DNA of 48,339 bases from Verrucomicrobiota bacterium (GTDB taxonomy: Bacteria; Verrucomicrobiota; Verrucomicrobiia; Limisphaerales; J093). The notes below the pieces were generated by a model, which saw nothing but the letters and a program-made list of their open reading frames with translations, ran no database searches and had not been told where the DNA came from. Within the stretch, counting starts at the first letter, position 1, and each line of letters begins with the position of its first letter. The DNA is taken from positions 1 to 48,339 of the forward strand of contig JAAYVR010000210.1 in the NCBI GenBank assembly GCA_012517065.1, read 5' to 3'. The translations under genes and the position numbers were made by a program. Shown piece by piece: positions 1-48,339 of the stretch.

Positions 1-248
1 GCTTTGTTTCTATGCCCAAACAACGTGCCTGTCCCCATATGGCCTCAGCGGATGCAGTGGGCGTTGGCAGGCGCGAAGCGTTTGGAGTGCGGCAGCTTGC
101 TGCCGCTTTGTTTCTATGCCCAAACAACGTGCCTGTCCCCATATGGCCTCAGCGGATGCAGTGGGCGTTGGTAGGCGCGAAGCGTTTGGAGTGCGGCAGC
201 TTGCTGCCGCTTTGTCTCTATGCCCAAACAACGTGTGTGTCCCCATAT
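1..248. repeat. 104-bp tandem repeat, two full and one partial copy
   Basis: Bases 1-104 and 105-208 are nearly identical (GGCAGGCG versus GGTAGGCG is the visible difference). A third copy starts at 209 and diverges after about 40 bases. Because base 1 coincides with base 105 of the unit, the array probably continues off the left edge. Each unit contains the palindrome GCGGCAGCTTGCTGCCGC (89-106 and 193-210; 8-bp stem, TT centre) and the motif CAACGTGCCTGTCCCCATAT (21-40, 125-144, variant at 229-248). The hairpin plus short-motif design is that of a REP-like intergenic element. Confidence 0.9.
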
Positions 249-344
249 CGGCACCCGAGTGGTTCCTCCGCAGACTTCGGCAGCCGCCGATTGAAACAAG
301 GGACAATTTGCGGGCCACGCCGCGATCACGGAGCAAAACCCAAA

Positions 345-400
345 CAACGAGCCTGTCACTCTATTGGGCCCGCACCCAGACAACAAGCCTGTCACTTTAC
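345..400. repeat. degenerate copies of the CCTGTC motif
   Basis: CAACGAGCCTGTCACTCTAT begins at 345 and CAACAAGCCTGTCACTTTAC at 381. They match the motif inside the 104-bp repeat up to CCTGTC, then switch from CCCATAT to ACTCTATT. The ACTCTATT variant is also the form found twice at the right end of the window (48076-48238). Confidence 0.7.
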
Positions 401-576
401 TTGCGTCGTCTTGGATATGCGTGGGCGGCAGGCGCCATGTACTGAATCAATTCACTTCCCACTGCATTCTTTTGCCAAGGAAAGAAGCGGCCGCAAAGAG
501 GCCCATTCCAGCCCGGAAATTTCACCGCCTGACCGGACAAATAAACCCAAAGCTTCATTCCGGTGAGATTTTCGGG

Positions 577-645
577 GCCCGCATATTCCTTGTTTGCTTG
601 ACGACACCCGTTTCGCAGACTGCTCAGGGTATGAAATATGCAGGC
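577..645. repeat. imperfect inverted repeat about 90 nt past rplQ
   Basis: GCCCGCATATTCC (577-589) and GAAATATGCAGGC (633-645) pair over most of 13 positions with a 43-nt loop. In the transcript that leaves rplQ this would fold about 90-160 nt after the stop codon. No U-run follows, so a Rho-independent terminator is not supported. It may be a processing structure or another dispersed repeat. Confidence 0.45.
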
Positions 646-735
646 TAGCAAGGCGAGGCAAACACCAAGATGACAGAGAGTTTCCTCGCGCCTTATGACA
701 CCAAACGCCTCGCGCCCTAAGGTTGATGAGCCTCG

Positions 736-1203
736 CTAGGACGCACCCTGTCCGCTCTGTGCCTGCTCGGAAGGCGCCCCTGTGGCGCCAGCTGGCTGGC
801 TTTCTGCCGCGGGTTCCGCGCTCACAGGCTGTTGCACGGGCGTTGTAGATTCCACCCACTCAAGTATGGCCATCTCGGCAGCGTCACCTTGGCGCCTGCC
901 CAACCTGATAATGCGAGTGTAACCGCCGTTCCGCCCCTTGTGTGCAGGCGCTATCTCCTTGAAAAGCATGCGCACAGCTTCTTCATCCTGGAGCAGTCTG
1001 GCAGAAGCAAGCCGTCTGTCGTGAAGCGTTCCCCGCTTTGCCAAAGTCACCATCTTCTCCGCAACCGACCTCGCTGCCTTGGCCTTCGCCACCGTGGTTG
1101 TAACTCTTCGGTGCCTTATGAGGCTGCAAACCAAATTGGCAAGCATCGCATTGCGGTGTTCACCCGTGCGCCCAAGTTTAGCTGTCCGTTTGAGGTGTCG
1201 CAT
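736..1203 (-). CDS. rplQ: 50S ribosomal protein L17
   Basis: L17 binds 23S rRNA near the polypeptide exit tunnel. The start is the ATG that gives MRHLKRTAKLGRT, the family's conserved N-terminus; an open frame 25 codons longer has no family match. The protein is 155 residues against about 127 in E. coli. The excess is an Ala/Gln/Pro/Gly tail from about residue 120, a low-complexity extension like those on several neighbours. It is the last gene of the long operon, 25 bp after rpoA. Confidence 0.97.
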   Translation of the reverse strand: MRHLKRTAKLGRTGEHRNAMLANLVCSLIRHRRVTTTVAKAKAARSVAEKMVTLAKRGTLHDRRLASARLLQDEEAVRMLFKEIAPAHKGRNGGYTRIIRLGRRQGDAAEMAILEWVESTTPVQQPVSAEPAAESQPAGATGAPSEQAQSGQGAS

Positions 1204-1228
1204 AACCGTTTGGTAATCGTTGCCGGGA

Positions 1229-2245
1229 TCAGGCTTTGCGAGGTTCCTCCCGAGGAGGCTCAAGCAGACTCGGATCAAACTTCATCCCAAGCGTCAGACC
1301 AAGAGCGGCAAGTTTCTCCTTGATCTCGTTGAGTGATTTCTTGCCGAAGTTACGGTACTTGAGCATCTCTTGCTCAGTTTTCATCGCAAGCTGTCCCACT
1401 GTGGTGATGTTGGCGTTGTTCAGGCAGTTGGCCGCACGCACGCTGAGCTCTATTTCGTTGACGCTCATGTTAAGCAGTTTCCTGAGCTTCGTCCGCTCCT
1501 CGTCCTGCGTGTCAACCACCGCCTCGAATTCAACAGGATTCTTGTCGTACCCGACAAACACATCCAGATGCTTCTGGAGAATCGCCGAAGCCTGCAAGAG
1601 TGCATCGTCAGGCGAAATCCGGCCGTCAGTCCAAATCTCCAATATCAACCTGTCATAGTCGGTCTTTTGCCCGACACGCGCGTTCTCAACATTGTAACGC
1701 ACACGCACAACCGGCGAAAACAACGAGTCAACAGCAATTGTCCCTATCGGCTGGTCAGGCTTCTTGTTTTCGTCCCCCGGACAAAACCCGCGCCCCACCT
1801 TCACCTCGAACTCCATGTCCAGCTTTCTCTTCCGGTCTATCGTGCAAATGAGCTGGTCCGGATTCACGACCTCGACATTCTGGTTGGCCTGTATGTCTGC
1901 GGCTGTGACCGGCCCTTCCTTGTTCACCGACAACCGCAGCCACTGCGGCTCGCGCGTTTCGTGAAACTTGAACTTGACCTTCTTCAGATTCAGTATGATG
2001 TCGGTAACATCCTCAACCACACCGTCTATTGTGCCGAACTCGTGCGGCACACCTTCGATTTTCACCGCAGAAATAGCCGCCCCTTCAAGCGACGATAACA
2101 GCACCCGCCTCAGCGAGTTGCCAATCGTGTGACCGTACCCTGTCTCAAAAGGCTCGGCCGTGAATTTCGCATAATACGGGGTCGAAGTTGATTCGTCCTT
2201 GATCAACCGCTTCGGCATCTCGAACCGACCAATACGTGCTGGCAT
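1229..2245 (-). CDS. rpoA: DNA-directed RNA polymerase alpha subunit
   Basis: The alpha dimer scaffolds assembly of RNA polymerase and its C-terminal domain contacts UP elements and activators. The 338-residue protein has the N-terminal dimerisation domain (residues 1 to about 235, with GHTIGNSLRRVLLSS near residue 40) and a complete C-terminal domain (about 245-325) with the NANITTVGQL and FGKKSLNEIKEKL helix-hairpin-helix segments. It starts MPARIGRFEMPKRL. It lies between rpsD (90 bp upstream) and rplQ, as in the classical alpha operon. Confidence 0.98.
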   Translation of the reverse strand: MPARIGRFEMPKRLIKDESTSTPYYAKFTAEPFETGYGHTIGNSLRRVLLSSLEGAAISAVKIEGVPHEFGTIDGVVEDVTDIILNLKKVKFKFHETREPQWLRLSVNKEGPVTAADIQANQNVEVVNPDQLICTIDRKRKLDMEFEVKVGRGFCPGDENKKPDQPIGTIAVDSLFSPVVRVRYNVENARVGQKTDYDRLILEIWTDGRISPDDALLQASAILQKHLDVFVGYDKNPVEFEAVVDTQDEERTKLRKLLNMSVNEIELSVRAANCLNNANITTVGQLAMKTEQEMLKYRNFGKKSLNEIKEKLAALGLTLGMKFDPSLLEPPREEPRKA

Positions 2246-2335
2246 AATCTTGTCGCAATTTCAACCTGCCCGATGTTCCGGATTCCCAGCCGGGCACCGG
2301 GCCATATAATTGCTTTTTATCAAACGATTAACACT

Positions 2336-2944
2336 CTACCGGGAATAAAACTCAACAACCGCTTGTTCATTGGCAATGGGTTGTATGTCATCGCGCGTCG
2401 GCAGCCGCATCACCACGCCCTTGAAAGCCTCCTTGTTCAGTGAAAGCCAATCCGGTACCGCCCGACTCGCGCTGAATTCGAGGTTCTTCGCAGCCAACCT
2501 CCGCGACGCGTCGCTGTTCCGCACCTCGACGACATCATTCACCTTCACACCATACGAAGGCACATTCACCTTCCTGCCATTAACTTTGATGTGGCCATGG
2601 CACACCATCTGCCGCGCCGCAGCCCTCGTGTACGCAAACCCAAGCTGGTACACCACATTGTCCAATCTGCACTCCAAAAGCTGCAGCATCGTCTCACCGG
2701 TCACACCGCGCTTCCTCAATGCCTGCCGATATACCCGGTGAAACTGCCGTTCCAAAAGACCGTAATAGTACCGAAGCTTCTGCTTCTCCATCAGCCCCAG
2801 CGCATAATCAGTGTTCTTCCTCCGATGCTTGGGGCCATGTACACCCGGTCCATAGTTGCGCTTCTCGAGATACTTGGTCGGCCCAAATATCTGAGTCCCA
2901 AAACGCCGACTTATTCTTACCCTCGGTCCTGTGTAACGAGCCAT
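2336..2944 (-). CDS. rpsD: 30S ribosomal protein S4
   Basis: S4 is a primary binder of the 16S 5' domain, helps form the mRNA entry site and, in E. coli, represses its own operon. I start it at the ATG giving MARYTGPRVRISRRFG (202 residues), three codons inside the open frame. The S4 RNA-binding domain covers roughly residues 93-155 (RLDNVVYQLGF, GHIKVNGRKVNVPSY). The N-terminal segment has no cysteines, so this is the zinc-free form. It follows rpsK by 33 bp. Confidence 0.98.
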   Translation of the reverse strand: MARYTGPRVRISRRFGTQIFGPTKYLEKRNYGPGVHGPKHRRKNTDYALGLMEKQKLRYYYGLLERQFHRVYRQALRKRGVTGETMLQLLECRLDNVVYQLGFAYTRAAARQMVCHGHIKVNGRKVNVPSYGVKVNDVVEVRNSDASRRLAAKNLEFSASRAVPDWLSLNKEAFKGVVMRLPTRDDIQPIANEQAVVEFYSR

Positions 2945-2977
2945 AGAAAACAAATGCTACTCTGCAACCAAACAAAC

Positions 2978-3556
2978 CTACACCCGCCGCTTCTTGCGCG
3001 GACGACACCCGTTGTGTGGAACAGGCGTCACATCCTTGATCACCGTGATGTCCAACCCAATCGCCTGCAAAGCCCGAATCGCAGCTTCCCGCCCAGACCC
3101 GGGACCGCTCACATGCACCTCGACTTCTCTCATCCCGTGAGACATCGCCTGTCTCGCTGCATCCTGAGCCACTTGCTGCGCCGCAAAAGCCGTGCTCTTC
3201 CGTGACCCCTTGAAACCAACACGCCCCGCCGTTGACCACGCTATCACATTCCCATGCGCATCCGTGATCGTCACCATCGTATTGTTGAACGTCGCCAAAA
3301 TGTGCGCAATCCCGGAAGCAATGTTCTTCGCCCCTTTCGCGCGTATTATCTTCTTCGGGGCCGCTTCCTCCCCGAGCAGCTCGGCCGCAGTCGGAGCTGC
3401 AACAGGCTCCGGAACCGCAGGCTCAGCTTTCTTGCCCGTTTTCGGCGATGCCTTCTCCACTGGCGGCTTCTCTGCAACGCCCTTCTCAGGCGTGCCAGTT
3501 TCCGTCTTCACTTCTTTCTTCGCAGGTTGTTTCGCTGCTTTTGGTTCCTCGGACAT
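2978..3556 (-). CDS. rpsK: 30S ribosomal protein S11 with long N-terminal extension
   Basis: S11 sits on the 30S platform next to the E site and the Shine-Dalgarno helix. The conserved core begins near residue 75 ([18 protein letters not shown]) and ends in the typical [10 protein letters not shown] tail. Ahead of it is an extension of about 70 residues rich in Lys, Pro, Ala and Glu. The ATG at 3556 (MSEEPKAA) is chosen; a TTG five codons upstream is less likely. At 192 residues it is much longer than the usual 129 or so. It lies 15 bp after rpsM. Confidence 0.96.
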
Positions 3557-3571
3557 AAACGTCTTATCCAA

Positions 3572-3967
3572 TCAGTGTATCCCAGCCTTAGCGTGCGGAT
3601 TCCGCACAACACCCACGGTCTTCCTTGGGCCCTTCCTCGTTCGAGCGTTCGTTTGGGTCCGTTGCCCGCGGACAGGCAGACCCCGCATGTGCCTCAACCC
3701 ACGGTAACACTTTATGACCTGCAACCGCTTGAGGTTCAAACCAATCTCCCGCCGCAGATCGCCTTCGATCACATACTTGCCTTCCTGGATCGCATGCGCT
3801 ATCTGCGACAACTGTTGTTCCGTCAGGTCCTTGGCACGGATGCTCCCGTCAATCCCAGCTCTCTCGAGTATCTCTTTCGAGTTCGCCGGGCCTATCCCGT
3901 AAATGTACCTGAGCGCAATGTCGATTCGCTTGTCGCTGGGTATGTCAACCCCAAGTATTCGAGCCAT
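3572..3967 (-). CDS. rpsM: 30S ribosomal protein S13
   Basis: S13 lies in the 30S head, bridges to the 50S central protuberance and touches the P-site tRNA with its C-terminal tail. The 131-residue sequence starts [14 protein letters not shown] and carries the helix-two-turn-helix core ([13 protein letters not shown]) and the basic tail [18 protein letters not shown]. It opens the rpsM-rpsK-rpsD-rpoA-rplQ block, 46 bp after rpmJ. Confidence 0.98.
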
Positions 3968-4013
3968 ATAACAGATTCCTAAATCACACGTTCAACTTGC
4001 CACACCCCGGCCA

Positions 4014-4127
4014 TTAACCCTGCCGCTGTTTGTGGCGCGGATTTGAACAAATAACACGGATAACACCTTTGCGCCGCACAATTTTGCAGTGCTCGCAAAG
4101 CCGCCTCACTGACGTTCGCACTTTCAT
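4014..4127 (-). CDS. rpmJ: 50S ribosomal protein L36
   Basis: This small gene of 37 codons reads [20 protein letters not shown], then [17 protein letters not shown] and a TAA stop. Cys11, Cys14, Cys27 and His32 form the C+ zinc-binding site, so this is the zinc-ribbon form of L36, which binds 23S rRNA in the large subunit. The ATG is at 4127, 6 bp after the infA stop, and rpsM follows 46 bp later. The infA-rpmJ-rpsM order is the classical spc/alpha junction. Confidence 0.97.
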
Positions 4128-4133
4128 ATGTCA

Positions 4134-4358
4134 TCACTCGTCTATCGCCGCAGGCATCACAATCCTGCCGCGCGAAACATCATACACCGAAATCTCGAGC
4201 CGCACACGATCGCCCACCGCGAAACGCTTCTTCCCTGCATCGCGGCGTGAAACGCCGGCCCACAGCTTGTGGCCGTTCGCCAACTGAACCATGCAGACAC
4301 CGTCAGGCCGAACTTCGCACACTATTCCGTCTTCCTCGATGTGCCCCGGTCCAGGCAT
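4134..4358 (-). CDS. infA: translation initiation factor IF-1 (divergent)
   Basis: IF-1 is an S1/OB-fold protein that blocks the ribosomal A site during initiation. The 74-residue sequence keeps the family signatures EDGIVCEV, QLANGHKLWA and the terminal YDVSRGRIV, but it differs between them from common bacterial IF-1 (VSRRDAGKKRFAVGDRVRLEISVYD). Position between map and rpmJ supports the call. With the ATG at 4358 it overlaps the 3' end of map by 37 bp. A later GTG would overlap the map stop exactly but would delete the first beta strand. Confidence 0.93.
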   Translation of the reverse strand: MPGPGHIEEDGIVCEVRPDGVCMVQLANGHKLWAGVSRRDAGKKRFAVGDRVRLEISVYDVSRGRIVMPAAIDE

Positions 4359-5095
4359 GTCAGCACTTCAGGTTCGCCTTCGGTCACCAAAATCGTGTGC
4401 TCAAAGTGCGCGGAAAGTGAACCGTCTTCTGTCACTACTGTCCACCCATCCGACAACACTCGCACACCCGCTCGGCCTGCGTTCACCATCGGCTCAATCG
4501 CCAATGTCATCCCCGGGCGCAACCTCGGCGACCGGTCAGTGTCCACAAAGTTCGGCACTTGGGGGTCCTCGTGCATCGCACGGCCTATCCCATGGCCAAC
4601 AAATTCTCGGACCACGCTGTACCCGTGCTTCTCAACGGTCTCCTGAATGGCGCGCGATATGTCCACCACCCGGTTACCAGGCACAGCCTGGCGAATGCCT
4701 TCCCATAATGCCCGCTCTGTCACATCCAAAAGGTTTTGAGCCTCGGGGCTGCAACCGCCAGCCGGCACCGTCCGCGCCGTGTCGCCAACAAAACCGTTAT
4801 AATACACCCCAACATCAAGACTGACAAGGTCCCCAAATTCCAGCCGCCGGTCCCCCGCAAGCCCATGCACAACTTCGTCGTTAACTGAAATGCACAAATG
4901 GCACGGGTAGTTCTTGTAACCCAGAAATGCACTCCGGGCCCCATAGTGCTTGATCCGAGCTGCAGCGTACTTCTCGATTTCCCGGGTCGTCATCCCCGGA
5001 GTAACATACGCCGCCACCTCGTCCAGCACAGCCGCTGCAATCCGGCCGGCAGCCCTCATGCCTTCCTGGTCACATTCGCTTTTCAGAATTATCAT
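4322..5095 (-). CDS. map: type I methionine aminopeptidase
   Basis: This enzyme removes the initiator methionine from new proteins. The five metal ligands of the pita-bread fold are all visible: Asp94 and Asp105 (LDVGVYYNGFVGDTART), His168 (VGHGIGRAMHE), Glu201 (LAIEPMVNAG) and Glu232 (HFEHTILVT). Length is 257 residues, standard for the short type I form with no N-terminal zinc extension. It sits directly between secY (95 bp away) and infA; the adk gene usually found between secY and map is absent. Confidence 0.98.
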   Translation of the reverse strand: MIILKSECDQEGMRAAGRIAAAVLDEVAAYVTPGMTTREIEKYAAARIKHYGARSAFLGYKNYPCHLCISVNDEVVHGLAGDRRLEFGDLVSLDVGVYYNGFVGDTARTVPAGGCSPEAQNLLDVTERALWEGIRQAVPGNRVVDISRAIQETVEKHGYSVVREFVGHGIGRAMHEDPQVPNFVDTDRSPRLRPGMTLAIEPMVNAGRAGVRVLSDGWTVVTEDGSLSAHFEHTILVTEGEPEVLTCLDRGTSRKTE

Positions 5096-5190
5096 CGTAA
5101 AGCGACAGGTGCAGACTCGTGTTTGTTAAAGATCGATGCGATAGCTCCCAGCTCCGCAGGCTTGCTGCAGGCCAGAAACCGCCGCCTTAA

Positions 5191-6591
5191 TCAAAACCGC
5201 CCCCTGATGCGCCCCTTCTTCAAAAACCCATCATAGTGCCGCATCAACAAGTGCGACTCCATCTGGCGCATCGTGTCCAGCAGTACCCCAACTGTAATCA
5301 GCAAACTCGTGCCCCCAAAGAATTGCCCAATCTCAAACGGCACGTCCACCCACCTGAACAGAATCGTCGGTAAAACCGCTATCGCAGCCAAAAATATCGC
5401 CCCGGCAAGCGTGATCCGGCTCATCGCGCGATGCAAAAAATCGCTCGTGTGCTGTCCCGGCCGAACCCCGGGAATGTAACCGCCGTACTTCTTGAGATCG
5501 TCCGCAATCTGAAGCTCGTTGAACTGTGTCGCCACCCAAAAATATGAAAAGAACAGGATCATCAGCCCTTCCAGCGTCAGATAGGTAAAGGTCCCATGCT
5601 GCAATTGAACATAAACCGCCTCGCAAACCTTGGATAACCCCGGAAGGTTTTGCCTCGTCAACCCTGCCAGCGACAGGAAAATCTTCTCCGGAAACATCAG
5701 TATGGCCTGCGCAAATATGATCGGCATAACGCCCGCATAGTTGACTCGCAGCGGCATAAACGATGTCCCACCCGCGTAAACCTTCCGCCCAACAGCCCGT
5801 TGCGCATATTGCACCGGAATCTTTCGCTGCGCCTGCGTCACAGCCACAACCGCTGCCACCACAGCGAGCAACAGCAACAACAACGCAATCGCGTGGAAGA
5901 AATTCCAGCCCATCTGCGTCGTCCCACGCGGCGGAAAGAACTTCATCCATGTCGCCGTAATCGCCTGAGGCAATCTCGATAGAATCCCAATCGTTATCAC
6001 CAACGATACACCGTTGCCAATCCCGCGATCAGTTATCTGCTCTCCCAACCACATCAACAACAGCGTCCCGGTCGTCAGCAACAGCACTGTCTGGACCCTG
6101 TACCACCACAGGTTCTCCATCAAAACAAGGTTCCCCGGAAAGCCAGCCCCAAACACTTTCTCCGGATTCTCCCAGCTCAACGCCATGAAAAAGCCCTGGC
6201 CAAGACAAAGCAGCACAGTCAAATAACGACCGTACTGGATGATCTTAACCCGGCCGCCCTCCTCGCGAACCATCTTGCTCAACTGAGGCACCACCGCGCT
6301 CAAAAGCTGGAGGATGATCGTCGCACTGATGTAAGGCATGATTCCCAACGAACCAATCGCGCAGCGTTCCAAAGCGCCCCCCGTGAAAAGGCTGTACATT
6401 CCCAACAGCCCGCCACCGCGGCTTGCATTCTCCTCGAAGAACTTCGCCAAAGTGGCACCGTCCAGCCCGGGAATCGGAACCAATGCCACAACGCGACAAA
6501 CCGCCAACAGCATCATCGTGAAGAAGATTCTCGATCTGAGCTCGGGAATCCTGAAGCAATTGGCGAACGTCTGGAGAATCGACCTCAGCAT
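5191..6591 (-). CDS. secY: preprotein translocase subunit SecY
   Basis: SecY is the channel of the Sec translocon in the inner membrane. The 466-residue protein shows about ten hydrophobic segments and the family's early motif RSRIFFTMMLLAVCRVVALVPIPGLD, the plug-region GIMPYISATIILQLLS, and a C-terminal YDGFLKKGRIRGRF tail. The TM1-TM2 loop is somewhat long (EENASRGGGLLGMYSLFTGG). It sits in the standard spc position 15 bp after rplO. Its partner secE is far upstream in the same block. Confidence 0.98.
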   Translation of the reverse strand: MLRSILQTFANCFRIPELRSRIFFTMMLLAVCRVVALVPIPGLDGATLAKFFEENASRGGGLLGMYSLFTGGALERCAIGSLGIMPYISATIILQLLSAVVPQLSKMVREEGGRVKIIQYGRYLTVLLCLGQGFFMALSWENPEKVFGAGFPGNLVLMENLWWYRVQTVLLLTTGTLLLMWLGEQITDRGIGNGVSLVITIGILSRLPQAITATWMKFFPPRGTTQMGWNFFHAIALLLLLLAVVAAVVAVTQAQRKIPVQYAQRAVGRKVYAGGTSFMPLRVNYAGVMPIIFAQAILMFPEKIFLSLAGLTRQNLPGLSKVCEAVYVQLQHGTFTYLTLEGLMILFFSYFWVATQFNELQIADDLKKYGGYIPGVRPGQHTSDFLHRAMSRITLAGAIFLAAIAVLPTILFRWVDVPFEIGQFFGGTSLLITVGVLLDTMRQMESHLLMRHYDGFLKKGRIRGRF

Positions 6592-6606
6592 AGGTTCATC
6601 GAATCC

Positions 6607-7077
6607 TTACTTTCCCGGCGCCGACGGTTTAACAGTCTCGCAAGTCCCACCAACACCCTCAATCTTTTTCCTGGCGGAAGCGCTGAAAGCATGCGCACAA
6701 ACCGTCAGCTTGTGGGCCAGTTCCCCTCCACCCAGAACCTTGATGCCGTCAGCACGACCGTTGACAAGCCCGGCCTTCCTCAGGTCAGATTCCTCTACCC
6801 TGCTCCCTTCCGGGAACCGGTTCAAATCGCCAACGTTCACCGGCAAATACCGGGTCCCAAATCTCGCATTGTTGAAACCGCGTTTCGGCATCCGCCGGAT
6901 CAACGGCATCTGGCCACCTTCAAACCCAATCCGAATCGTCCCGCCAGACCGCGCGGTCTGCCCCTTGCCGCCCCGGCCGCTGGTCTTACCGTGCCCCGAT
7001 GATCGGCCAATTCCAAGCCGTTTCCTTGGGTGCCTCGCACCCGGCCGTGGTTTCAATGTGTGAAGACGCATACTCAT
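6607..7077 (-). CDS. rplO: 50S ribosomal protein L15
   Basis: L15 is a late-assembling 23S binder. The N-terminal glycine/arginine-rich segment ([19 protein letters not shown]) and the central [19 protein letters not shown] motif are diagnostic. It has 156 residues. Its ATG overlaps the rpsE TGA in an ATGA arrangement, so the two are translationally coupled. The rpmD (L30) gene that separates rpsE and rplO in most bacteria is missing. A second in-frame ATG two codons later is also possible. Confidence 0.97.
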
Positions 7078-7718
7078 GAAACTGTTACTGGCGTACTGGC
7101 TGCCGAAGCCCTCTCCGGCAACGGCAAGCCGCGTTGTTTGTAAATCTCCTCACGGCGCCGCAGTGATAGCAATGCATTAAGCGTCGCTTTCGCTACATTG
7201 GCGGGATTCTTCGAACCAAGCGACTTGGTCAATACATCCCGAACACCAGCCGATTCCACCACGGCTCGCACCGTCCTGCCCGCGATAATCCCTGTCCCAA
7301 GCGATGCCGGCTTCAACAACACCCGCGCACCACCATGCACACCAACCACTTCATGCGGAATTGTTGCCTCGAGCGTCGCAACCCCAACCATGCTCCGCTT
7401 CGCATTCTCCCCAGCCTTCCGAATCGCGTCTGCCACCTCGCCCGCCTTCCCAAGGCCAAGCCCAACACGCCCTTTCTTGTCCCCAACAACCACCAGCGCG
7501 CTGAAACTGAACCGCCGGCCGCCTTTAACGACTTTCGCGGACCTGTTCACAAACACAACCTTTTCAACCAACTCCTCTCCGGTTTCTCCCTCCAAAGGCT
7601 GATCTGTGATCTCAACCGGCCCTCTTGAACGGCGCCCAAAGCGCCCTTCCCGGCCCGGACCTCGGACGGCAACCCGCCCCTCACCATTCGAAGATTTGCC
7701 CGATTCTGTTACGCTCAT
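7074..7718 (-). CDS. rpsE: 30S ribosomal protein S5
   Basis: S5 lies at the mRNA entrance with S3 and S4 and affects decoding fidelity. The double-stranded RNA-binding S5 N-domain ([24 protein letters not shown]) and the C-domain ([33 protein letters not shown]) are clear. The 214 residues include a Gly/Arg-rich head of about 40 residues and a Ser/Thr/Ala tail beyond the E. coli length of 167. Its stop overlaps the start of rplO. Confidence 0.97.
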
Positions 7719-7732
7719 TGCCTGTTATTTTC

Positions 7733-8098
7733 CTAAAATGCCAATCCCGCCTGGCGCGCAGCATCGGCCAGAGCTTTCACCTTCCCGTGGTACAACGCAC
7801 CGCTGCGGTCAAACACTACCTTCGTTATCCCGTTCGCTTTTGCCACCTCCGCAGCAATCGCCCCAAGTTTGCTCGCACTGTCAACGTTGGCTTTCCACGG
7901 CCCCTTCTCAGCCAGTAGCTTGCTCCGCGTCGATGTTGCCGCAATCGTCGCACCTCGCTGGTCGTCTATGAATTGCACGTATATGTGGCGGCCCGTAAAC
8001 CGGACGCTCATCCTGGGACGTTCCGCTGTCCCGGTAATCTTTCGCCGGATTCGCCAACGCCGCCGCTGCTCAAGTCGCTGTTTCTTTTCCGGTCTCAT
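7733..8098 (-). CDS. rplR: 50S ribosomal protein L18
   Basis: L18 binds 5S rRNA with L5 in the central protuberance. The sequence of 121 residues starts [20 protein letters not shown] and has the family core [20 protein letters not shown] and the C-terminal [22 protein letters not shown]. It lies 35 bp after rplF and 14 bp before rpsE, in normal spc order. Confidence 0.98.
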
Positions 8099-8133
8099 CT
8101 TTCTATTGCAAAACCGTCAAAAACCACCCCGCA

Positions 8134-8670
8134 TCATTGCACCTTCTTGCCTTCCTTGCGAATAACTCGCTCCCCAACGTATCGAATCCCCTTGCCCTTG
8201 TATGGCTCGGGCGGATGGAAACCACGCAGGTCCGCCGCAACCTGACCAACAACCTGCTTGTCAGGCCCGCTCACCGTCAGTTTCGTGTTCTCTTCAACAG
8301 TGACAGTCACCTGCGGCGGCAACGGGTACTCGATCGGATGCGAATGCCCCAAGAGCAACGTCACTACATTGCCCTGAACCGACGCCTTGTAACCGACACC
8401 CTGTATCTCGAGCTTCTTCACGTAACCCTCGGCCGCGCCTCGCACCATGTTGGCAAGCAATGCCCGCGCCAGCCCGTGACGCGCCTTCGCCTCGTCGTCA
8501 TCCCCGTCTCGAACCACAACAAGTTTGTCCCCTTCGCGGCTCACAGATGTCCGTCGCGGGATCGACATCTGCAGTTTGCCTTTCGGCCCCTCAACAAATA
8601 CCACACCTTCGGTGATATTAACCTTTACCTGCGCCGGAATGGGAATCGGCAGTTTGCCTATTCTAGACAT
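8134..8670 (-). CDS. rplF: 50S ribosomal protein L6
   Basis: L6 binds 23S rRNA near the sarcin-ricin loop where elongation factors dock. The 178-residue protein begins MSRIGKLPIPIPAQVKV and ends with the conserved second-domain segment RGFHPPEPYKGKGIRYVGE followed by a basic tail. Two tandem L6 domains span about residues 11-83 and 90-165. It follows rpsH by 15 bp. Confidence 0.98.
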   Translation of the reverse strand: MSRIGKLPIPIPAQVKVNITEGVVFVEGPKGKLQMSIPRRTSVSREGDKLVVVRDGDDDEAKARHGLARALLANMVRGAAEGYVKKLEIQGVGYKASVQGNVVTLLLGHSHPIEYPLPPQVTVTVEENTKLTVSGPDKQVVGQVAADLRGFHPPEPYKGKGIRYVGERVIRKEGKKVQ

Positions 8671-8685
8671 CGCAAATCTCCCTTC

Positions 8686-9072
8686 CTACCAAACGTAACA
8701 TATAACCTCGCCGCCAACGTTGGCCCTGCGTGCTTCAGCACCCGTCATCACGCCCCGGGACGTTGACAATATCGCAATCCCCATGCCGCCCAAAACACGC
8801 GGTATGCTGTCCGCATCAACGTATTGCCGCAGCCCGGGCTTGCTAACCCGTTTCACACCCTCGATAACGCCCTTCCGCCCGTGAAACTTCAAACGAACCT
8901 TCAACGTCTTCTTGTTCGTTCCGTCCACGTGATAGTCCGCTATGTACCCCTCGCGCTTCAGCAGCATCGCAATCCGCTCCTTCAACGTCGAGTGGTTAAC
9001 TTCAACCTCGGCCACAAGTGCCTTGTTCGCATTGCGAATCCGAGTCAGAAAATCAGCAATCGGGTCCGTCAT
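8686..9072 (-). CDS. rpsH: 30S ribosomal protein S8
   Basis: S8 binds helix 21 of 16S rRNA and in E. coli represses the spc operon at the L5 gene. The 128-residue sequence starts MTDPIADFLTRIRNAN and contains the signature GGMGIAILSTSRGVMT with the terminal GGEVICYVW. Spacing to rpsN is 4 bp. I see no obvious S8-site mimic upstream of rplE by eye, though that needs folding to judge. Confidence 0.98.
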   Translation of the reverse strand: MTDPIADFLTRIRNANKALVAEVEVNHSTLKERIAMLLKREGYIADYHVDGTNKKTLKVRLKFHGRKGVIEGVKRVSKPGLRQYVDADSIPRVLGGMGIAILSTSRGVMTGAEARRANVGGEVICYVW

Positions 9073-9076
9073 ATTC

Positions 9077-9346
9077 TCACCAACTGGCTTTGGTCAAACC
9101 CGGTATCTGCCCGGCTAATGCCATCTCCCGGAAAGTCAAACGCGACACCCCAAACTTCCGCAGGTAACTATGCCGACGCCCCGTCACCTTGCAGCGGTTC
9201 ACTACCCGCACCGGACTCGCATCACGCGGCAGCTTGGCCAACCCAACGTAGTCCTTCTTGGCCTTCAGCTCCGCGCGAATCGCGGCGTACTTCTTCACCG
9301 TCGCCCGCTTCCGCTTGTCGCGCTCAATCCACGATTTCTTCGCCAT
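9077..9346 (-). CDS. rpsN: 30S ribosomal protein S14 (long, zinc-free form)
   Basis: S14 is a 30S head protein. At 89 residues and with a single cysteine ([16 protein letters not shown]), this is the long C- form that lacks the zinc ribbon of the 61-residue C+ form. It starts [14 protein letters not shown] and ends in the family tail [18 protein letters not shown]. By contrast, L36 in this block is the zinc-binding form. It lies between rplE and rpsH as usual. Confidence 0.97.
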
Positions 9347-9377
9347 ACTTCTGAAACTTTCTCACTCCAACGTTGTT

Positions 9378-9923
9378 TCACTTTCCTTCGCTAAACGGCA
9401 TCCCCAGCATCCTCAACAAATCCACTGCTTCCTCGTCAGTCTCCGCCGTCGTAACAATGGTCACATCCATCCCCTGGTGCCTCTTGATCTTGTCAAGGTC
9501 AATTTCCGGAAAGATCGTCTGATCGTCCAATCCCAAAGAATAACTGCCCCGCCCGTCAAAAGCCCGAACCGACAGCCCGCGGAAATCGCGGATGCGCGGC
9601 AATGCCGTGGCTATCAGCCTGTCCAAAAACTCGTACATCACCTCACGCCTCAAAGTCACATGACACCCGATCGGCTGCCCCTTCCGCAACTTGAAGTTCG
9701 CAACGCTCTTGCGCGACTTGTCAATCACCGGACGCCGTCCGGTGATCATCGCAAGGTCCTTCGCCGCATCTTCCACGGCTGTCTTCTCGAGGGATGAACT
9801 AACCCCCATGTGCACCACAATCTTCTCAAGCCGTGGCACCTGGTGGACGTTCTTGTACCCACGCTTGGCCATCAAAGCTGGCCGCACTTCCTCAAAGTAC
9901 TTTTGTTGAAGTCTTGGTTTCAT
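9378..9923 (-). CDS. rplE: 50S ribosomal protein L5
   Basis: L5 binds 5S rRNA and forms the bridge to S13. The 181-residue sequence shows VPRLEKIVVHMGV, the loop FKLRKGQPIGCHVTLR, and the terminal GMDVTIVTTAETDEEAVDLLRMLGMPF, all family hallmarks. It starts at the ATG at 9923, 11 bp after rplX, and rpsN follows after 31 bp. Confidence 0.98.
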   Translation of the reverse strand: MKPRLQQKYFEEVRPALMAKRGYKNVHQVPRLEKIVVHMGVSSSLEKTAVEDAAKDLAMITGRRPVIDKSRKSVANFKLRKGQPIGCHVTLRREVMYEFLDRLIATALPRIRDFRGLSVRAFDGRGSYSLGLDDQTIFPEIDLDKIKRHQGMDVTIVTTAETDEEAVDLLRMLGMPFSEGK

Positions 9924-9934
9924 GTCGCCTCAAC

Positions 9935-10210
9935 TCATGCAGCACTGGCCGGCTTCGGCCTGCGCGCCTGCCGCGCATCGTACTCATCCGCCCGCATAAC
10001 ATTCGAAATGTGAATGGACCCTTCCATCTCAACAATCTCACCCTGCGGACGCAACTGGCTCTTGCGCATGTGCCGCTTGATCATCTTCACGCCCTCAACA
10101 ATCACACGTTGCTTCTTCCTCAGCACACGTATAACCCGGCCGCGCTTGCCCTTCTCCGTACCGGAGAGAACAACCACCGTGTCGTTCTTCTTCACGTGAA
10201 ACTTGCGCAT
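9935..10210 (-). CDS. rplX: 50S ribosomal protein L24
   Basis: L24 is an early assembly protein of the large subunit. The ATG at 10210 giving MRKFHVKKNDTVVVLSG is chosen over an open frame 11 codons longer, because it gives the family N-terminus and leaves 4 bp after rplN. The KOW motif is at about residues 7-34 (DTVVVLSGTEKGKRGRVIRV). The 91 residues end in a basic Ala/Pro tail, shorter than the 104 residues of E. coli. Confidence 0.97.
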   Translation of the reverse strand: MRKFHVKKNDTVVVLSGTEKGKRGRVIRVLRKKQRVIVEGVKMIKRHMRKSQLRPQGEIVEMEGSIHISNVMRADEYDARQARRPKPASAA

Positions 10211-10214
10211 GGCT

Positions 10215-10580
10215 TCAAATAACTTCAGGAGCAAGGGACACAATTTTCATAAACTTCAAATCTCGCAGTTCCCTCGCCACAGGACCGAAAATCCGTGTCC
10301 CCTTCGGATTCAGGTCGTTGTCAATGATCACTATCGCGTTCGAGTCAAATCTCAAATACGACCCGTCACTCCTGTGGATGGCCTTCCTGGTCCTCACCAC
10401 AACCGCCGTCACAACGTCCCCTTTCTTCACCGCACCGTCAGGCGCAGCCTCCTTGATGTGCGCCTTTATAATGTCACCAACACGCGCATAACGCTGGTTC
10501 CGACCCAGCACGCCAATCGCAGCAGCGCGCTTCGCGCCGGAATTGTCAGCCACCTCAAGTATCGATCGAACCTGCAACAT
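10215..10580 (-). CDS. rplN: 50S ribosomal protein L14
   Basis: L14 forms an intersubunit bridge and is the target of the silencing factor RsfS. The ATG at 10580 ([17 protein letters not shown]) is the family start; the open frame runs 19 codons further upstream into rpsQ sequence and is rejected. The 121 residues contain [11 protein letters not shown] and [13 protein letters not shown]. It is 4 bp from both rpsQ and rplX. Confidence 0.98.
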
Positions 10581-10584
10581 AAAT

Positions 10585-10890
10585 TCAACCCTCCGTAACC
10601 CCGGCGGTAGCAAGCCCGGAAACTTGCTCCCGCCCAATGATTTCCACCAAACGCCACCTCTTCAGCTTCGACAATGGACGCGTCTCGCTGATGCGCACCA
10701 CGTCGCCAACCTTCGCCTCGCCCTTCTCATCATGAGCGTAAAGCTTCTTGTAACGCGTTATCACCTTCTTCAAACGCGGATGACGCAGCCGCCGCTCAAC
10801 ACGCACGACTATCGTCTTGTCCATTCTGTCAGACAAAACAACGCCCACCCGCTCTTTCCGCATTCCCCGATCTTTCTGTAAATCCGACAT
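10585..10890 (-). CDS. rpsQ: 30S ribosomal protein S17
   Basis: S17 is a primary OB-fold binder of 16S rRNA. The core is recognised by [39 protein letters not shown] and [16 protein letters not shown]. The ATG at 10890 is preferred to a GTG two codons upstream. The 101-residue protein carries a C-terminal extension beyond the usual 84 or so residues. Confidence 0.97.
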
Positions 10891-10905
10891 AATCACACAA
10901 TAACT

Positions 10906-11124
10906 CTATCCTCGCGCCACTTTCCGGCGTAGCTCTGACAATACCGTCTCCACTCGCGCAATCTCCCGCCGCAAAAGCCGCAAGCGCGCCGGATTCTCCA
11001 GTCGGCTGCTCGCCTTCTGCAAACGCAGGTTGAACAGCTCCTGCCGCAAATCCCGGCTCATCGCGGCCAGCTCCACAGCCGTCTTTTCCCTGATCTCAGA
11101 CACTTTCTTAGCCGTCTTCGCCAT
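10906..11124 (-). CDS. rpmC: 50S ribosomal protein L29
   Basis: L29 is at the exit tunnel rim where nascent-chain factors dock. It is a 72-residue two-helix protein (KVSEIREKTAVELAAM; LRQELFNLRLQKAS). The ATG at 11124 is fixed by a near-consensus ribosome binding site, AGGAGG (11133-11138 on the other strand), eight bases upstream. A GTG three codons earlier would place that site inside the gene. It follows rplP by 12 bp. Confidence 0.97.
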   Translation of the reverse strand: MAKTAKKVSEIREKTAVELAAMSRDLRQELFNLRLQKASSRLENPARLRLLRREIARVETVLSELRRKVARG

Positions 11125-11136
11125 AGCTCCCACCTC

Positions 11137-11556
11137 CTATCCGCGCCGATGGCGCGAAACAAATTTCGTCGGCACCGGCAACTTGCTCGCCGCAAGCCTC
11201 AGCGACGTCCGCGCAACTTCCTCGGTCACACCGTCCACCTCAAACAGAATCGTCGCAGGCTTCACAACCGCAACCCAGCTCTCAACCGCGCCCTTGCCAG
11301 TTCCCATTCGCGTCTCCAAGGGCTTCTTCGTTATCGGCTTGTCAGGGAAAACCCGTATCCACATCTTGCCCCGGCGTTTCATGTGCCGGCTGATTGCCAC
11401 TCGCGCCGCCTCGATCTGTTTGGTATCCAACCAGCACCGCCCCAGCGCCTGCAATCCATACTCACCGTACGCAACCCGGTTGCAACGCGTCGCTAACCCC
11501 CTCCTGCTCCCACGCTGCTGTTTCCGGTACTTGACTCGTGATGGCATCATCGGCAT
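11137..11556 (-). CDS. rplP: 50S ribosomal protein L16
   Basis: L16 positions the aminoacyl-tRNA elbow in the A site. The 139-residue sequence shows the typical [12 protein letters not shown] start, FGLQAL-like [14 protein letters not shown], the R-rich [22 protein letters not shown] and [17 protein letters not shown]. An AGGAGAGG-like ribosome binding site precedes the ATG. It lies 24 bp after rpsC. Confidence 0.98.
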
Positions 11557-11580
11557 GGCAACATCCTCTCCTCTCTTCCG

Positions 11581-12258
11581 TTATTCCTTATCATCACGCG
11601 CCGCTGACCCCGCAGGCACGGACTTCTTCTCCGCCTTGGCCTCCCCGTGGCATATCCAACACTTGATCCCAAGCTTCCCATACACGGTGTTCGCCTCCGC
11701 AAACCCGTAGTCTATCTTCGCCCGCAACGTGTGCAGCGGCACACGCCCCTCATGGTACGTCTCCGACCTCGCCAACTCCGCCCCGCCAAGACGCCCCGCA
11801 CACCGAATCCGAATCCCCGCCGCCCCCTGATCCATCGCTGTCTGCACAGCCTTCTTCATCGCGCGCCGGAATGATATCCGCCGCTCCAACTGCAGAGCCA
11901 CGTTCTCCGCCACCAGTTGCGCGTTCAAATCCGGATTCTTCACCTCCAGCACATCTATGTATATCTCCTTGCCGGTCATCTTGCTCAATTCTTCTTTCAG
12001 CCGATCAATCTCGGCGCCTTTCCTCCCTATGACCACGGCAGGCCTCGCTGTGAAAATCGTCACTCGACATCTGTTGGCGGCTCGCTCAATCTGAATCTTC
12101 GGCACGGCCGCCGATTCCAGCTTGCTCTTCAGAAACTCGCGAATCTTGGTGTCCTCCACTAAAAGGCCCCCAAAGTCACGCCTGTTGGCATACCACCGAG
12201 ATTGCCAGTCTCTGTTGACCGCAACTCTCAACCCAATCGGATTGGTTTTCTGACCCAT
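11581..12258 (-). CDS. rpsC: 30S ribosomal protein S3
   Basis: S3 lines the mRNA entry tunnel. The 225-residue protein has the [18 protein letters not shown] start, a KH type II domain with the GRKG loop ([19 protein letters not shown], about residues 72-90), and the S3 C-terminal domain ([20 protein letters not shown]). A short acidic/Lys tail closes the protein. Spacing to rplV is 5 bp. Confidence 0.98.
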
Positions 12259-12263
12259 GGCAA

Positions 12264-12611
12264 TTACTGATCCAAATTAAATTGATCTGACAACACTATT
12301 CTGATGTGACACCGTCGCTTCAGAACCGGCCCTGCAGAACCCCGCGCCTTCGCAACATACCGCTTCAATGGCGTCGCCGTCCCAGCCACCGCTTCCTTGA
12401 TCCAAAGCACATCGGGCTTCAAATTGTGATTGTGCTCAGCGTTCGCCATCGCCGATTTCAGCGTCTTGGCGACCAGCCGCGCAGACTTCCGCGGCACCGC
12501 CGCCAGCACAGCAGCAGCATCCACCGCCCGCATGCCCTGAACCTGGCGCACCACCTCGCGCATCTTTTGCGCCGACATCGGCGCGTTCCGTGTTATGGCC
12601 TTGACTTCCAT
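12264..12611 (-). CDS. rplV: 50S ribosomal protein L22
   Basis: L22 contributes the beta-hairpin that narrows the exit tunnel, the site of macrolide-resistance changes. The ATG at 12611 ([16 protein letters not shown]) is used; the 43 extra upstream codons overlap rpsS in another frame and have no family match. The 115 residues include [17 protein letters not shown] and the hairpin-containing [22 protein letters not shown]. Spacing to rpsS is 4 bp. Confidence 0.97.
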
Positions 12612-12615
12612 ACTG

Positions 12616-12897
12616 CTACTTCGCTTCCGCTTTGGCCGTGTGCGCACCGTGCTTCTTGAACGTCCGCGTCGGTGCAAACTCGCCAAGTTTGTGCCCAACC
12701 ATGTTTTCCGTGACAAAAACGGGAACGAATATTTTCCCATTGTGCACGTTGAACGTCAAGCCCACGAAATCAGGCGTGATCGTTGATCGACGCGACCATG
12801 TCTTGATCGCCGTCTTTGACTTCGTTTCCCTCGCCTTCTGAATCTTCTCCAGAAGAGGCAAATCAACAAACGGACCTTTCTTTATCGACCGTGCCAT
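12616..12897 (-). CDS. rpsS: 30S ribosomal protein S19
   Basis: S19 partners with S13 in the 30S head. The 93-residue sequence starts [19 protein letters not shown] and contains the nearly invariant [20 protein letters not shown], ending in an Ala/Lys tail. It is in standard S10-operon order, 6 bp after rplB and 4 bp before rplV. Confidence 0.98.
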
Positions 12898-12903
12898 ACG
12901 CCA

Positions 12904-13758
12904 TTACCTTGATTTCATCGGACGTCCATCTCGCCGAATCACTATGAACCTGCTGGACCGCTTCCGCCTGTCGCGCGTCCGGTACCCCTTCGCCAGCAGC
13001 CCCCACGGCGAAGTCAATTGTTGCCAGCCACCACCGCTCTTCGCCTTGCCAGCACCACCGCCATTTGGGTGATCAACCGGATTCCGCGCCACACCGCGCG
13101 TGATCGGCCTTATCCCAAGATGACGGGACCGCCCCGCCTTCCCCAATACCACATTCTCATGCTCCAAATTCCCAACCTGGCCTATCGTCGCGTAGCATTT
13201 CTCGTTTATCTTCCGAATCTCCCCGGAAGGCAAACGCACCAATGCGTAACCTTCGTCCCGCGACATCAGCGTCGCCGCCCCACCAGCAGCACGCACAAGT
13301 TGACCACCACGCCCAGGTATCAACTCAATGTTGTGAATCGACAACCCAACAGGAATCGACTTCAACGGCAAACTGTTCCCCACTTCAGGCGGCGCGTCCG
13401 GACCGCTCATCAGCGTCGCGCCAACCCGCAAACCGTCCGGCGCAATTATGTACCTCTTCTCCCCATCCTTGTACTCCAACAGCGCTATCCGCGCAGACCG
13501 GATCGGATCATATTCAATCGCCTTAACGGTCGCTGCCACGCCAATCTTGTTCCGCTTGAAATCAATTATCCGGATTTTCTGTTTGTGCCCGCCACCTATA
13601 CCGCGCGCAGTAACACGACCATAACAGTTCCGCCCCCCGGTCTTCTTCCGCACCTCAACCAGCTTCCGCTCAGGACGGCCCTTCGTCACCTCATCAAAAC
13701 TGGCGACGGTTATGTACCGCCTCGACGGAGTAATCGGTCTGAATGTTTTTACAGCCAT
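12904..13758 (-). CDS. rplB: 50S ribosomal protein L2
   Basis: L2 is a core 23S binder needed for subunit association and peptidyl transfer. The 284-residue protein has the [17 protein letters not shown] and [18 protein letters not shown]-terminal domain motifs and the C-terminal [15 protein letters not shown] segment containing the conserved histidine near the peptidyl-transferase centre. It lies 14 bp after rplW. Confidence 0.98.
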
Positions 13759-13772
13759 CGCAAATCACCTCC

Positions 13773-14054
13773 TCACGTCAACACAATCTTGTCCCCTTCC
13801 TTGAGCGTAACAATCGCCTTCTTCCATCCAGGCGAACGCCCGGCCGACCGCGTAAGACGCCGACGCAGTTTGCCGCGCACGTTCATCGTCCGCACGTTGA
13901 TCACCTTCACCTTGAACAATTCCTCAACCGCCCGCCTAATCTGAATCTTCGTAGCTCGACGGTCAGCCACAACCGTGTACTGGTTGTACTTCTCCGTCTG
14001 AATACTGCCTTTCTCTGTCAAACGGGCAGTCTTGATGATCTCAAATGGATTCAT
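13773..14054 (-). CDS. rplW: 50S ribosomal protein L23
   Basis: L23 is the docking site for trigger factor and SRP at the tunnel exit. The ATG at 14054 (MNPFEIIKTARLTEKG) is chosen; a frame 12 codons longer overlaps rplD. The 93 residues show the KIQIRRAVEELFKVKVINVRT motif followed by a basic RGKLRRRLTRSAGRSPGWKKA loop. It starts one base after the rplD stop. Confidence 0.97.
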   Translation of the reverse strand: MNPFEIIKTARLTEKGSIQTEKYNQYTVVADRRATKIQIRRAVEELFKVKVINVRTMNVRGKLRRRLTRSAGRSPGWKKAIVTLKEGDKIVLT

Positions 14055-14055
14055 G

Positions 14056-14679
14056 TCACTTAAGCCGTTCTTCCACCTGCTTAAACCCAAGCCGCGTGAA
14101 CAATAGCTTGTCGTAACGCAACACCTGATAGGTGTTCAGTTCCCGACCGGTCGTAATGTCCACACCCGGCACATTCCGCGCCGCCAACATCAAATTCCTG
14201 TCGCCCCCCTCACACACAACAAGCGTCTTCAGCGCACCCAACTCCAGCGCCCCAAGCACCCCCACAAACTCCTTCGTCTTCGGCGCCGAAAGTTTCAAAT
14301 CCTCAACAACCATCACATCACCAGCCTTCAGACGCTCGCTCAATGCCTTCCTCAAACCAAGCATCTTCGCCGTCTTCGGCAGTTTCTTGCTGTAATCCCG
14401 TGGCTTCGGACCAAACACAACACCCCCACCCACCCACAACGGCGATTGAAATGAACCTGCCCGAGCTCGCCCGGTCCCCTTCTGCCGCCACGGTTTCTTG
14501 CCCGTCCCGGCAACTTCCCCCATCGTCTTCGTGCTCGCCGTGCCACTGCGCCGATTCGCCAAATGCGCTACAACACTGTTGTGCACCGCCTGCGTGCCAC
14601 GACCGTCTTCAACCAGCGAAAATCCAACTTCAATCTCGCCCGTCGCCTGCCCTTTGATGTCTTTGACCGTAAGTTTCAT
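14056..14679 (-). CDS. rplD: 50S ribosomal protein L4
   Basis: L4 has a globular domain and an extended loop reaching the exit tunnel; in E. coli it also represses the S10 operon. The 207-residue protein starts MKLTVKDIKGQATG at the ATG at 14679 (a GTG four codons earlier is less likely). It has the tunnel-loop segment KKPWRQKGTGRARAGSFQSP at about residues 60-80. It follows rplC by 8 bp and abuts rplW. Confidence 0.97.
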   Translation of the reverse strand: MKLTVKDIKGQATGEIEVGFSLVEDGRGTQAVHNSVVAHLANRRSGTASTKTMGEVAGTGKKPWRQKGTGRARAGSFQSPLWVGGGVVFGPKPRDYSKKLPKTAKMLGLRKALSERLKAGDVMVVEDLKLSAPKTKEFVGVLGALELGALKTLVVCEGGDRNLMLAARNVPGVDITTGRELNTYQVLRYDKLLFTRLGFKQVEERLK

Positions 14680-14687
14680 GGCCTGCC

Positions 14688-15524
14688 TCACTTACCAGAC
14701 TTCGCCCCACCCTTACCCTTGCTCTTTTCTTCGGCTTCCTTGGCCTTTCTCGCTCTCATCGCCTGCACAGCCGATTTCGGCATCTTCTTTGCCTCTCGGA
14801 TAATCACATAATCACCTTTGGCCCCGGGAATCGCGCCCTTCACCAATAATATGTGGTCCTCAGGCAGAACTTTTATCACCTCAAGGTTCTGCACCGTCCG
14901 CCGCACTTGCCCCATGTGCCCGGGCATCCGCAACCCACGCCGAACAGTCCCCGGAAACAAACGTTGGCCAATCGCGCCCGGCCGCCTGTGCCAGCCTTTC
15001 GAACCATGAGACAGATCGCCACCACGAAAACCATGCCGCTTCACAACACCCTCGAACCCGCGACCCTTCGTTATCCCGATCGCATCAACATAATCACCAG
15101 CAGCAAACATCCCCGGACTGCCAGGACCAATCAGGTCGCCCGGCTTCACTTTCACCGGAAAATCACGAAATTCCCGAATCCTAGCAACACCACTGATCAC
15201 ACCAGGTTTGCCGCCATCCCCAGCCCCTGACTGTTTCCCTGCGCGTTTGTTCCCGCCTTCGCCTTCGCCACCGCCAGATGACCGCCCCTCCTTATCCGCC
15301 GGGAGCGCACCGTACTTGGCAAGGTGACCTATCATCGGCTTGGTTAGCCTGCGCAGTTTCCGGTCCCCAAACCCAAGCTGCACCGCGTCGTAGCCGTCTG
15401 TTTCCTTGCTCTTGCACTGCAAAACACGGTTTGGCCCCGCCAAAACTACCGTTACAGGTACAAGCCGCCCTTCCGCGTCATAGACGCGGGTCTGACCCAG
15501 TTTTCTGCCTAGCAAACCAAGCAT
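14688..15524 (-). CDS. rplC: 50S ribosomal protein L3 with a Gly/Lys-rich insertion
   Basis: L3 is an early assembly protein with a loop reaching the peptidyl-transferase centre. Conserved parts are GLLGRKLGQTRVYD at the start and, after residue 150, GFEGVVKRHGFRGG, SHGSKGWHRRPGAIG and RMPGHMGQVRRT. At 278 residues it is about 70 longer than usual. The excess is a glycine/lysine-rich stretch near residues 78-108 (GGGEGEGGNKRAGKQSG) and a Lys/Glu-rich C-terminal tail. It lies 3 bp after rpsJ. Confidence 0.97.
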   Translation of the reverse strand: MLGLLGRKLGQTRVYDAEGRLVPVTVVLAGPNRVLQCKSKETDGYDAVQLGFGDRKLRRLTKPMIGHLAKYGALPADKEGRSSGGGEGEGGNKRAGKQSGAGDGGKPGVISGVARIREFRDFPVKVKPGDLIGPGSPGMFAAGDYVDAIGITKGRGFEGVVKRHGFRGGDLSHGSKGWHRRPGAIGQRLFPGTVRRGLRMPGHMGQVRRTVQNLEVIKVLPEDHILLVKGAIPGAKGDYVIIREAKKMPKSAVQAMRARKAKEAEEKSKGKGGAKSGK

Positions 15525-15527
15525 ACG

Positions 15528-15836
15528 TCAAATCTTGATGGTTATGTCCACCCCAGCGGGCAAATTCAGTTTCTTAAGCTCGTCCACCGTCTTCGCAGTC
15601 GGTTCAAGTATGTCCAGCAACCGCTTGTGCGTCCGCTGCTCGAATGTCTCCATCGACTTCTTATCCGCATGTGGCGAACGGTGAACCGTAAACCGCTCGA
15701 TACGCGTCGGCAGCGGGATCGGCCCGGACACCATCGACCCTGTCCGTTTGACAGTATCAACTATTTCCTTCACCGACTGGTCAATAATCCGGTGGTCGTA
15801 CGCCTTAAGCCGGATTCGAATACGTTGTCGTGCCAT
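15528..15836 (-). CDS. rpsJ: 30S ribosomal protein S10 (NusE)
   Basis: S10 is a 30S head protein that also acts with NusB and NusG in antitermination. The ATG at 15836 ([20 protein letters not shown]) gives 102 residues with the conserved [22 protein letters not shown] loop; the open frame's 53 upstream codons overlap fusA and are rejected. It lies 25 bp after fusA; in E. coli tufA would sit between them. Confidence 0.98.
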
Positions 15837-15861
15837 ACAAAGAACAAAATAAATTCCTGGT

Positions 15862-18039
15862 TTAACCTCGCATTTGCATCGCTCCGGCCGAATCCAAAAT
15901 GTCCCCAGCCAACCCGGCCGGAACAGGCTCGAACGAGTGCGGTTCCATCGAATATGAAGCCCGCCCCTTCGACAAAGAGCGAATCGCCGTCGCATACCCG
16001 AACATCTCGGACAACGGCACCAAAGCGTGCAAAATCACCGCGTTGTTTCTGGATTCTATGCTCGTTATCTTGCCCCGACGCCTGTTCAGGTCCCCGAGCA
16101 AATCACCCTGATACTCCTCCGGCGTCGTGCACTCGACCCGCATGATCGGCTCCAACAATATCGGCGCCGCCTTCCGCGCCGCATCTTTCAACGCAAAAAT
16201 CCCCGCCATCCTGAACGCCAGCTCGCTCGAGTCAACTTCATGATAGCTGCCGTCTATTATGTCCACCTTCACATCAACAATCGGATACCCCGCCAGCACC
16301 CCACCAGCAATCCCCTCTCGCAACCCGTCAATCACCGGTTGTATGTACTCCTTTGGAATCGCACCGCCAACAATCCGATTCTCTATCTCCACCCCTTTTC
16401 CACGGCCGTTCGGCGACAAATTGATCACAACATGACCGTATTGGCCTCGGCCGCCAGTCTGCCGAATAAACTTCCCTTCGCCCTCAGCCGCCCGCGTCAC
16501 AGTCTCCCTGTACGCTATCTGAGGCTGGCCAGCATTCGCCTCCACGCGATACTCCCGGAACAACCGATCGCGTATTATCTCCAAATGCAGCTCGCCCATC
16601 CCGGCAACAATCAGTTGCCCAGTCTCTTCGTTCGTGTACACCCTGAATGTCGGATCCTCCTCGGACAACCTCTGCAACCCCTCCATCAAACGGTCGCGAT
16701 CAGCTTTCGTCTTTGGCTCAATCGCCATTGACAACACCGGCTCGGGAAACGATGGCGGTTCAAGCATCACCGGCGCGTCCTCGTCACATAATGTGTCGCC
16801 CGTCGTAACGTTCCTCACGCCCACCAACGCAGCAATGTCCCCGGCATATACCGTCTCAACCTCCATCCGCTCATCCGCCTGAATCCGAAGCACACGGCTA
16901 ACCCGCTCCCGACGGCGCGTACGCGGATTGTAAATGGTGTCGCCCCTCTTCAGTTGGCCACGGTATGCCCTGAAAAACACCAGTTTCCCAACATATGGGT
17001 CGGTCCACAACTTGAATGCCAGCGCGCAAAACTTGCCCCTGTCATCCGATGCAACCTCCACAGGCACATCCGGATCGTCTGGATCCTGACCAACCGCCGC
17101 AGGAACTTCCAACGGCGACGGCAAGTAATCCACAATGGCGTCAATCAGAGGCTGCACCCCACGGTTGCGAAACGCAGACCCGCACAAAACCGGAACCATC
17201 TCCAGTTTGCATGTCAAACGCCGTATTGCAGCCTTGATGTCAAGTGGCCCAATCGGACGATCCTCAATCACAAGCGCGGCAAGATCATCGTCCTTGTTCG
17301 AAACTGCATCAATCAGCTCCGCCAACGCAATCTTCGCGCGTTCTTCATACTCGGCCGGAATCCTCGTCACTTCGTAACTCGCACCAGATTCGTCTTCGGG
17401 CGAATACAAAATCGCTTTCTGATTTATGATGTCTATAACCCCTTGGAACGAATCTTCCTTACCAATGGGCAGCGTCACCGGATAAGCATACGCACCCAGA
17501 CGCTTCCGCATCTGTGCAACCGCATTGTCAAAATCGGCGCCAACCCGGTCCATCTTGTTCACAAAAGCTATCCGTGGCACCCGGTACTTCGTCGCCTGAC
17601 GCCAAACCGTCTCGGATTGCGGCTGAACCCCGGCAACACCGCAGAAAACTGCAACAGCACCATCCAACACACGCATCGAACGCTCAACCTCGGCCGTGAA
17701 ATCAACGTGCCCCGGCGTGTCGATGATGTTGATCTGGTGTGGCACACCAGCGAAAAGCTTCTCCAAGCCCTCATCTTTCTGAGACCAATAGCACGTTATT
17801 GCAGCAGCAGTGATCGTTATCCCGCGCTCACGCTCCTGTTCCATCCAGTCGGTCACAGTGTTGCCATCATCAACATCCCCCATCCTGTGTATCAAACCGG
17901 TGTAAAAAAGTATTCGCTCGGTCGTCGTTGTCTTGCCGGCATCAATGTGCGCAGCAATCCCGATGTTCCGAAGCCGGTCCATCGAATACTCACGCTCCGG
18001 TGAACTCACAGATTTGCCGTTGTCTTTTACGCTTACCAT
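15862..18039 (-). CDS. fusA: elongation factor G
   Basis: EF-G is the GTPase that drives translocation. I start it at the ATG at 18039 ([11 protein letters not shown]), which has a GGTGGAG ribosome binding site about six bases upstream, giving 725 residues. The GTPase motifs are present: AHIDAGKTT (30-38), the switch segment [20 protein letters not shown] and NKMD. The later domains end in the normal [14 protein letters not shown] segment. An in-frame ATG at MDRLRNIG is a less likely alternative. It is 69 bp after rpsG. Confidence 0.97.
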
Positions 18040-18108
18040 CAATATCTCCACCGAGAAAAAGCGCCCCGGCCAGCCTTCGCCTGCGGGGCGCATTTTCAAT
18101 CCCGCGTC

Positions 18109-18582
18109 CTACCACCTGAAATGCGCGAACGCCTTGTTCGCCTGCGCCATCTTGTGCACTTCATCCCGCTTTCTTATGGCGTTGCCCTGTCCCTGACACG
18201 CCTCAAGTATCTCCGCAGCCAACGCCTGCCGCATCGGAATTCCCTTGCGGCTGTCCGCAAAATCAACTATCCACCGCATCGCCAAGGAAATCTGCCTGTC
18301 AGGCGGAACTTCCAACGGCACCTGGTAGGTCGCACCACCCACCCTGCGCGGTTTCACCTCAAGCCGCGGCTTCGCATTGTCTATCGCCCGTTGCAGTATC
18401 TCCAGCGGATTTGCCGTCGGATTCTTGCTCACGATCTCATCAAAAGCACCGTAAACAATCTTCTCAGCAACGGTCTTCTTCCCGCACTTCATCACTACGT
18501 CCACCAGCCTCGAAACCAACAATGAGTTGTATTTCGGATCCGGCAGAACCTCCCGTTTGATGGCTCGACGTCGTCGCGACAT
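18109..18582 (-). CDS. rpsG: 30S ribosomal protein S7
   Basis: S7 organises the 30S head and the E site and represses the str operon in E. coli. The 157-residue protein starts MSRRRRAIKREVLPDPKYNS and carries PRRVGGATYQVPLEV and the C-terminal ANKAFAHFRW. It lies 27 bp after rpsL and 69 bp before fusA. Confidence 0.98.
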   Translation of the reverse strand: MSRRRRAIKREVLPDPKYNSLLVSRLVDVVMKCGKKTVAEKIVYGAFDEIVSKNPTANPLEILQRAIDNAKPRLEVKPRRVGGATYQVPLEVPPDRQISLAMRWIVDFADSRKGIPMRQALAAEILEACQGQGNAIRKRDEVHKMAQANKAFAHFRW

Positions 18583-18609
18583 ATTCTCTCTCTGTTCCCG
18601 GCCAAAACT

Positions 18610-19032
18610 CTAGGCGGCAGGCGCCGCCGGCGCCGCCGCAGGAGCTGCACCCGGTTTCCCGGATTTCGGACGCTTCACACCGTATTTCGACCTGCTCACA
18701 CGGCGCTTCTCAACACCAGCCGCATCCAAAACCCCACGCACAATGTGATAACGAACCCCCGGCAGGTCCTTCACACGACCGCCCCGCACCAGCACAATCG
18801 AGTGCTCCTGCAAATTGTGCCCCTCGTCGGGGATGTAAGCTATCACTTCTGCACCGTTCGTCAGCCGCACCTTCGCCACTTTCCGCATCGCGGAATTCGG
18901 CTTCTTCGGTGTTCGCGTCATCACCTGCAAACACACGCCACGCCGAAACGGCGACCCGCGCAAGGCCGGTGCCTTGCTCTTGTGGCGCTGTTTCCTGCGC
19001 CCATAACGCAACAGTTGATTGATCGTTGGCAT
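18610..19032 (-). CDS. rpsL: 30S ribosomal protein S12
   Basis: S12 monitors decoding in the A site. The ATG at 19032 ([15 protein letters not shown]) gives 140 residues. The streptomycin loops [11 protein letters not shown] and [13 protein letters not shown] have the common wild-type lysines, so no resistance mutation is visible. A poly-Ala/Pro tail ([13 protein letters not shown]) extends the C-terminus beyond the usual 124 residues. A promoter-like element lies about 75-100 bp upstream in the gap after rpoC. Confidence 0.97.
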
Positions 19033-19103
19033 TGCCAAATAGCCCAAATCTTTCCAATCAGTTTCACCGCTCGCCCTGTCTCCGGCGCGAAAGCGGAGCG
19101 AAG

Positions 19104-19131
19104 ATCATAGCAACAAAATCCACTCTGGCAA
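19104..19131 (-). promoter_or_regulatory. sigma70-like promoter upstream of rpsL
   Basis: Read on the minus strand, TTGCCA (19126-19131), a 16-bp spacer and TATGAT (19104-19109) lie in the 121-bp gap between rpoC and rpsL. They would allow separate transcription of the rpsL-to-rplQ part of the block. Confidence 0.55.
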
Positions 19132-19153
19132 CAAGTAATTTGAAAAAAATCTT

Positions 19154-22100
19154 CTACACGTTCCCGCTGCCAGCAGCGGCGGTCTGACCCTCGCCGCGTT
19201 CGCCAAGCGCCACATGCTCGCCCTCGGCAACCGACGGCTCAACCAAAGGTTTCACCGCCAGCTTGCGATGCTTGGGGAAACCTGTCCCAGCAGGTATGAT
19301 GTGCCCCATGATCACGTTCTCTTTGAAGCCACGCAAATGGTCCACTTTGGCCATCGTCGCTGCCTCTGTCAAGACCCGTGTCGTGTCCTGGAACGAAGCC
19401 GCACTCAAGAAACTCTCCGTTTCAAGCGACGCCTTCGTTATCCCAAGCAACACCGGCTGTCCTTCCGCCGGTTTGCCGCCCATCTTCTCAACACGCTGGT
19501 TCTCTTCCTCGAACAACACCTTGTCCACCTGTTCGCCCCACAGGAAACTGGTGTCTCCCGGATCGGTCACTCGCACCTTCCGAAGCATCTGGCGAATTAT
19601 GATCTCGATGTGCTTGTCATTGATTGTCACACCTTGGAGGCGGTAAACCTCCTGTATCTCATTCACTAGATACTCCTGCAGCTCCTGCTGGCCGCACACG
19701 TCCAGAATCTCATGCGGCACCGTCGGCCCCTCGGTCAATTGCTGACCCTTCTTCACAAAGTCACCCTTGAACACTATCACGTGCCGACCAATCGGTATCA
19801 TGTGCTCTTCCTTCACCCCGGTTTGAGGATCCGTCACAATCACCACACGCTTGCCCCGCACCGTCGGCCCAAAATCAACCACGCCGTCAATCTTCGATAT
19901 CTCCGCGGCATCTTTGGGACGCCGCGCCTCGAAAAGTTCCGCCACCCGCGGCAGACCACCCGTAATGTCTTTCGTCTTGGTGGTCCTGCGCGGCGTCTTG
20001 GCCAAAAGCCCACCAGCCGGAATCTCACTCCCATTTTCAACAACTATGTGAGCCCCCGACGGAATTCCATAGCTCGCCACAACCTCGCCCGCATCGTTCT
20101 GAATGAGAATCTGCGGGTGCAAATCCTCTTTGTGTTCAATAACCACCATCGCCTCACGGCCGGTCGTCGGGTCGGTCTCCTGCTTCATCGTCAAACCCTC
20201 TATGATGTCCTGAAACACCACACGCCCCGCTTTCTCCGACAGAATCGGCGAATGGTACGGATCCCATTCAACGAACGTCTCACCCTTCTTCACCTTGCCG
20301 CCATCTTTCACCTTGATCACGGCGCCTATCACCAGCGGGTGATTCTCAAGCTCACGGCCGTCTTCGCCCAACACGGAAATCGATCCCGTCTTGTTCAACA
20401 CAATGTTGTTCCCGTCGGCGAGCGTCACCAAACGCAATTCGTTGTACCGCACCACACCGTCGTGCTTGGCCTTGATCTGCGGCACCTTGAACACCTGCGA
20501 TGCCGTCCCGCCAATGTGGAACGTTCGCATCGTCAATTGCGTGCCGGGCTCACCGATCGATTGCGCCGCTATGATCCCAACGGCCTCGCCCATCTTCACC
20601 GTCGCCCCGGTCGCAAGATTCCTCCCGTAACAGGCAACACATACTCCCTGCTTGCTCTCGCACGTCAGCACCGAGCGTATCCGAACACGCTCCACACCCG
20701 CGTCCTCAATCAGACGGGCCGTCGCCTCATCAATCTCCTGGTTCGCCTGCACAAGTTTCTTCTTTCGATCGTGCGGATCGTAAACATCATCCGCAGCACA
20801 CCTGCCCACAATCCGCTCCGACAAACGAACCACCACGTCCTCGCCTTCTTTGATCTCGGACACCCATATGCCGTTGGTCGTCCCGCAGTCCATCTCGCGC
20901 ACTATCACATCCTGCGCCACATCCACCAGCTTCCGCGTCATGTAACCGGAGTCCGCAGTCTTCAATGCAGTGTCCGCCAACCCCTTCCTGGCGCCATGCG
21001 TCGAAATAAAGTACTCCAGCACCGAAAGCCCCTCTCGGAAGTTCGACAGAATCGGACGTTCGATAATCGAGCCGTCCGGCTTCGCCATCAAACCACGGAC
21101 ACCCGCAAGCTGGCGCACCTGATTCCTGTTGCCTCGCGCACCAGAATCCACCATCAGCCAAACAGGATTGTATTCGCTCTTCCCCTGATTCTGCTTCAGG
21201 GTCTCGATCATCACCTTCATTATGTTGTCAGTGCAATGCGTCCAGATGTCGATAATCTTGTTGTACCTCTCCAGCGGCGTGATGATGCCGCGTCTGTACT
21301 GCTTCTCAACTTCAAGCACCTGGCGCTGCGCCGCCTCAATCTCGTGCTTTTTCTCCTTCGGGATGATCATGTCATCAATCCCTATCGACACCCCAGATCG
21401 CGTCGCTTCCCTGAATCCCAGCTCCTTCAGCTTGTCCAACGCTGCTATGGTCTGCTCGTGTCCGCACTTCTTGTAGCAGTTCCATATTATGTCCCCTAAC
21501 TGGGTCTTTCCCACTTCCCTGTTTATGAACCCCAACTGCGGCGGCCAAACTTCGCTGAATATAACACGCCCAACGGTCGTCTCGATCACCTTGCTGCGAG
21601 AATCACCGTACACTGTCTCTCTGCCACGATCCGGATTCGCCAACAGTATTCTGTCATGCGTCCGCAACACGCCGTCCATGTGCGCGGTGATTACCTCGTC
21701 CTTTGACCCAAACAGCATCAAACGCTGGCCATCCTTCTTCGGAGTCCGAGGCTCGGCAGTAATGTAATAACACCCCAACGTAATGTCCTGCGTCGGAGTC
21801 ATGATCGGCTTGCCGCTCGACGGACTGAATATGTTCAAAGGCGCCATCATCAACAGCCGCGCTTCAAGTTGCGCCTCAACAGACAACGGCACATGCACCG
21901 CCATCTGATCACCGTCAAAGTCCGCATTGTACGCCGTGCACACCAGCGGATGAATCCGTATCGCCTCCCCCTCAATAAGTATCGGCTCAAACGCCTGAAT
22001 CGAAAGCCGGTGCAACGTAGGCGCCCGATTCAACAGCACAGGATGCCCCTTCGTCACCTCTTCCAATATGTCCCATACCTCCGGCGATTGCCGCTCAATC

Positions 22101-23308
22101 ATCTTCTTGGCCGATCGCACTGTGTGAACATACCCGCGCTCCTTCAGCTTCCTTATGATGAACGGCTCAAACAACACCAGCGCCATCTTCTTCGGCAAAC
22201 CACACTGGTGAAGTTTCAACTCCGGCCCAATCACAATCACAGAACGCCCCGAGTAGTCCACCCTCTTCCCAAGCAGGTTCTGACGGAACCGGCCAGACTT
22301 GCCCTTCAGCATGTCAGACAATGACTTTAACGGCCGATTCCCCGCGCCCGTTACAGCCCGGCCATGCCGGCCATTGTCAAACAACGCATCAACCGCCTCC
22401 TGCAGCATCCGTTTCTCATTCCGTATGATCACTTCCGGCGTCTTCAACTGCAGCAGATTCTTCAACCGGTTGTTCCGGTTGATCACACGCCTGTACAGAT
22501 CGTTCAAATCCGACGTCGCAAACCGCCCGCCCTCGAGCGGTACCAACGGCCTCAAATCCGGCGGAATCACCGGCAGTACCGTCAGAATCATCCACTCCGG
22601 CCGCATCCTCCCATTCAAAAACCCTTGGAAAAGCTTGATCCGCTTCGCGAGTTTCTTCTTGTTCTGCTTGCTCTTGGTTTCACTCATCGCCACCTGAAGC
22701 TCGTCAATGCTCTTCTGCAAATCAATGTTCGCCAAAGCATCGCGCACAGCTTCAGCCCCCATCTTCGCAACAAACGCATCCGCGCCGTATGTTTCTCTCG
22801 CCTCCCTGAACTCCTGCTCGCTCAAGAGTTGATGCTTCTTAAGCGGCGTCTTTCCCGGGTCAATAACCATGTAATCTTCATAGTATATAACCCGCTCCAA
22901 ATCCCGCGCCGTCATGTCCAGCATCAGCCCAATCCGCGACGGCATGCACTTGAAAAACCAAATGTGCGACACCGGCACCGCAAGGTCTATGTGACCCATC
23001 CGCTCACGGCGCACCCGCGACAACGTCACTTCAACACCGCACCTGTCGCACACAACACCGCGATGCTTGATCCGCTTGTACTTCCCACACGAACATTCCC
23101 AGTCCTTCACCGGCCCGAAGATTCGTTCGCAAAACAAACCGCCCTTCTCAGGTTTGAATGTCCTGTAGTTGATGGTCTCAGGATTCTTTACTTCACCCTT
23201 CGACCACGACCGAATCGTCTCGGGCGATGCAACGCTGATCGATACATGATCAACCAGATTGACCTTCTCAAGCCCAAGCAACTCCCGCGCTGAATCTTTC
23301 GTCGTCAT
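19154..23308 (-). CDS. rpoC: RNA polymerase beta-prime subunit
   Basis: Beta-prime carries half of the polymerase active site. The catalytic NADFDGDQM is at residues 461-469 and the N-terminal zinc site uses Cys72, Cys74, Cys87 and Cys90 ([19 protein letters not shown]). The length of 1384 residues is ordinary. Start choice: two ATGs lie six bases apart. The GGAG motif is directly against the upstream one but six bases before the ATG at 23308, so translation likely begins at [12 protein letters not shown]. It lies 28 bp after rpoB. Confidence 0.97.
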
Positions 23309-23336
23309 ATGCATCTCCGTATCCAGCAAATCTCAC

Positions 23337-26300
23337 TCAACTCAACAGCCCCGCCGTCCCTTCATGCGCCGCCTGATCAATCGGACTCGCGTAGCCAACT
23401 CTCACATCCAACCCAAGTGATTGCATTTCCTTAACCAGCACGTTGAACGATTCCGGCACCCCGGCCTCAAGCGAATTGTCACCTTTCACAATGCTCTCGT
23501 ATATCCGGGTCCGGCCAGGCACGTCATCCGATTTCACAGTCAACAGCTCCTGCAACGCGTACGCCGCGCCGTAGGCTTCCATGGCCCAGACTTCCATCTC
23601 ACCAAACCGCTGCCCCCCATACTGAGCTTTGCCGCCAAGCGGCTGTTGCGTCACAAGCGAGTATGGCCCAACCGCACGTGCGTGTATCTTGTCAGCAACA
23701 AGATGCCCAAGTTTCATCATGTATATGTAACCAACAACAACCTCCTGATCGAACGGTTCACCCGTCCGCCCATCATACAAACGAGCCTTCCCGTTCGGAC
23801 CCACCAACGGCGTCTCGCCAGCCTTCTTCTGCGCCTCGGCCGCCTGCTTCAAATACTCCCGGATTTCTTCCTCTTTTATCCCGTCAAACACAGGCGTCAC
23901 AACCTGCAGCCCCAGCAGCTTCGCCGCCCACCCAAGATGAGTCTCCAATACCTGACCAACGTTCATGCGCGACGGAACCCCGAGCGGGTTCAGCACAAGG
24001 TCAACAGGCGTCCCATCCGCCAAAAACGGCATGTCTTCTTCCGGCACAATCCGCGCAACCACACCCTTGTTCCCATGCCGACCGGCCATCTTGTCCCCAA
24101 CCGACAGCTTCCGCTTCGACGCGACATATACCTTGACTGACTTGATAATGCCCGTCTCGGTCTCGTCGCCCGACTCGACCCGCTCCATTTCCTCGTCAAA
24201 TTGCATCTGCAGGTCGTCGAACTTCTTCTTGTACCCACCAATGATCTCGTTGATCTTGTTCCTGATCGGCGATGGATCAATCTCGATCCTGTCGTACACC
24301 TGCGCCAGCTTGCGCAACAGCGTCTTGGTGATCTTCCTGTTCGCCGGTATGATTATCTCGCCTGTCTCCGAATTCACCACCTCGAGAGGAATCTTCTCGC
24401 CAAGCAAAACGTTGCTCAATGCCTCGGTAAGTTGATCGCGCAGTTCTTCCCTCTTCTTCTTGTACTCCTCCTCGACCTGTTTCGCCTGCTTCCTCGAATC
24501 GACGTCGTCCTCTTTGGCCTGCTTCTCCTTGTCGGCCTCTTTCTTCGAAGAAACTTTCACGTCCATCACGATCCCGTATGTCCCGGACGGAACCTTCAGC
24601 GAAGTGTCCTTAACATCCGCCGCCTTCTCCCCGAAAATGGCGCGCAACAACCGTTCCTCAGGCGCCAGTTCGGTCTCGCTCTTCGGAGTAATCTTGCCAA
24701 CAAGTATGTCTCCCGGCTTCACTTCAGCACCAACCCTGATCACACCGTCAGGTCCAAGGTTCTTCAGCGCCTCTTCACCAACATTCGGAATGTCCCGTGT
24801 GATTTCCTCCGGACCAAGTTTCGTGTCCCGCGCTGACACCTCGAACTCCTCAATGTGAATCGAGGTAAATACGTCGTCCTTCACCATCCTCTCACTGACA
24901 AGAATGGCGTCCTCGAAATTGTAGCCGTTCCACGGCAAAAACGCGCAGAGTATGTTGCGGCCAAGGGCCAATTCCCCATCCCTCGTGCACGGCCCGTCCG
25001 CAATTATCTGCCCCTTCTTCACAGTCTCTCCCCGCGTCACTGCAGCTTTCTGGTTGATGCACGTGTTCGCGTTCGATTTCATGAACTTCCGGATCTGGTA
25101 CACATACGTCCCGGACGCAGGGTCGGTCTTGAGCTTCTTCTTCCCCTCCGGCATTTTGCCGTCGCGAGTCAATACCACGCGATTGGCTGTCACAGACGCA
25201 ACTTTTCCGCCTTCCTCAGCCACAACCACCGCATGCGAATCCCGCGCTACTTTTTCCTCAAGTCCGGTGCAAACCAACGGCCGCTCCGTCACCAGCAACG
25301 GTACCGCTTGCCGTTGCATGTTCGATCCCATCAAAGCCCGATTAGCATCATCATGCTCCAGAAACGGAATCAAACCCGCAGCAACCGATACCAACTGCTT
25401 CGGCGACACGTCCATGTACTGAATCTTGGACGGTTCAGCATCCAAAAACTCGCCCTTTTGCCGACACGGTACCCTGTCGCCCAAAAAACGCCCCTTCTCA
25501 TCCACAAGCGCATTGGCCTGTGCGATCATATACTGCTCCTCCCGGTCAGCAGTCAGATATTCAATCTGGTTCGTCACCCGGCCTTTCTCGACCTTCCGAT
25601 AAGGCGTCTCGATAAACCCAAAATCGTTCACGCGCGCAAAAGTCGCCAGCGACGCTATCAAGCCAATGTTCGGCCCCTCAGGTGTCTCAATCGGGCATAT
25701 CCGACCATAATGCGAAGGATGCACGTCCCGCACCTCGAAACCAGCCCGCTCCCGAGACAAACCACCCGGCCCCAACGCCGAAAGCCGCCTCTTGTGAGTC
25801 AGCTCAGCCAACGGGTTTATCTGATCCATGAACTGACTCAACTGGCTCCTGCCAAAGAAATCACGCACCACCGCCGAAAGCGCCTTCGGATTGATCAACT
25901 TCTGCGGCGTCATCGCGTCAGACCCCTGGTCAAACAATGTCATGCGTTCCTTGACAAGCCGCTCTGTCCGCGCCAAACCAACTCGGCACTGGTTCGCCAG
26001 CAGCTCGCCCACCGTCCGCACACGCCTGCTCCCCAGGTGGTCAATGTCGTCAACCGTTCCCTCGTTCTTCTTCAGCCTCAGCAGATACTTCGTCGCAGCC
26101 ACAAGGTCCTGCCCAAGCAGTATCCGCGAGTCCACCTTGTCATCGAAGCCCAGTTTCTGATTGATCTTGTACCGCCCCACCCGCCCAAGATCGTACCGCT
26201 TCGCATCGAAAAACAGCCTCTTCACCAGCGCCCGCGCGTTTGCCGTCGTTGGCGGATCACCCGGACGCAATCTCTTGTATATGTCCTTCAGTGCATCATC

Positions 26301-27245
26301 GGCGTTCTTGGTCTGATCCTTCTTCAAACACTTTATGATGATCCCGTCATCCACTGAAGTATCAACGACCTTGATCTTGCTGTGTCCAAGTTCAGCCAGT
26401 TGCCTTATCACCGCCTTTGACAAAGGCTCAAAAGCGCGCGCCGCGTAAAGCCCCGTGTCCTTGTCGATTATGTCCTCAACCAACACCAAATCCGCAAGAT
26501 CACCCCGTTTCTCCGCCTCCTTCAGCGTGATCTCCTTCACATCATAGAAAAGCTGGATCAATTGGCTGTCCGTCCCAACCTCTTTCGGATCCACTTTCGC
26601 ATCCTTGCAAAGCTTCGACTCCGGTATCGTAAACAACGCCCTGAACAGCGTGGTCGTCAAAAACTTCCGCCGCCGCTTCTTCCGATCAAGGTACACATAA
26701 AGCAGATCACTCGTGTCAAATTGCGCCTCATACCATGAACCCCGGTCAGGTATGATCCGGAATGAATGCAGTATCTTCCCATTCGCATGTGGCGTCGCCT
26801 CAAAAGCAATGCCAGGAGACCTGTGCAGTTGGCTCACTATGACCCGCTCCGCCCCGTTGATCACAAATGTCCCCTGCGGTGTCATCAACGGCAGCTCGCC
26901 CATAAAAACGTCTTCTTCTTTGCTCCCGGTGTCGTCGGTGAGTCTGAACTTCACATGCAACGGCGCCCCGTACGTCAAACCCTCCTGCAAACATTCGAGC
27001 CACCCCACCTTCGGCTCTCCTATGTCATAACTCACAAACTCCAGGACAGTCTTCCCGTCGTAGCTTTCGATCGGAAACACCTCGAGGAAAACCGCCTGCA
27101 ATCCCATGTTCTTCCGCTTGGCAGGCGGCACGTCCGCTTGAAGGAATTCCTTGTACGAGTTCACCTGAACCTCAATGAGATTCGGTGGCGCCGCAACCTC
27201 GTTCATCCTTCCGAACTTGACCCGTTGTAACGTTTCCTTTGGCAT
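23337..27245 (-). CDS. rpoB: RNA polymerase beta subunit
   Basis: The ATG at 27245 ([14 protein letters not shown]) has a GGAG six bases upstream and gives 1302 residues; the 22 upstream codons of the open frame cross the leader hairpin and are rejected. The rifampicin pocket reads [17 protein letters not shown] and [20 protein letters not shown], with the commonly mutated Asp, His and Ser positions wild type. The C-terminus is [20 protein letters not shown]-like. It follows rplL after a 223-bp structured gap. Confidence 0.97.
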
Positions 27246-27262
27246 CTTTCGCTCCACTATTC

Positions 27263-27283
27263 TGTCCGACACCGTGCCGGACA
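27263..27283 (-). promoter_or_regulatory. stem-loop just upstream of the rpoB ribosome binding site
   Basis: TGTCCGGC, loop ACGGT, GTCGGACA forms an 8-bp stem with one G-U pair, ending 18 nt before the rpoB ATG. A further stem of GACACC with GGTGTC lies at 27307-27338. Both are in the rplL-rpoB leader and could affect beta-subunit synthesis. Confidence 0.5.
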
Positions 27284-27399
27284 CTTTCTCAAAAACAATA
27301 CAGAGCGACACCGCCCCCTTTCCCTCTCCAGGGGTGTCACTCCCAGTTCAAAATTGTGTTCTCAGAGTTCTCTATCTGGCCCCGTTAATCGCTGACGAA

Positions 27400-27428
27400 C
27401 CGGGCGGCCATGTCTCTACGCCGCCCGG
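27400..27428 (-). promoter_or_regulatory. 9-bp perfect hairpin between rplL and rpoB
   Basis: CCGGGCGGC and GCCGCCCGG flank an 11-nt loop, starting about 40 nt after the rplL stop. There is no U-run after it, so a processing site or attenuator is more likely than a full terminator. E. coli has an attenuator and an RNase III site at the same place. Confidence 0.6.
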
Positions 27429-27468
27429 AAATCAAACGCGGCAGTAACTGCACCCACATCTGCAATCG

Positions 27469-27864
27469 TTACTTCAGTTCCACCTTGCCGCCAGCTTCTT
27501 CCAGTTTCTTCTTTGCTGTCTCGGCGTCGGCCTTGTTTGCGCCTTCCAAAATTGTCTTGGGCGCTTCCTCCACCAGCTTCTTCGCTTCAACCAAACCAAG
27601 GCCCGCCTTGATCTCACGCACCGCCTTGATCACAGCTATCTTCTTGTCCGCCGGCGCAGAAACCAACACCACATCAAATGTGGTCTTCGCTTCCTCCGCT
27701 GGCGCAGCCGCAGCCGCACCACCGGCAGCAGGCACAGCCGCCACCGCCACCGGTGCCGCTGCGCTCACACCCCACTTCTCCTCCAGTTCCTTCACCAGCT
27801 CTGCAATCTCGATAACAGTCGCGTTGCTGAGTTCTTCTATGATTCTTGCTTTGTCCAGTGCCAT
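27469..27864 (-). CDS. rplL: 50S ribosomal protein L7/L12
   Basis: L12 dimers form the ribosomal stalk that recruits elongation factors. The N-terminal dimerisation domain (about 1-33) is followed by an Ala-rich hinge ([21 protein letters not shown]) and the compact C-domain ([37 protein letters not shown]). It has 131 residues. Large intergenic gaps flank it on both sides (162 and 223 bp), each with strong stem-loops, unlike the tight spacing elsewhere in the block. Confidence 0.98.
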
Positions 27865-27900
27865 GTTTGTCGTCCTTTTCTTCCTGTTTCAGTCTCGTCG

Positions 27901-27920
27901 TCATTCGCGGCCGCGAATGA
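27901..27920. promoter_or_regulatory. perfect 20-bp palindrome upstream of rplL
   Basis: TCATTCGCGGCCGCGAATGA is fully self-complementary and lies 37 bp before the rplL start. It could be a DNA-binding site or an RNA hairpin in the rplJ-rplL spacer. Confidence 0.55.
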
Positions 27921-27993
27921 TTTCAGCCCGCTGCCCGCAGGCCGACGATTTACTATTCTGACTGATGTTTATCGTTCGATCTCGTTCGTCTCC

Positions 27994-28020
27994 GCGTCCC
28001 TGTCACCACAACAGAGACGC
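27994..28020 (-). promoter_or_regulatory. 10-bp stem-loop directly after rplJ
   Basis: On the minus strand GCGTCTCTGT pairs with ACAGGGACGC around a 7-nt loop (one G-U pair), starting six bases after the rplJ stop. No U-tract follows. It may protect or process the message so that rplL is expressed above rplJ, as its higher copy number in the stalk demands. Confidence 0.6.
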
Positions 28021-28026
28021 AAATCA

Positions 28027-28551
28027 TCAAGCCGGTTTCTCTTCGGTCTTTTCCGACCGCGCCTTCAATACGCGCGCAAGTTGTTCTCCGGGCGCCTTGA
28101 GCACCCGTACCAATCGCCCCTGCCATGCCTGCAGCAACCCCAACAGTTGACCACGCAACGCCTCCAACGGCGGCAAATCCGCCAACGCCAAAACCGTTGC
28201 CCTGTCCAACTGCTGATTCCCAAGATACCCAAACAGCACCTTCGGACGTTCAAATTCAGCTTGGAACGTCTTCAACACCTTCGCAGTGGCAGAAATGTCC
28301 TTTTGCCCCATCACAACGGCAACCTGGCCTGCCAATAATCCGGCAAGGTCAGGAAGACCGCTCTCCAACACCGCAACCCGAAATACGGAGTTTTTCACCA
28401 CGTGCATTTCGGCGCCCGCCTTCGCCAACCGCGCACGCAGCTCGTTAAAGTGCCCCACCTTCATCCCGGTGTATTCAACCAGTATGAAGAAAGGTGAGGC
28501 GTTCAGCCACCGCGCATATTCCTGTGCAAGAGATTTCTTCTCAGGTCGCAT
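28027..28551 (-). CDS. rplJ: 50S ribosomal protein L10
   Basis: L10 anchors the L12 dimers to the 23S rRNA stalk base. The 174-residue protein starts MRPEKKSLAQEYARWLNAS and has FFILVEYTGMKVGHFNELRARL and MHVVKNSVFRVAV of the RNA-binding domain. The C-terminal helix that binds L12 dimers is present as far as can be judged (ALRGQLLGLLQAWQGRLVRVL). The gap to rplA is only 14 bp, so the long L10-L12 repressor leader known from E. coli is absent. Confidence 0.97.
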   Translation of the reverse strand: MRPEKKSLAQEYARWLNASPFFILVEYTGMKVGHFNELRARLAKAGAEMHVVKNSVFRVAVLESGLPDLAGLLAGQVAVVMGQKDISATAKVLKTFQAEFERPKVLFGYLGNQQLDRATVLALADLPPLEALRGQLLGLLQAWQGRLVRVLKAPGEQLARVLKARSEKTEEKPA

Positions 28552-28565
28552 TTTTCAAATCCGGT

Positions 28566-29270
28566 TCAGTTCTTTTGGAATTCTTTCAGGTCCAGCCGTA
28601 TCGGCGGACTCATCGTGCTGCTCATCGTCCCACTCAACAGATATGCACCCCTCAGACTGGTGGGCCTCGCCTTCGCCACCGCTTCAATCACCACACGCGC
28701 GTTGTCCACTATCTGCTCCACAGAAAACCCCACCTTGCCCACGGCAACATGGACGTTCCCGCTCTTGTCTGTCTTGAACTCGACACGACCCGCCTTGACT
28801 TCACGAACAGCTTTGGCCGTGTCGTCAGTAACAGTGCCAGTCTTTGGATTCGGCATCAAACCCCGCGGCCCAAGCACCTTGCCCAGTTTGCGCACTTCCG
28901 CCATCGCTTCCGGCGTCGCTATCGCCACATCAAAATCCGCCCAGCCTTCCTGGCACTTCTTTATTAAATCCTCAAATCCAACATACTCTGCACCAGCCGA
29001 CCTTGCCGCGTCCGCCGCTGCCCCGGGCTTGGCAAAAACCAATACCCGCACGGTCTTCCCCGTCCCATGCGGCAACGGAACCGTTCCGCGAACCATCTGG
29101 TCCGATTGCTTCGGGTCAACCCCGAGCCGAAATGCCAGTTCCACCGTCTCGTTAAACCGCGCATGAGGGAACCGCTTCAGCAACTCCGTGGCTTCACGCA
29201 AAGAGTACGCCTTCGCCTGGTTAACCATCTCAAGCGCTTTCCTGTACCTTTTACTACCTTTCTTCGCCAT
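28566..29270 (-). CDS. rplA: 50S ribosomal protein L1
   Basis: L1 forms the mobile stalk that helps eject E-site tRNA, and in E. coli it represses rplK-rplA. The ATG at 29270 (MAKKGSKRYRKALEMV) gives 234 residues with GTVPLPHGTGKTVRVLVFA and the signature LGKVLGPRGLMPNPKTGTV. The open frame's 14 extra codons are in the rplK-rplA spacer and are rejected. Confidence 0.98.
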   Translation of the reverse strand: MAKKGSKRYRKALEMVNQAKAYSLREATELLKRFPHARFNETVELAFRLGVDPKQSDQMVRGTVPLPHGTGKTVRVLVFAKPGAAADAARSAGAEYVGFEDLIKKCQEGWADFDVAIATPEAMAEVRKLGKVLGPRGLMPNPKTGTVTDDTAKAVREVKAGRVEFKTDKSGNVHVAVGKVGFSVEQIVDNARVVIEAVAKARPTSLRGAYLLSGTMSSTMSPPIRLDLKEFQKN

Positions 29271-29323
29271 GTGCTTGGATGCGGTGCTTGCGAGCTGATC
29301 GCTCTCCCGCAATTAAGTGTTTT

Positions 29324-29749
29324 TCAGTCTGTTATCTCGATACCCATGCTCCGGGCCGTCCCAGCAATAACCCGAAAAGCCGCCTCATCACTGTTGGCGT
29401 TCAGGTCCTTCTTCTTTATTTTCACTATCTCCATGACCTGCTGCCGGGTCACTTTCCCAACCTTTTCCTTGTTCGGCGTCTTCGAGCCGGAAGCTATCCC
29501 CGCAGCACGCTTCAACAAAACCGCCGCAGGCGGCGATTTCGTCACAAACGTGAACGACTTGTCCTGATACACCTTGATGATCACCGGAATGATCATCCCG
29601 GGCTGGTCTTTGGTCGCAGCATTGAACTCCTTGCAAAACGCCATGATGTTCACACCATGCTGCCCCAATGCCGGACCAACTGGCGGCGCCGGATTCGCCT
29701 GCCCCGCCGGTATCTGTAATTTGATCTGTGCCGTTACCTTCTTCGCCAT
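29324..29749 (-). CDS. rplK: 50S ribosomal protein L11
   Basis: L11 with 23S rRNA forms the GTPase-associated centre. The 141-residue sequence has the proline-containing linker [21 protein letters not shown] near residues 14-34, the thiostrepton-binding region, and the C-terminal [26 protein letters not shown]. It starts 3 bp after nusG. Confidence 0.98.
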
Positions 29750-29752
29750 ACC

Positions 29753-30301
29753 CTACGCTTTCTCAACCTGCCAGTATTCCAACTCAACTGGCGTGCTCCG
29801 ACCAAATATGCTCACCGTCACTTTCAATTTCCCACGCTCAGGGTCCACTTCCTCAATCACCCCGCTGAAATTCAAAAATGGCCCGTCGTTTATCTTCACC
29901 GTCTCACCAACCTCAAAAGTCACCTTCGGACGCTCGCTTTCCTCAGACTCAGAAACACGCGCCTTTATCGACTCGATCTCTTCTTCCGACGCAGGCGTCG
30001 GCCGGTCACCCCCAACAAACCCGATAATCCCAGGAGTCTCACGAATGAAATACCACGGTTTCTCTATCAACCGATGGTTATCATCCAGCAACACCATGTC
30101 GATGAACACATAGCCGGGATACAGCTTGCGCATCGTCACGCTCTTCTTGCCCCCTCGTACCTCGGCCACTCTCTCCATCGGCACCATCACCTCGCGGATG
30201 TACTCCTTCATCCCCTCGGCCCGCATCCGCTTCTCGATGCTCTCCTTCACCTTCATCTCCTGACCGGACAAGGTGTGAATGACAAACCACTGGCTTCGCA
30301 T
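29753..30301 (-). CDS. nusG: transcription elongation/antitermination factor NusG
   Basis: NusG suppresses pausing and links RNA polymerase to Rho or to ribosomal S10. The NGN domain (QWFVIHTLSGQEMKVKESIE, RKLYPGYVFIDM) covers about residues 1-110, and the KOW domain begins with FEVGETVKINDGPFLNFSG near residue 130. Length is 182 residues, the standard two-domain form, with a short acidic linker (SEESE). It lies between secE and rplK. Confidence 0.98.
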   Translation of the reverse strand: MRSQWFVIHTLSGQEMKVKESIEKRMRAEGMKEYIREVMVPMERVAEVRGGKKSVTMRKLYPGYVFIDMVLLDDNHRLIEKPWYFIRETPGIIGFVGGDRPTPASEEEIESIKARVSESEESERPKVTFEVGETVKINDGPFLNFSGVIEEVDPERGKLKVTVSIFGRSTPVELEYWQVEKA

Positions 30302-30335
30302 GGCAGTATTCCGAGGGGCGCGACCGGCTCAAATA

Positions 30336-30602
30336 CTACAGCTTCGGTAGTATCCTGCGCACAAAGTTCAGTATAATGTAGTCACTGGCGATGATAAATC
30401 CCCCCAACACCATCGTGCTGATCAACACGACAAGCGTCGATCCAGCAAGCTCATCCCGCGACGGCCATGTGCATTTCTTCAGTTCTTCTCGCGTCTCAAG
30501 AACATACTTCGAAATCTGCATCAAATAGCCTTTCCGCCATAAATAGGCGAAAACGCCACCCACTATCAACGCCCATATCGCTATCTTTACCAGATCGTTC
30601 AC
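30336..30602 (-). CDS. secE: preprotein translocase subunit SecE
   Basis: SecE clamps SecY in the Sec translocon. The GTG at 30602 (then NDLVKIAIWALIVG) is chosen because an AGGAAA ribosome binding site lies seven bases upstream and because the longer open frame runs through the tRNA-Ser gene. The 88 residues contain one N-terminal hydrophobic helix, the amphipathic RNA/channel-contact segment ETREELKKCTWPSRDEL and the C-terminal membrane helix STLVVLISTMVLGGFI. It begins 20 bp after the CCA of tRNA-Ser. Confidence 0.93.
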   Translation of the reverse strand: MNDLVKIAIWALIVGGVFAYLWRKGYLMQISKYVLETREELKKCTWPSRDELAGSTLVVLISTMVLGGFIIASDYIILNFVRRILPKL

Positions 30603-30622
30603 TTGTGTTTCCTGTTCGTTAA

Positions 30623-30712
30623 TGGCGGAGGGGGAGGGATTCGAACCCCCGAGGGCTTTGAGGCCCCAACGGTTTTCAAGACCGCCGCATTCGACCGCTC
30701 TGCCACCCCTCC
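30623..30712 (-). tRNA. tRNA-Ser (UGA)
   Basis: The minus strand folds as a long-variable-arm tRNA. The acceptor GGAGGGG pairs with CCCCTCC, the anticodon loop CTTGAAA gives UGA, the T-loop is TTCGAAT, and the discriminator G is followed by an encoded CCA (30623-30625). It lies 22 bp from tRNA-Trp and 20 bp from the secE start. Confidence 0.95.
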
Positions 30713-30734
30713 AACCCCGCCAAACAATCACAAC

Positions 30735-30810
30735 TGGCAGGGCGGGGGGGACTCGAACCCCCAACCGACGGTTTTGGAGACCGCTACTCTTCCAATTGAG
30801 CTACCGCCCT
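30735..30810 (-). tRNA. tRNA-Trp (CCA)
   Basis: 76 nt on the minus strand: acceptor AGGGCGG pairs with CCGCCCT, anticodon loop CTCCAAA gives CCA, T-loop TTCGAGT, discriminator G and encoded CCA (30735-30737). A tuf-tRNA-Trp-secE-nusG order is common in bacteria. Confidence 0.96.
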
Positions 30811-30872
30811 GTGCTTCCTAATATACACACTTGAGATTTCCGCGCGACAATCTCAACTCAAAACACCGCGCT

Positions 30873-32063
30873 TCACTCGATAATCGCAGTTACACGGCCA
30901 GCCCCAATCGTCCGACCGCCTTCGCGAATCGCAAACCGCTGGCCAACCTCCATCGCAATCGGAGCAATAACTTTCACCGTCAATTCCACATTGTCCCCGG
31001 GCATCACCATCTCAACTCCCTCGGGCAACGTCACAGTACCAGTCACGTCAGTTGTCCTGAAGTAGAATTGCGGCCTGTAATTGTTGAAGAACGGCGTGTG
31101 CCGGCCGCCTTCTTCCTTCGACAGCACGTAAACCTGCGCCTTGAAATGCGTGTGCGGAGTGATCGTCCCGGGCTTCGCCAAAACCATCCCCCGTTCCACT
31201 TCCTCCTTCTTGATGCCGCGCAGCAACACGCCAACATTGTCGCCTGCGGTCGCCTTGTCCAAAATCTTCCTGAACATCTCGATGTCCGTCACCACCGTCT
31301 TCAGTGTCTCACGCAAACCAACAATCTCAACCTCAGACATCCTGGTCAGTTCGCCGCGCTCAACACGGCCGGTCACCACCGTCCCGCGACCTTCAATGTT
31401 GAACACGTCCTCGATGCTCATCAGGAACGGCTTGTCAACTTCGCGGGTCGGCAGCGGAATGAACTCATCAATCGCGTTCAAAAGCTGCTGAATCGACTCA
31501 GCCGCCTTCGGGTCACCACCCAACGCAAGTTTCGCGCTTCCACGCACAATCGGCGTCTTCTCCCCGGGAAACCCGTACTTGGTCAACAAATCGCGCACTT
31601 CCATCTCGACCAACTCCAACAGGTCCGGATCATCAACCAGATCAACCTTGTTCAAATACACGACTATCGCAGGAACACCCACCTGCCGCGCCAACAGGAT
31701 GTGCTCCCGAGTCTGTGGCATCGGCCCCTCGGATGCGTCCACAACCAGAATCGCACCGTCCATCTGAGCCGCACCGGTAATCATGTTCTTGATGTAATCG
31801 GCGTGCCCGGGGCAATCCACGTGCGCATAGTGACGTTTGTCACTCTGATATTCAGTATGTGAAATCGCGATGGTCAGCGTCTTGGTCTCGTCACGTACCG
31901 TGCCGCCCTTCGTAATCTCAGCATAGGACTTGAGCTCGGCAAGACCCTTCTCCGACTGCACCTTCACTATAGCCGCCGTCAACGTCGATTTCCCATGGTC
32001 AATGTGCCCGATGGTCCCAATGTTCACGTGCGGTTTCGTCCGCTGAAACTGCTCTTTAGCCAT
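30873..32063 (-). CDS. tuf: elongation factor Tu
   Basis: EF-Tu delivers aminoacyl-tRNA to the ribosome. The 396-residue protein has GTPase motifs GHIDHGKST (the family usually has GHVDHGKTT), DCPGHADY and NKVD, followed by domains 2 and 3 ending [14 protein letters not shown]. The conserved effector segment is [14 protein letters not shown], where most EF-Tu have RGITI-type sequence; that is notably divergent ([15 protein letters not shown]). It lies between tRNA-Thr and tRNA-Trp and is the only tuf here; there is none behind fusA. Confidence 0.97.
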
Positions 32064-32102
32064 TTGAATTCCTGCGTTGTTTGTTCTTTCCAGGTTCGTT
32101 TA

Positions 32103-32178
<76 letters not shown>

Positions 32179-32552
32179 AAAACTTCTGTCAACTTTAAAC
32201 TTCAATGCCCGCTTGCGCAAACAGCTACCCACTGTTCTCCTGCAGAAGCCATCCAACCGCAGGAGACAAGCAGTACTTTAAACCGCGTTTGTCGCAAACG
32301 AGACAAGCAATCTACGCCCCATCACCAAATGTGTCAACATCCTTTTCTACCACAAAAAGGCAATCCCCGCGCGCTCAATGAGGCCCAATCCACCGCAAAG
32401 CCATCACCAGTTCATTCTAAACGGCGAAATCGGTCGAAGCCGCAGTGCGCCCGTGCCAAACTCGAAATCATTCACCCAAATGACGCTTTGTGTGTGTTCA
32501 GCCGGTGGGTCAGTTAGATTTCAGCCTCACACCGTTTTCCCTTGCCCCTCAC
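32179..32552. other. gene-free leader region upstream of tRNA-Thr and tuf
   Basis: This 374-bp gap holds the promoter at 32309-32337 and a roughly 125-nt leader. The leader has a 7-bp stem CTCCTGC/GCAGGAG (32237-32265), a small GTTTG/CAAAC hairpin (32287-32299) and two copies of TGCTTGTCTC as read on the minus strand (32263-32272 and 32300-32309). Bases 32340-32552 hold nothing I can identify. Confidence 0.6.
32309..32337 (-). promoter_or_regulatory. strong sigma70-like promoter for tRNA-Thr-tuf
   Basis: On the minus strand a perfect TTGACA (32332-32337), a 17-bp spacer and TAGATT (32309-32314) predict a start near 32302, about 124 nt before tRNA-Thr. It is well placed to drive the tRNA-tuf-secE-nusG-ribosomal protein block. 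Confidence 0.75.
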
Positions 32553-32960
32553 TCATGCTAGAAATTCTTCCACCTTCGTGCCCGGCCCGTACAGCGCATT
32601 CCTAATGTCGTTGCGGAAGGTCTCGAAAAATGTTCCAAAGAGTTGCTTGTCGTAAATCTTCGGGAACAAACAGGCGAACGTCAGAGTTCCGTCGTTCTCC
32701 GCGAACGCAGTGATCAAAGCCGATTTTTGGTTCATCAGGTTCAGCCATTCGAGGTAGCCGAGGCGGTTGTTCTTTGCGCCTTCCGCAGATGTGTAGCTCG
32801 AGGTAAAGAGAAACCCCGAGGGTTTCTCAGCAACAAGAACAATGCGGGGTGTGCTTCCCTCAGTGTCCGCTCGCGCTCCGTTTTCCCTCCTCGTGATTTT
32901 GAATCCCAAGAACTCAAGGTGCGCACATATTCCTTCAAGTGGGTTCGCTGCTGTTTCCAT
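32553..32960 (-). CDS. hypothetical protein, 135 residues
   Basis: I do not recognise this protein. The ATG at 32960 (METAANPLEGICAHLEFLG) is preceded by AAAGG about eight bases upstream. It is soluble, mixed alpha/beta, with no signal peptide or membrane segment. The pattern (short N-terminal helix, strands IVLVAEKPSGFLFTSSY, a YLEWLNLMN helix, then SALITAFAENDGTLTFACLFP strands and a C-terminal helix) resembles the YbjN or type III chaperone fold, but that is only a shape impression. It sits between the tuf promoter region and the AAA operon, with 278 bp upstream and no partner gene. Confidence 0.7.
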   Translation of the reverse strand: METAANPLEGICAHLEFLGFKITRRENGARADTEGSTPRIVLVAEKPSGFLFTSSYTSAEGAKNNRLGYLEWLNLMNQKSALITAFAENDGTLTFACLFPKIYDKQLFGTFFETFRNDIRNALYGPGTKVEEFLA

Positions 32961-33238
32961 TTGTTTAGCCTTTCGTGGTGTTTTTTGGTGTCGTCGAACA
33001 ACGTCAACAGACGACAAATCTGAAGGTTCATCAGGGATGCGCCCTTGACGCTGCCTTTATAGCTCTCGTGGAAGCAGAGAATCAGACTGGCTCTGACAAG
33101 TCAAGCGTCTAGCCCGGAAATCTCATCGGAATAACGCTTCGGATGTGTTTGGCCAATAAAACCGTGACAATCCGGGCTGCGACAGCATCATGTCCGCCAG
33201 TCCTTCCCGCACTTCGATTCGAGGTAACTCACCCGATG

Positions 33239-35113
33239 TCACCGGCGCACGACCCTCAACTTCAACCGTCCAAATCTCTCGAGCAATTCCCCCCTGTCCG
33301 CGTCCCTGTATCGATCCGGCAAATAACGCCGATCCGAACACGCTAGCACCGCAGCCAGTTCCTGCAGCTCCAACAAGTCCCTGTCCAACGGATCAATAAA
33401 CGAATCAACCGCTTCCTTCACATCTCCAACCTGAACGTCCTCGTCCCGCCCGGCCAACACCGCCCGCTCCTTCGCTCGAGTCAAAATCGCGTCCACGTCG
33501 CTCCCAGTCAATGGCCGTTCCCCAAGTTGATTCCGCACATACGATTCCACCTCGCCCGAAAACCCAATTTTCCGCGCTTTCGCTATTGTCTTGAACAACT
33601 CCACCACCTCGTCAGCGTTTTGCGCCGGAAACAACGGCACACACAGGCCAAACCTCCCCTGCCTCTTCATGTCTATCGCCAACAGGTCCGGACGCGACGT
33701 CATGGCAACCCACAATTCCCGGCCACGCAGCGTCGCATCCCCAATGTGCGCCGCAAACGCCGCAAACACACGCGTCGATACGCCACTATCACCCGCCTCC
33801 ATGTCACGGCTCCCAAAAACCGCGTCGGCCTCGTCCACAACAACTATCACCGGCCCCAGAGCCCGAATCGTCATCAAAATCCGCATCTGCTGCAGTTCAG
33901 TGTCGCCCACCCATTTCGATCTGAACTCTCCCAGTTCCATCACCGGCAATCCACATTCACTCGCAAAGCAATCTATCAGAAAAGACTTCCCAACCCCCAC
34001 TCTGCCCGGCACCAGCAAACCCCGCTCGAGCACGTCTCCTTTCCCGTTCTTGATCAGCCATGCCAACTCGCGCAGTTTCGCCTTCGCAGCCTTGTGCGTC
34101 GCAACCATGTCAAGCGTCACTCCCGGACGCGGGTCCTTGAATCGCACAAGCCCTTGGCAGTACTCCTCGATCAACCTTTTCTTGCCGGCGGCCACGTGCT
34201 CGGGCGTCACACGTGATCCGTTGCGCACCGCCTCGGCCAGCAAATGCTGTATCCGAACAAGATTCAACCCCGCCGTTCTCGCTGCCAACTGGTCCGCGCT
34301 CATGTCGCTCCACCGCTCCATGGGTTCGCCCCCGGCAACCTTCACTGGCCAGCCCGACCTCAGAAATCGAAGCCGCTCCTCCGCATCCGGCAGATCAATC
34401 TTCACCTGGGCAACGTGCGGGTTCTGCAGCAAATCCATGTGCAGCTCCGACGCAGACTCAGTTACAAGAAAAATCCCCACATCCAACCGCCGCAGTTCCT
34501 GTGACACCGCCCACTTCAGCAACGTCACCAACGCCATCCGCTCTTCCATGCTCGCCACCGCCTCTTCCTGCGCAGGAACAATCTTCTCCGGATACTCGAT
34601 CACCAGAGTCACACCCCGCGCGCCGCTGGCCCCTTCCGCGTAATGCATGAAAAATCTGCGCAACACCGGCACCAGTTTCACAAACTCGCGCGGTAACCCA
34701 ACGCTGTGATAACGTGTTCCCTCAACTTCATCGTAGATGGCGAGCCATTCAAAAAAACGCTTCTGCATCGTCCCATCCGCAAACGTCAGGCCATCACCCA
34801 AATCATAGAACATGAAAAAACCTCGCTCGGGAAAAAGACGCCGACGCAAAAACGCCTTGAGCGGCACGAACGTCAGCTCCCCTCCCTCAATCAGCGGAAA
34901 CAGGTCAAATATATTCCCGTGCAACACAAACATCGAATAGGTGCCGCTGTTCCACCGCCGCGCAAGTTCCAATGCCCACCCGCGCAACGGCAACCTGGTT
35001 GCCGAACCCGCCGAAACCGGCCTGTCCGAACCCTCCACTTTATCAGCCTTGGCCTTCTCCGGCACTTGTCGTCGCTTGCCACTCATCAGTTCAAACCCAC
35101 GTGGGCAACTCAC
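33239..35113 (-). CDS. AAA family ATPase, two-domain (Ycf46-like layout)
   Basis: The C-terminal AAA module is active-looking: P-loop PGRVGVGKS (369-377), pore loop KWVGD (W401-V402-G403), Walker B VIVVVDEAD (422-430), sensor TSRPD (472-476) and the arginine pair RQGRFG (484-489). The P-loop departs from the usual GPPGTGKT. The first half (about 45-330) has AAA-like spacing (LPDAEERLRFL, ARTAGLNLVRIQHLL) but no Walker A, so it is probably a degenerate AAA domain. The GTG at 35113 overlaps the upstream stop as GTGA and has AGGG seven bases before it; the ATG at 35086 is the alternative. It is the last gene of the vWA-PspA-ABC operon. Confidence 0.88.
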   Translation of the reverse strand: MSCPRGFELMSGKRRQVPEKAKADKVEGSDRPVSAGSATRLPLRGWALELARRWNSGTYSMFVLHGNIFDLFPLIEGGELTFVPLKAFLRRRLFPERGFFMFYDLGDGLTFADGTMQKRFFEWLAIYDEVEGTRYHSVGLPREFVKLVPVLRRFFMHYAEGASGARGVTLVIEYPEKIVPAQEEAVASMEERMALVTLLKWAVSQELRRLDVGIFLVTESASELHMDLLQNPHVAQVKIDLPDAEERLRFLRSGWPVKVAGGEPMERWSDMSADQLAARTAGLNLVRIQHLLAEAVRNGSRVTPEHVAAGKKRLIEEYCQGLVRFKDPRPGVTLDMVATHKAAKAKLRELAWLIKNGKGDVLERGLLVPGRVGVGKSFLIDCFASECGLPVMELGEFRSKWVGDTELQQMRILMTIRALGPVIVVVDEADAVFGSRDMEAGDSGVSTRVFAAFAAHIGDATLRGRELWVAMTSRPDLLAIDMKRQGRFGLCVPLFPAQNADEVVELFKTIAKARKIGFSGEVESYVRNQLGERPLTGSDVDAILTRAKERAVLAGRDEDVQVGDVKEAVDSFIDPLDRDLLELQELAAVLACSDRRYLPDRYRDADRGELLERFGRLKLRVVRR

Positions 35114-36090
35114 CGATACGCCCTGTTCTTTGCGCCATTCCGGGATTTGCCGCGCGTTGCATCCGGTTCTTCGCTGCCTTCGGCACCACCGGGCAACACC
35201 CCACCCACCGGCGGCTCAAAACCAATCCGCCGATCTGTCGCCGGCAGGTCGCCAACCAAATCCCTGAACTCGTCCATTTCAGCCAGCCACTTGTTTGTCT
35301 GATCCAGATGCTCCACCGTCGCATCTATCCTCGCAGTCAACACACTGGCGTTCTTCAGCGCCACAGCGTCAGCGCGAATGAGTTTGATTTGCTGATCCAG
35401 CCGGTCCTGCTCCGATCTCACCAGCGCCAGGTTTTCACGCGCTTGACTTATCCGCTCAAGCCGTTTCCTCAACACTTCCACCCGGTCAGCACACGATCCC
35501 ACCAAACGCTGGCGCGCCTCGACAGCGCCCGTCGCGCCTCGCGCTTTCAATTCGTCCACTTCCCTCTGCAACCTCTCCAACTCCTCTTCGGCTGCCCTCA
35601 ACAACCCCGGCACGTCTTCCCGCCGCTCGGCGTCCAAATAGCGCTCCAACGATTCTTCGATGCTCAGCAACCTCAAATAGGTCCACATCAGCTCGTCAAG
35701 CTTGCGCAAACGCGGATCATCTCCAGCCCCGCCAAGCGAACTGTCCGTCGTTGCCGTCTCGATCCCGCGACATACCGCGGCAAGTTCCATGTACCGCTTG
35801 CGCCTTTCCGGTGTCAAATTGGCCAGCAACGAATCGCGTCTCCGAACGAACTCCGCTATCGCACGGCTCTCCTCCGCACGTTTTCTCTCCTCTTGACGCC
35901 GTTCGACCCACCGCCGGAAAAACGCCATGTCCGGCAAATAAAGCCAACCCAGCGCATACGCCCCTGCGCCGACCATCAACGCGACCGGATGCGCAATCAC
36001 AAATCCAGCCCCCAAAGTGAGTATCCCCAACCATATGTGGTGTGGACTGCGCCAAAACTCGCGCCTTAAACTGGGCTGCTGGTCATCCAT
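35110..36090 (-). CDS. membrane-anchored coiled-coil protein
   Basis: I do not recognise a named family. The ATG at 36090 (MDDQQPSLRREFWRSP) gives 326 residues. Two adjacent hydrophobic segments near residues 18-55 (IWLGILTLGAGFVIAHPVAL, then MVGAGAYALGWLYLPDM) suggest a hairpin in the membrane. Residues 60-260 are charged and helical (RRQEERKRAEES, AEEELERLQREVDELKAR) and look like long coiled coils; a Gly/Pro-rich tail follows. Its stop overlaps the AAA start by four bases, so it is probably an adaptor or membrane anchor for that ATPase. Confidence 0.85.
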   Translation of the reverse strand: MDDQQPSLRREFWRSPHHIWLGILTLGAGFVIAHPVALMVGAGAYALGWLYLPDMAFFRRWVERRQEERKRAEESRAIAEFVRRRDSLLANLTPERRKRYMELAAVCRGIETATTDSSLGGAGDDPRLRKLDELMWTYLRLLSIEESLERYLDAERREDVPGLLRAAEEELERLQREVDELKARGATGAVEARQRLVGSCADRVEVLRKRLERISQARENLALVRSEQDRLDQQIKLIRADAVALKNASVLTARIDATVEHLDQTNKWLAEMDEFRDLVGDLPATDRRIGFEPPVGGVLPGGAEGSEEPDATRGKSRNGAKNRAYR

Positions 36091-36224
36091 TTCTCTAGGC
36101 AAAATCTATCATCCACGATCACACCAGGCACGGACAATCTTCAGCCAACACAGGCCAGAGCCCCAGAACCAATCCACCAACGTGCCCTCCATTGCCCCCA
36201 TCGAATCCGGCCCTCGAACAGTAT

Positions 36225-37094
36225 CTACCCCTTGACCCCGTTGAGCGCGCCTGTGGCAGGCGCATCGGCCTCGAGCCGGTGCAACAAGTCTTGTGTCATT
36301 TCCATGAACCACGGCTGCTTCCGCATAACTTCTGGTGGCACATCCGGGCGGGGAACCGACAAGACTTCAACCAATCTCCCTGGCTTGGCTGCCATCCGAA
36401 AAACGCGGTCACCTAAATAAACCGCTTCTTCCACCGCATGCGTCACAATGAAAACCGTGCTCTGCTGCTCGCGCCACAAGTCAATCAGCAACGCCTGCAT
36501 CTGCATGCGAATCTTCGGATCAAGAGCGCCAAACGGCTCGTCCATCAGCAGGATTCGAGGCTCCAAAATCAGCGTCGCTGCAATCGCCACTCGCTGCTGC
36601 ATCCCCCCGGACAACTCGTGCGGGTAGCTCCGTTCCGCACCTTCCAACCCGACCTTCTTCGCCCATTCTCGCGCCCGATCCAAACGCTCACGCCGGGACA
36701 CGCCCCTCAGCTTCAAGCCAAACGCAATGTTCTCCAACACGGTCAGGTGCGGCAAAAGCGAGTATTTCTGATCCACCACACCGCGGTCAGCGCCCGGTTT
36801 GCAGATCGGCTTTCCACACACAAAAACCTCACCTGCGGTTGGCGGAAAATGAGGTTCCAAACCAGCTATAATCCGCAAAACCGTGGATTTTCCACACCCC
36901 GACGGCCCAACAATCGCTATGAGTTCGCCACTCCCAGGCTCATCATGAACTGTGAATGTTACGTCCTGAATCGCCGTGCGCGCGTTGGGACCGCTCCCAA
37001 ACACTTTCGTAACGTTCCTAAACTTCACAAGTTCCGGAAGCTGGCCCGGACCTTTCTCCGCCGTTCCGCCGTTTTGTGTTTTGTTATCACTCAT
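36225..37094 (-). CDS. ABC transporter ATP-binding protein, NitT/TauT (SsuB) type
   Basis: The nucleotide-binding subunit of an importer. Walker A GPSGCGKST is at residues 63-71, the Q-loop in GVVDQKYSLLPHLTV, the signature LSGGMQQRVAIA, Walker B ILLMDEPFGALD and the switch histidine in FIVTHAVEEA. Sequence and neighbours fit the nitrate/sulfonate/taurine family. It has 289 residues, with about 20 unrelated residues at the N-terminus. It follows its permease by 39 bp. The substrate cannot be deduced from the sequence. Confidence 0.95.
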   Translation of the reverse strand: MSDNKTQNGGTAEKGPGQLPELVKFRNVTKVFGSGPNARTAIQDVTFTVHDEPGSGELIAIVGPSGCGKSTVLRIIAGLEPHFPPTAGEVFVCGKPICKPGADRGVVDQKYSLLPHLTVLENIAFGLKLRGVSRRERLDRAREWAKKVGLEGAERSYPHELSGGMQQRVAIAATLILEPRILLMDEPFGALDPKIRMQMQALLIDLWREQQSTVFIVTHAVEEAVYLGDRVFRMAAKPGRLVEVLSVPRPDVPPEVMRKQPWFMEMTQDLLHRLEADAPATGALNGVKG

Positions 37095-37133
37095 CTACGC
37101 ACGCTGCCAAAACCAGCGATCAATAAAAGATCG

Positions 37134-38000
37134 TCACGCCGCCCGCGTGTTCCGGTAAGGAAACAGTAAACGCCCGCCTGCCCGCCACAATTGATCGCAC
37201 GCCACTGCAATCAAAACTATCACAATGATCACAGCATAAAGTGACGCTGTGTGCCCGCGGCGTTCAGAAACCGAGATCAAATAACCCAAACCCTTCTCCG
37301 CATTCACTACTTCAGCCAGAATAATCCATCCCCAACCCACGCCGTACACACCGCGCAAATGATCCCATATGTCAGCAAGTGCCACGGGAAATATCACTTG
37401 CCATACCAATTGCCACTGCGTCGCTCCCTTCGTCACCGCAACATCCAAATACGCAGCCGGCACGTCCGAGATCGTCTTGATCACCAATGGCAGCAACGCC
37501 ACAAAACAGCCTATGAACAGAAACCCGTACTTCTGCACCTCCGTCAGCCCAAACCACGCAAGCGTAAGCGGAATGAAAACCACTATCGGTACATACGCCC
37601 CTATCAACGCAAGCGGACGGAAAAACGCCGCTACAGGCGGAAACGTCCCCATGTACACCCCAAGCGGCACAGCCACTATAACCGCCAGCACAAAACCAGT
37701 CGTCACACGCGTGAACGACGTCACCACGCTCCGCACCAGTCCCTGCTGAAAGTGAAGTGCAGGAAACGCCTTCAGCACCTCGATCGGACTCGGCAATATC
37801 AACGGCGCCAACAGCCGATCCTCAGGCTTCTCCCCGCGCGTCACAAACCACCAGCCTGTCAACAAAAGAACCACAAACGCAGCCGTAAGCATTACCGCCC
37901 TCGTCCGCGGCAAGTCGGCCCGAACACCCAAACGCCCCAGCCGCACTGCCAGCGTGACAAGCCCAACAAACACAAACGCAAACAGCAGAAAACCTGTCAT
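37134..38000 (-). CDS. ABC transporter permease, NitT/TauT (SsuC) type
   Basis: The 288-residue inner-membrane protein has about six to seven hydrophobic segments. The coupling (EAA-type) loop is at GATQWQLVWQVIFPVALADIW, about residues 192-212. Compared with SsuC-type permeases there is an additional N-terminal helix (GFLLFAFVFVGLVTLAV). It lies 80 bp after the binding-protein fusion and 39 bp before the ATPase. Residues LPSPIEVLKAFPAL are typical of this permease family. Confidence 0.95.
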   Translation of the reverse strand: MTGFLLFAFVFVGLVTLAVRLGRLGVRADLPRTRAVMLTAAFVVLLLTGWWFVTRGEKPEDRLLAPLILPSPIEVLKAFPALHFQQGLVRSVVTSFTRVTTGFVLAVIVAVPLGVYMGTFPPVAAFFRPLALIGAYVPIVVFIPLTLAWFGLTEVQKYGFLFIGCFVALLPLVIKTISDVPAAYLDVAVTKGATQWQLVWQVIFPVALADIWDHLRGVYGVGWGWIILAEVVNAEKGLGYLISVSERRGHTASLYAVIIVIVLIAVACDQLWRAGGRLLFPYRNTRAA

Positions 38001-38080
38001 ATAATGCCGTCAATCCGCCCGCTCAGACAAACAGTCAGGACTTCGCCGCGTTCGCATCGGTCAAGCGCCCAACCCGTCGG

Positions 38081-39841
38081 CTATTGGGTCTCCAACGGAA
38101 ACACCTTCACCTCCACACGCCTGTTCTTCCGGTTATGCTCAACGTTGCTGGGATCAGTGCACCCGGGCAACGGATTGTCCCATCCGTTGCCAATGACTTT
38201 AAACTTGTTCGGGTCAAATTTGTATTTCTCCATGATCGCTCTCCGCACCGCATCGGCCCTGTCATACGACAATTGTCTCACCAGGTCCGCCGGCACAAGC
38301 CCCTTCTTGCTCGCGTCCGCATTGCCCTCGATCACTATGTACGCGTTCCCAAATGACCCCGCTAGTTTCCCAATCTCCTCCAACGTCTGCGGAATGCTCG
38401 GATCGTACTCAGCATTCAACACAGCGCTGTTCGGCTGGAATTGAATGATCACCGCCTTCGTCAATATCTCCCCTGTGTCCGCCTCTGCCAGCTTGAACGC
38501 CATGCCCGGCTTGAAGGTCGGCTGCGACAGGTCACGCACATCCCGATACTCATCAGCCATCTTGGCCAAAATGCCCGCCGCTTTGACCTTCGCCGACGGC
38601 ACAGGCGCAGATATCGCACCGAGCGACTTGTAGATCGTGGATGCCCGATTCCAAATCACCTCGAAGTTCGCAGGATTCATCGGGTCAAGGAAAAAGTTCG
38701 CGTTCTCACGGTAATTGGTCAGATGCGCGTCCCCATCCACTATCCCGCCATCTTTTCCTATCATCTTCTCACAGTCTTCCACAGGCAAACTGAATGCCTC
38801 TGCCAACAACCGCGCTGCTGCCTTTGGATCTTTGCGCACCCTGTCCATACCCTCAAATATCCCGCGCACCAGATTCGCCACAATGTCAGGATGATCCCTG
38901 TAAAAGTCGTTCCGCACCGCCCATACGTCTGCAATCAGGTGATTGGCGCTCTCGGTGCTCACAACCAGCCGCGCCCCGGGCAGTTGCTCCGCCACCGTAT
39001 AAATGTCAGGCGCCCACCCGACAAACGCATCAAATGTCTTGTCCTGAACGAATATCTTTGCCGCCGCAGGCGCGTCAGCCGCCCACTTGAAATCGACTTC
39101 GGCAGGGTCTATCCCCGCATCAATCAACAATGACATGATGAAGTAATGGCTCGGGGAGTTCTGTGCCAACACAACCTTCCGCCTCTGACCGCCTTTCATC
39201 CGGAAATCGTTGATCGATCTTATGTCGCCCCGGGAAACAACACCATCGCCACCGTCCGACCAGTCAATCTGCTGACAAACAACCGGCACCGTGCGCGAAT
39301 CCTTCACCAGCTCGGGCGCAAACAACGCTATCATGTCAAGTGTCCCCCAAAGCACATGGCTGTGCCCGCTCGCAAACAGGTCCCGCGCCTTCACTGGATC
39401 ATCCACAATCGAAAGTTGGAGATAAAACCCGTACTTCTGATAAAAAATGCTCCCCGCATTGGCCGCCATGCCGTTGTTCGCAACTATGATCGGTGCCCAA
39501 CCGGGCCAGACATTGATCGGAAACTGAACCACCAGCTTCCCATCTCTCATCGGACTGTCATAGTCACTCACGCCCGTGACAGGCGGAATTGCCGATCCAT
39601 CCACCAACGAAACCGCCTTGTCGCCCGCCAGCAACTGTTTTGTGATGTCCACGTCCTGCCGCGGTTGTTGCTGCTGCTGTTGCTGCTGTTGCGTCTTCAG
39701 CGACTCCTTAACCGCCTTCACGTCCACCGACGGCGTTGACGGCTTCGCCGGCGGCGCAATCTTGTCTTTCCACCGGTAAGCTCCAAACCCGACCAACACC
39801 AGAATCAGTATCGTCAGTACTATCTTTCCTTTTGTTGTCAT
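38081..39841 (-). CDS. NitT/TauT-type substrate-binding protein fused to an OmpA-like domain
   Basis: The 586-residue protein has an N-terminal membrane anchor or uncleaved signal (IVLTILILVLVGFGAY, about 7-22), a nine-glutamine run near residue 52, and a periplasmic binding domain of the NMT1/SsuA kind (about 100-400; ASGHSHVLWGTLDMIA, LIDAGIDPAEVDFKWA). An OmpA-like peptidoglycan-binding domain follows (about 455-580; IQFQPNSAVLN, IVIEGNADAS, LSYDRADAVRRAI, HNRKNRRVEVKVF). So the ligand-binding part should be tied both to the membrane and to the cell wall. It follows the PspA-like gene by 34 bp and precedes the permease. Confidence 0.92.
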   Translation of the reverse strand: MTTKGKIVLTILILVLVGFGAYRWKDKIAPPAKPSTPSVDVKAVKESLKTQQQQQQQQQPRQDVDITKQLLAGDKAVSLVDGSAIPPVTGVSDYDSPMRDGKLVVQFPINVWPGWAPIIVANNGMAANAGSIFYQKYGFYLQLSIVDDPVKARDLFASGHSHVLWGTLDMIALFAPELVKDSRTVPVVCQQIDWSDGGDGVVSRGDIRSINDFRMKGGQRRKVVLAQNSPSHYFIMSLLIDAGIDPAEVDFKWAADAPAAAKIFVQDKTFDAFVGWAPDIYTVAEQLPGARLVVSTESANHLIADVWAVRNDFYRDHPDIVANLVRGIFEGMDRVRKDPKAAARLLAEAFSLPVEDCEKMIGKDGGIVDGDAHLTNYRENANFFLDPMNPANFEVIWNRASTIYKSLGAISAPVPSAKVKAAGILAKMADEYRDVRDLSQPTFKPGMAFKLAEADTGEILTKAVIIQFQPNSAVLNAEYDPSIPQTLEEIGKLAGSFGNAYIVIEGNADASKKGLVPADLVRQLSYDRADAVRRAIMEKYKFDPNKFKVIGNGWDNPLPGCTDPSNVEHNRKNRRVEVKVFPLETQ

Positions 39842-39875
39842 GGCTCGTTCCCTTCCAAATCACCAACAGATTGAT

Positions 39876-40631
39876 TCACTCTGCGATTTTCTGGCGCTCC
39901 TCCTTCGCAGGAGCAGGCGCAGCAGGTGCCGACGCCTCCGCCTGCACCATCCCCATCTTCTTCTTGTACTCTTCAAACAGCATCTTCCCGCGCGCACGCC
40001 GCATCTCCTGCTGTCTCTGGATGTTCGACCCCATCTCTCGCGCAAGGTCAAGCGTCGCGCGCATCTGCCCCTCGCCCCGCGCGGCTGACTCGCGAAGCTG
40101 CTGCATCGACTGGCTCAGTTCGCCGCCCATCATCCCTTGCAGCTCCGTGATCGAGGTCTTCATCATCGACGCCAGGTTCTCCAAGGACCGACTGATGGCA
40201 ACACGCGCCTTCACAGCCTCAAACTCGCGCTGAAATTTCTGAATCTCCCGCAAGCTCTGAGCGATGATCTGCGTGTTCTGCTGATACAATTCTTCAAGGT
40301 TTTTGAGCTGCGCCTCGTTCTCTTTCAGGTCGCCCTCAAGCTCCGCCAACTGCTCAGCATAATGGGCGCCATTCGATTCATCATTGGCAGCCACTGCGGC
40401 CTGAAGCAGTCCTTCGAGTTCCTCCTTCTGGCGCACCTGGCGTTTCACCTGCTCTTTCAACAAAGCGATCTGGCTTGCCAATTGCCCGTTCGCATAATGC
40501 GCCTTGTCCGCCCGCGCCTTTGCATCCCGAATACCACGCTCGACAACGGCCTGATTTATCGCGTCGGTTTCCGTCGCTTTCTCGGCCATCAAACCCAGCC
40601 AGATAAACAATCGCTTGATCGCTCGAAACAT
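39876..40631 (-). CDS. PspA/IM30 family protein
   Basis: This 251-residue, almost entirely helical protein has an amphipathic N-terminus (MFRAIKRLFIWLGLMAEKATE) that could bind membrane, then long coiled-coil helices (LKEQVKRQVRQKEELEGLL, FQREFEAVKARVAISRSLENL), as in PspA/IM30, the ESCRT-III-like envelope-stress proteins. The tail is Ala/Pro-rich (ASAPAAPAPAKEE). It lies 17 bp after the vWA gene. It is divergent from PspA of E. coli; the membrane-repair role is inferred from family membership. Confidence 0.85.
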   Translation of the reverse strand: MFRAIKRLFIWLGLMAEKATETDAINQAVVERGIRDAKARADKAHYANGQLASQIALLKEQVKRQVRQKEELEGLLQAAVAANDESNGAHYAEQLAELEGDLKENEAQLKNLEELYQQNTQIIAQSLREIQKFQREFEAVKARVAISRSLENLASMMKTSITELQGMMGGELSQSMQQLRESAARGEGQMRATLDLAREMGSNIQRQQEMRRARGKMLFEEYKKKMGMVQAEASAPAAPAPAKEERQKIAE

Positions 40632-40648
40632 TGTGCTGCCTTTCTCTC

Positions 40649-41410
40649 TTACCGGTTATTGCCGTCTTTCTCCTTAACGCCAGCCGCTCCCTGCGGCTCT
40701 TCTTCTTCCAACAGTATCTTTTCCTTCAGAATCGAATTCAATTGCTCACCCAACTGACGTTCATCCGCTGCGCCCACAACTGTCGCGCCCAGTTTCTTCA
40801 CGCCCGAAAACAGGGCTGCGTTAACGTCAAACGCGATAAAATGATAGCCAACAAAAGTGTTCAGGTCCTCCATTTGCCTCTTCAGCGCCAACAACACCGC
40901 CACAGGCTCAGGACCCACGCTGTTTATCCCGTCGGTGATCACAAGCACATGTTTCCGGCTCAACGGCGAGTTCATAACACGCCGCGACGCCAGCCGAATC
41001 GATTCACCCAAAGGCGTTCCCCCGGACGGCAACTTAAAACCAGCCGCCCATTTCCGAATGTGAGCTGCATCAAACAATCCAAATCGAATTTGCTCCTGTG
41101 GCCGGCCGTTCTGAAAGGTTATCAGGCACATCGCCAGTTCGCGCTTCCCGCCCTCGCCAGACTTGACAAACGCATCAAGACGATCCGCCACCGATTCCAA
41201 TGCGCGTTTTGCGATCACGTACTTGGGCGATTGATTCCCGTCCTTGTCCTGCACGCTGTCCTTCATGCTGCCCGAGGTATCGAAAACAATGGCCAACGCG
41301 ATGCCCTCTCGACCCGGCACCGAAGTTCCACCGGCGAACCCTGCCAACGCAAAAGCAACAAGCGCTCCGAACAACCTCGCAAGGCTCCAAACTTCCATGG
41401 ACAGTCGCAT
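40649..41410 (-). CDS. secreted von Willebrand factor A domain protein
   Basis: The 253-residue protein has an N-terminal signal-like segment (LFGALVAFALAGFAGG, about 13-28) and a complete metal-binding site: DTSGSM at 44-49, Thr132 in SGGTPLGES and Asp160 in VITDGINS. It is thus able to bind a protein ligand through a metal ion, and should act outside the cytoplasm or as a tethered protein. The start at 41410 lies 24 bp after a promoter-like -10. It is the first gene of the operon. Confidence 0.9.
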   Translation of the reverse strand: MRLSMEVWSLARLFGALVAFALAGFAGGTSVPGREGIALAIVFDTSGSMKDSVQDKDGNQSPKYVIAKRALESVADRLDAFVKSGEGGKRELAMCLITFQNGRPQEQIRFGLFDAAHIRKWAAGFKLPSGGTPLGESIRLASRRVMNSPLSRKHVLVITDGINSVGPEPVAVLLALKRQMEDLNTFVGYHFIAFDVNAALFSGVKKLGATVVGAADERQLGEQLNSILKEKILLEEEEPQGAAGVKEKDGNNR

Positions 41411-41731
41411 AAAACGGTGGTGAAACTGGCAAGAGTCTAATCCTCAATGGCAGGCGCTGTCAAATGCCGCCGAGCCCGAATTCCACAGGTCTGTTTGCCC
41501 CGCAAAACAAGCACCCACACCAAGAATACCTTGTATTAATAAGGGTTTTGCAATTCACTTGACCGCCCCGCGCCTTCTGTCACCCGCCAGGTTACAAACA
41601 GAATCCCGAATTGTAAGTTTCGACTCGACGCAATTCCCAAGCCACTTCCATAACCGTCTCATGACGGTCAAGCCCATGGATTCCCAACCCCAATCCCCTG
41701 CCGACGAAATCTGCACTCTTACAGGCCCAGG
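41411..41731. other. gene-free gap between the vWA operon and the propeller gene
   Basis: It holds the promoter at 41434-41463 and a small ACCGTC/GACGGT hairpin (41653-41668) downstream of the propeller gene. No protein-like frame and no U-tract terminator are seen. Confidence 0.6.
41434..41463 (-). promoter_or_regulatory. sigma70-like promoter for the vWA-PspA-ABC-AAA operon
   Basis: On the minus strand a perfect TTGACA (41458-41463), an 18-bp spacer and TAGACT (41434-41439) lie just upstream of the first gene. The -10 resembles the TAGATT of the tuf promoter. The leader would be about 20 nt. Confidence 0.55.
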
Positions 41732-43090
41732 TTACCTCCGCCTGATGTCGTAGCAATAAAGTGTATCGTGATATCTCAGGTAGAGCCGGCCATCGAGAAT
41801 GACAGGGTGTGTCCATGCATCCGTCACCTTTTGAGGAACCAACCGGAATCGGCCTTTAACCTTGGGCCCAGCCCCAGTTGCTTCAAGAAGCACAACGTTC
41901 CCATCCTCCCCAAGGCAATACAGTCGGTCGTCAGCCCAGATAACCGATCCTTTTGCAATATCCTTCCATTTCCACTTCACCTCGCCAGTGGCAACATCGA
42001 TTGCTGCCCAGCCTCTGTCGGTTCGGTACCATGCCCCAAAAATCAACCCATCAAGCAACGCCCACCCACCGTGGCATGTGTCAAGTTCAGTGCTCCAGAC
42101 TCGTTTGACGTCCCAGCCAGTCTCAGTAGGTCTGAGCCGGTAAAGTCCGCCGGCATCTGTGTCCGGCGCAGTAACAAAGACAGCATCGCCAACCAACAAC
42201 GGTGTCGCAGGAATAACAAGGTATCGAGTCGCAAACGGGCGCGTCCAAATCAAGCGGCCCGTTACGGCGTCAACTCCAAACAAATGCCGCATCGATGTGT
42301 TAACCAACAGCCGTTTCCCATCCCAATCGATCAGAATTGGCGAACCGTAACTTGCGGAATCGGATTCTCCGGCTGGTTGCGCCAGCCGCTGCATCGCCGG
42401 ATTTTCAGACGGCCCCAACTTCAATGCCTCCGTTGTCCACACTGTCTTGCCCGTCCGCTTGTCCAAAGCTGCCATTAGAGCCTTTTGTCCGCCCGCGGTC
42501 ACAAACACCCAATCTCCATCGACGAGCAGGTTTTCGCTCATTGCCCATGTGATGTTCTTTCCCTGGAACCGATCGAGAACATCGACTGCCCACAGCTCGC
42601 GGCCATCTGCCGAATCAAAGCAAGCAAGGCGGCCGTGCGCGTTCAGGTGATACAACTTGCCTTCGCTGAAAGTGCAGCTCGCTCGTGCGCCCGGGTAAGG
42701 TTCCTTCCATGCGCGGCCGTTCACGGTCTCCCACAGACGCTTTCCGTCGGTATCCAGCGCGAATAAGTGCAGCTCGTTGCCAACATCGCCTCCGAGGTAT
42801 ATTCGACCGCCGGTGATGATCGGCGCTGAATATCCATATCCAAGGCCTTCGGCTTTCCAAACCAAAGCCGGCCCTCGTTCAGGCCATTCACCAAGAAGGC
42901 CCTTCTCAGGACTTCGCCCATCCCTGAAAACGCCCCGCCATTGCGGCCAGCCGGCCTCAGGCGATGGAACAATCCGAGGGCCTTGCCCAAGGCAAATACT
43001 CACGCTCCACATCAACACCGCCAAAACAGCCCGAACTAATGCATGACCATTCAACCCCGATCCTGGCATTGTGAACTGCAACCGTTTCAT
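41732..43090 (-). CDS. secreted PQQ-like beta-propeller repeat protein
   Basis: The 452-residue protein (ATG at 43090) starts with a likely signal sequence ending near VSICLGQG. It then has repeated blades with the outer-strand pattern ALDTDGKRLWE, CFDSADGRELWAV, ALDKRTGKTVWTT, GVDAVTGRLIWTR and AIDVATGEVKWKW, as in PQQ-dependent dehydrogenase and BamB-like propellers. I see no full set of dehydrogenase active-site residues, so its enzyme activity is unassigned. WPQWRGVFRDGRSP near the start is the common opening of this secreted family. It is a monocistronic minus-strand gene. Confidence 0.88.
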   Translation of the reverse strand: MKRLQFTMPGSGLNGHALVRAVLAVLMWSVSICLGQGPRIVPSPEAGWPQWRGVFRDGRSPEKGLLGEWPERGPALVWKAEGLGYGYSAPIITGGRIYLGGDVGNELHLFALDTDGKRLWETVNGRAWKEPYPGARASCTFSEGKLYHLNAHGRLACFDSADGRELWAVDVLDRFQGKNITWAMSENLLVDGDWVFVTAGGQKALMAALDKRTGKTVWTTEALKLGPSENPAMQRLAQPAGESDSASYGSPILIDWDGKRLLVNTSMRHLFGVDAVTGRLIWTRPFATRYLVIPATPLLVGDAVFVTAPDTDAGGLYRLRPTETGWDVKRVWSTELDTCHGGWALLDGLIFGAWYRTDRGWAAIDVATGEVKWKWKDIAKGSVIWADDRLYCLGEDGNVVLLEATGAGPKVKGRFRLVPQKVTDAWTHPVILDGRLYLRYHDTLYCYDIRRR

Positions 43091-43207
43091 AGCATGCGCA
43101 ACAGACCATTCATTCGGCCCCCACAAAACGCCTCAAAGAATGCTGAACAATCATAATCTGTCGAGCAGGTTCGATCCCAAACAAGCCGAACTGCAATCTC
43201 ACAGCCT

Positions 43208-43419
43208 GAACATCGAGCCTGGCGCTTTGTATTATGATCCGTTCGAATACTCCTGCGTTGGAGCCGACTCGTACTAACGCAGCTCGTGTCCCGTCGCTTC
43301 CATGGCATCACCGAAACCCGTTTGACCGGCTATTGATCGCCCAAGCCATGATCGAAAAAGTGTCGATCATCAGCCATGATAAACAATTCGACGCCTACGC
43401 TGTTGACAGAGTATGGTGA
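43208..43419 (+). pseudogene. vapC: truncated PIN-domain toxin (VapC) C-terminus
   Basis: The plus frame contains LPWHHRNPFDRLLIAQAMIE followed by KVSIISHDKQFDAYAVDRVW and a stop. That matches the last third of VapC-type PIN ribonucleases (HHRDPFDR, then AQA, the late acidic residue and the terminal W). The frame is closed by a stop at 43207 and the N-terminal half with its first catalytic Asp is missing; no vapB-like antitoxin is next to it. It is a dead remnant of a toxin-antitoxin module. Confidence 0.75.
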
Positions 43420-43582
43420 ACCGCAGGACCGCACGAGGTCCAAGCCCTCCACCTGGCCCGGAAATCTCACCGGCCGCCCTCGCGGATTCAGCCATGCCTT
43501 CACTCCGGTGACATTCCAAGGTTGTGGAACGGAGAAGCCGTTTCGGTCATCCGCGAAAGAGCAATGTGCCTCAAGACGCACG

Positions 43583-43610
43583 TTGTCGTTCCATGAATGC
43601 AAGTTATAGA
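43583..43610 (+). promoter_or_regulatory. weak promoter candidate and palindrome before the prepilin gene
   Basis: TTGTCG (43583-43588), a 16-bp spacer and TATAGA (43605-43610) predict a start near 43617. The perfect 12-bp palindrome GAACGTACGTTC (43622-43633) lies at the predicted start and could be an operator. Confidence 0.35.
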
Positions 43611-43642
43611 AGAAACGCAAGGAACGTACGTTCAGTGTCATT

Positions 43643-44488
43643 ATGTTGCGCATGACAAGAAAACTCCAGGGCCGCACCGAACCTTACCTGGTGCCAATCC
43701 CCATGACTGCGGGCGGATTCACACTGATCGAGTTGCTGGTGGTCATCGCGATCATAGCAATTCTGGCCTCGATGTTGTTGCCGGCCCTTTCACGGGCCAA
43801 AATGAAAGCCCAAGAAATTCAGTGCACAAGCAACCTCAAGCAGATCGCCACCGCGGCATTTATGTACCAGCAGGACACGGGCAAGTCAGTGGACTACACA
43901 GAGACCGAAACCCTATGGATGAAGACACTGATGAACTACGACATCCGCGTGAACAACGTCCGGCTGTGCCCCACGACCACCCGGACCGGCAAACTGCCAA
44001 CGGCGCCAACTGTAATCGCCGGCACTGCCGCCGCCCCGTGGGATTGGTCCTCCGTTATCACAAACATGATCGGCAGTTATTCCATTAACGGGTGGCTGTA
44101 CTACTACGACACCAGCAACCCGAATGGCGTCAGCCGGTGGGTCGATCCCAGCCAACGCCCAAAATTCTTTCAGCGAGAGACAGCTATTGTTTCACCGTCC
44201 ACCACGCCTTATTTCATGGACGCTTTGTGGCCCGACACATGGCCTTTGAAGGAAGACCTCCCACCCGCAGACCTCTACCAAGGTGATTCACTGACAAGTC
44301 TGGGTCGCATTTGTCTGAGCCGTCATCCCCTGATGCGTTTCAAGGCGAAGTCAGGCCAACCCCTGCCCAGTGCAATCAACATGAGCTATGCAGACGGCCA
44401 TGCCGGAAAACTCAGGCTCCAAGACATCAAGAACGTCACATGGCACGTAGGCTACGAGCCGATCAGCGACCCCTGGCGGACCCGATAG
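43643..44488 (+). CDS. prepilin-like (type IV pilin/pseudopilin) protein
   Basis: The N-terminal part has the prepilin peptidase site [20 protein letters not shown], with Glu at position +5 after the cleavage glycine, and a hydrophobic helix, about residues 24-45. The C-terminal half ends with [20 protein letters not shown], a motif of the H-X9-DG pseudopilin family that is hugely expanded in Verrucomicrobia and Planctomycetes. It has 281 residues. No pilus genes are adjacent, so it is likely a surface or secretion component processed by a PilD-type peptidase encoded elsewhere. The start at 43643 is not fixed; the ATG at 43655 is an alternative. Confidence 0.9.
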
Positions 44489-44554
44489 TTCCCATCTGCA
44501 CCGGATTGTCTGCCGGGACGTCGGCCCTATCCTAACTCGACTATTTGCTTTGGC

Positions 44555-44576
44555 CCACACCTGCAATCAGGTGTGG
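44555..44576 (+). terminator. perfect 9-bp stem-loop after the prepilin gene
   Basis: CCACACCTG, loop CAAT, CAGGTGTGG. It lies 66 nt past the stop. No U-run follows on either strand, so termination would need help from Rho or it may only protect the message. Confidence 0.45.
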
Positions 44577-44824
44577 CGCCTGACGGAGTTCAACGGCACA
44601 ACTGCCAGGTCCGCCTAACAGGCCAACACTCGATCGAGGGCGACAAGGTCGTGCAAGGAGAGGCATTCATCCAGGCGCTCGAAATCGCTCCGGGCAATGG
44701 CGGCAAAGGCGCAAAACCAGTCTCCGCACCGACCCTGCCAATGGCCGGTAATCTCTTGACCGATCACGGCTTTGTGGAAACAAACAGCGGCTCGGTCACA
44801 GACGGGAACTTCCCCTTGAACAGA

Positions 44825-44853
44825 TTGACTGAACCATCGGCACATCCTAGTCT
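44825..44853 (+). promoter_or_regulatory. promoter candidate for the ROK-oxidoreductase pair
   Basis: TTGACT (44825-44830), a 17-bp spacer and TAGTCT (44848-44853). The predicted transcript starts near 44860, about 18 nt before the TTG start. Confidence 0.45.
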
Positions 44854-44877
44854 CAGCCGCAGTATAAAGAGCACGTC

Positions 44878-45828
44878 TTGGACGCAACCAAACAAGCCAT
44901 CGGCATCGACATAGGCGGATCAAAAACCGCCATTGGACTGGTGACGCACACTGGCGACGTCATCCAGTATCGCGTCTTTCCTACTGAAGCAGAACAGGGA
45001 TTCAACCGGGCAATTCGCCGGATTGTCACGGCCGTTCGGGAAATATTGCGCGCCGCTGATTTACCGCCCGGGGAACTGGCCGCGGTGGGCATTGGATGTG
45101 CCGGCCCCGTTAACCCTCGTACCGGCGAAATCAACAATCCTTACACACTGTCCGGCTGGAACCACTGCAACATCGTCGAACCGCTCGAGCGCGAATTGGG
45201 CGTGCCGGTCTGCCTCGAGAACGACGCCGACGCCGCTGCGCTCGGCGAGTTTTACTTCGGCGCAGGCCAAGGCGCAGAGTCGATGGTGATGCTGACCTTC
45301 GGCACTGGCATCGGCGGAGCCGCGGTTCTTAGAGGCCAGCTCTATCGCGGCGTCGCAGGAGAGCATCCTGAAATTGGCCACGTGACAGTCGCAGCTGAGG
45401 GTGCGGCCTGTTATTGCGGGCGAACCGGGTGCCTTGAATCCATCGCTTCTGGCACAGCCCTGGCCGCAGCAGGCAAAAAGTTCGGATTTGGGAGTGCCGC
45501 TGAAGTGTTTGCGGCGGCCGCAAGCGGCCAGCCCGAAGCCGCGCGCGTCTTGCAGACCGCCCGCGCCGCTGTGGATGCTGCCATTTGGACCTTGGTTCAT
45601 ACCTTCCTGCCGGCGCGGATTGTGCTCGGCGGAGGCATGGTCGAGGCGCATCCGGGCTTCTTTCTCGAACCCGCGCGTGCCGCAATAGCCCGCGCTACCC
45701 AGATTCCGCGCGACTACATCACCGTCGCGATCGCGCAGTTGGGAAATCGCGCAGGGCTGGCAGGAGCCGCCCGCTGGGCGATGCTACGCGCACAGCCCGA
45801 ACAAAAACATCACTCGGAAGTTCCATGA
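44878..45828 (+). CDS. ROK family sugar kinase
   Basis: ROK kinases phosphorylate sugars such as glucose or N-acetylmannosamine. Visible motifs: the phosphate loop IGIDIGGSKTAIGL (8-21), ENDADAAALGE with the catalytic Asp, GTGIGGAAV, the HPEIGHVTV histidine and the zinc motif CYCGRTGCLES. The 316-residue frame has no ATG before the phosphate loop, so the TTG at 44878 is used. Its stop overlaps the next start as ATGA, so the two enzymes are co-expressed. The sugar is not deducible. Confidence 0.93.
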   Translation: MDATKQAIGIDIGGSKTAIGLVTHTGDVIQYRVFPTEAEQGFNRAIRRIVTAVREILRAADLPPGELAAVGIGCAGPVNPRTGEINNPYTLSGWNHCNIVEPLERELGVPVCLENDADAAALGEFYFGAGQGAESMVMLTFGTGIGGAAVLRGQLYRGVAGEHPEIGHVTVAAEGAACYCGRTGCLESIASGTALAAAGKKFGFGSAAEVFAAAASGQPEAARVLQTARAAVDAAIWTLVHTFLPARIVLGGGMVEAHPGFFLEPARAAIARATQIPRDYITVAIAQLGNRAGLAGAARWAMLRAQPEQKHHSEVP

Positions 45829-46910
45829 AACCTCCCGTCTCCGTCGGTCTAATCGGTTCCAAATTCGTCTCAACAATCCACGCGGAATCGCTCCGCGCTT
45901 GCGCGCAGGCGAGGCTAACCGCCGTGGCATCACCCACACCTGGCAACGCTGAACGACTGGCACGCCGATTCGACATCCCACTGGTGTTCACCGATTACCA
46001 CGATTTGCTCGCGCGACCTGACATAGACATGGTCGTTGTCGGTGTCCCCAACGACCTGCACTGCCAAGTGGTCGTGGACGCCGCAGCAGCCGGAAAACAC
46101 GTCGTCATCGAGAAACCTCTCTGCCTGAACCTGGCTGAAGCTGACCGCATGATTGCCGCGTGCCGCAACGCGGGCGTTAAATTGATGTACGCAGAGGAAC
46201 TCTGCTTCGCACCAAAATATGTTCGGCTGAAACAGCTCCTTGATTCGGGCGCGCTCGGCCGCCCAACACTCATCAAGCAGTCCGAGAAACACGACGGACC
46301 ACACGCTGCCCATTTCTGGGATGTCAAACGCTCCGGTGGAGGAGTGACAATGGACATGGGTTGCCACGCAATTGAGTTTTTCCGTTGGATGCTCGGCAGG
46401 CCCCCAATCCGGTCCGTCTATGCCCAAATGAACACTCAGGTGCACGGCGACAAAACCCGGGGCGACGACAACGCCCTGCTCATCATCGAATTCGCCAACG
46501 GCGTGATCGGTCTGGCTGAGGAAAGCTGGACCAAGCCGGGCGGCATGGACGATCGCGCCGAAGTGTACGGCTCAGGCGGCGTTGCCTACGCCGACCTCCT
46601 CCACGGCAACGCAATCGAAACTTACAGCGTCAGTGGTTACGATTACGCAGTCGAAAAGGCAGGTTCAACCCGCGGCTGGAGCTTTACGATCTACGAGGAG
46701 GCATGGAATTACGGCTTCCACCACGAAATGGCGCATTTTGTCGATTGCGTCCAAAACGACAAACCCCCGACCGTCACCGGCGAAGACGGCCGCGCTGTGC
46801 TGGAAGTCATCTTCGCCGCTTATGAATCGGCACGCACAGGCCGAAAAGTCGAACTGCCGTTCCCAACCACAGCCCAGCGCCCAATCGATCTGTGGCAACC
46901 GGAACCCTGA
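45825..46910 (+). CDS. Gfo/Idh/MocA family NAD(P)-dependent oxidoreductase
   Basis: The 361-residue protein starts at 45825, overlapping the ROK stop by four bases. A Rossmann start (VGLIGSKFVSTIHAESLR), EKPLCLNLAEADRM near residue 96 and GGVTMDMGCHAIEFFRWMLG define the family; the C-terminal domain has FHHEMAHFVDCV. The nucleotide loop, GLIGSKF, departs from the usual GxGxxG/A. Together with the ROK kinase and nagB-like gene it suggests catabolism or modification of a sugar or cyclitol; the substrate is unknown. Confidence 0.93.
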   Translation: MKPPVSVGLIGSKFVSTIHAESLRACAQARLTAVASPTPGNAERLARRFDIPLVFTDYHDLLARPDIDMVVVGVPNDLHCQVVVDAAAAGKHVVIEKPLCLNLAEADRMIAACRNAGVKLMYAEELCFAPKYVRLKQLLDSGALGRPTLIKQSEKHDGPHAAHFWDVKRSGGGVTMDMGCHAIEFFRWMLGRPPIRSVYAQMNTQVHGDKTRGDDNALLIIEFANGVIGLAEESWTKPGGMDDRAEVYGSGGVAYADLLHGNAIETYSVSGYDYAVEKAGSTRGWSFTIYEEAWNYGFHHEMAHFVDCVQNDKPPTVTGEDGRAVLEVIFAAYESARTGRKVELPFPTTAQRPIDLWQPEP

Positions 46911-47111
46911 GCCGTCTCTTTTCAATTGCCACGCAGCATAAATGCATACGTCTGTCGGCCGGATTTCCCCCCCCCGCAGCGAGGTATCCGACCACTGAGC
47001 TGGGAATCTCATGAGCCTCACCCCCGGATGCATAGATTCTCAGCGAGGTGAGATTACCGAGCCAATAAAACCCAAAACCCGTCCAGTGCATGCGGGATTG
47101 GCCCCGCTGCA
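46911..47111. repeat. repeat-rich gap between convergent genes
   Basis: Holds a run of nine C (46967-46975), a 9-nt direct repeat CAGCGAGGT (46977-46985 and 47041-47049), and inverted pairs AATCTCA/TGAGATT (47005-47011, 47049-47055) and CTCACC/GGTGAG (47017-47022, 47047-47052) that are mutually exclusive. This may be a bidirectional transcription end or a dispersed intergenic element. Confidence 0.5.
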
Positions 47112-47834
47112 TCAAGCGCCAACGTCCAATGCGCTCGCCGCTACGGCATCCAAGACAATCGTCACCGCCGGATGCGATTGCAGCCATGAAGCCGGGCAAT
47201 CCGGACCACGAGGGCCGCGCACCATGGCCTTCACTGCCGCAGCCTTGTGCGCGCCATATGCCAAAACCATAATCCGCCGCGCATCAAGGATCGTTTTCAT
47301 TCCGACGGTGGCTCCTTTATCCGGAGCGTATCGGCCCCCGAACCAAAGTCGGTTCGCCTCGACTGATACCGGGTCCAAATCCACGATCCGCGCCACCGAA
47401 TCCTCTGTGCTGCCCGGTTCATTGAAGCCAAGGTGACCGTTCTCCCCCAAGCCAAGCACTAGCACATCCAAGCCGCCAGCGCGCTCGATCCGCGCCTCGT
47501 GCGCTTTGACACTCGACTCGGCCTCTGATACGGCAGAACTCACCCACGCGTATTGATCGAGTGGCACTCCCCAAGGTTCGACTGCCGACCGCCTGATAAG
47601 GTTCGCGCAGTTCAACGGCTCATCCGGCGGCACACCAACGTACTCGTCAAGGGCGAACAAGTGCAAATGACTCAGTGGCAACCGCCGCGCAGCGATCAAT
47701 CGGTAAAGCTCAAGCGGCGTGTTGCCTCCGGGCAGCATGACGTTGCGCACACCGGGTGTCTGCACCCAGTCAACCAACAACTCTGCCGCTGTGGCATTCG
47801 CCGATCTCGCATCCGGATGAATTGAAAGTTTCAT
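47112..47834 (-). CDS. nagB: glucosamine-6-phosphate deaminase/isomerase family protein
   Basis: NagB converts glucosamine 6-phosphate to fructose 6-phosphate and ammonia. The 240-residue protein has the phosphate loop MLPGGNTPLELY, the catalytic FALDEYVGV, and GLGENGHLGFNEPGS containing the active-site His and Glu. 6-Phosphogluconolactonase belongs to the same superfamily, but LDEY and GHLGFNEP point to the deaminase. It is convergent with the ROK-oxidoreductase pair. The start at 47834 is an ATG. Confidence 0.88.
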   Translation of the reverse strand: MKLSIHPDARSANATAAELLVDWVQTPGVRNVMLPGGNTPLELYRLIAARRLPLSHLHLFALDEYVGVPPDEPLNCANLIRRSAVEPWGVPLDQYAWVSSAVSEAESSVKAHEARIERAGGLDVLVLGLGENGHLGFNEPGSTEDSVARIVDLDPVSVEANRLWFGGRYAPDKGATVGMKTILDARRIMVLAYGAHKAAAVKAMVRGPRGPDCPASWLQSHPAVTIVLDAVAASALDVGA

Positions 47835-48339
47835 GGGCTGACCTGCGTGGCCTTGTCATCACAAAGCCGGACAAAAAACGTCAATCTTCTTTTGGCGCCA
47901 GCAACACGCGCCTGAACTCCGCGAGCTCTTGGCCCGTCGCTGCACGCCGATGGTGTCCAAACGCAAAACCATGGTCAACAGGTTCCATAGCCCGTGCTGG
48001 TCCTTTCCCGGTTGCGCCCAAACCTACCTTGAACTGCTCCTGCACGCCCCTCAAACCCCGCACCGTGAGACCGCAAATATCGTGTCTGTCACTCTATTTG
48101 TTCCGCCCGCGCCAACCCCCACCAACTGCACTCGCCCATCATCGTAAACTCCACTCATGACGCCACAATGCCCGCCCAGCCCGGCCCAGCCCAACTCGGC
48201 CGCCACAATATCGTGTCTGTCACTCTATTTGTTCCGCCACCGCAAAACCCCTGCTGACCCCTCACAACAGTCCCCGGAAACTTCACCTCTAACGCAACAA
48301 TGCCTATTCAGCCGGGATAAACACCCCTCCCACTGCGCA
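47835..48339. other. gene-free right end with dispersed repeats
   Basis: No protein-like frame is convincing. A short minus frame at 47881-48063 looks random. The region carries the two 32-bp repeats described separately and is otherwise C-rich and featureless. Confidence 0.6.
48076..48238. repeat. two identical 32-bp direct repeats
   Basis: The sequence beginning AATATCGTGTCTGTCACTC occurs at 48076-48107 and 48207-48238, ending TTTGTTCCGCC, 131 bp apart. Its core TGTCTGTCACTCTATT is close to the CCTGTCACTCTATT at 351-365 at the other end of the window. Confidence 0.85.

Follow-up and report, generated by a model that had tools for sequence, protein, structure and literature searches.

The pairing of PspA with a AAA ATPase and a complete ABC importer has been described before. 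A core of PspA, a double AAA ATPase with a dead N-terminal domain, an ABC ATPase, a permease and a solute-binding protein fused to OmpA (SBP-OmpA) was reported in 2024, Vps4-like remodelling was proposed for such operons, and Snf7 homologues with a transmembrane (TM) segment were described (Ravi et al. 2024, mSystems; PMC11237479). The operon studied here lies in a window of 48,339 nucleotides, the whole stretch of Verrucomicrobiota DNA that was analysed. It shares all five of these components and a TM-bearing coiled-coil partner, but the TM partner of the published operons is a Snf7 homologue, whereas the coiled coil of the window has no significant Snf7 match. The operon itself is therefore not new, and the original prediction that coupling PspA and AAA to a complete importer is unfamiliar does not hold. 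What is new is the membership of a vWA protein and a membrane coiled coil, the importer-less and split variants, a TelA form on a Vibrio plasmid and the subtype-specific tails of the PspA proteins. By the terms searched, the main text of PMC11237479 contains no mention of vWA or Willebrand, TelA, Verrucomicrobiota or Acidobacteria, nor of operons that are split or lack the importer, nor of motifs in the PspA tail.

The classical Psp system (E. coli pspFABC) and Vipp1/IM30 also have a PspA-superfamily, ESCRT-III-like inner-membrane protein. However, the window operon has no PspB, PspC or PspF genes, its AAA protein is CDC48/Vps4-like rather than an enhancer-binding regulator, and its PspA is far below canonical similarity. 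A structural study from 2024 notes that PspA can be remodelled in the absence of PspF, and suggests chaperones or PspF in the part of Vps4 (PMC11746142). The ESCRT-III/Vps4 systems (archaeal CdvBC, eukaryotic Snf7/Vps4) combine a filament-type helical-hairpin protein with a AAA ATPase, as sequence and model suggest here, and their substrate has a variable linker followed by a conserved C-terminal tail, to which the tails in these operons would be analogous as counterparts of MIM tails. They differ in that the window AAA has a degenerate N-terminal AAA half and no MIT domain match in Pfam, and the operon adds a putative periplasmic sensor/transport half.

The NitT/TauT importers (TauABC, SsuABC, SaoXPA) have a homologous SBP, permease and ATPase. 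In the window, by contrast, the SBP is fused to a peptidoglycan-binding-type domain, the importer is dispensable in relatives, and the subunits all fall under the curated cut-offs of the named families (TauC, 108.6 of 342 bits; TauB, 218.5 of 357; urea SBP, 43.5 of 333.9). The last comparison is with Vibrio plasmid pSEA2 (NZ_AP019851.1), where TelA, an ABC ATPase, SBP-OmpA, vWA, a second SBP-OmpA, a TM coiled coil, a third SBP and a permease are clustered. This cluster has TelA where the window has PspA, and no AAA gene was found in the record.

Layout and components of the operon

The seven open reading frames are all on the minus strand (Table 1) in the order vWA, PspA-like, SBP-OmpA, permease, ABC ATPase, two-TM coiled coil and double AAA. 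The gaps between them are 17, 34, 80, 39 and 122 bp, followed by a 4-bp GTGA overlap in which the GTG start of the AAA gene meets the stop of the coiled-coil gene. The predicted arrangement of seven same-direction genes with short gaps and one overlap is thus accurate in every coordinate. A single promoter, which had also been proposed, is plausible: the TTGACA-18-TAGACT site, which ends 24 bp short of the vWA start codon, is the sole near-consensus sigma-70-like site in the direction of the operon, but the number of such matches (2 observed versus 3.0 expected in shuffled sequence) is not above chance.

Table 1. Positions of the operon genes and of the promoter-like site in the window
Feature	Length	Position	Strand	Evidence
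Exported vWA protein	253 aa	40649..41410	-	Pfam VWA E=4e-7; motif check
Divergent PspA/IM30-superfamily protein	251 aa	39876..40631	-	Profile links; AF2/Foldseek; tail conservation
SBP-OmpA fusion	586 aa	38081..39841	-	Pfam/NCBIfam domains; profile to PDB
ABC permease, TauC/SsuC-like	288 aa	37134..38000	-	BPD_transp_1 E=1e-14
ABC ATPase, TauB-like	289 aa	36225..37094	-	Pfam/NCBIfam match; motif check
Membrane coiled-coil protein	330 aa	35110..36102	-	AF2 model
Double AAA ATPase	624 aa	33239..35113	-	Pfam AAA E=1e-15 at 367-489
Promoter-like site TTGACA-18-TAGACT		41434..41463	-	Sigma-70-like, 10/12 match; consensus match only

The vWA protein has a hydrophobic N-terminal segment (residues 7-28) followed by the vWA domain, and a motif check finds a complete MIDAS (D44-T-S-G-S, TPL and T159-D-G). 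Since several homologues carry a lipobox (L027, L028, L044, L055, L085), the domain is probably periplasmic. A secreted, metal-dependent adhesion domain was originally predicted; the MIDAS residues are present, but "adhesion" exceeds the evidence, and a periplasmic protein-protein role would fit equally well. A vWA gene near the coiled-coil and AAA genes of L029 was ruled out as the operon vWA, being a BatA-type protein.

The SBP-OmpA protein has an N-terminal anchor (1-25), a polyQ linker, a NitT/TauT-type solute-binding domain (~105-400) and a C-terminal OmpA domain of the peptidoglycan-binding type (468-571). Its profile finds Omp38 (3td3, E=2e-10), TauA (6ssy, E=6e-8) and also SsuA in the PDB. 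The binding half is of the NMT1/SsuA kind; it is under the Pfam NMT1 cut-off, yet matches TIGR03427 with E=2e-11. The OmpA half (Pfam OmpA E=4e-10) has the motifs G506-N-A-D509 and L524-S-x-x-R528-A, and the Asp and Arg kept in the OmpA family (D509, R528) are invariant in alignment A1. The fusion and these retained residues point to a binding protein tied to peptidoglycan, as had been proposed. The SBP, permease and ATPase are all of the NitT/TauT class, and the ABC ATPase has Walker A, the LSGGM signature, Walker B, the D-loop and the H-loop. Apparent permease-ATPase fusions at L069, L072, L077, L078 and L082 were rejected; the long reading frames are upstream frame extensions without a permease match.

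The PspA-like protein scores 20.9 bits against Pfam PspA_IM30. Because this falls short of the 33.9-bit cut-off, it is filed as a divergent superfamily relative only and not as a canonical PspA. It is the sole match in a search of the whole genome with PF04012. Compared directly with canonical PspA, the profile of the window protein (type A) fails (2.2%); the link runs through intermediates, from type A to type C (97.9%) and from type C to canonical PspA (97.1%), and type D reaches canonical PspA at 93.6%. The coiled-coil controls (CC, TMcc and TelA) reach 0.2-1.2% in the same comparison. The type D profile also ranks Vipp1/PspA first in the PDB (E=5e-7). In the AF2 model (pLDDT 72), helices are predicted at residues 2-81, 85-158, 188-198 and 204-225, giving two long helices as a hairpin and two short helices, with a variable Ala/Pro-rich linker and an invariant RQKIAE C-terminal tail. 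Foldseek searches with this model return mostly Vipp1/PspA in the top 15 (E 0.02, prob 1.0); YscO ranks first, and a hairpin is a common shape. In the operon relative L084 the same slot holds a canonical PspA (PspA_IM30, 66.3 bits), and a protein from a PspA-AAA pair (L035) scores 39.8 bits. The profile links, the predicted fold and the L084 protein tie the PspA-like protein to PspA/Vipp1, in agreement with the predicted ESCRT-III-like PspA relative.

The C-terminal tails of these proteins follow the variable linker, differ by PspA subtype and are conserved within each. The type A tail, RQKI[A/S]E, has an entropy of 0.32 bits versus 1.34 bits in the linker; type C ends in a GP motif and type D in LPE (9/9). 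Only one near-complete genome (G041) has PspA without AAA; because its locus is damaged or misassembled at the PspA/SBP junction, it was set aside and speaks neither for nor against a role of the tail.

The coiled-coil gene has a TTG start, with an ATG 4 codons further on. The AF2 model (pLDDT 81) predicts helices at residues 20-36, 39-58, 60-95, 130-162, 164-188, 191-249 and 252-275, that is, an N-terminal membrane hairpin followed by a helical and coiled-coil domain that is probably cytosolic. The protein has no significant Pfam or fold match, and a relationship to ESCRT-III/PspA is unsupported by any significant Snf7 or PspA match. A profile probability of 58% is only suggestive of kinship with TMcc, its counterpart in type D operons. 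The AAA protein has the predicted two parts: the C-terminal domain looks active (Walker A GRVGVGKS, Walker B VIVVVDEAD), and the N-terminal half is degenerate, has an LHGNIFD motif and appears inactive, with Walker A absent in 18/18 homologues. This half is kept in all 18 (alignment A2). The nearest NCBIfam models are CDC48, PAN and CdvC. In both phyla in which the operon occurs, the coiled-coil gene either shares 4 bp with the AAA gene or almost touches it. Double-AAA homologues also occur on Gram-positive plasmids, with none of the operon genes nearby.

Conservation, co-inheritance and the optional importer

Other Verrucomicrobiota have the same gene order, as does a second phylum, probably Acidobacteriota. 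At intact loci located by the SBP-OmpA protein alone, AAA is in the same cluster in 25 of 32. Over all intact SBP-OmpA loci, AAA is present at 34/42, the coiled coil or its counterpart TMcc at 39/42, and the permease and ATPase at 35/42. The vWA protein and the membrane coiled coil are regular members of the operon. Among 58 relatives, 9 genomes have a close AAA and all 9 have an operon-type PspA, which is found in 11 (Fisher p ~5e-9; 1.6e-7 after merging same-genus pairs). The pairwise distances of all seven proteins are correlated (r 0.82-0.97), with 0/999 permutations as high.

The importer is optional among relatives. Three loci (L052, L056, L063) retain SBP-OmpA, vWA, PspA, the coiled coil and AAA without it. 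Two genomes (G025, G047) have a split form without importer genes, in which vWA-PspA-SBP-OmpA is at one locus and CC-AAA at another. The nearest other permease in G080, G268 and G102 scores 170-188 bits versus 325-365 in operons and is part of a different importer, which has an SBP of its own; G247 has the operon importer plus that other one. Other variants are SBP-OmpA, importer and coiled coil without AAA (L077, L078), nothing but SBP-OmpA, permease and ATPase (L058), SBP-OmpA alone (L061, L064), SBP-OmpA with a coiled coil (L062) and PspA-AAA pairs (L026, L033-L035). The type D operons have an additional third binding protein, ureaSBP.

Proposed function and alternatives

The preferred reading of the observed gene set, domain identities, conservation, co-inheritance and optional importer is an envelope-spanning module for membrane maintenance that resembles Vps4/ESCRT-III and is controlled by a ligand sensor anchored in the wall; its chances are put at about even. 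The SBP-OmpA protein, membrane-anchored and peptidoglycan-bound, would act with the metal-dependent vWA protein to sense either a ligand or periplasmic conditions, and envelope stress may be the trigger. In the lineage of the window, the NitT/TauT-type permease and ATPase may relay the binding event to the cytosolic side, where the PspA-like protein would assemble on the inner membrane. Recruitment of the AAA ATPase to the membrane would fall to the coiled-coil protein, and the ATPase could then remodel or disassemble the PspA assembly by analogy with the action of Vps4 on ESCRT-III, probably engaging PspA through its conserved C-terminal tail. The subtype-specific tails, the close contact of the coiled-coil and AAA genes in both phyla, the canonical PspA of L084 and the published proposal of Vps4-like remodelling also favour this module. 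Counting against it are the sub-threshold Pfam score of the window PspA and its failed direct profile match to canonical PspA, the AAA protein's lack of a Pfam MIT match, and the loci that keep SBP-OmpA and importer without AAA (L077, L078, L058).

It is possible, though less probable, that the operon is an ordinary solute importer for sulfonate, urea or similar uptake, in which SBP-OmpA is a wall tether and PspA and AAA are membrane or complex chaperones. The SBP, permease and ATPase are complete with intact motifs, the type D operons add ureaSBP, and L058 has the SBP-OmpA and importer genes alone. Because the importer is retained at 35/42 loci and the catalytic motifs are intact, it probably transports in most hosts. 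However, the five importer-less loci and genomes drop the permease and ATPase and keep everything else, every component scores under the curated cut-offs of the named nutrient-importer families, and in an unsystematic look no substrate-pathway metabolic gene was noticed beside the operon. The original suggestion that the importer is a sensor rather than a pump gains weight in that it may not be primarily a pump, since several relatives lose it and keep the rest, but the 35 loci that keep the importer count against the stronger form. A metal or toxic-anion stress system with TelA/Ter-like logic, in which the vWA and SBP proteins would capture a toxic ion or an antimicrobial and the membrane would be guarded by PspA/AAA, or by TelA, is improbable. 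TelA is found on pSEA2 within a cluster of otherwise the same parts, and Listeria TelA mutants are reported to have heightened sensitivity to nisin and tellurite (PMC12791056), but TelA is absent from all closely examined loci of Verrucomicrobiota and the second phylum, its profile has no similarity to PspA (0.2%), and the Vibrio example comes from a single plasmid family.

A role in anti-phage defence is very unlikely. Defence systems often include AAA ATPases and membrane proteins, and in PADLOC the AAA protein matches IetA (25.8 bits) and the ABC ATPase matches mad3/mad8; these are generic ATPase-domain matches, however, the other five proteins have none, and phage records contain no close AAA homologues and only weak AAA-domain matches. 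Neither search supports a defence function. Chance or purely positional clustering of unrelated genes would allow for the smaller sets in which parts also occur, but it is refuted by the conserved gene order and its probability is close to negligible. The same set and order are found in two phyla, the genes co-occur even when split over two loci, and the divergence of the proteins is correlated. The operon is thus one conserved cluster and not seven accidental neighbours, as the original prediction held.

A more specific form of the preferred module is proposed tentatively and is rather doubtful: the wall-tethered SBP and vWA would gate a AAA that recognises the subtype-specific PspA tail, and the ABC importer would be a signal transducer and not a pump. 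If this is true, it would to our knowledge be the first case of a bacterial PspA that has both an ATPase dedicated to its disassembly and an identified input from outside the cytoplasm. In the operon a PspA relative is paired with a AAA ATPase of its own, and the conserved tail is a concrete handle on the turnover of PspA/Vipp1 polymers. The importer-less relatives let one ask whether an ABC importer can act as a sensor for membrane remodelling.

Operon layout and gene order

All seven ORFs lie on the minus strand, and their positions and strand agree exactly with the original prediction. Successive intergenic gaps along the operon are 17, 34, 80, 39 and 122 bp, and the two-TM coiled-coil (CC) and AAA genes share a 4-bp GTGA overlap. 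The single promoter proposed earlier may correspond to one promoter-like site ahead of the vWA gene, but such matches are no more numerous than expected by chance. The genome comprises 5.26 Mb in 298 contigs; its genes and its relatives place it in the Verrucomicrobiota.

Coordinates of the operon, its surroundings and comparison loci
Feature	Location	Positions
Operon	window, minus strand	33239-41410
SBP-OmpA gene	window	38081-39841
Tandem repeat (104-bp unit, 2.4 copies, 97% matches)	window, extreme contig end	1-248
YbjN-like gene, tRNA-Thr, EF-Tu	downstream of operon	
PQQ-type beta-propeller gene	upstream of operon	
PspA + AAA locus	L026 (G031:C365)	5142-8605
TelA form	L044 (NZ_AP019851.1, Vibrio alfacsensis plasmid pSEA2)	8965-17740
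PspA running into SBP-OmpA	L128 (G041:C89)	6221-8472

Gene orders were read at 57 loci with family HMMs, and one operon order recurs in two phyla. The type A order (vWA-PspA-SBP-OmpA-permease-ATPase-CC-AAA) is found in the window, L024, L027, L028, L050, L051 and L055, in L031 without the vWA, and in second-phylum loci L076 and L085. The second phylum is probably Acidobacteriota, since its entry point was an Acidobacteriaceae contig (L023). Type D loci (L037, L038, L040, L041, L053, L066, L067 and relatives) have the order SBP-OmpA1-vWA-SBP-OmpA2-TMcc-PspA-SBP3-permease-ATPase-AAA. Among 42 intact SBP-OmpA loci, a TM coiled coil (CC or TMcc) is present in 39, permease plus ATPase in 35, AAA in 34 and vWA in 26; AAA also occurs in 25/32 loci for which SBP-OmpA was the sole search query. 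The system is patchy, since the SBP-OmpA profile matches only 17/388 genomes in the window's phylum and 38/396 in the second. Divergence is correlated across the seven proteins (r 0.82-0.97), in part through shared species history.

Close AAA homologues occur in 9 of 58 relatives and operon-type PspA in 11, which include all 9 AAA genomes (p = 5e-9, or 1.6e-7 after merging same-genus pairs, phylogeny being ignored). Two genomes depart from this pattern: the match in G007 is truncated where its contig stops, and the locus in G041 is damaged. In the latter (L128) PspA runs into SBP-OmpA, the PspA tail and SBP anchor are missing and the genome has no AAA; the locus is either decaying or misassembled.

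The PspA-like protein and its tail

The PspA-like protein scores 20.9 bits against Pfam PspA, below the cut-off of 33.9, and a profile of the window type does not match canonical PspA directly (2.2%). In profile-profile comparison type C proteins match both the window type (97.9%) and canonical PspA (97.1%), and type D proteins likewise match canonical PspA (93.6%); three unrelated coiled-coil families used as controls give 0.2-1.2%. Vipp1/PspA ranked first when PDB chains were searched with the type D profile, and the protein in the PspA slot of L084 clears Pfam at 66.3 bits. The AF2 model has a hairpin topology and its Foldseek list is mostly Vipp1/PspA, although many proteins share such a helical hairpin. 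The protein is related to PspA through intermediates rather than by direct match. It is the only PspA-family match in its genome.

The PspA proteins end in a variable Ala/Pro-rich linker and a short terminal motif that is constant inside a subtype and differs between subtypes: RQKI[A/S]E in type A, LPE in type D (9/9 proteins) and a GP motif in type C. Mean entropy in type A is 1.34 bits for the linker versus 0.32 for the tail. The tail is retained in L026, whose share of the operon set is PspA and AAA only. The AAA protein would be the likeliest reader of the tail, by comparison with Vps4, which reads ESCRT-III tails. L026 also encodes a protein of 230 aa that matches no Pfam family, in place of the vWA, SBP and importer genes, which may be another type of PspA partner.

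The C-terminal AAA domain looks active from its sequence. The N-terminal half has a conserved GN..D motif and lacks Walker A in 18/18 homologues. Solitary double-AAA homologues (25-28% identity) occur on large plasmids of the Gram-positive Brevibacillus, Aneurinibacillus and Paenibacillus (L045, L046, L047), with none of the other operon genes nearby. The CC protein is modelled by AF2 as a membrane hairpin with long helices (pLDDT 81), and fold comparison gave no significant match. Domain search and motif check give the vWA protein a hydrophobic N-terminus and a complete MIDAS.

The importer genes

SBP-OmpA consists of an anchor, a polyQ linker, a NitT/TauT-type binding domain with TauA and SsuA as nearest PDB sequences, and a C-terminal OmpA domain that keeps the conserved Asp and Arg. 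The polyQ run may vary in length, as the homologue from the same genus, L024, has a run that is different by one residue. The permease is TauC-like and the ATPase TauB-like, with intact catalytic motifs; none of these three proteins exceeds the curated cut-off of any named family.

The following absences are the strongest evidence that the system does not centre on the importer. Permease and ATPase are missing from the clusters of two type D loci, L052 and L056, and of the type A locus L063. The system is split in G025 and G047, with vWA-PspA-SBP-OmpA at L126 and L125 and CC-AAA at L030 and L029, respectively, and without importer genes at these loci, although L125 stops at a contig end, making downstream absence there uncertain. 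G050 resembles this form on short contigs. The best remaining permease in G080, G268 and G102 is part of a distinct importer that has a binding protein of its own; G247 carries this importer alongside that of the operon. These absences speak to dispensability, not to a sensor role. The separate SBP-permease-ATPase importer recurs in four genomes (L096, L097, L098, L099; G102, G268, G080, G247), and its proteins are relatives of the third SBP, the permease and the ATPase of the operon.

In the plasmid locus L044 the order is ABC ATPase, SBP-OmpA, vWA, second SBP-OmpA, TM coiled coil, TelA, third SBP and permease, with TelA in the slot held by PspA in related operons. An AAA gene was not found in the NZ_AP019851.1 record. 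Other Vibrio plasmids also carry related SBP-OmpA genes.

Relation to known systems

Ravi et al. report that PspA homologues and Snf7 homologues with a TM segment accompany a double AAA protein, inactive in its N-terminal copy, within longer operons that also encode an ABC ATPase, a permease and a PBPB-OmpA protein; they propose ATP-dependent membrane remodelling tied to solute transport (PMC11237479). The operon in the window is of this kind. The original prediction is confirmed as an observation and partly supported in its interpretation; its view of the coupling to a complete importer as less familiar does not stand, since the core combination is already published (PMC11237479). The main text of that paper has no match for vWA/Willebrand or TelA, and its supplements may list vWA. 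A 2024 PspA structure paper reports that PspF is not essential for PspA remodelling and suggests a Vps4-like role for chaperones or PspF (PMC11746142). The additions here are the vWA and CC proteins as regular members, an order conserved in two phyla, the importer-less and split forms, the TelA form on a Vibrio plasmid and a testable PspA tail.
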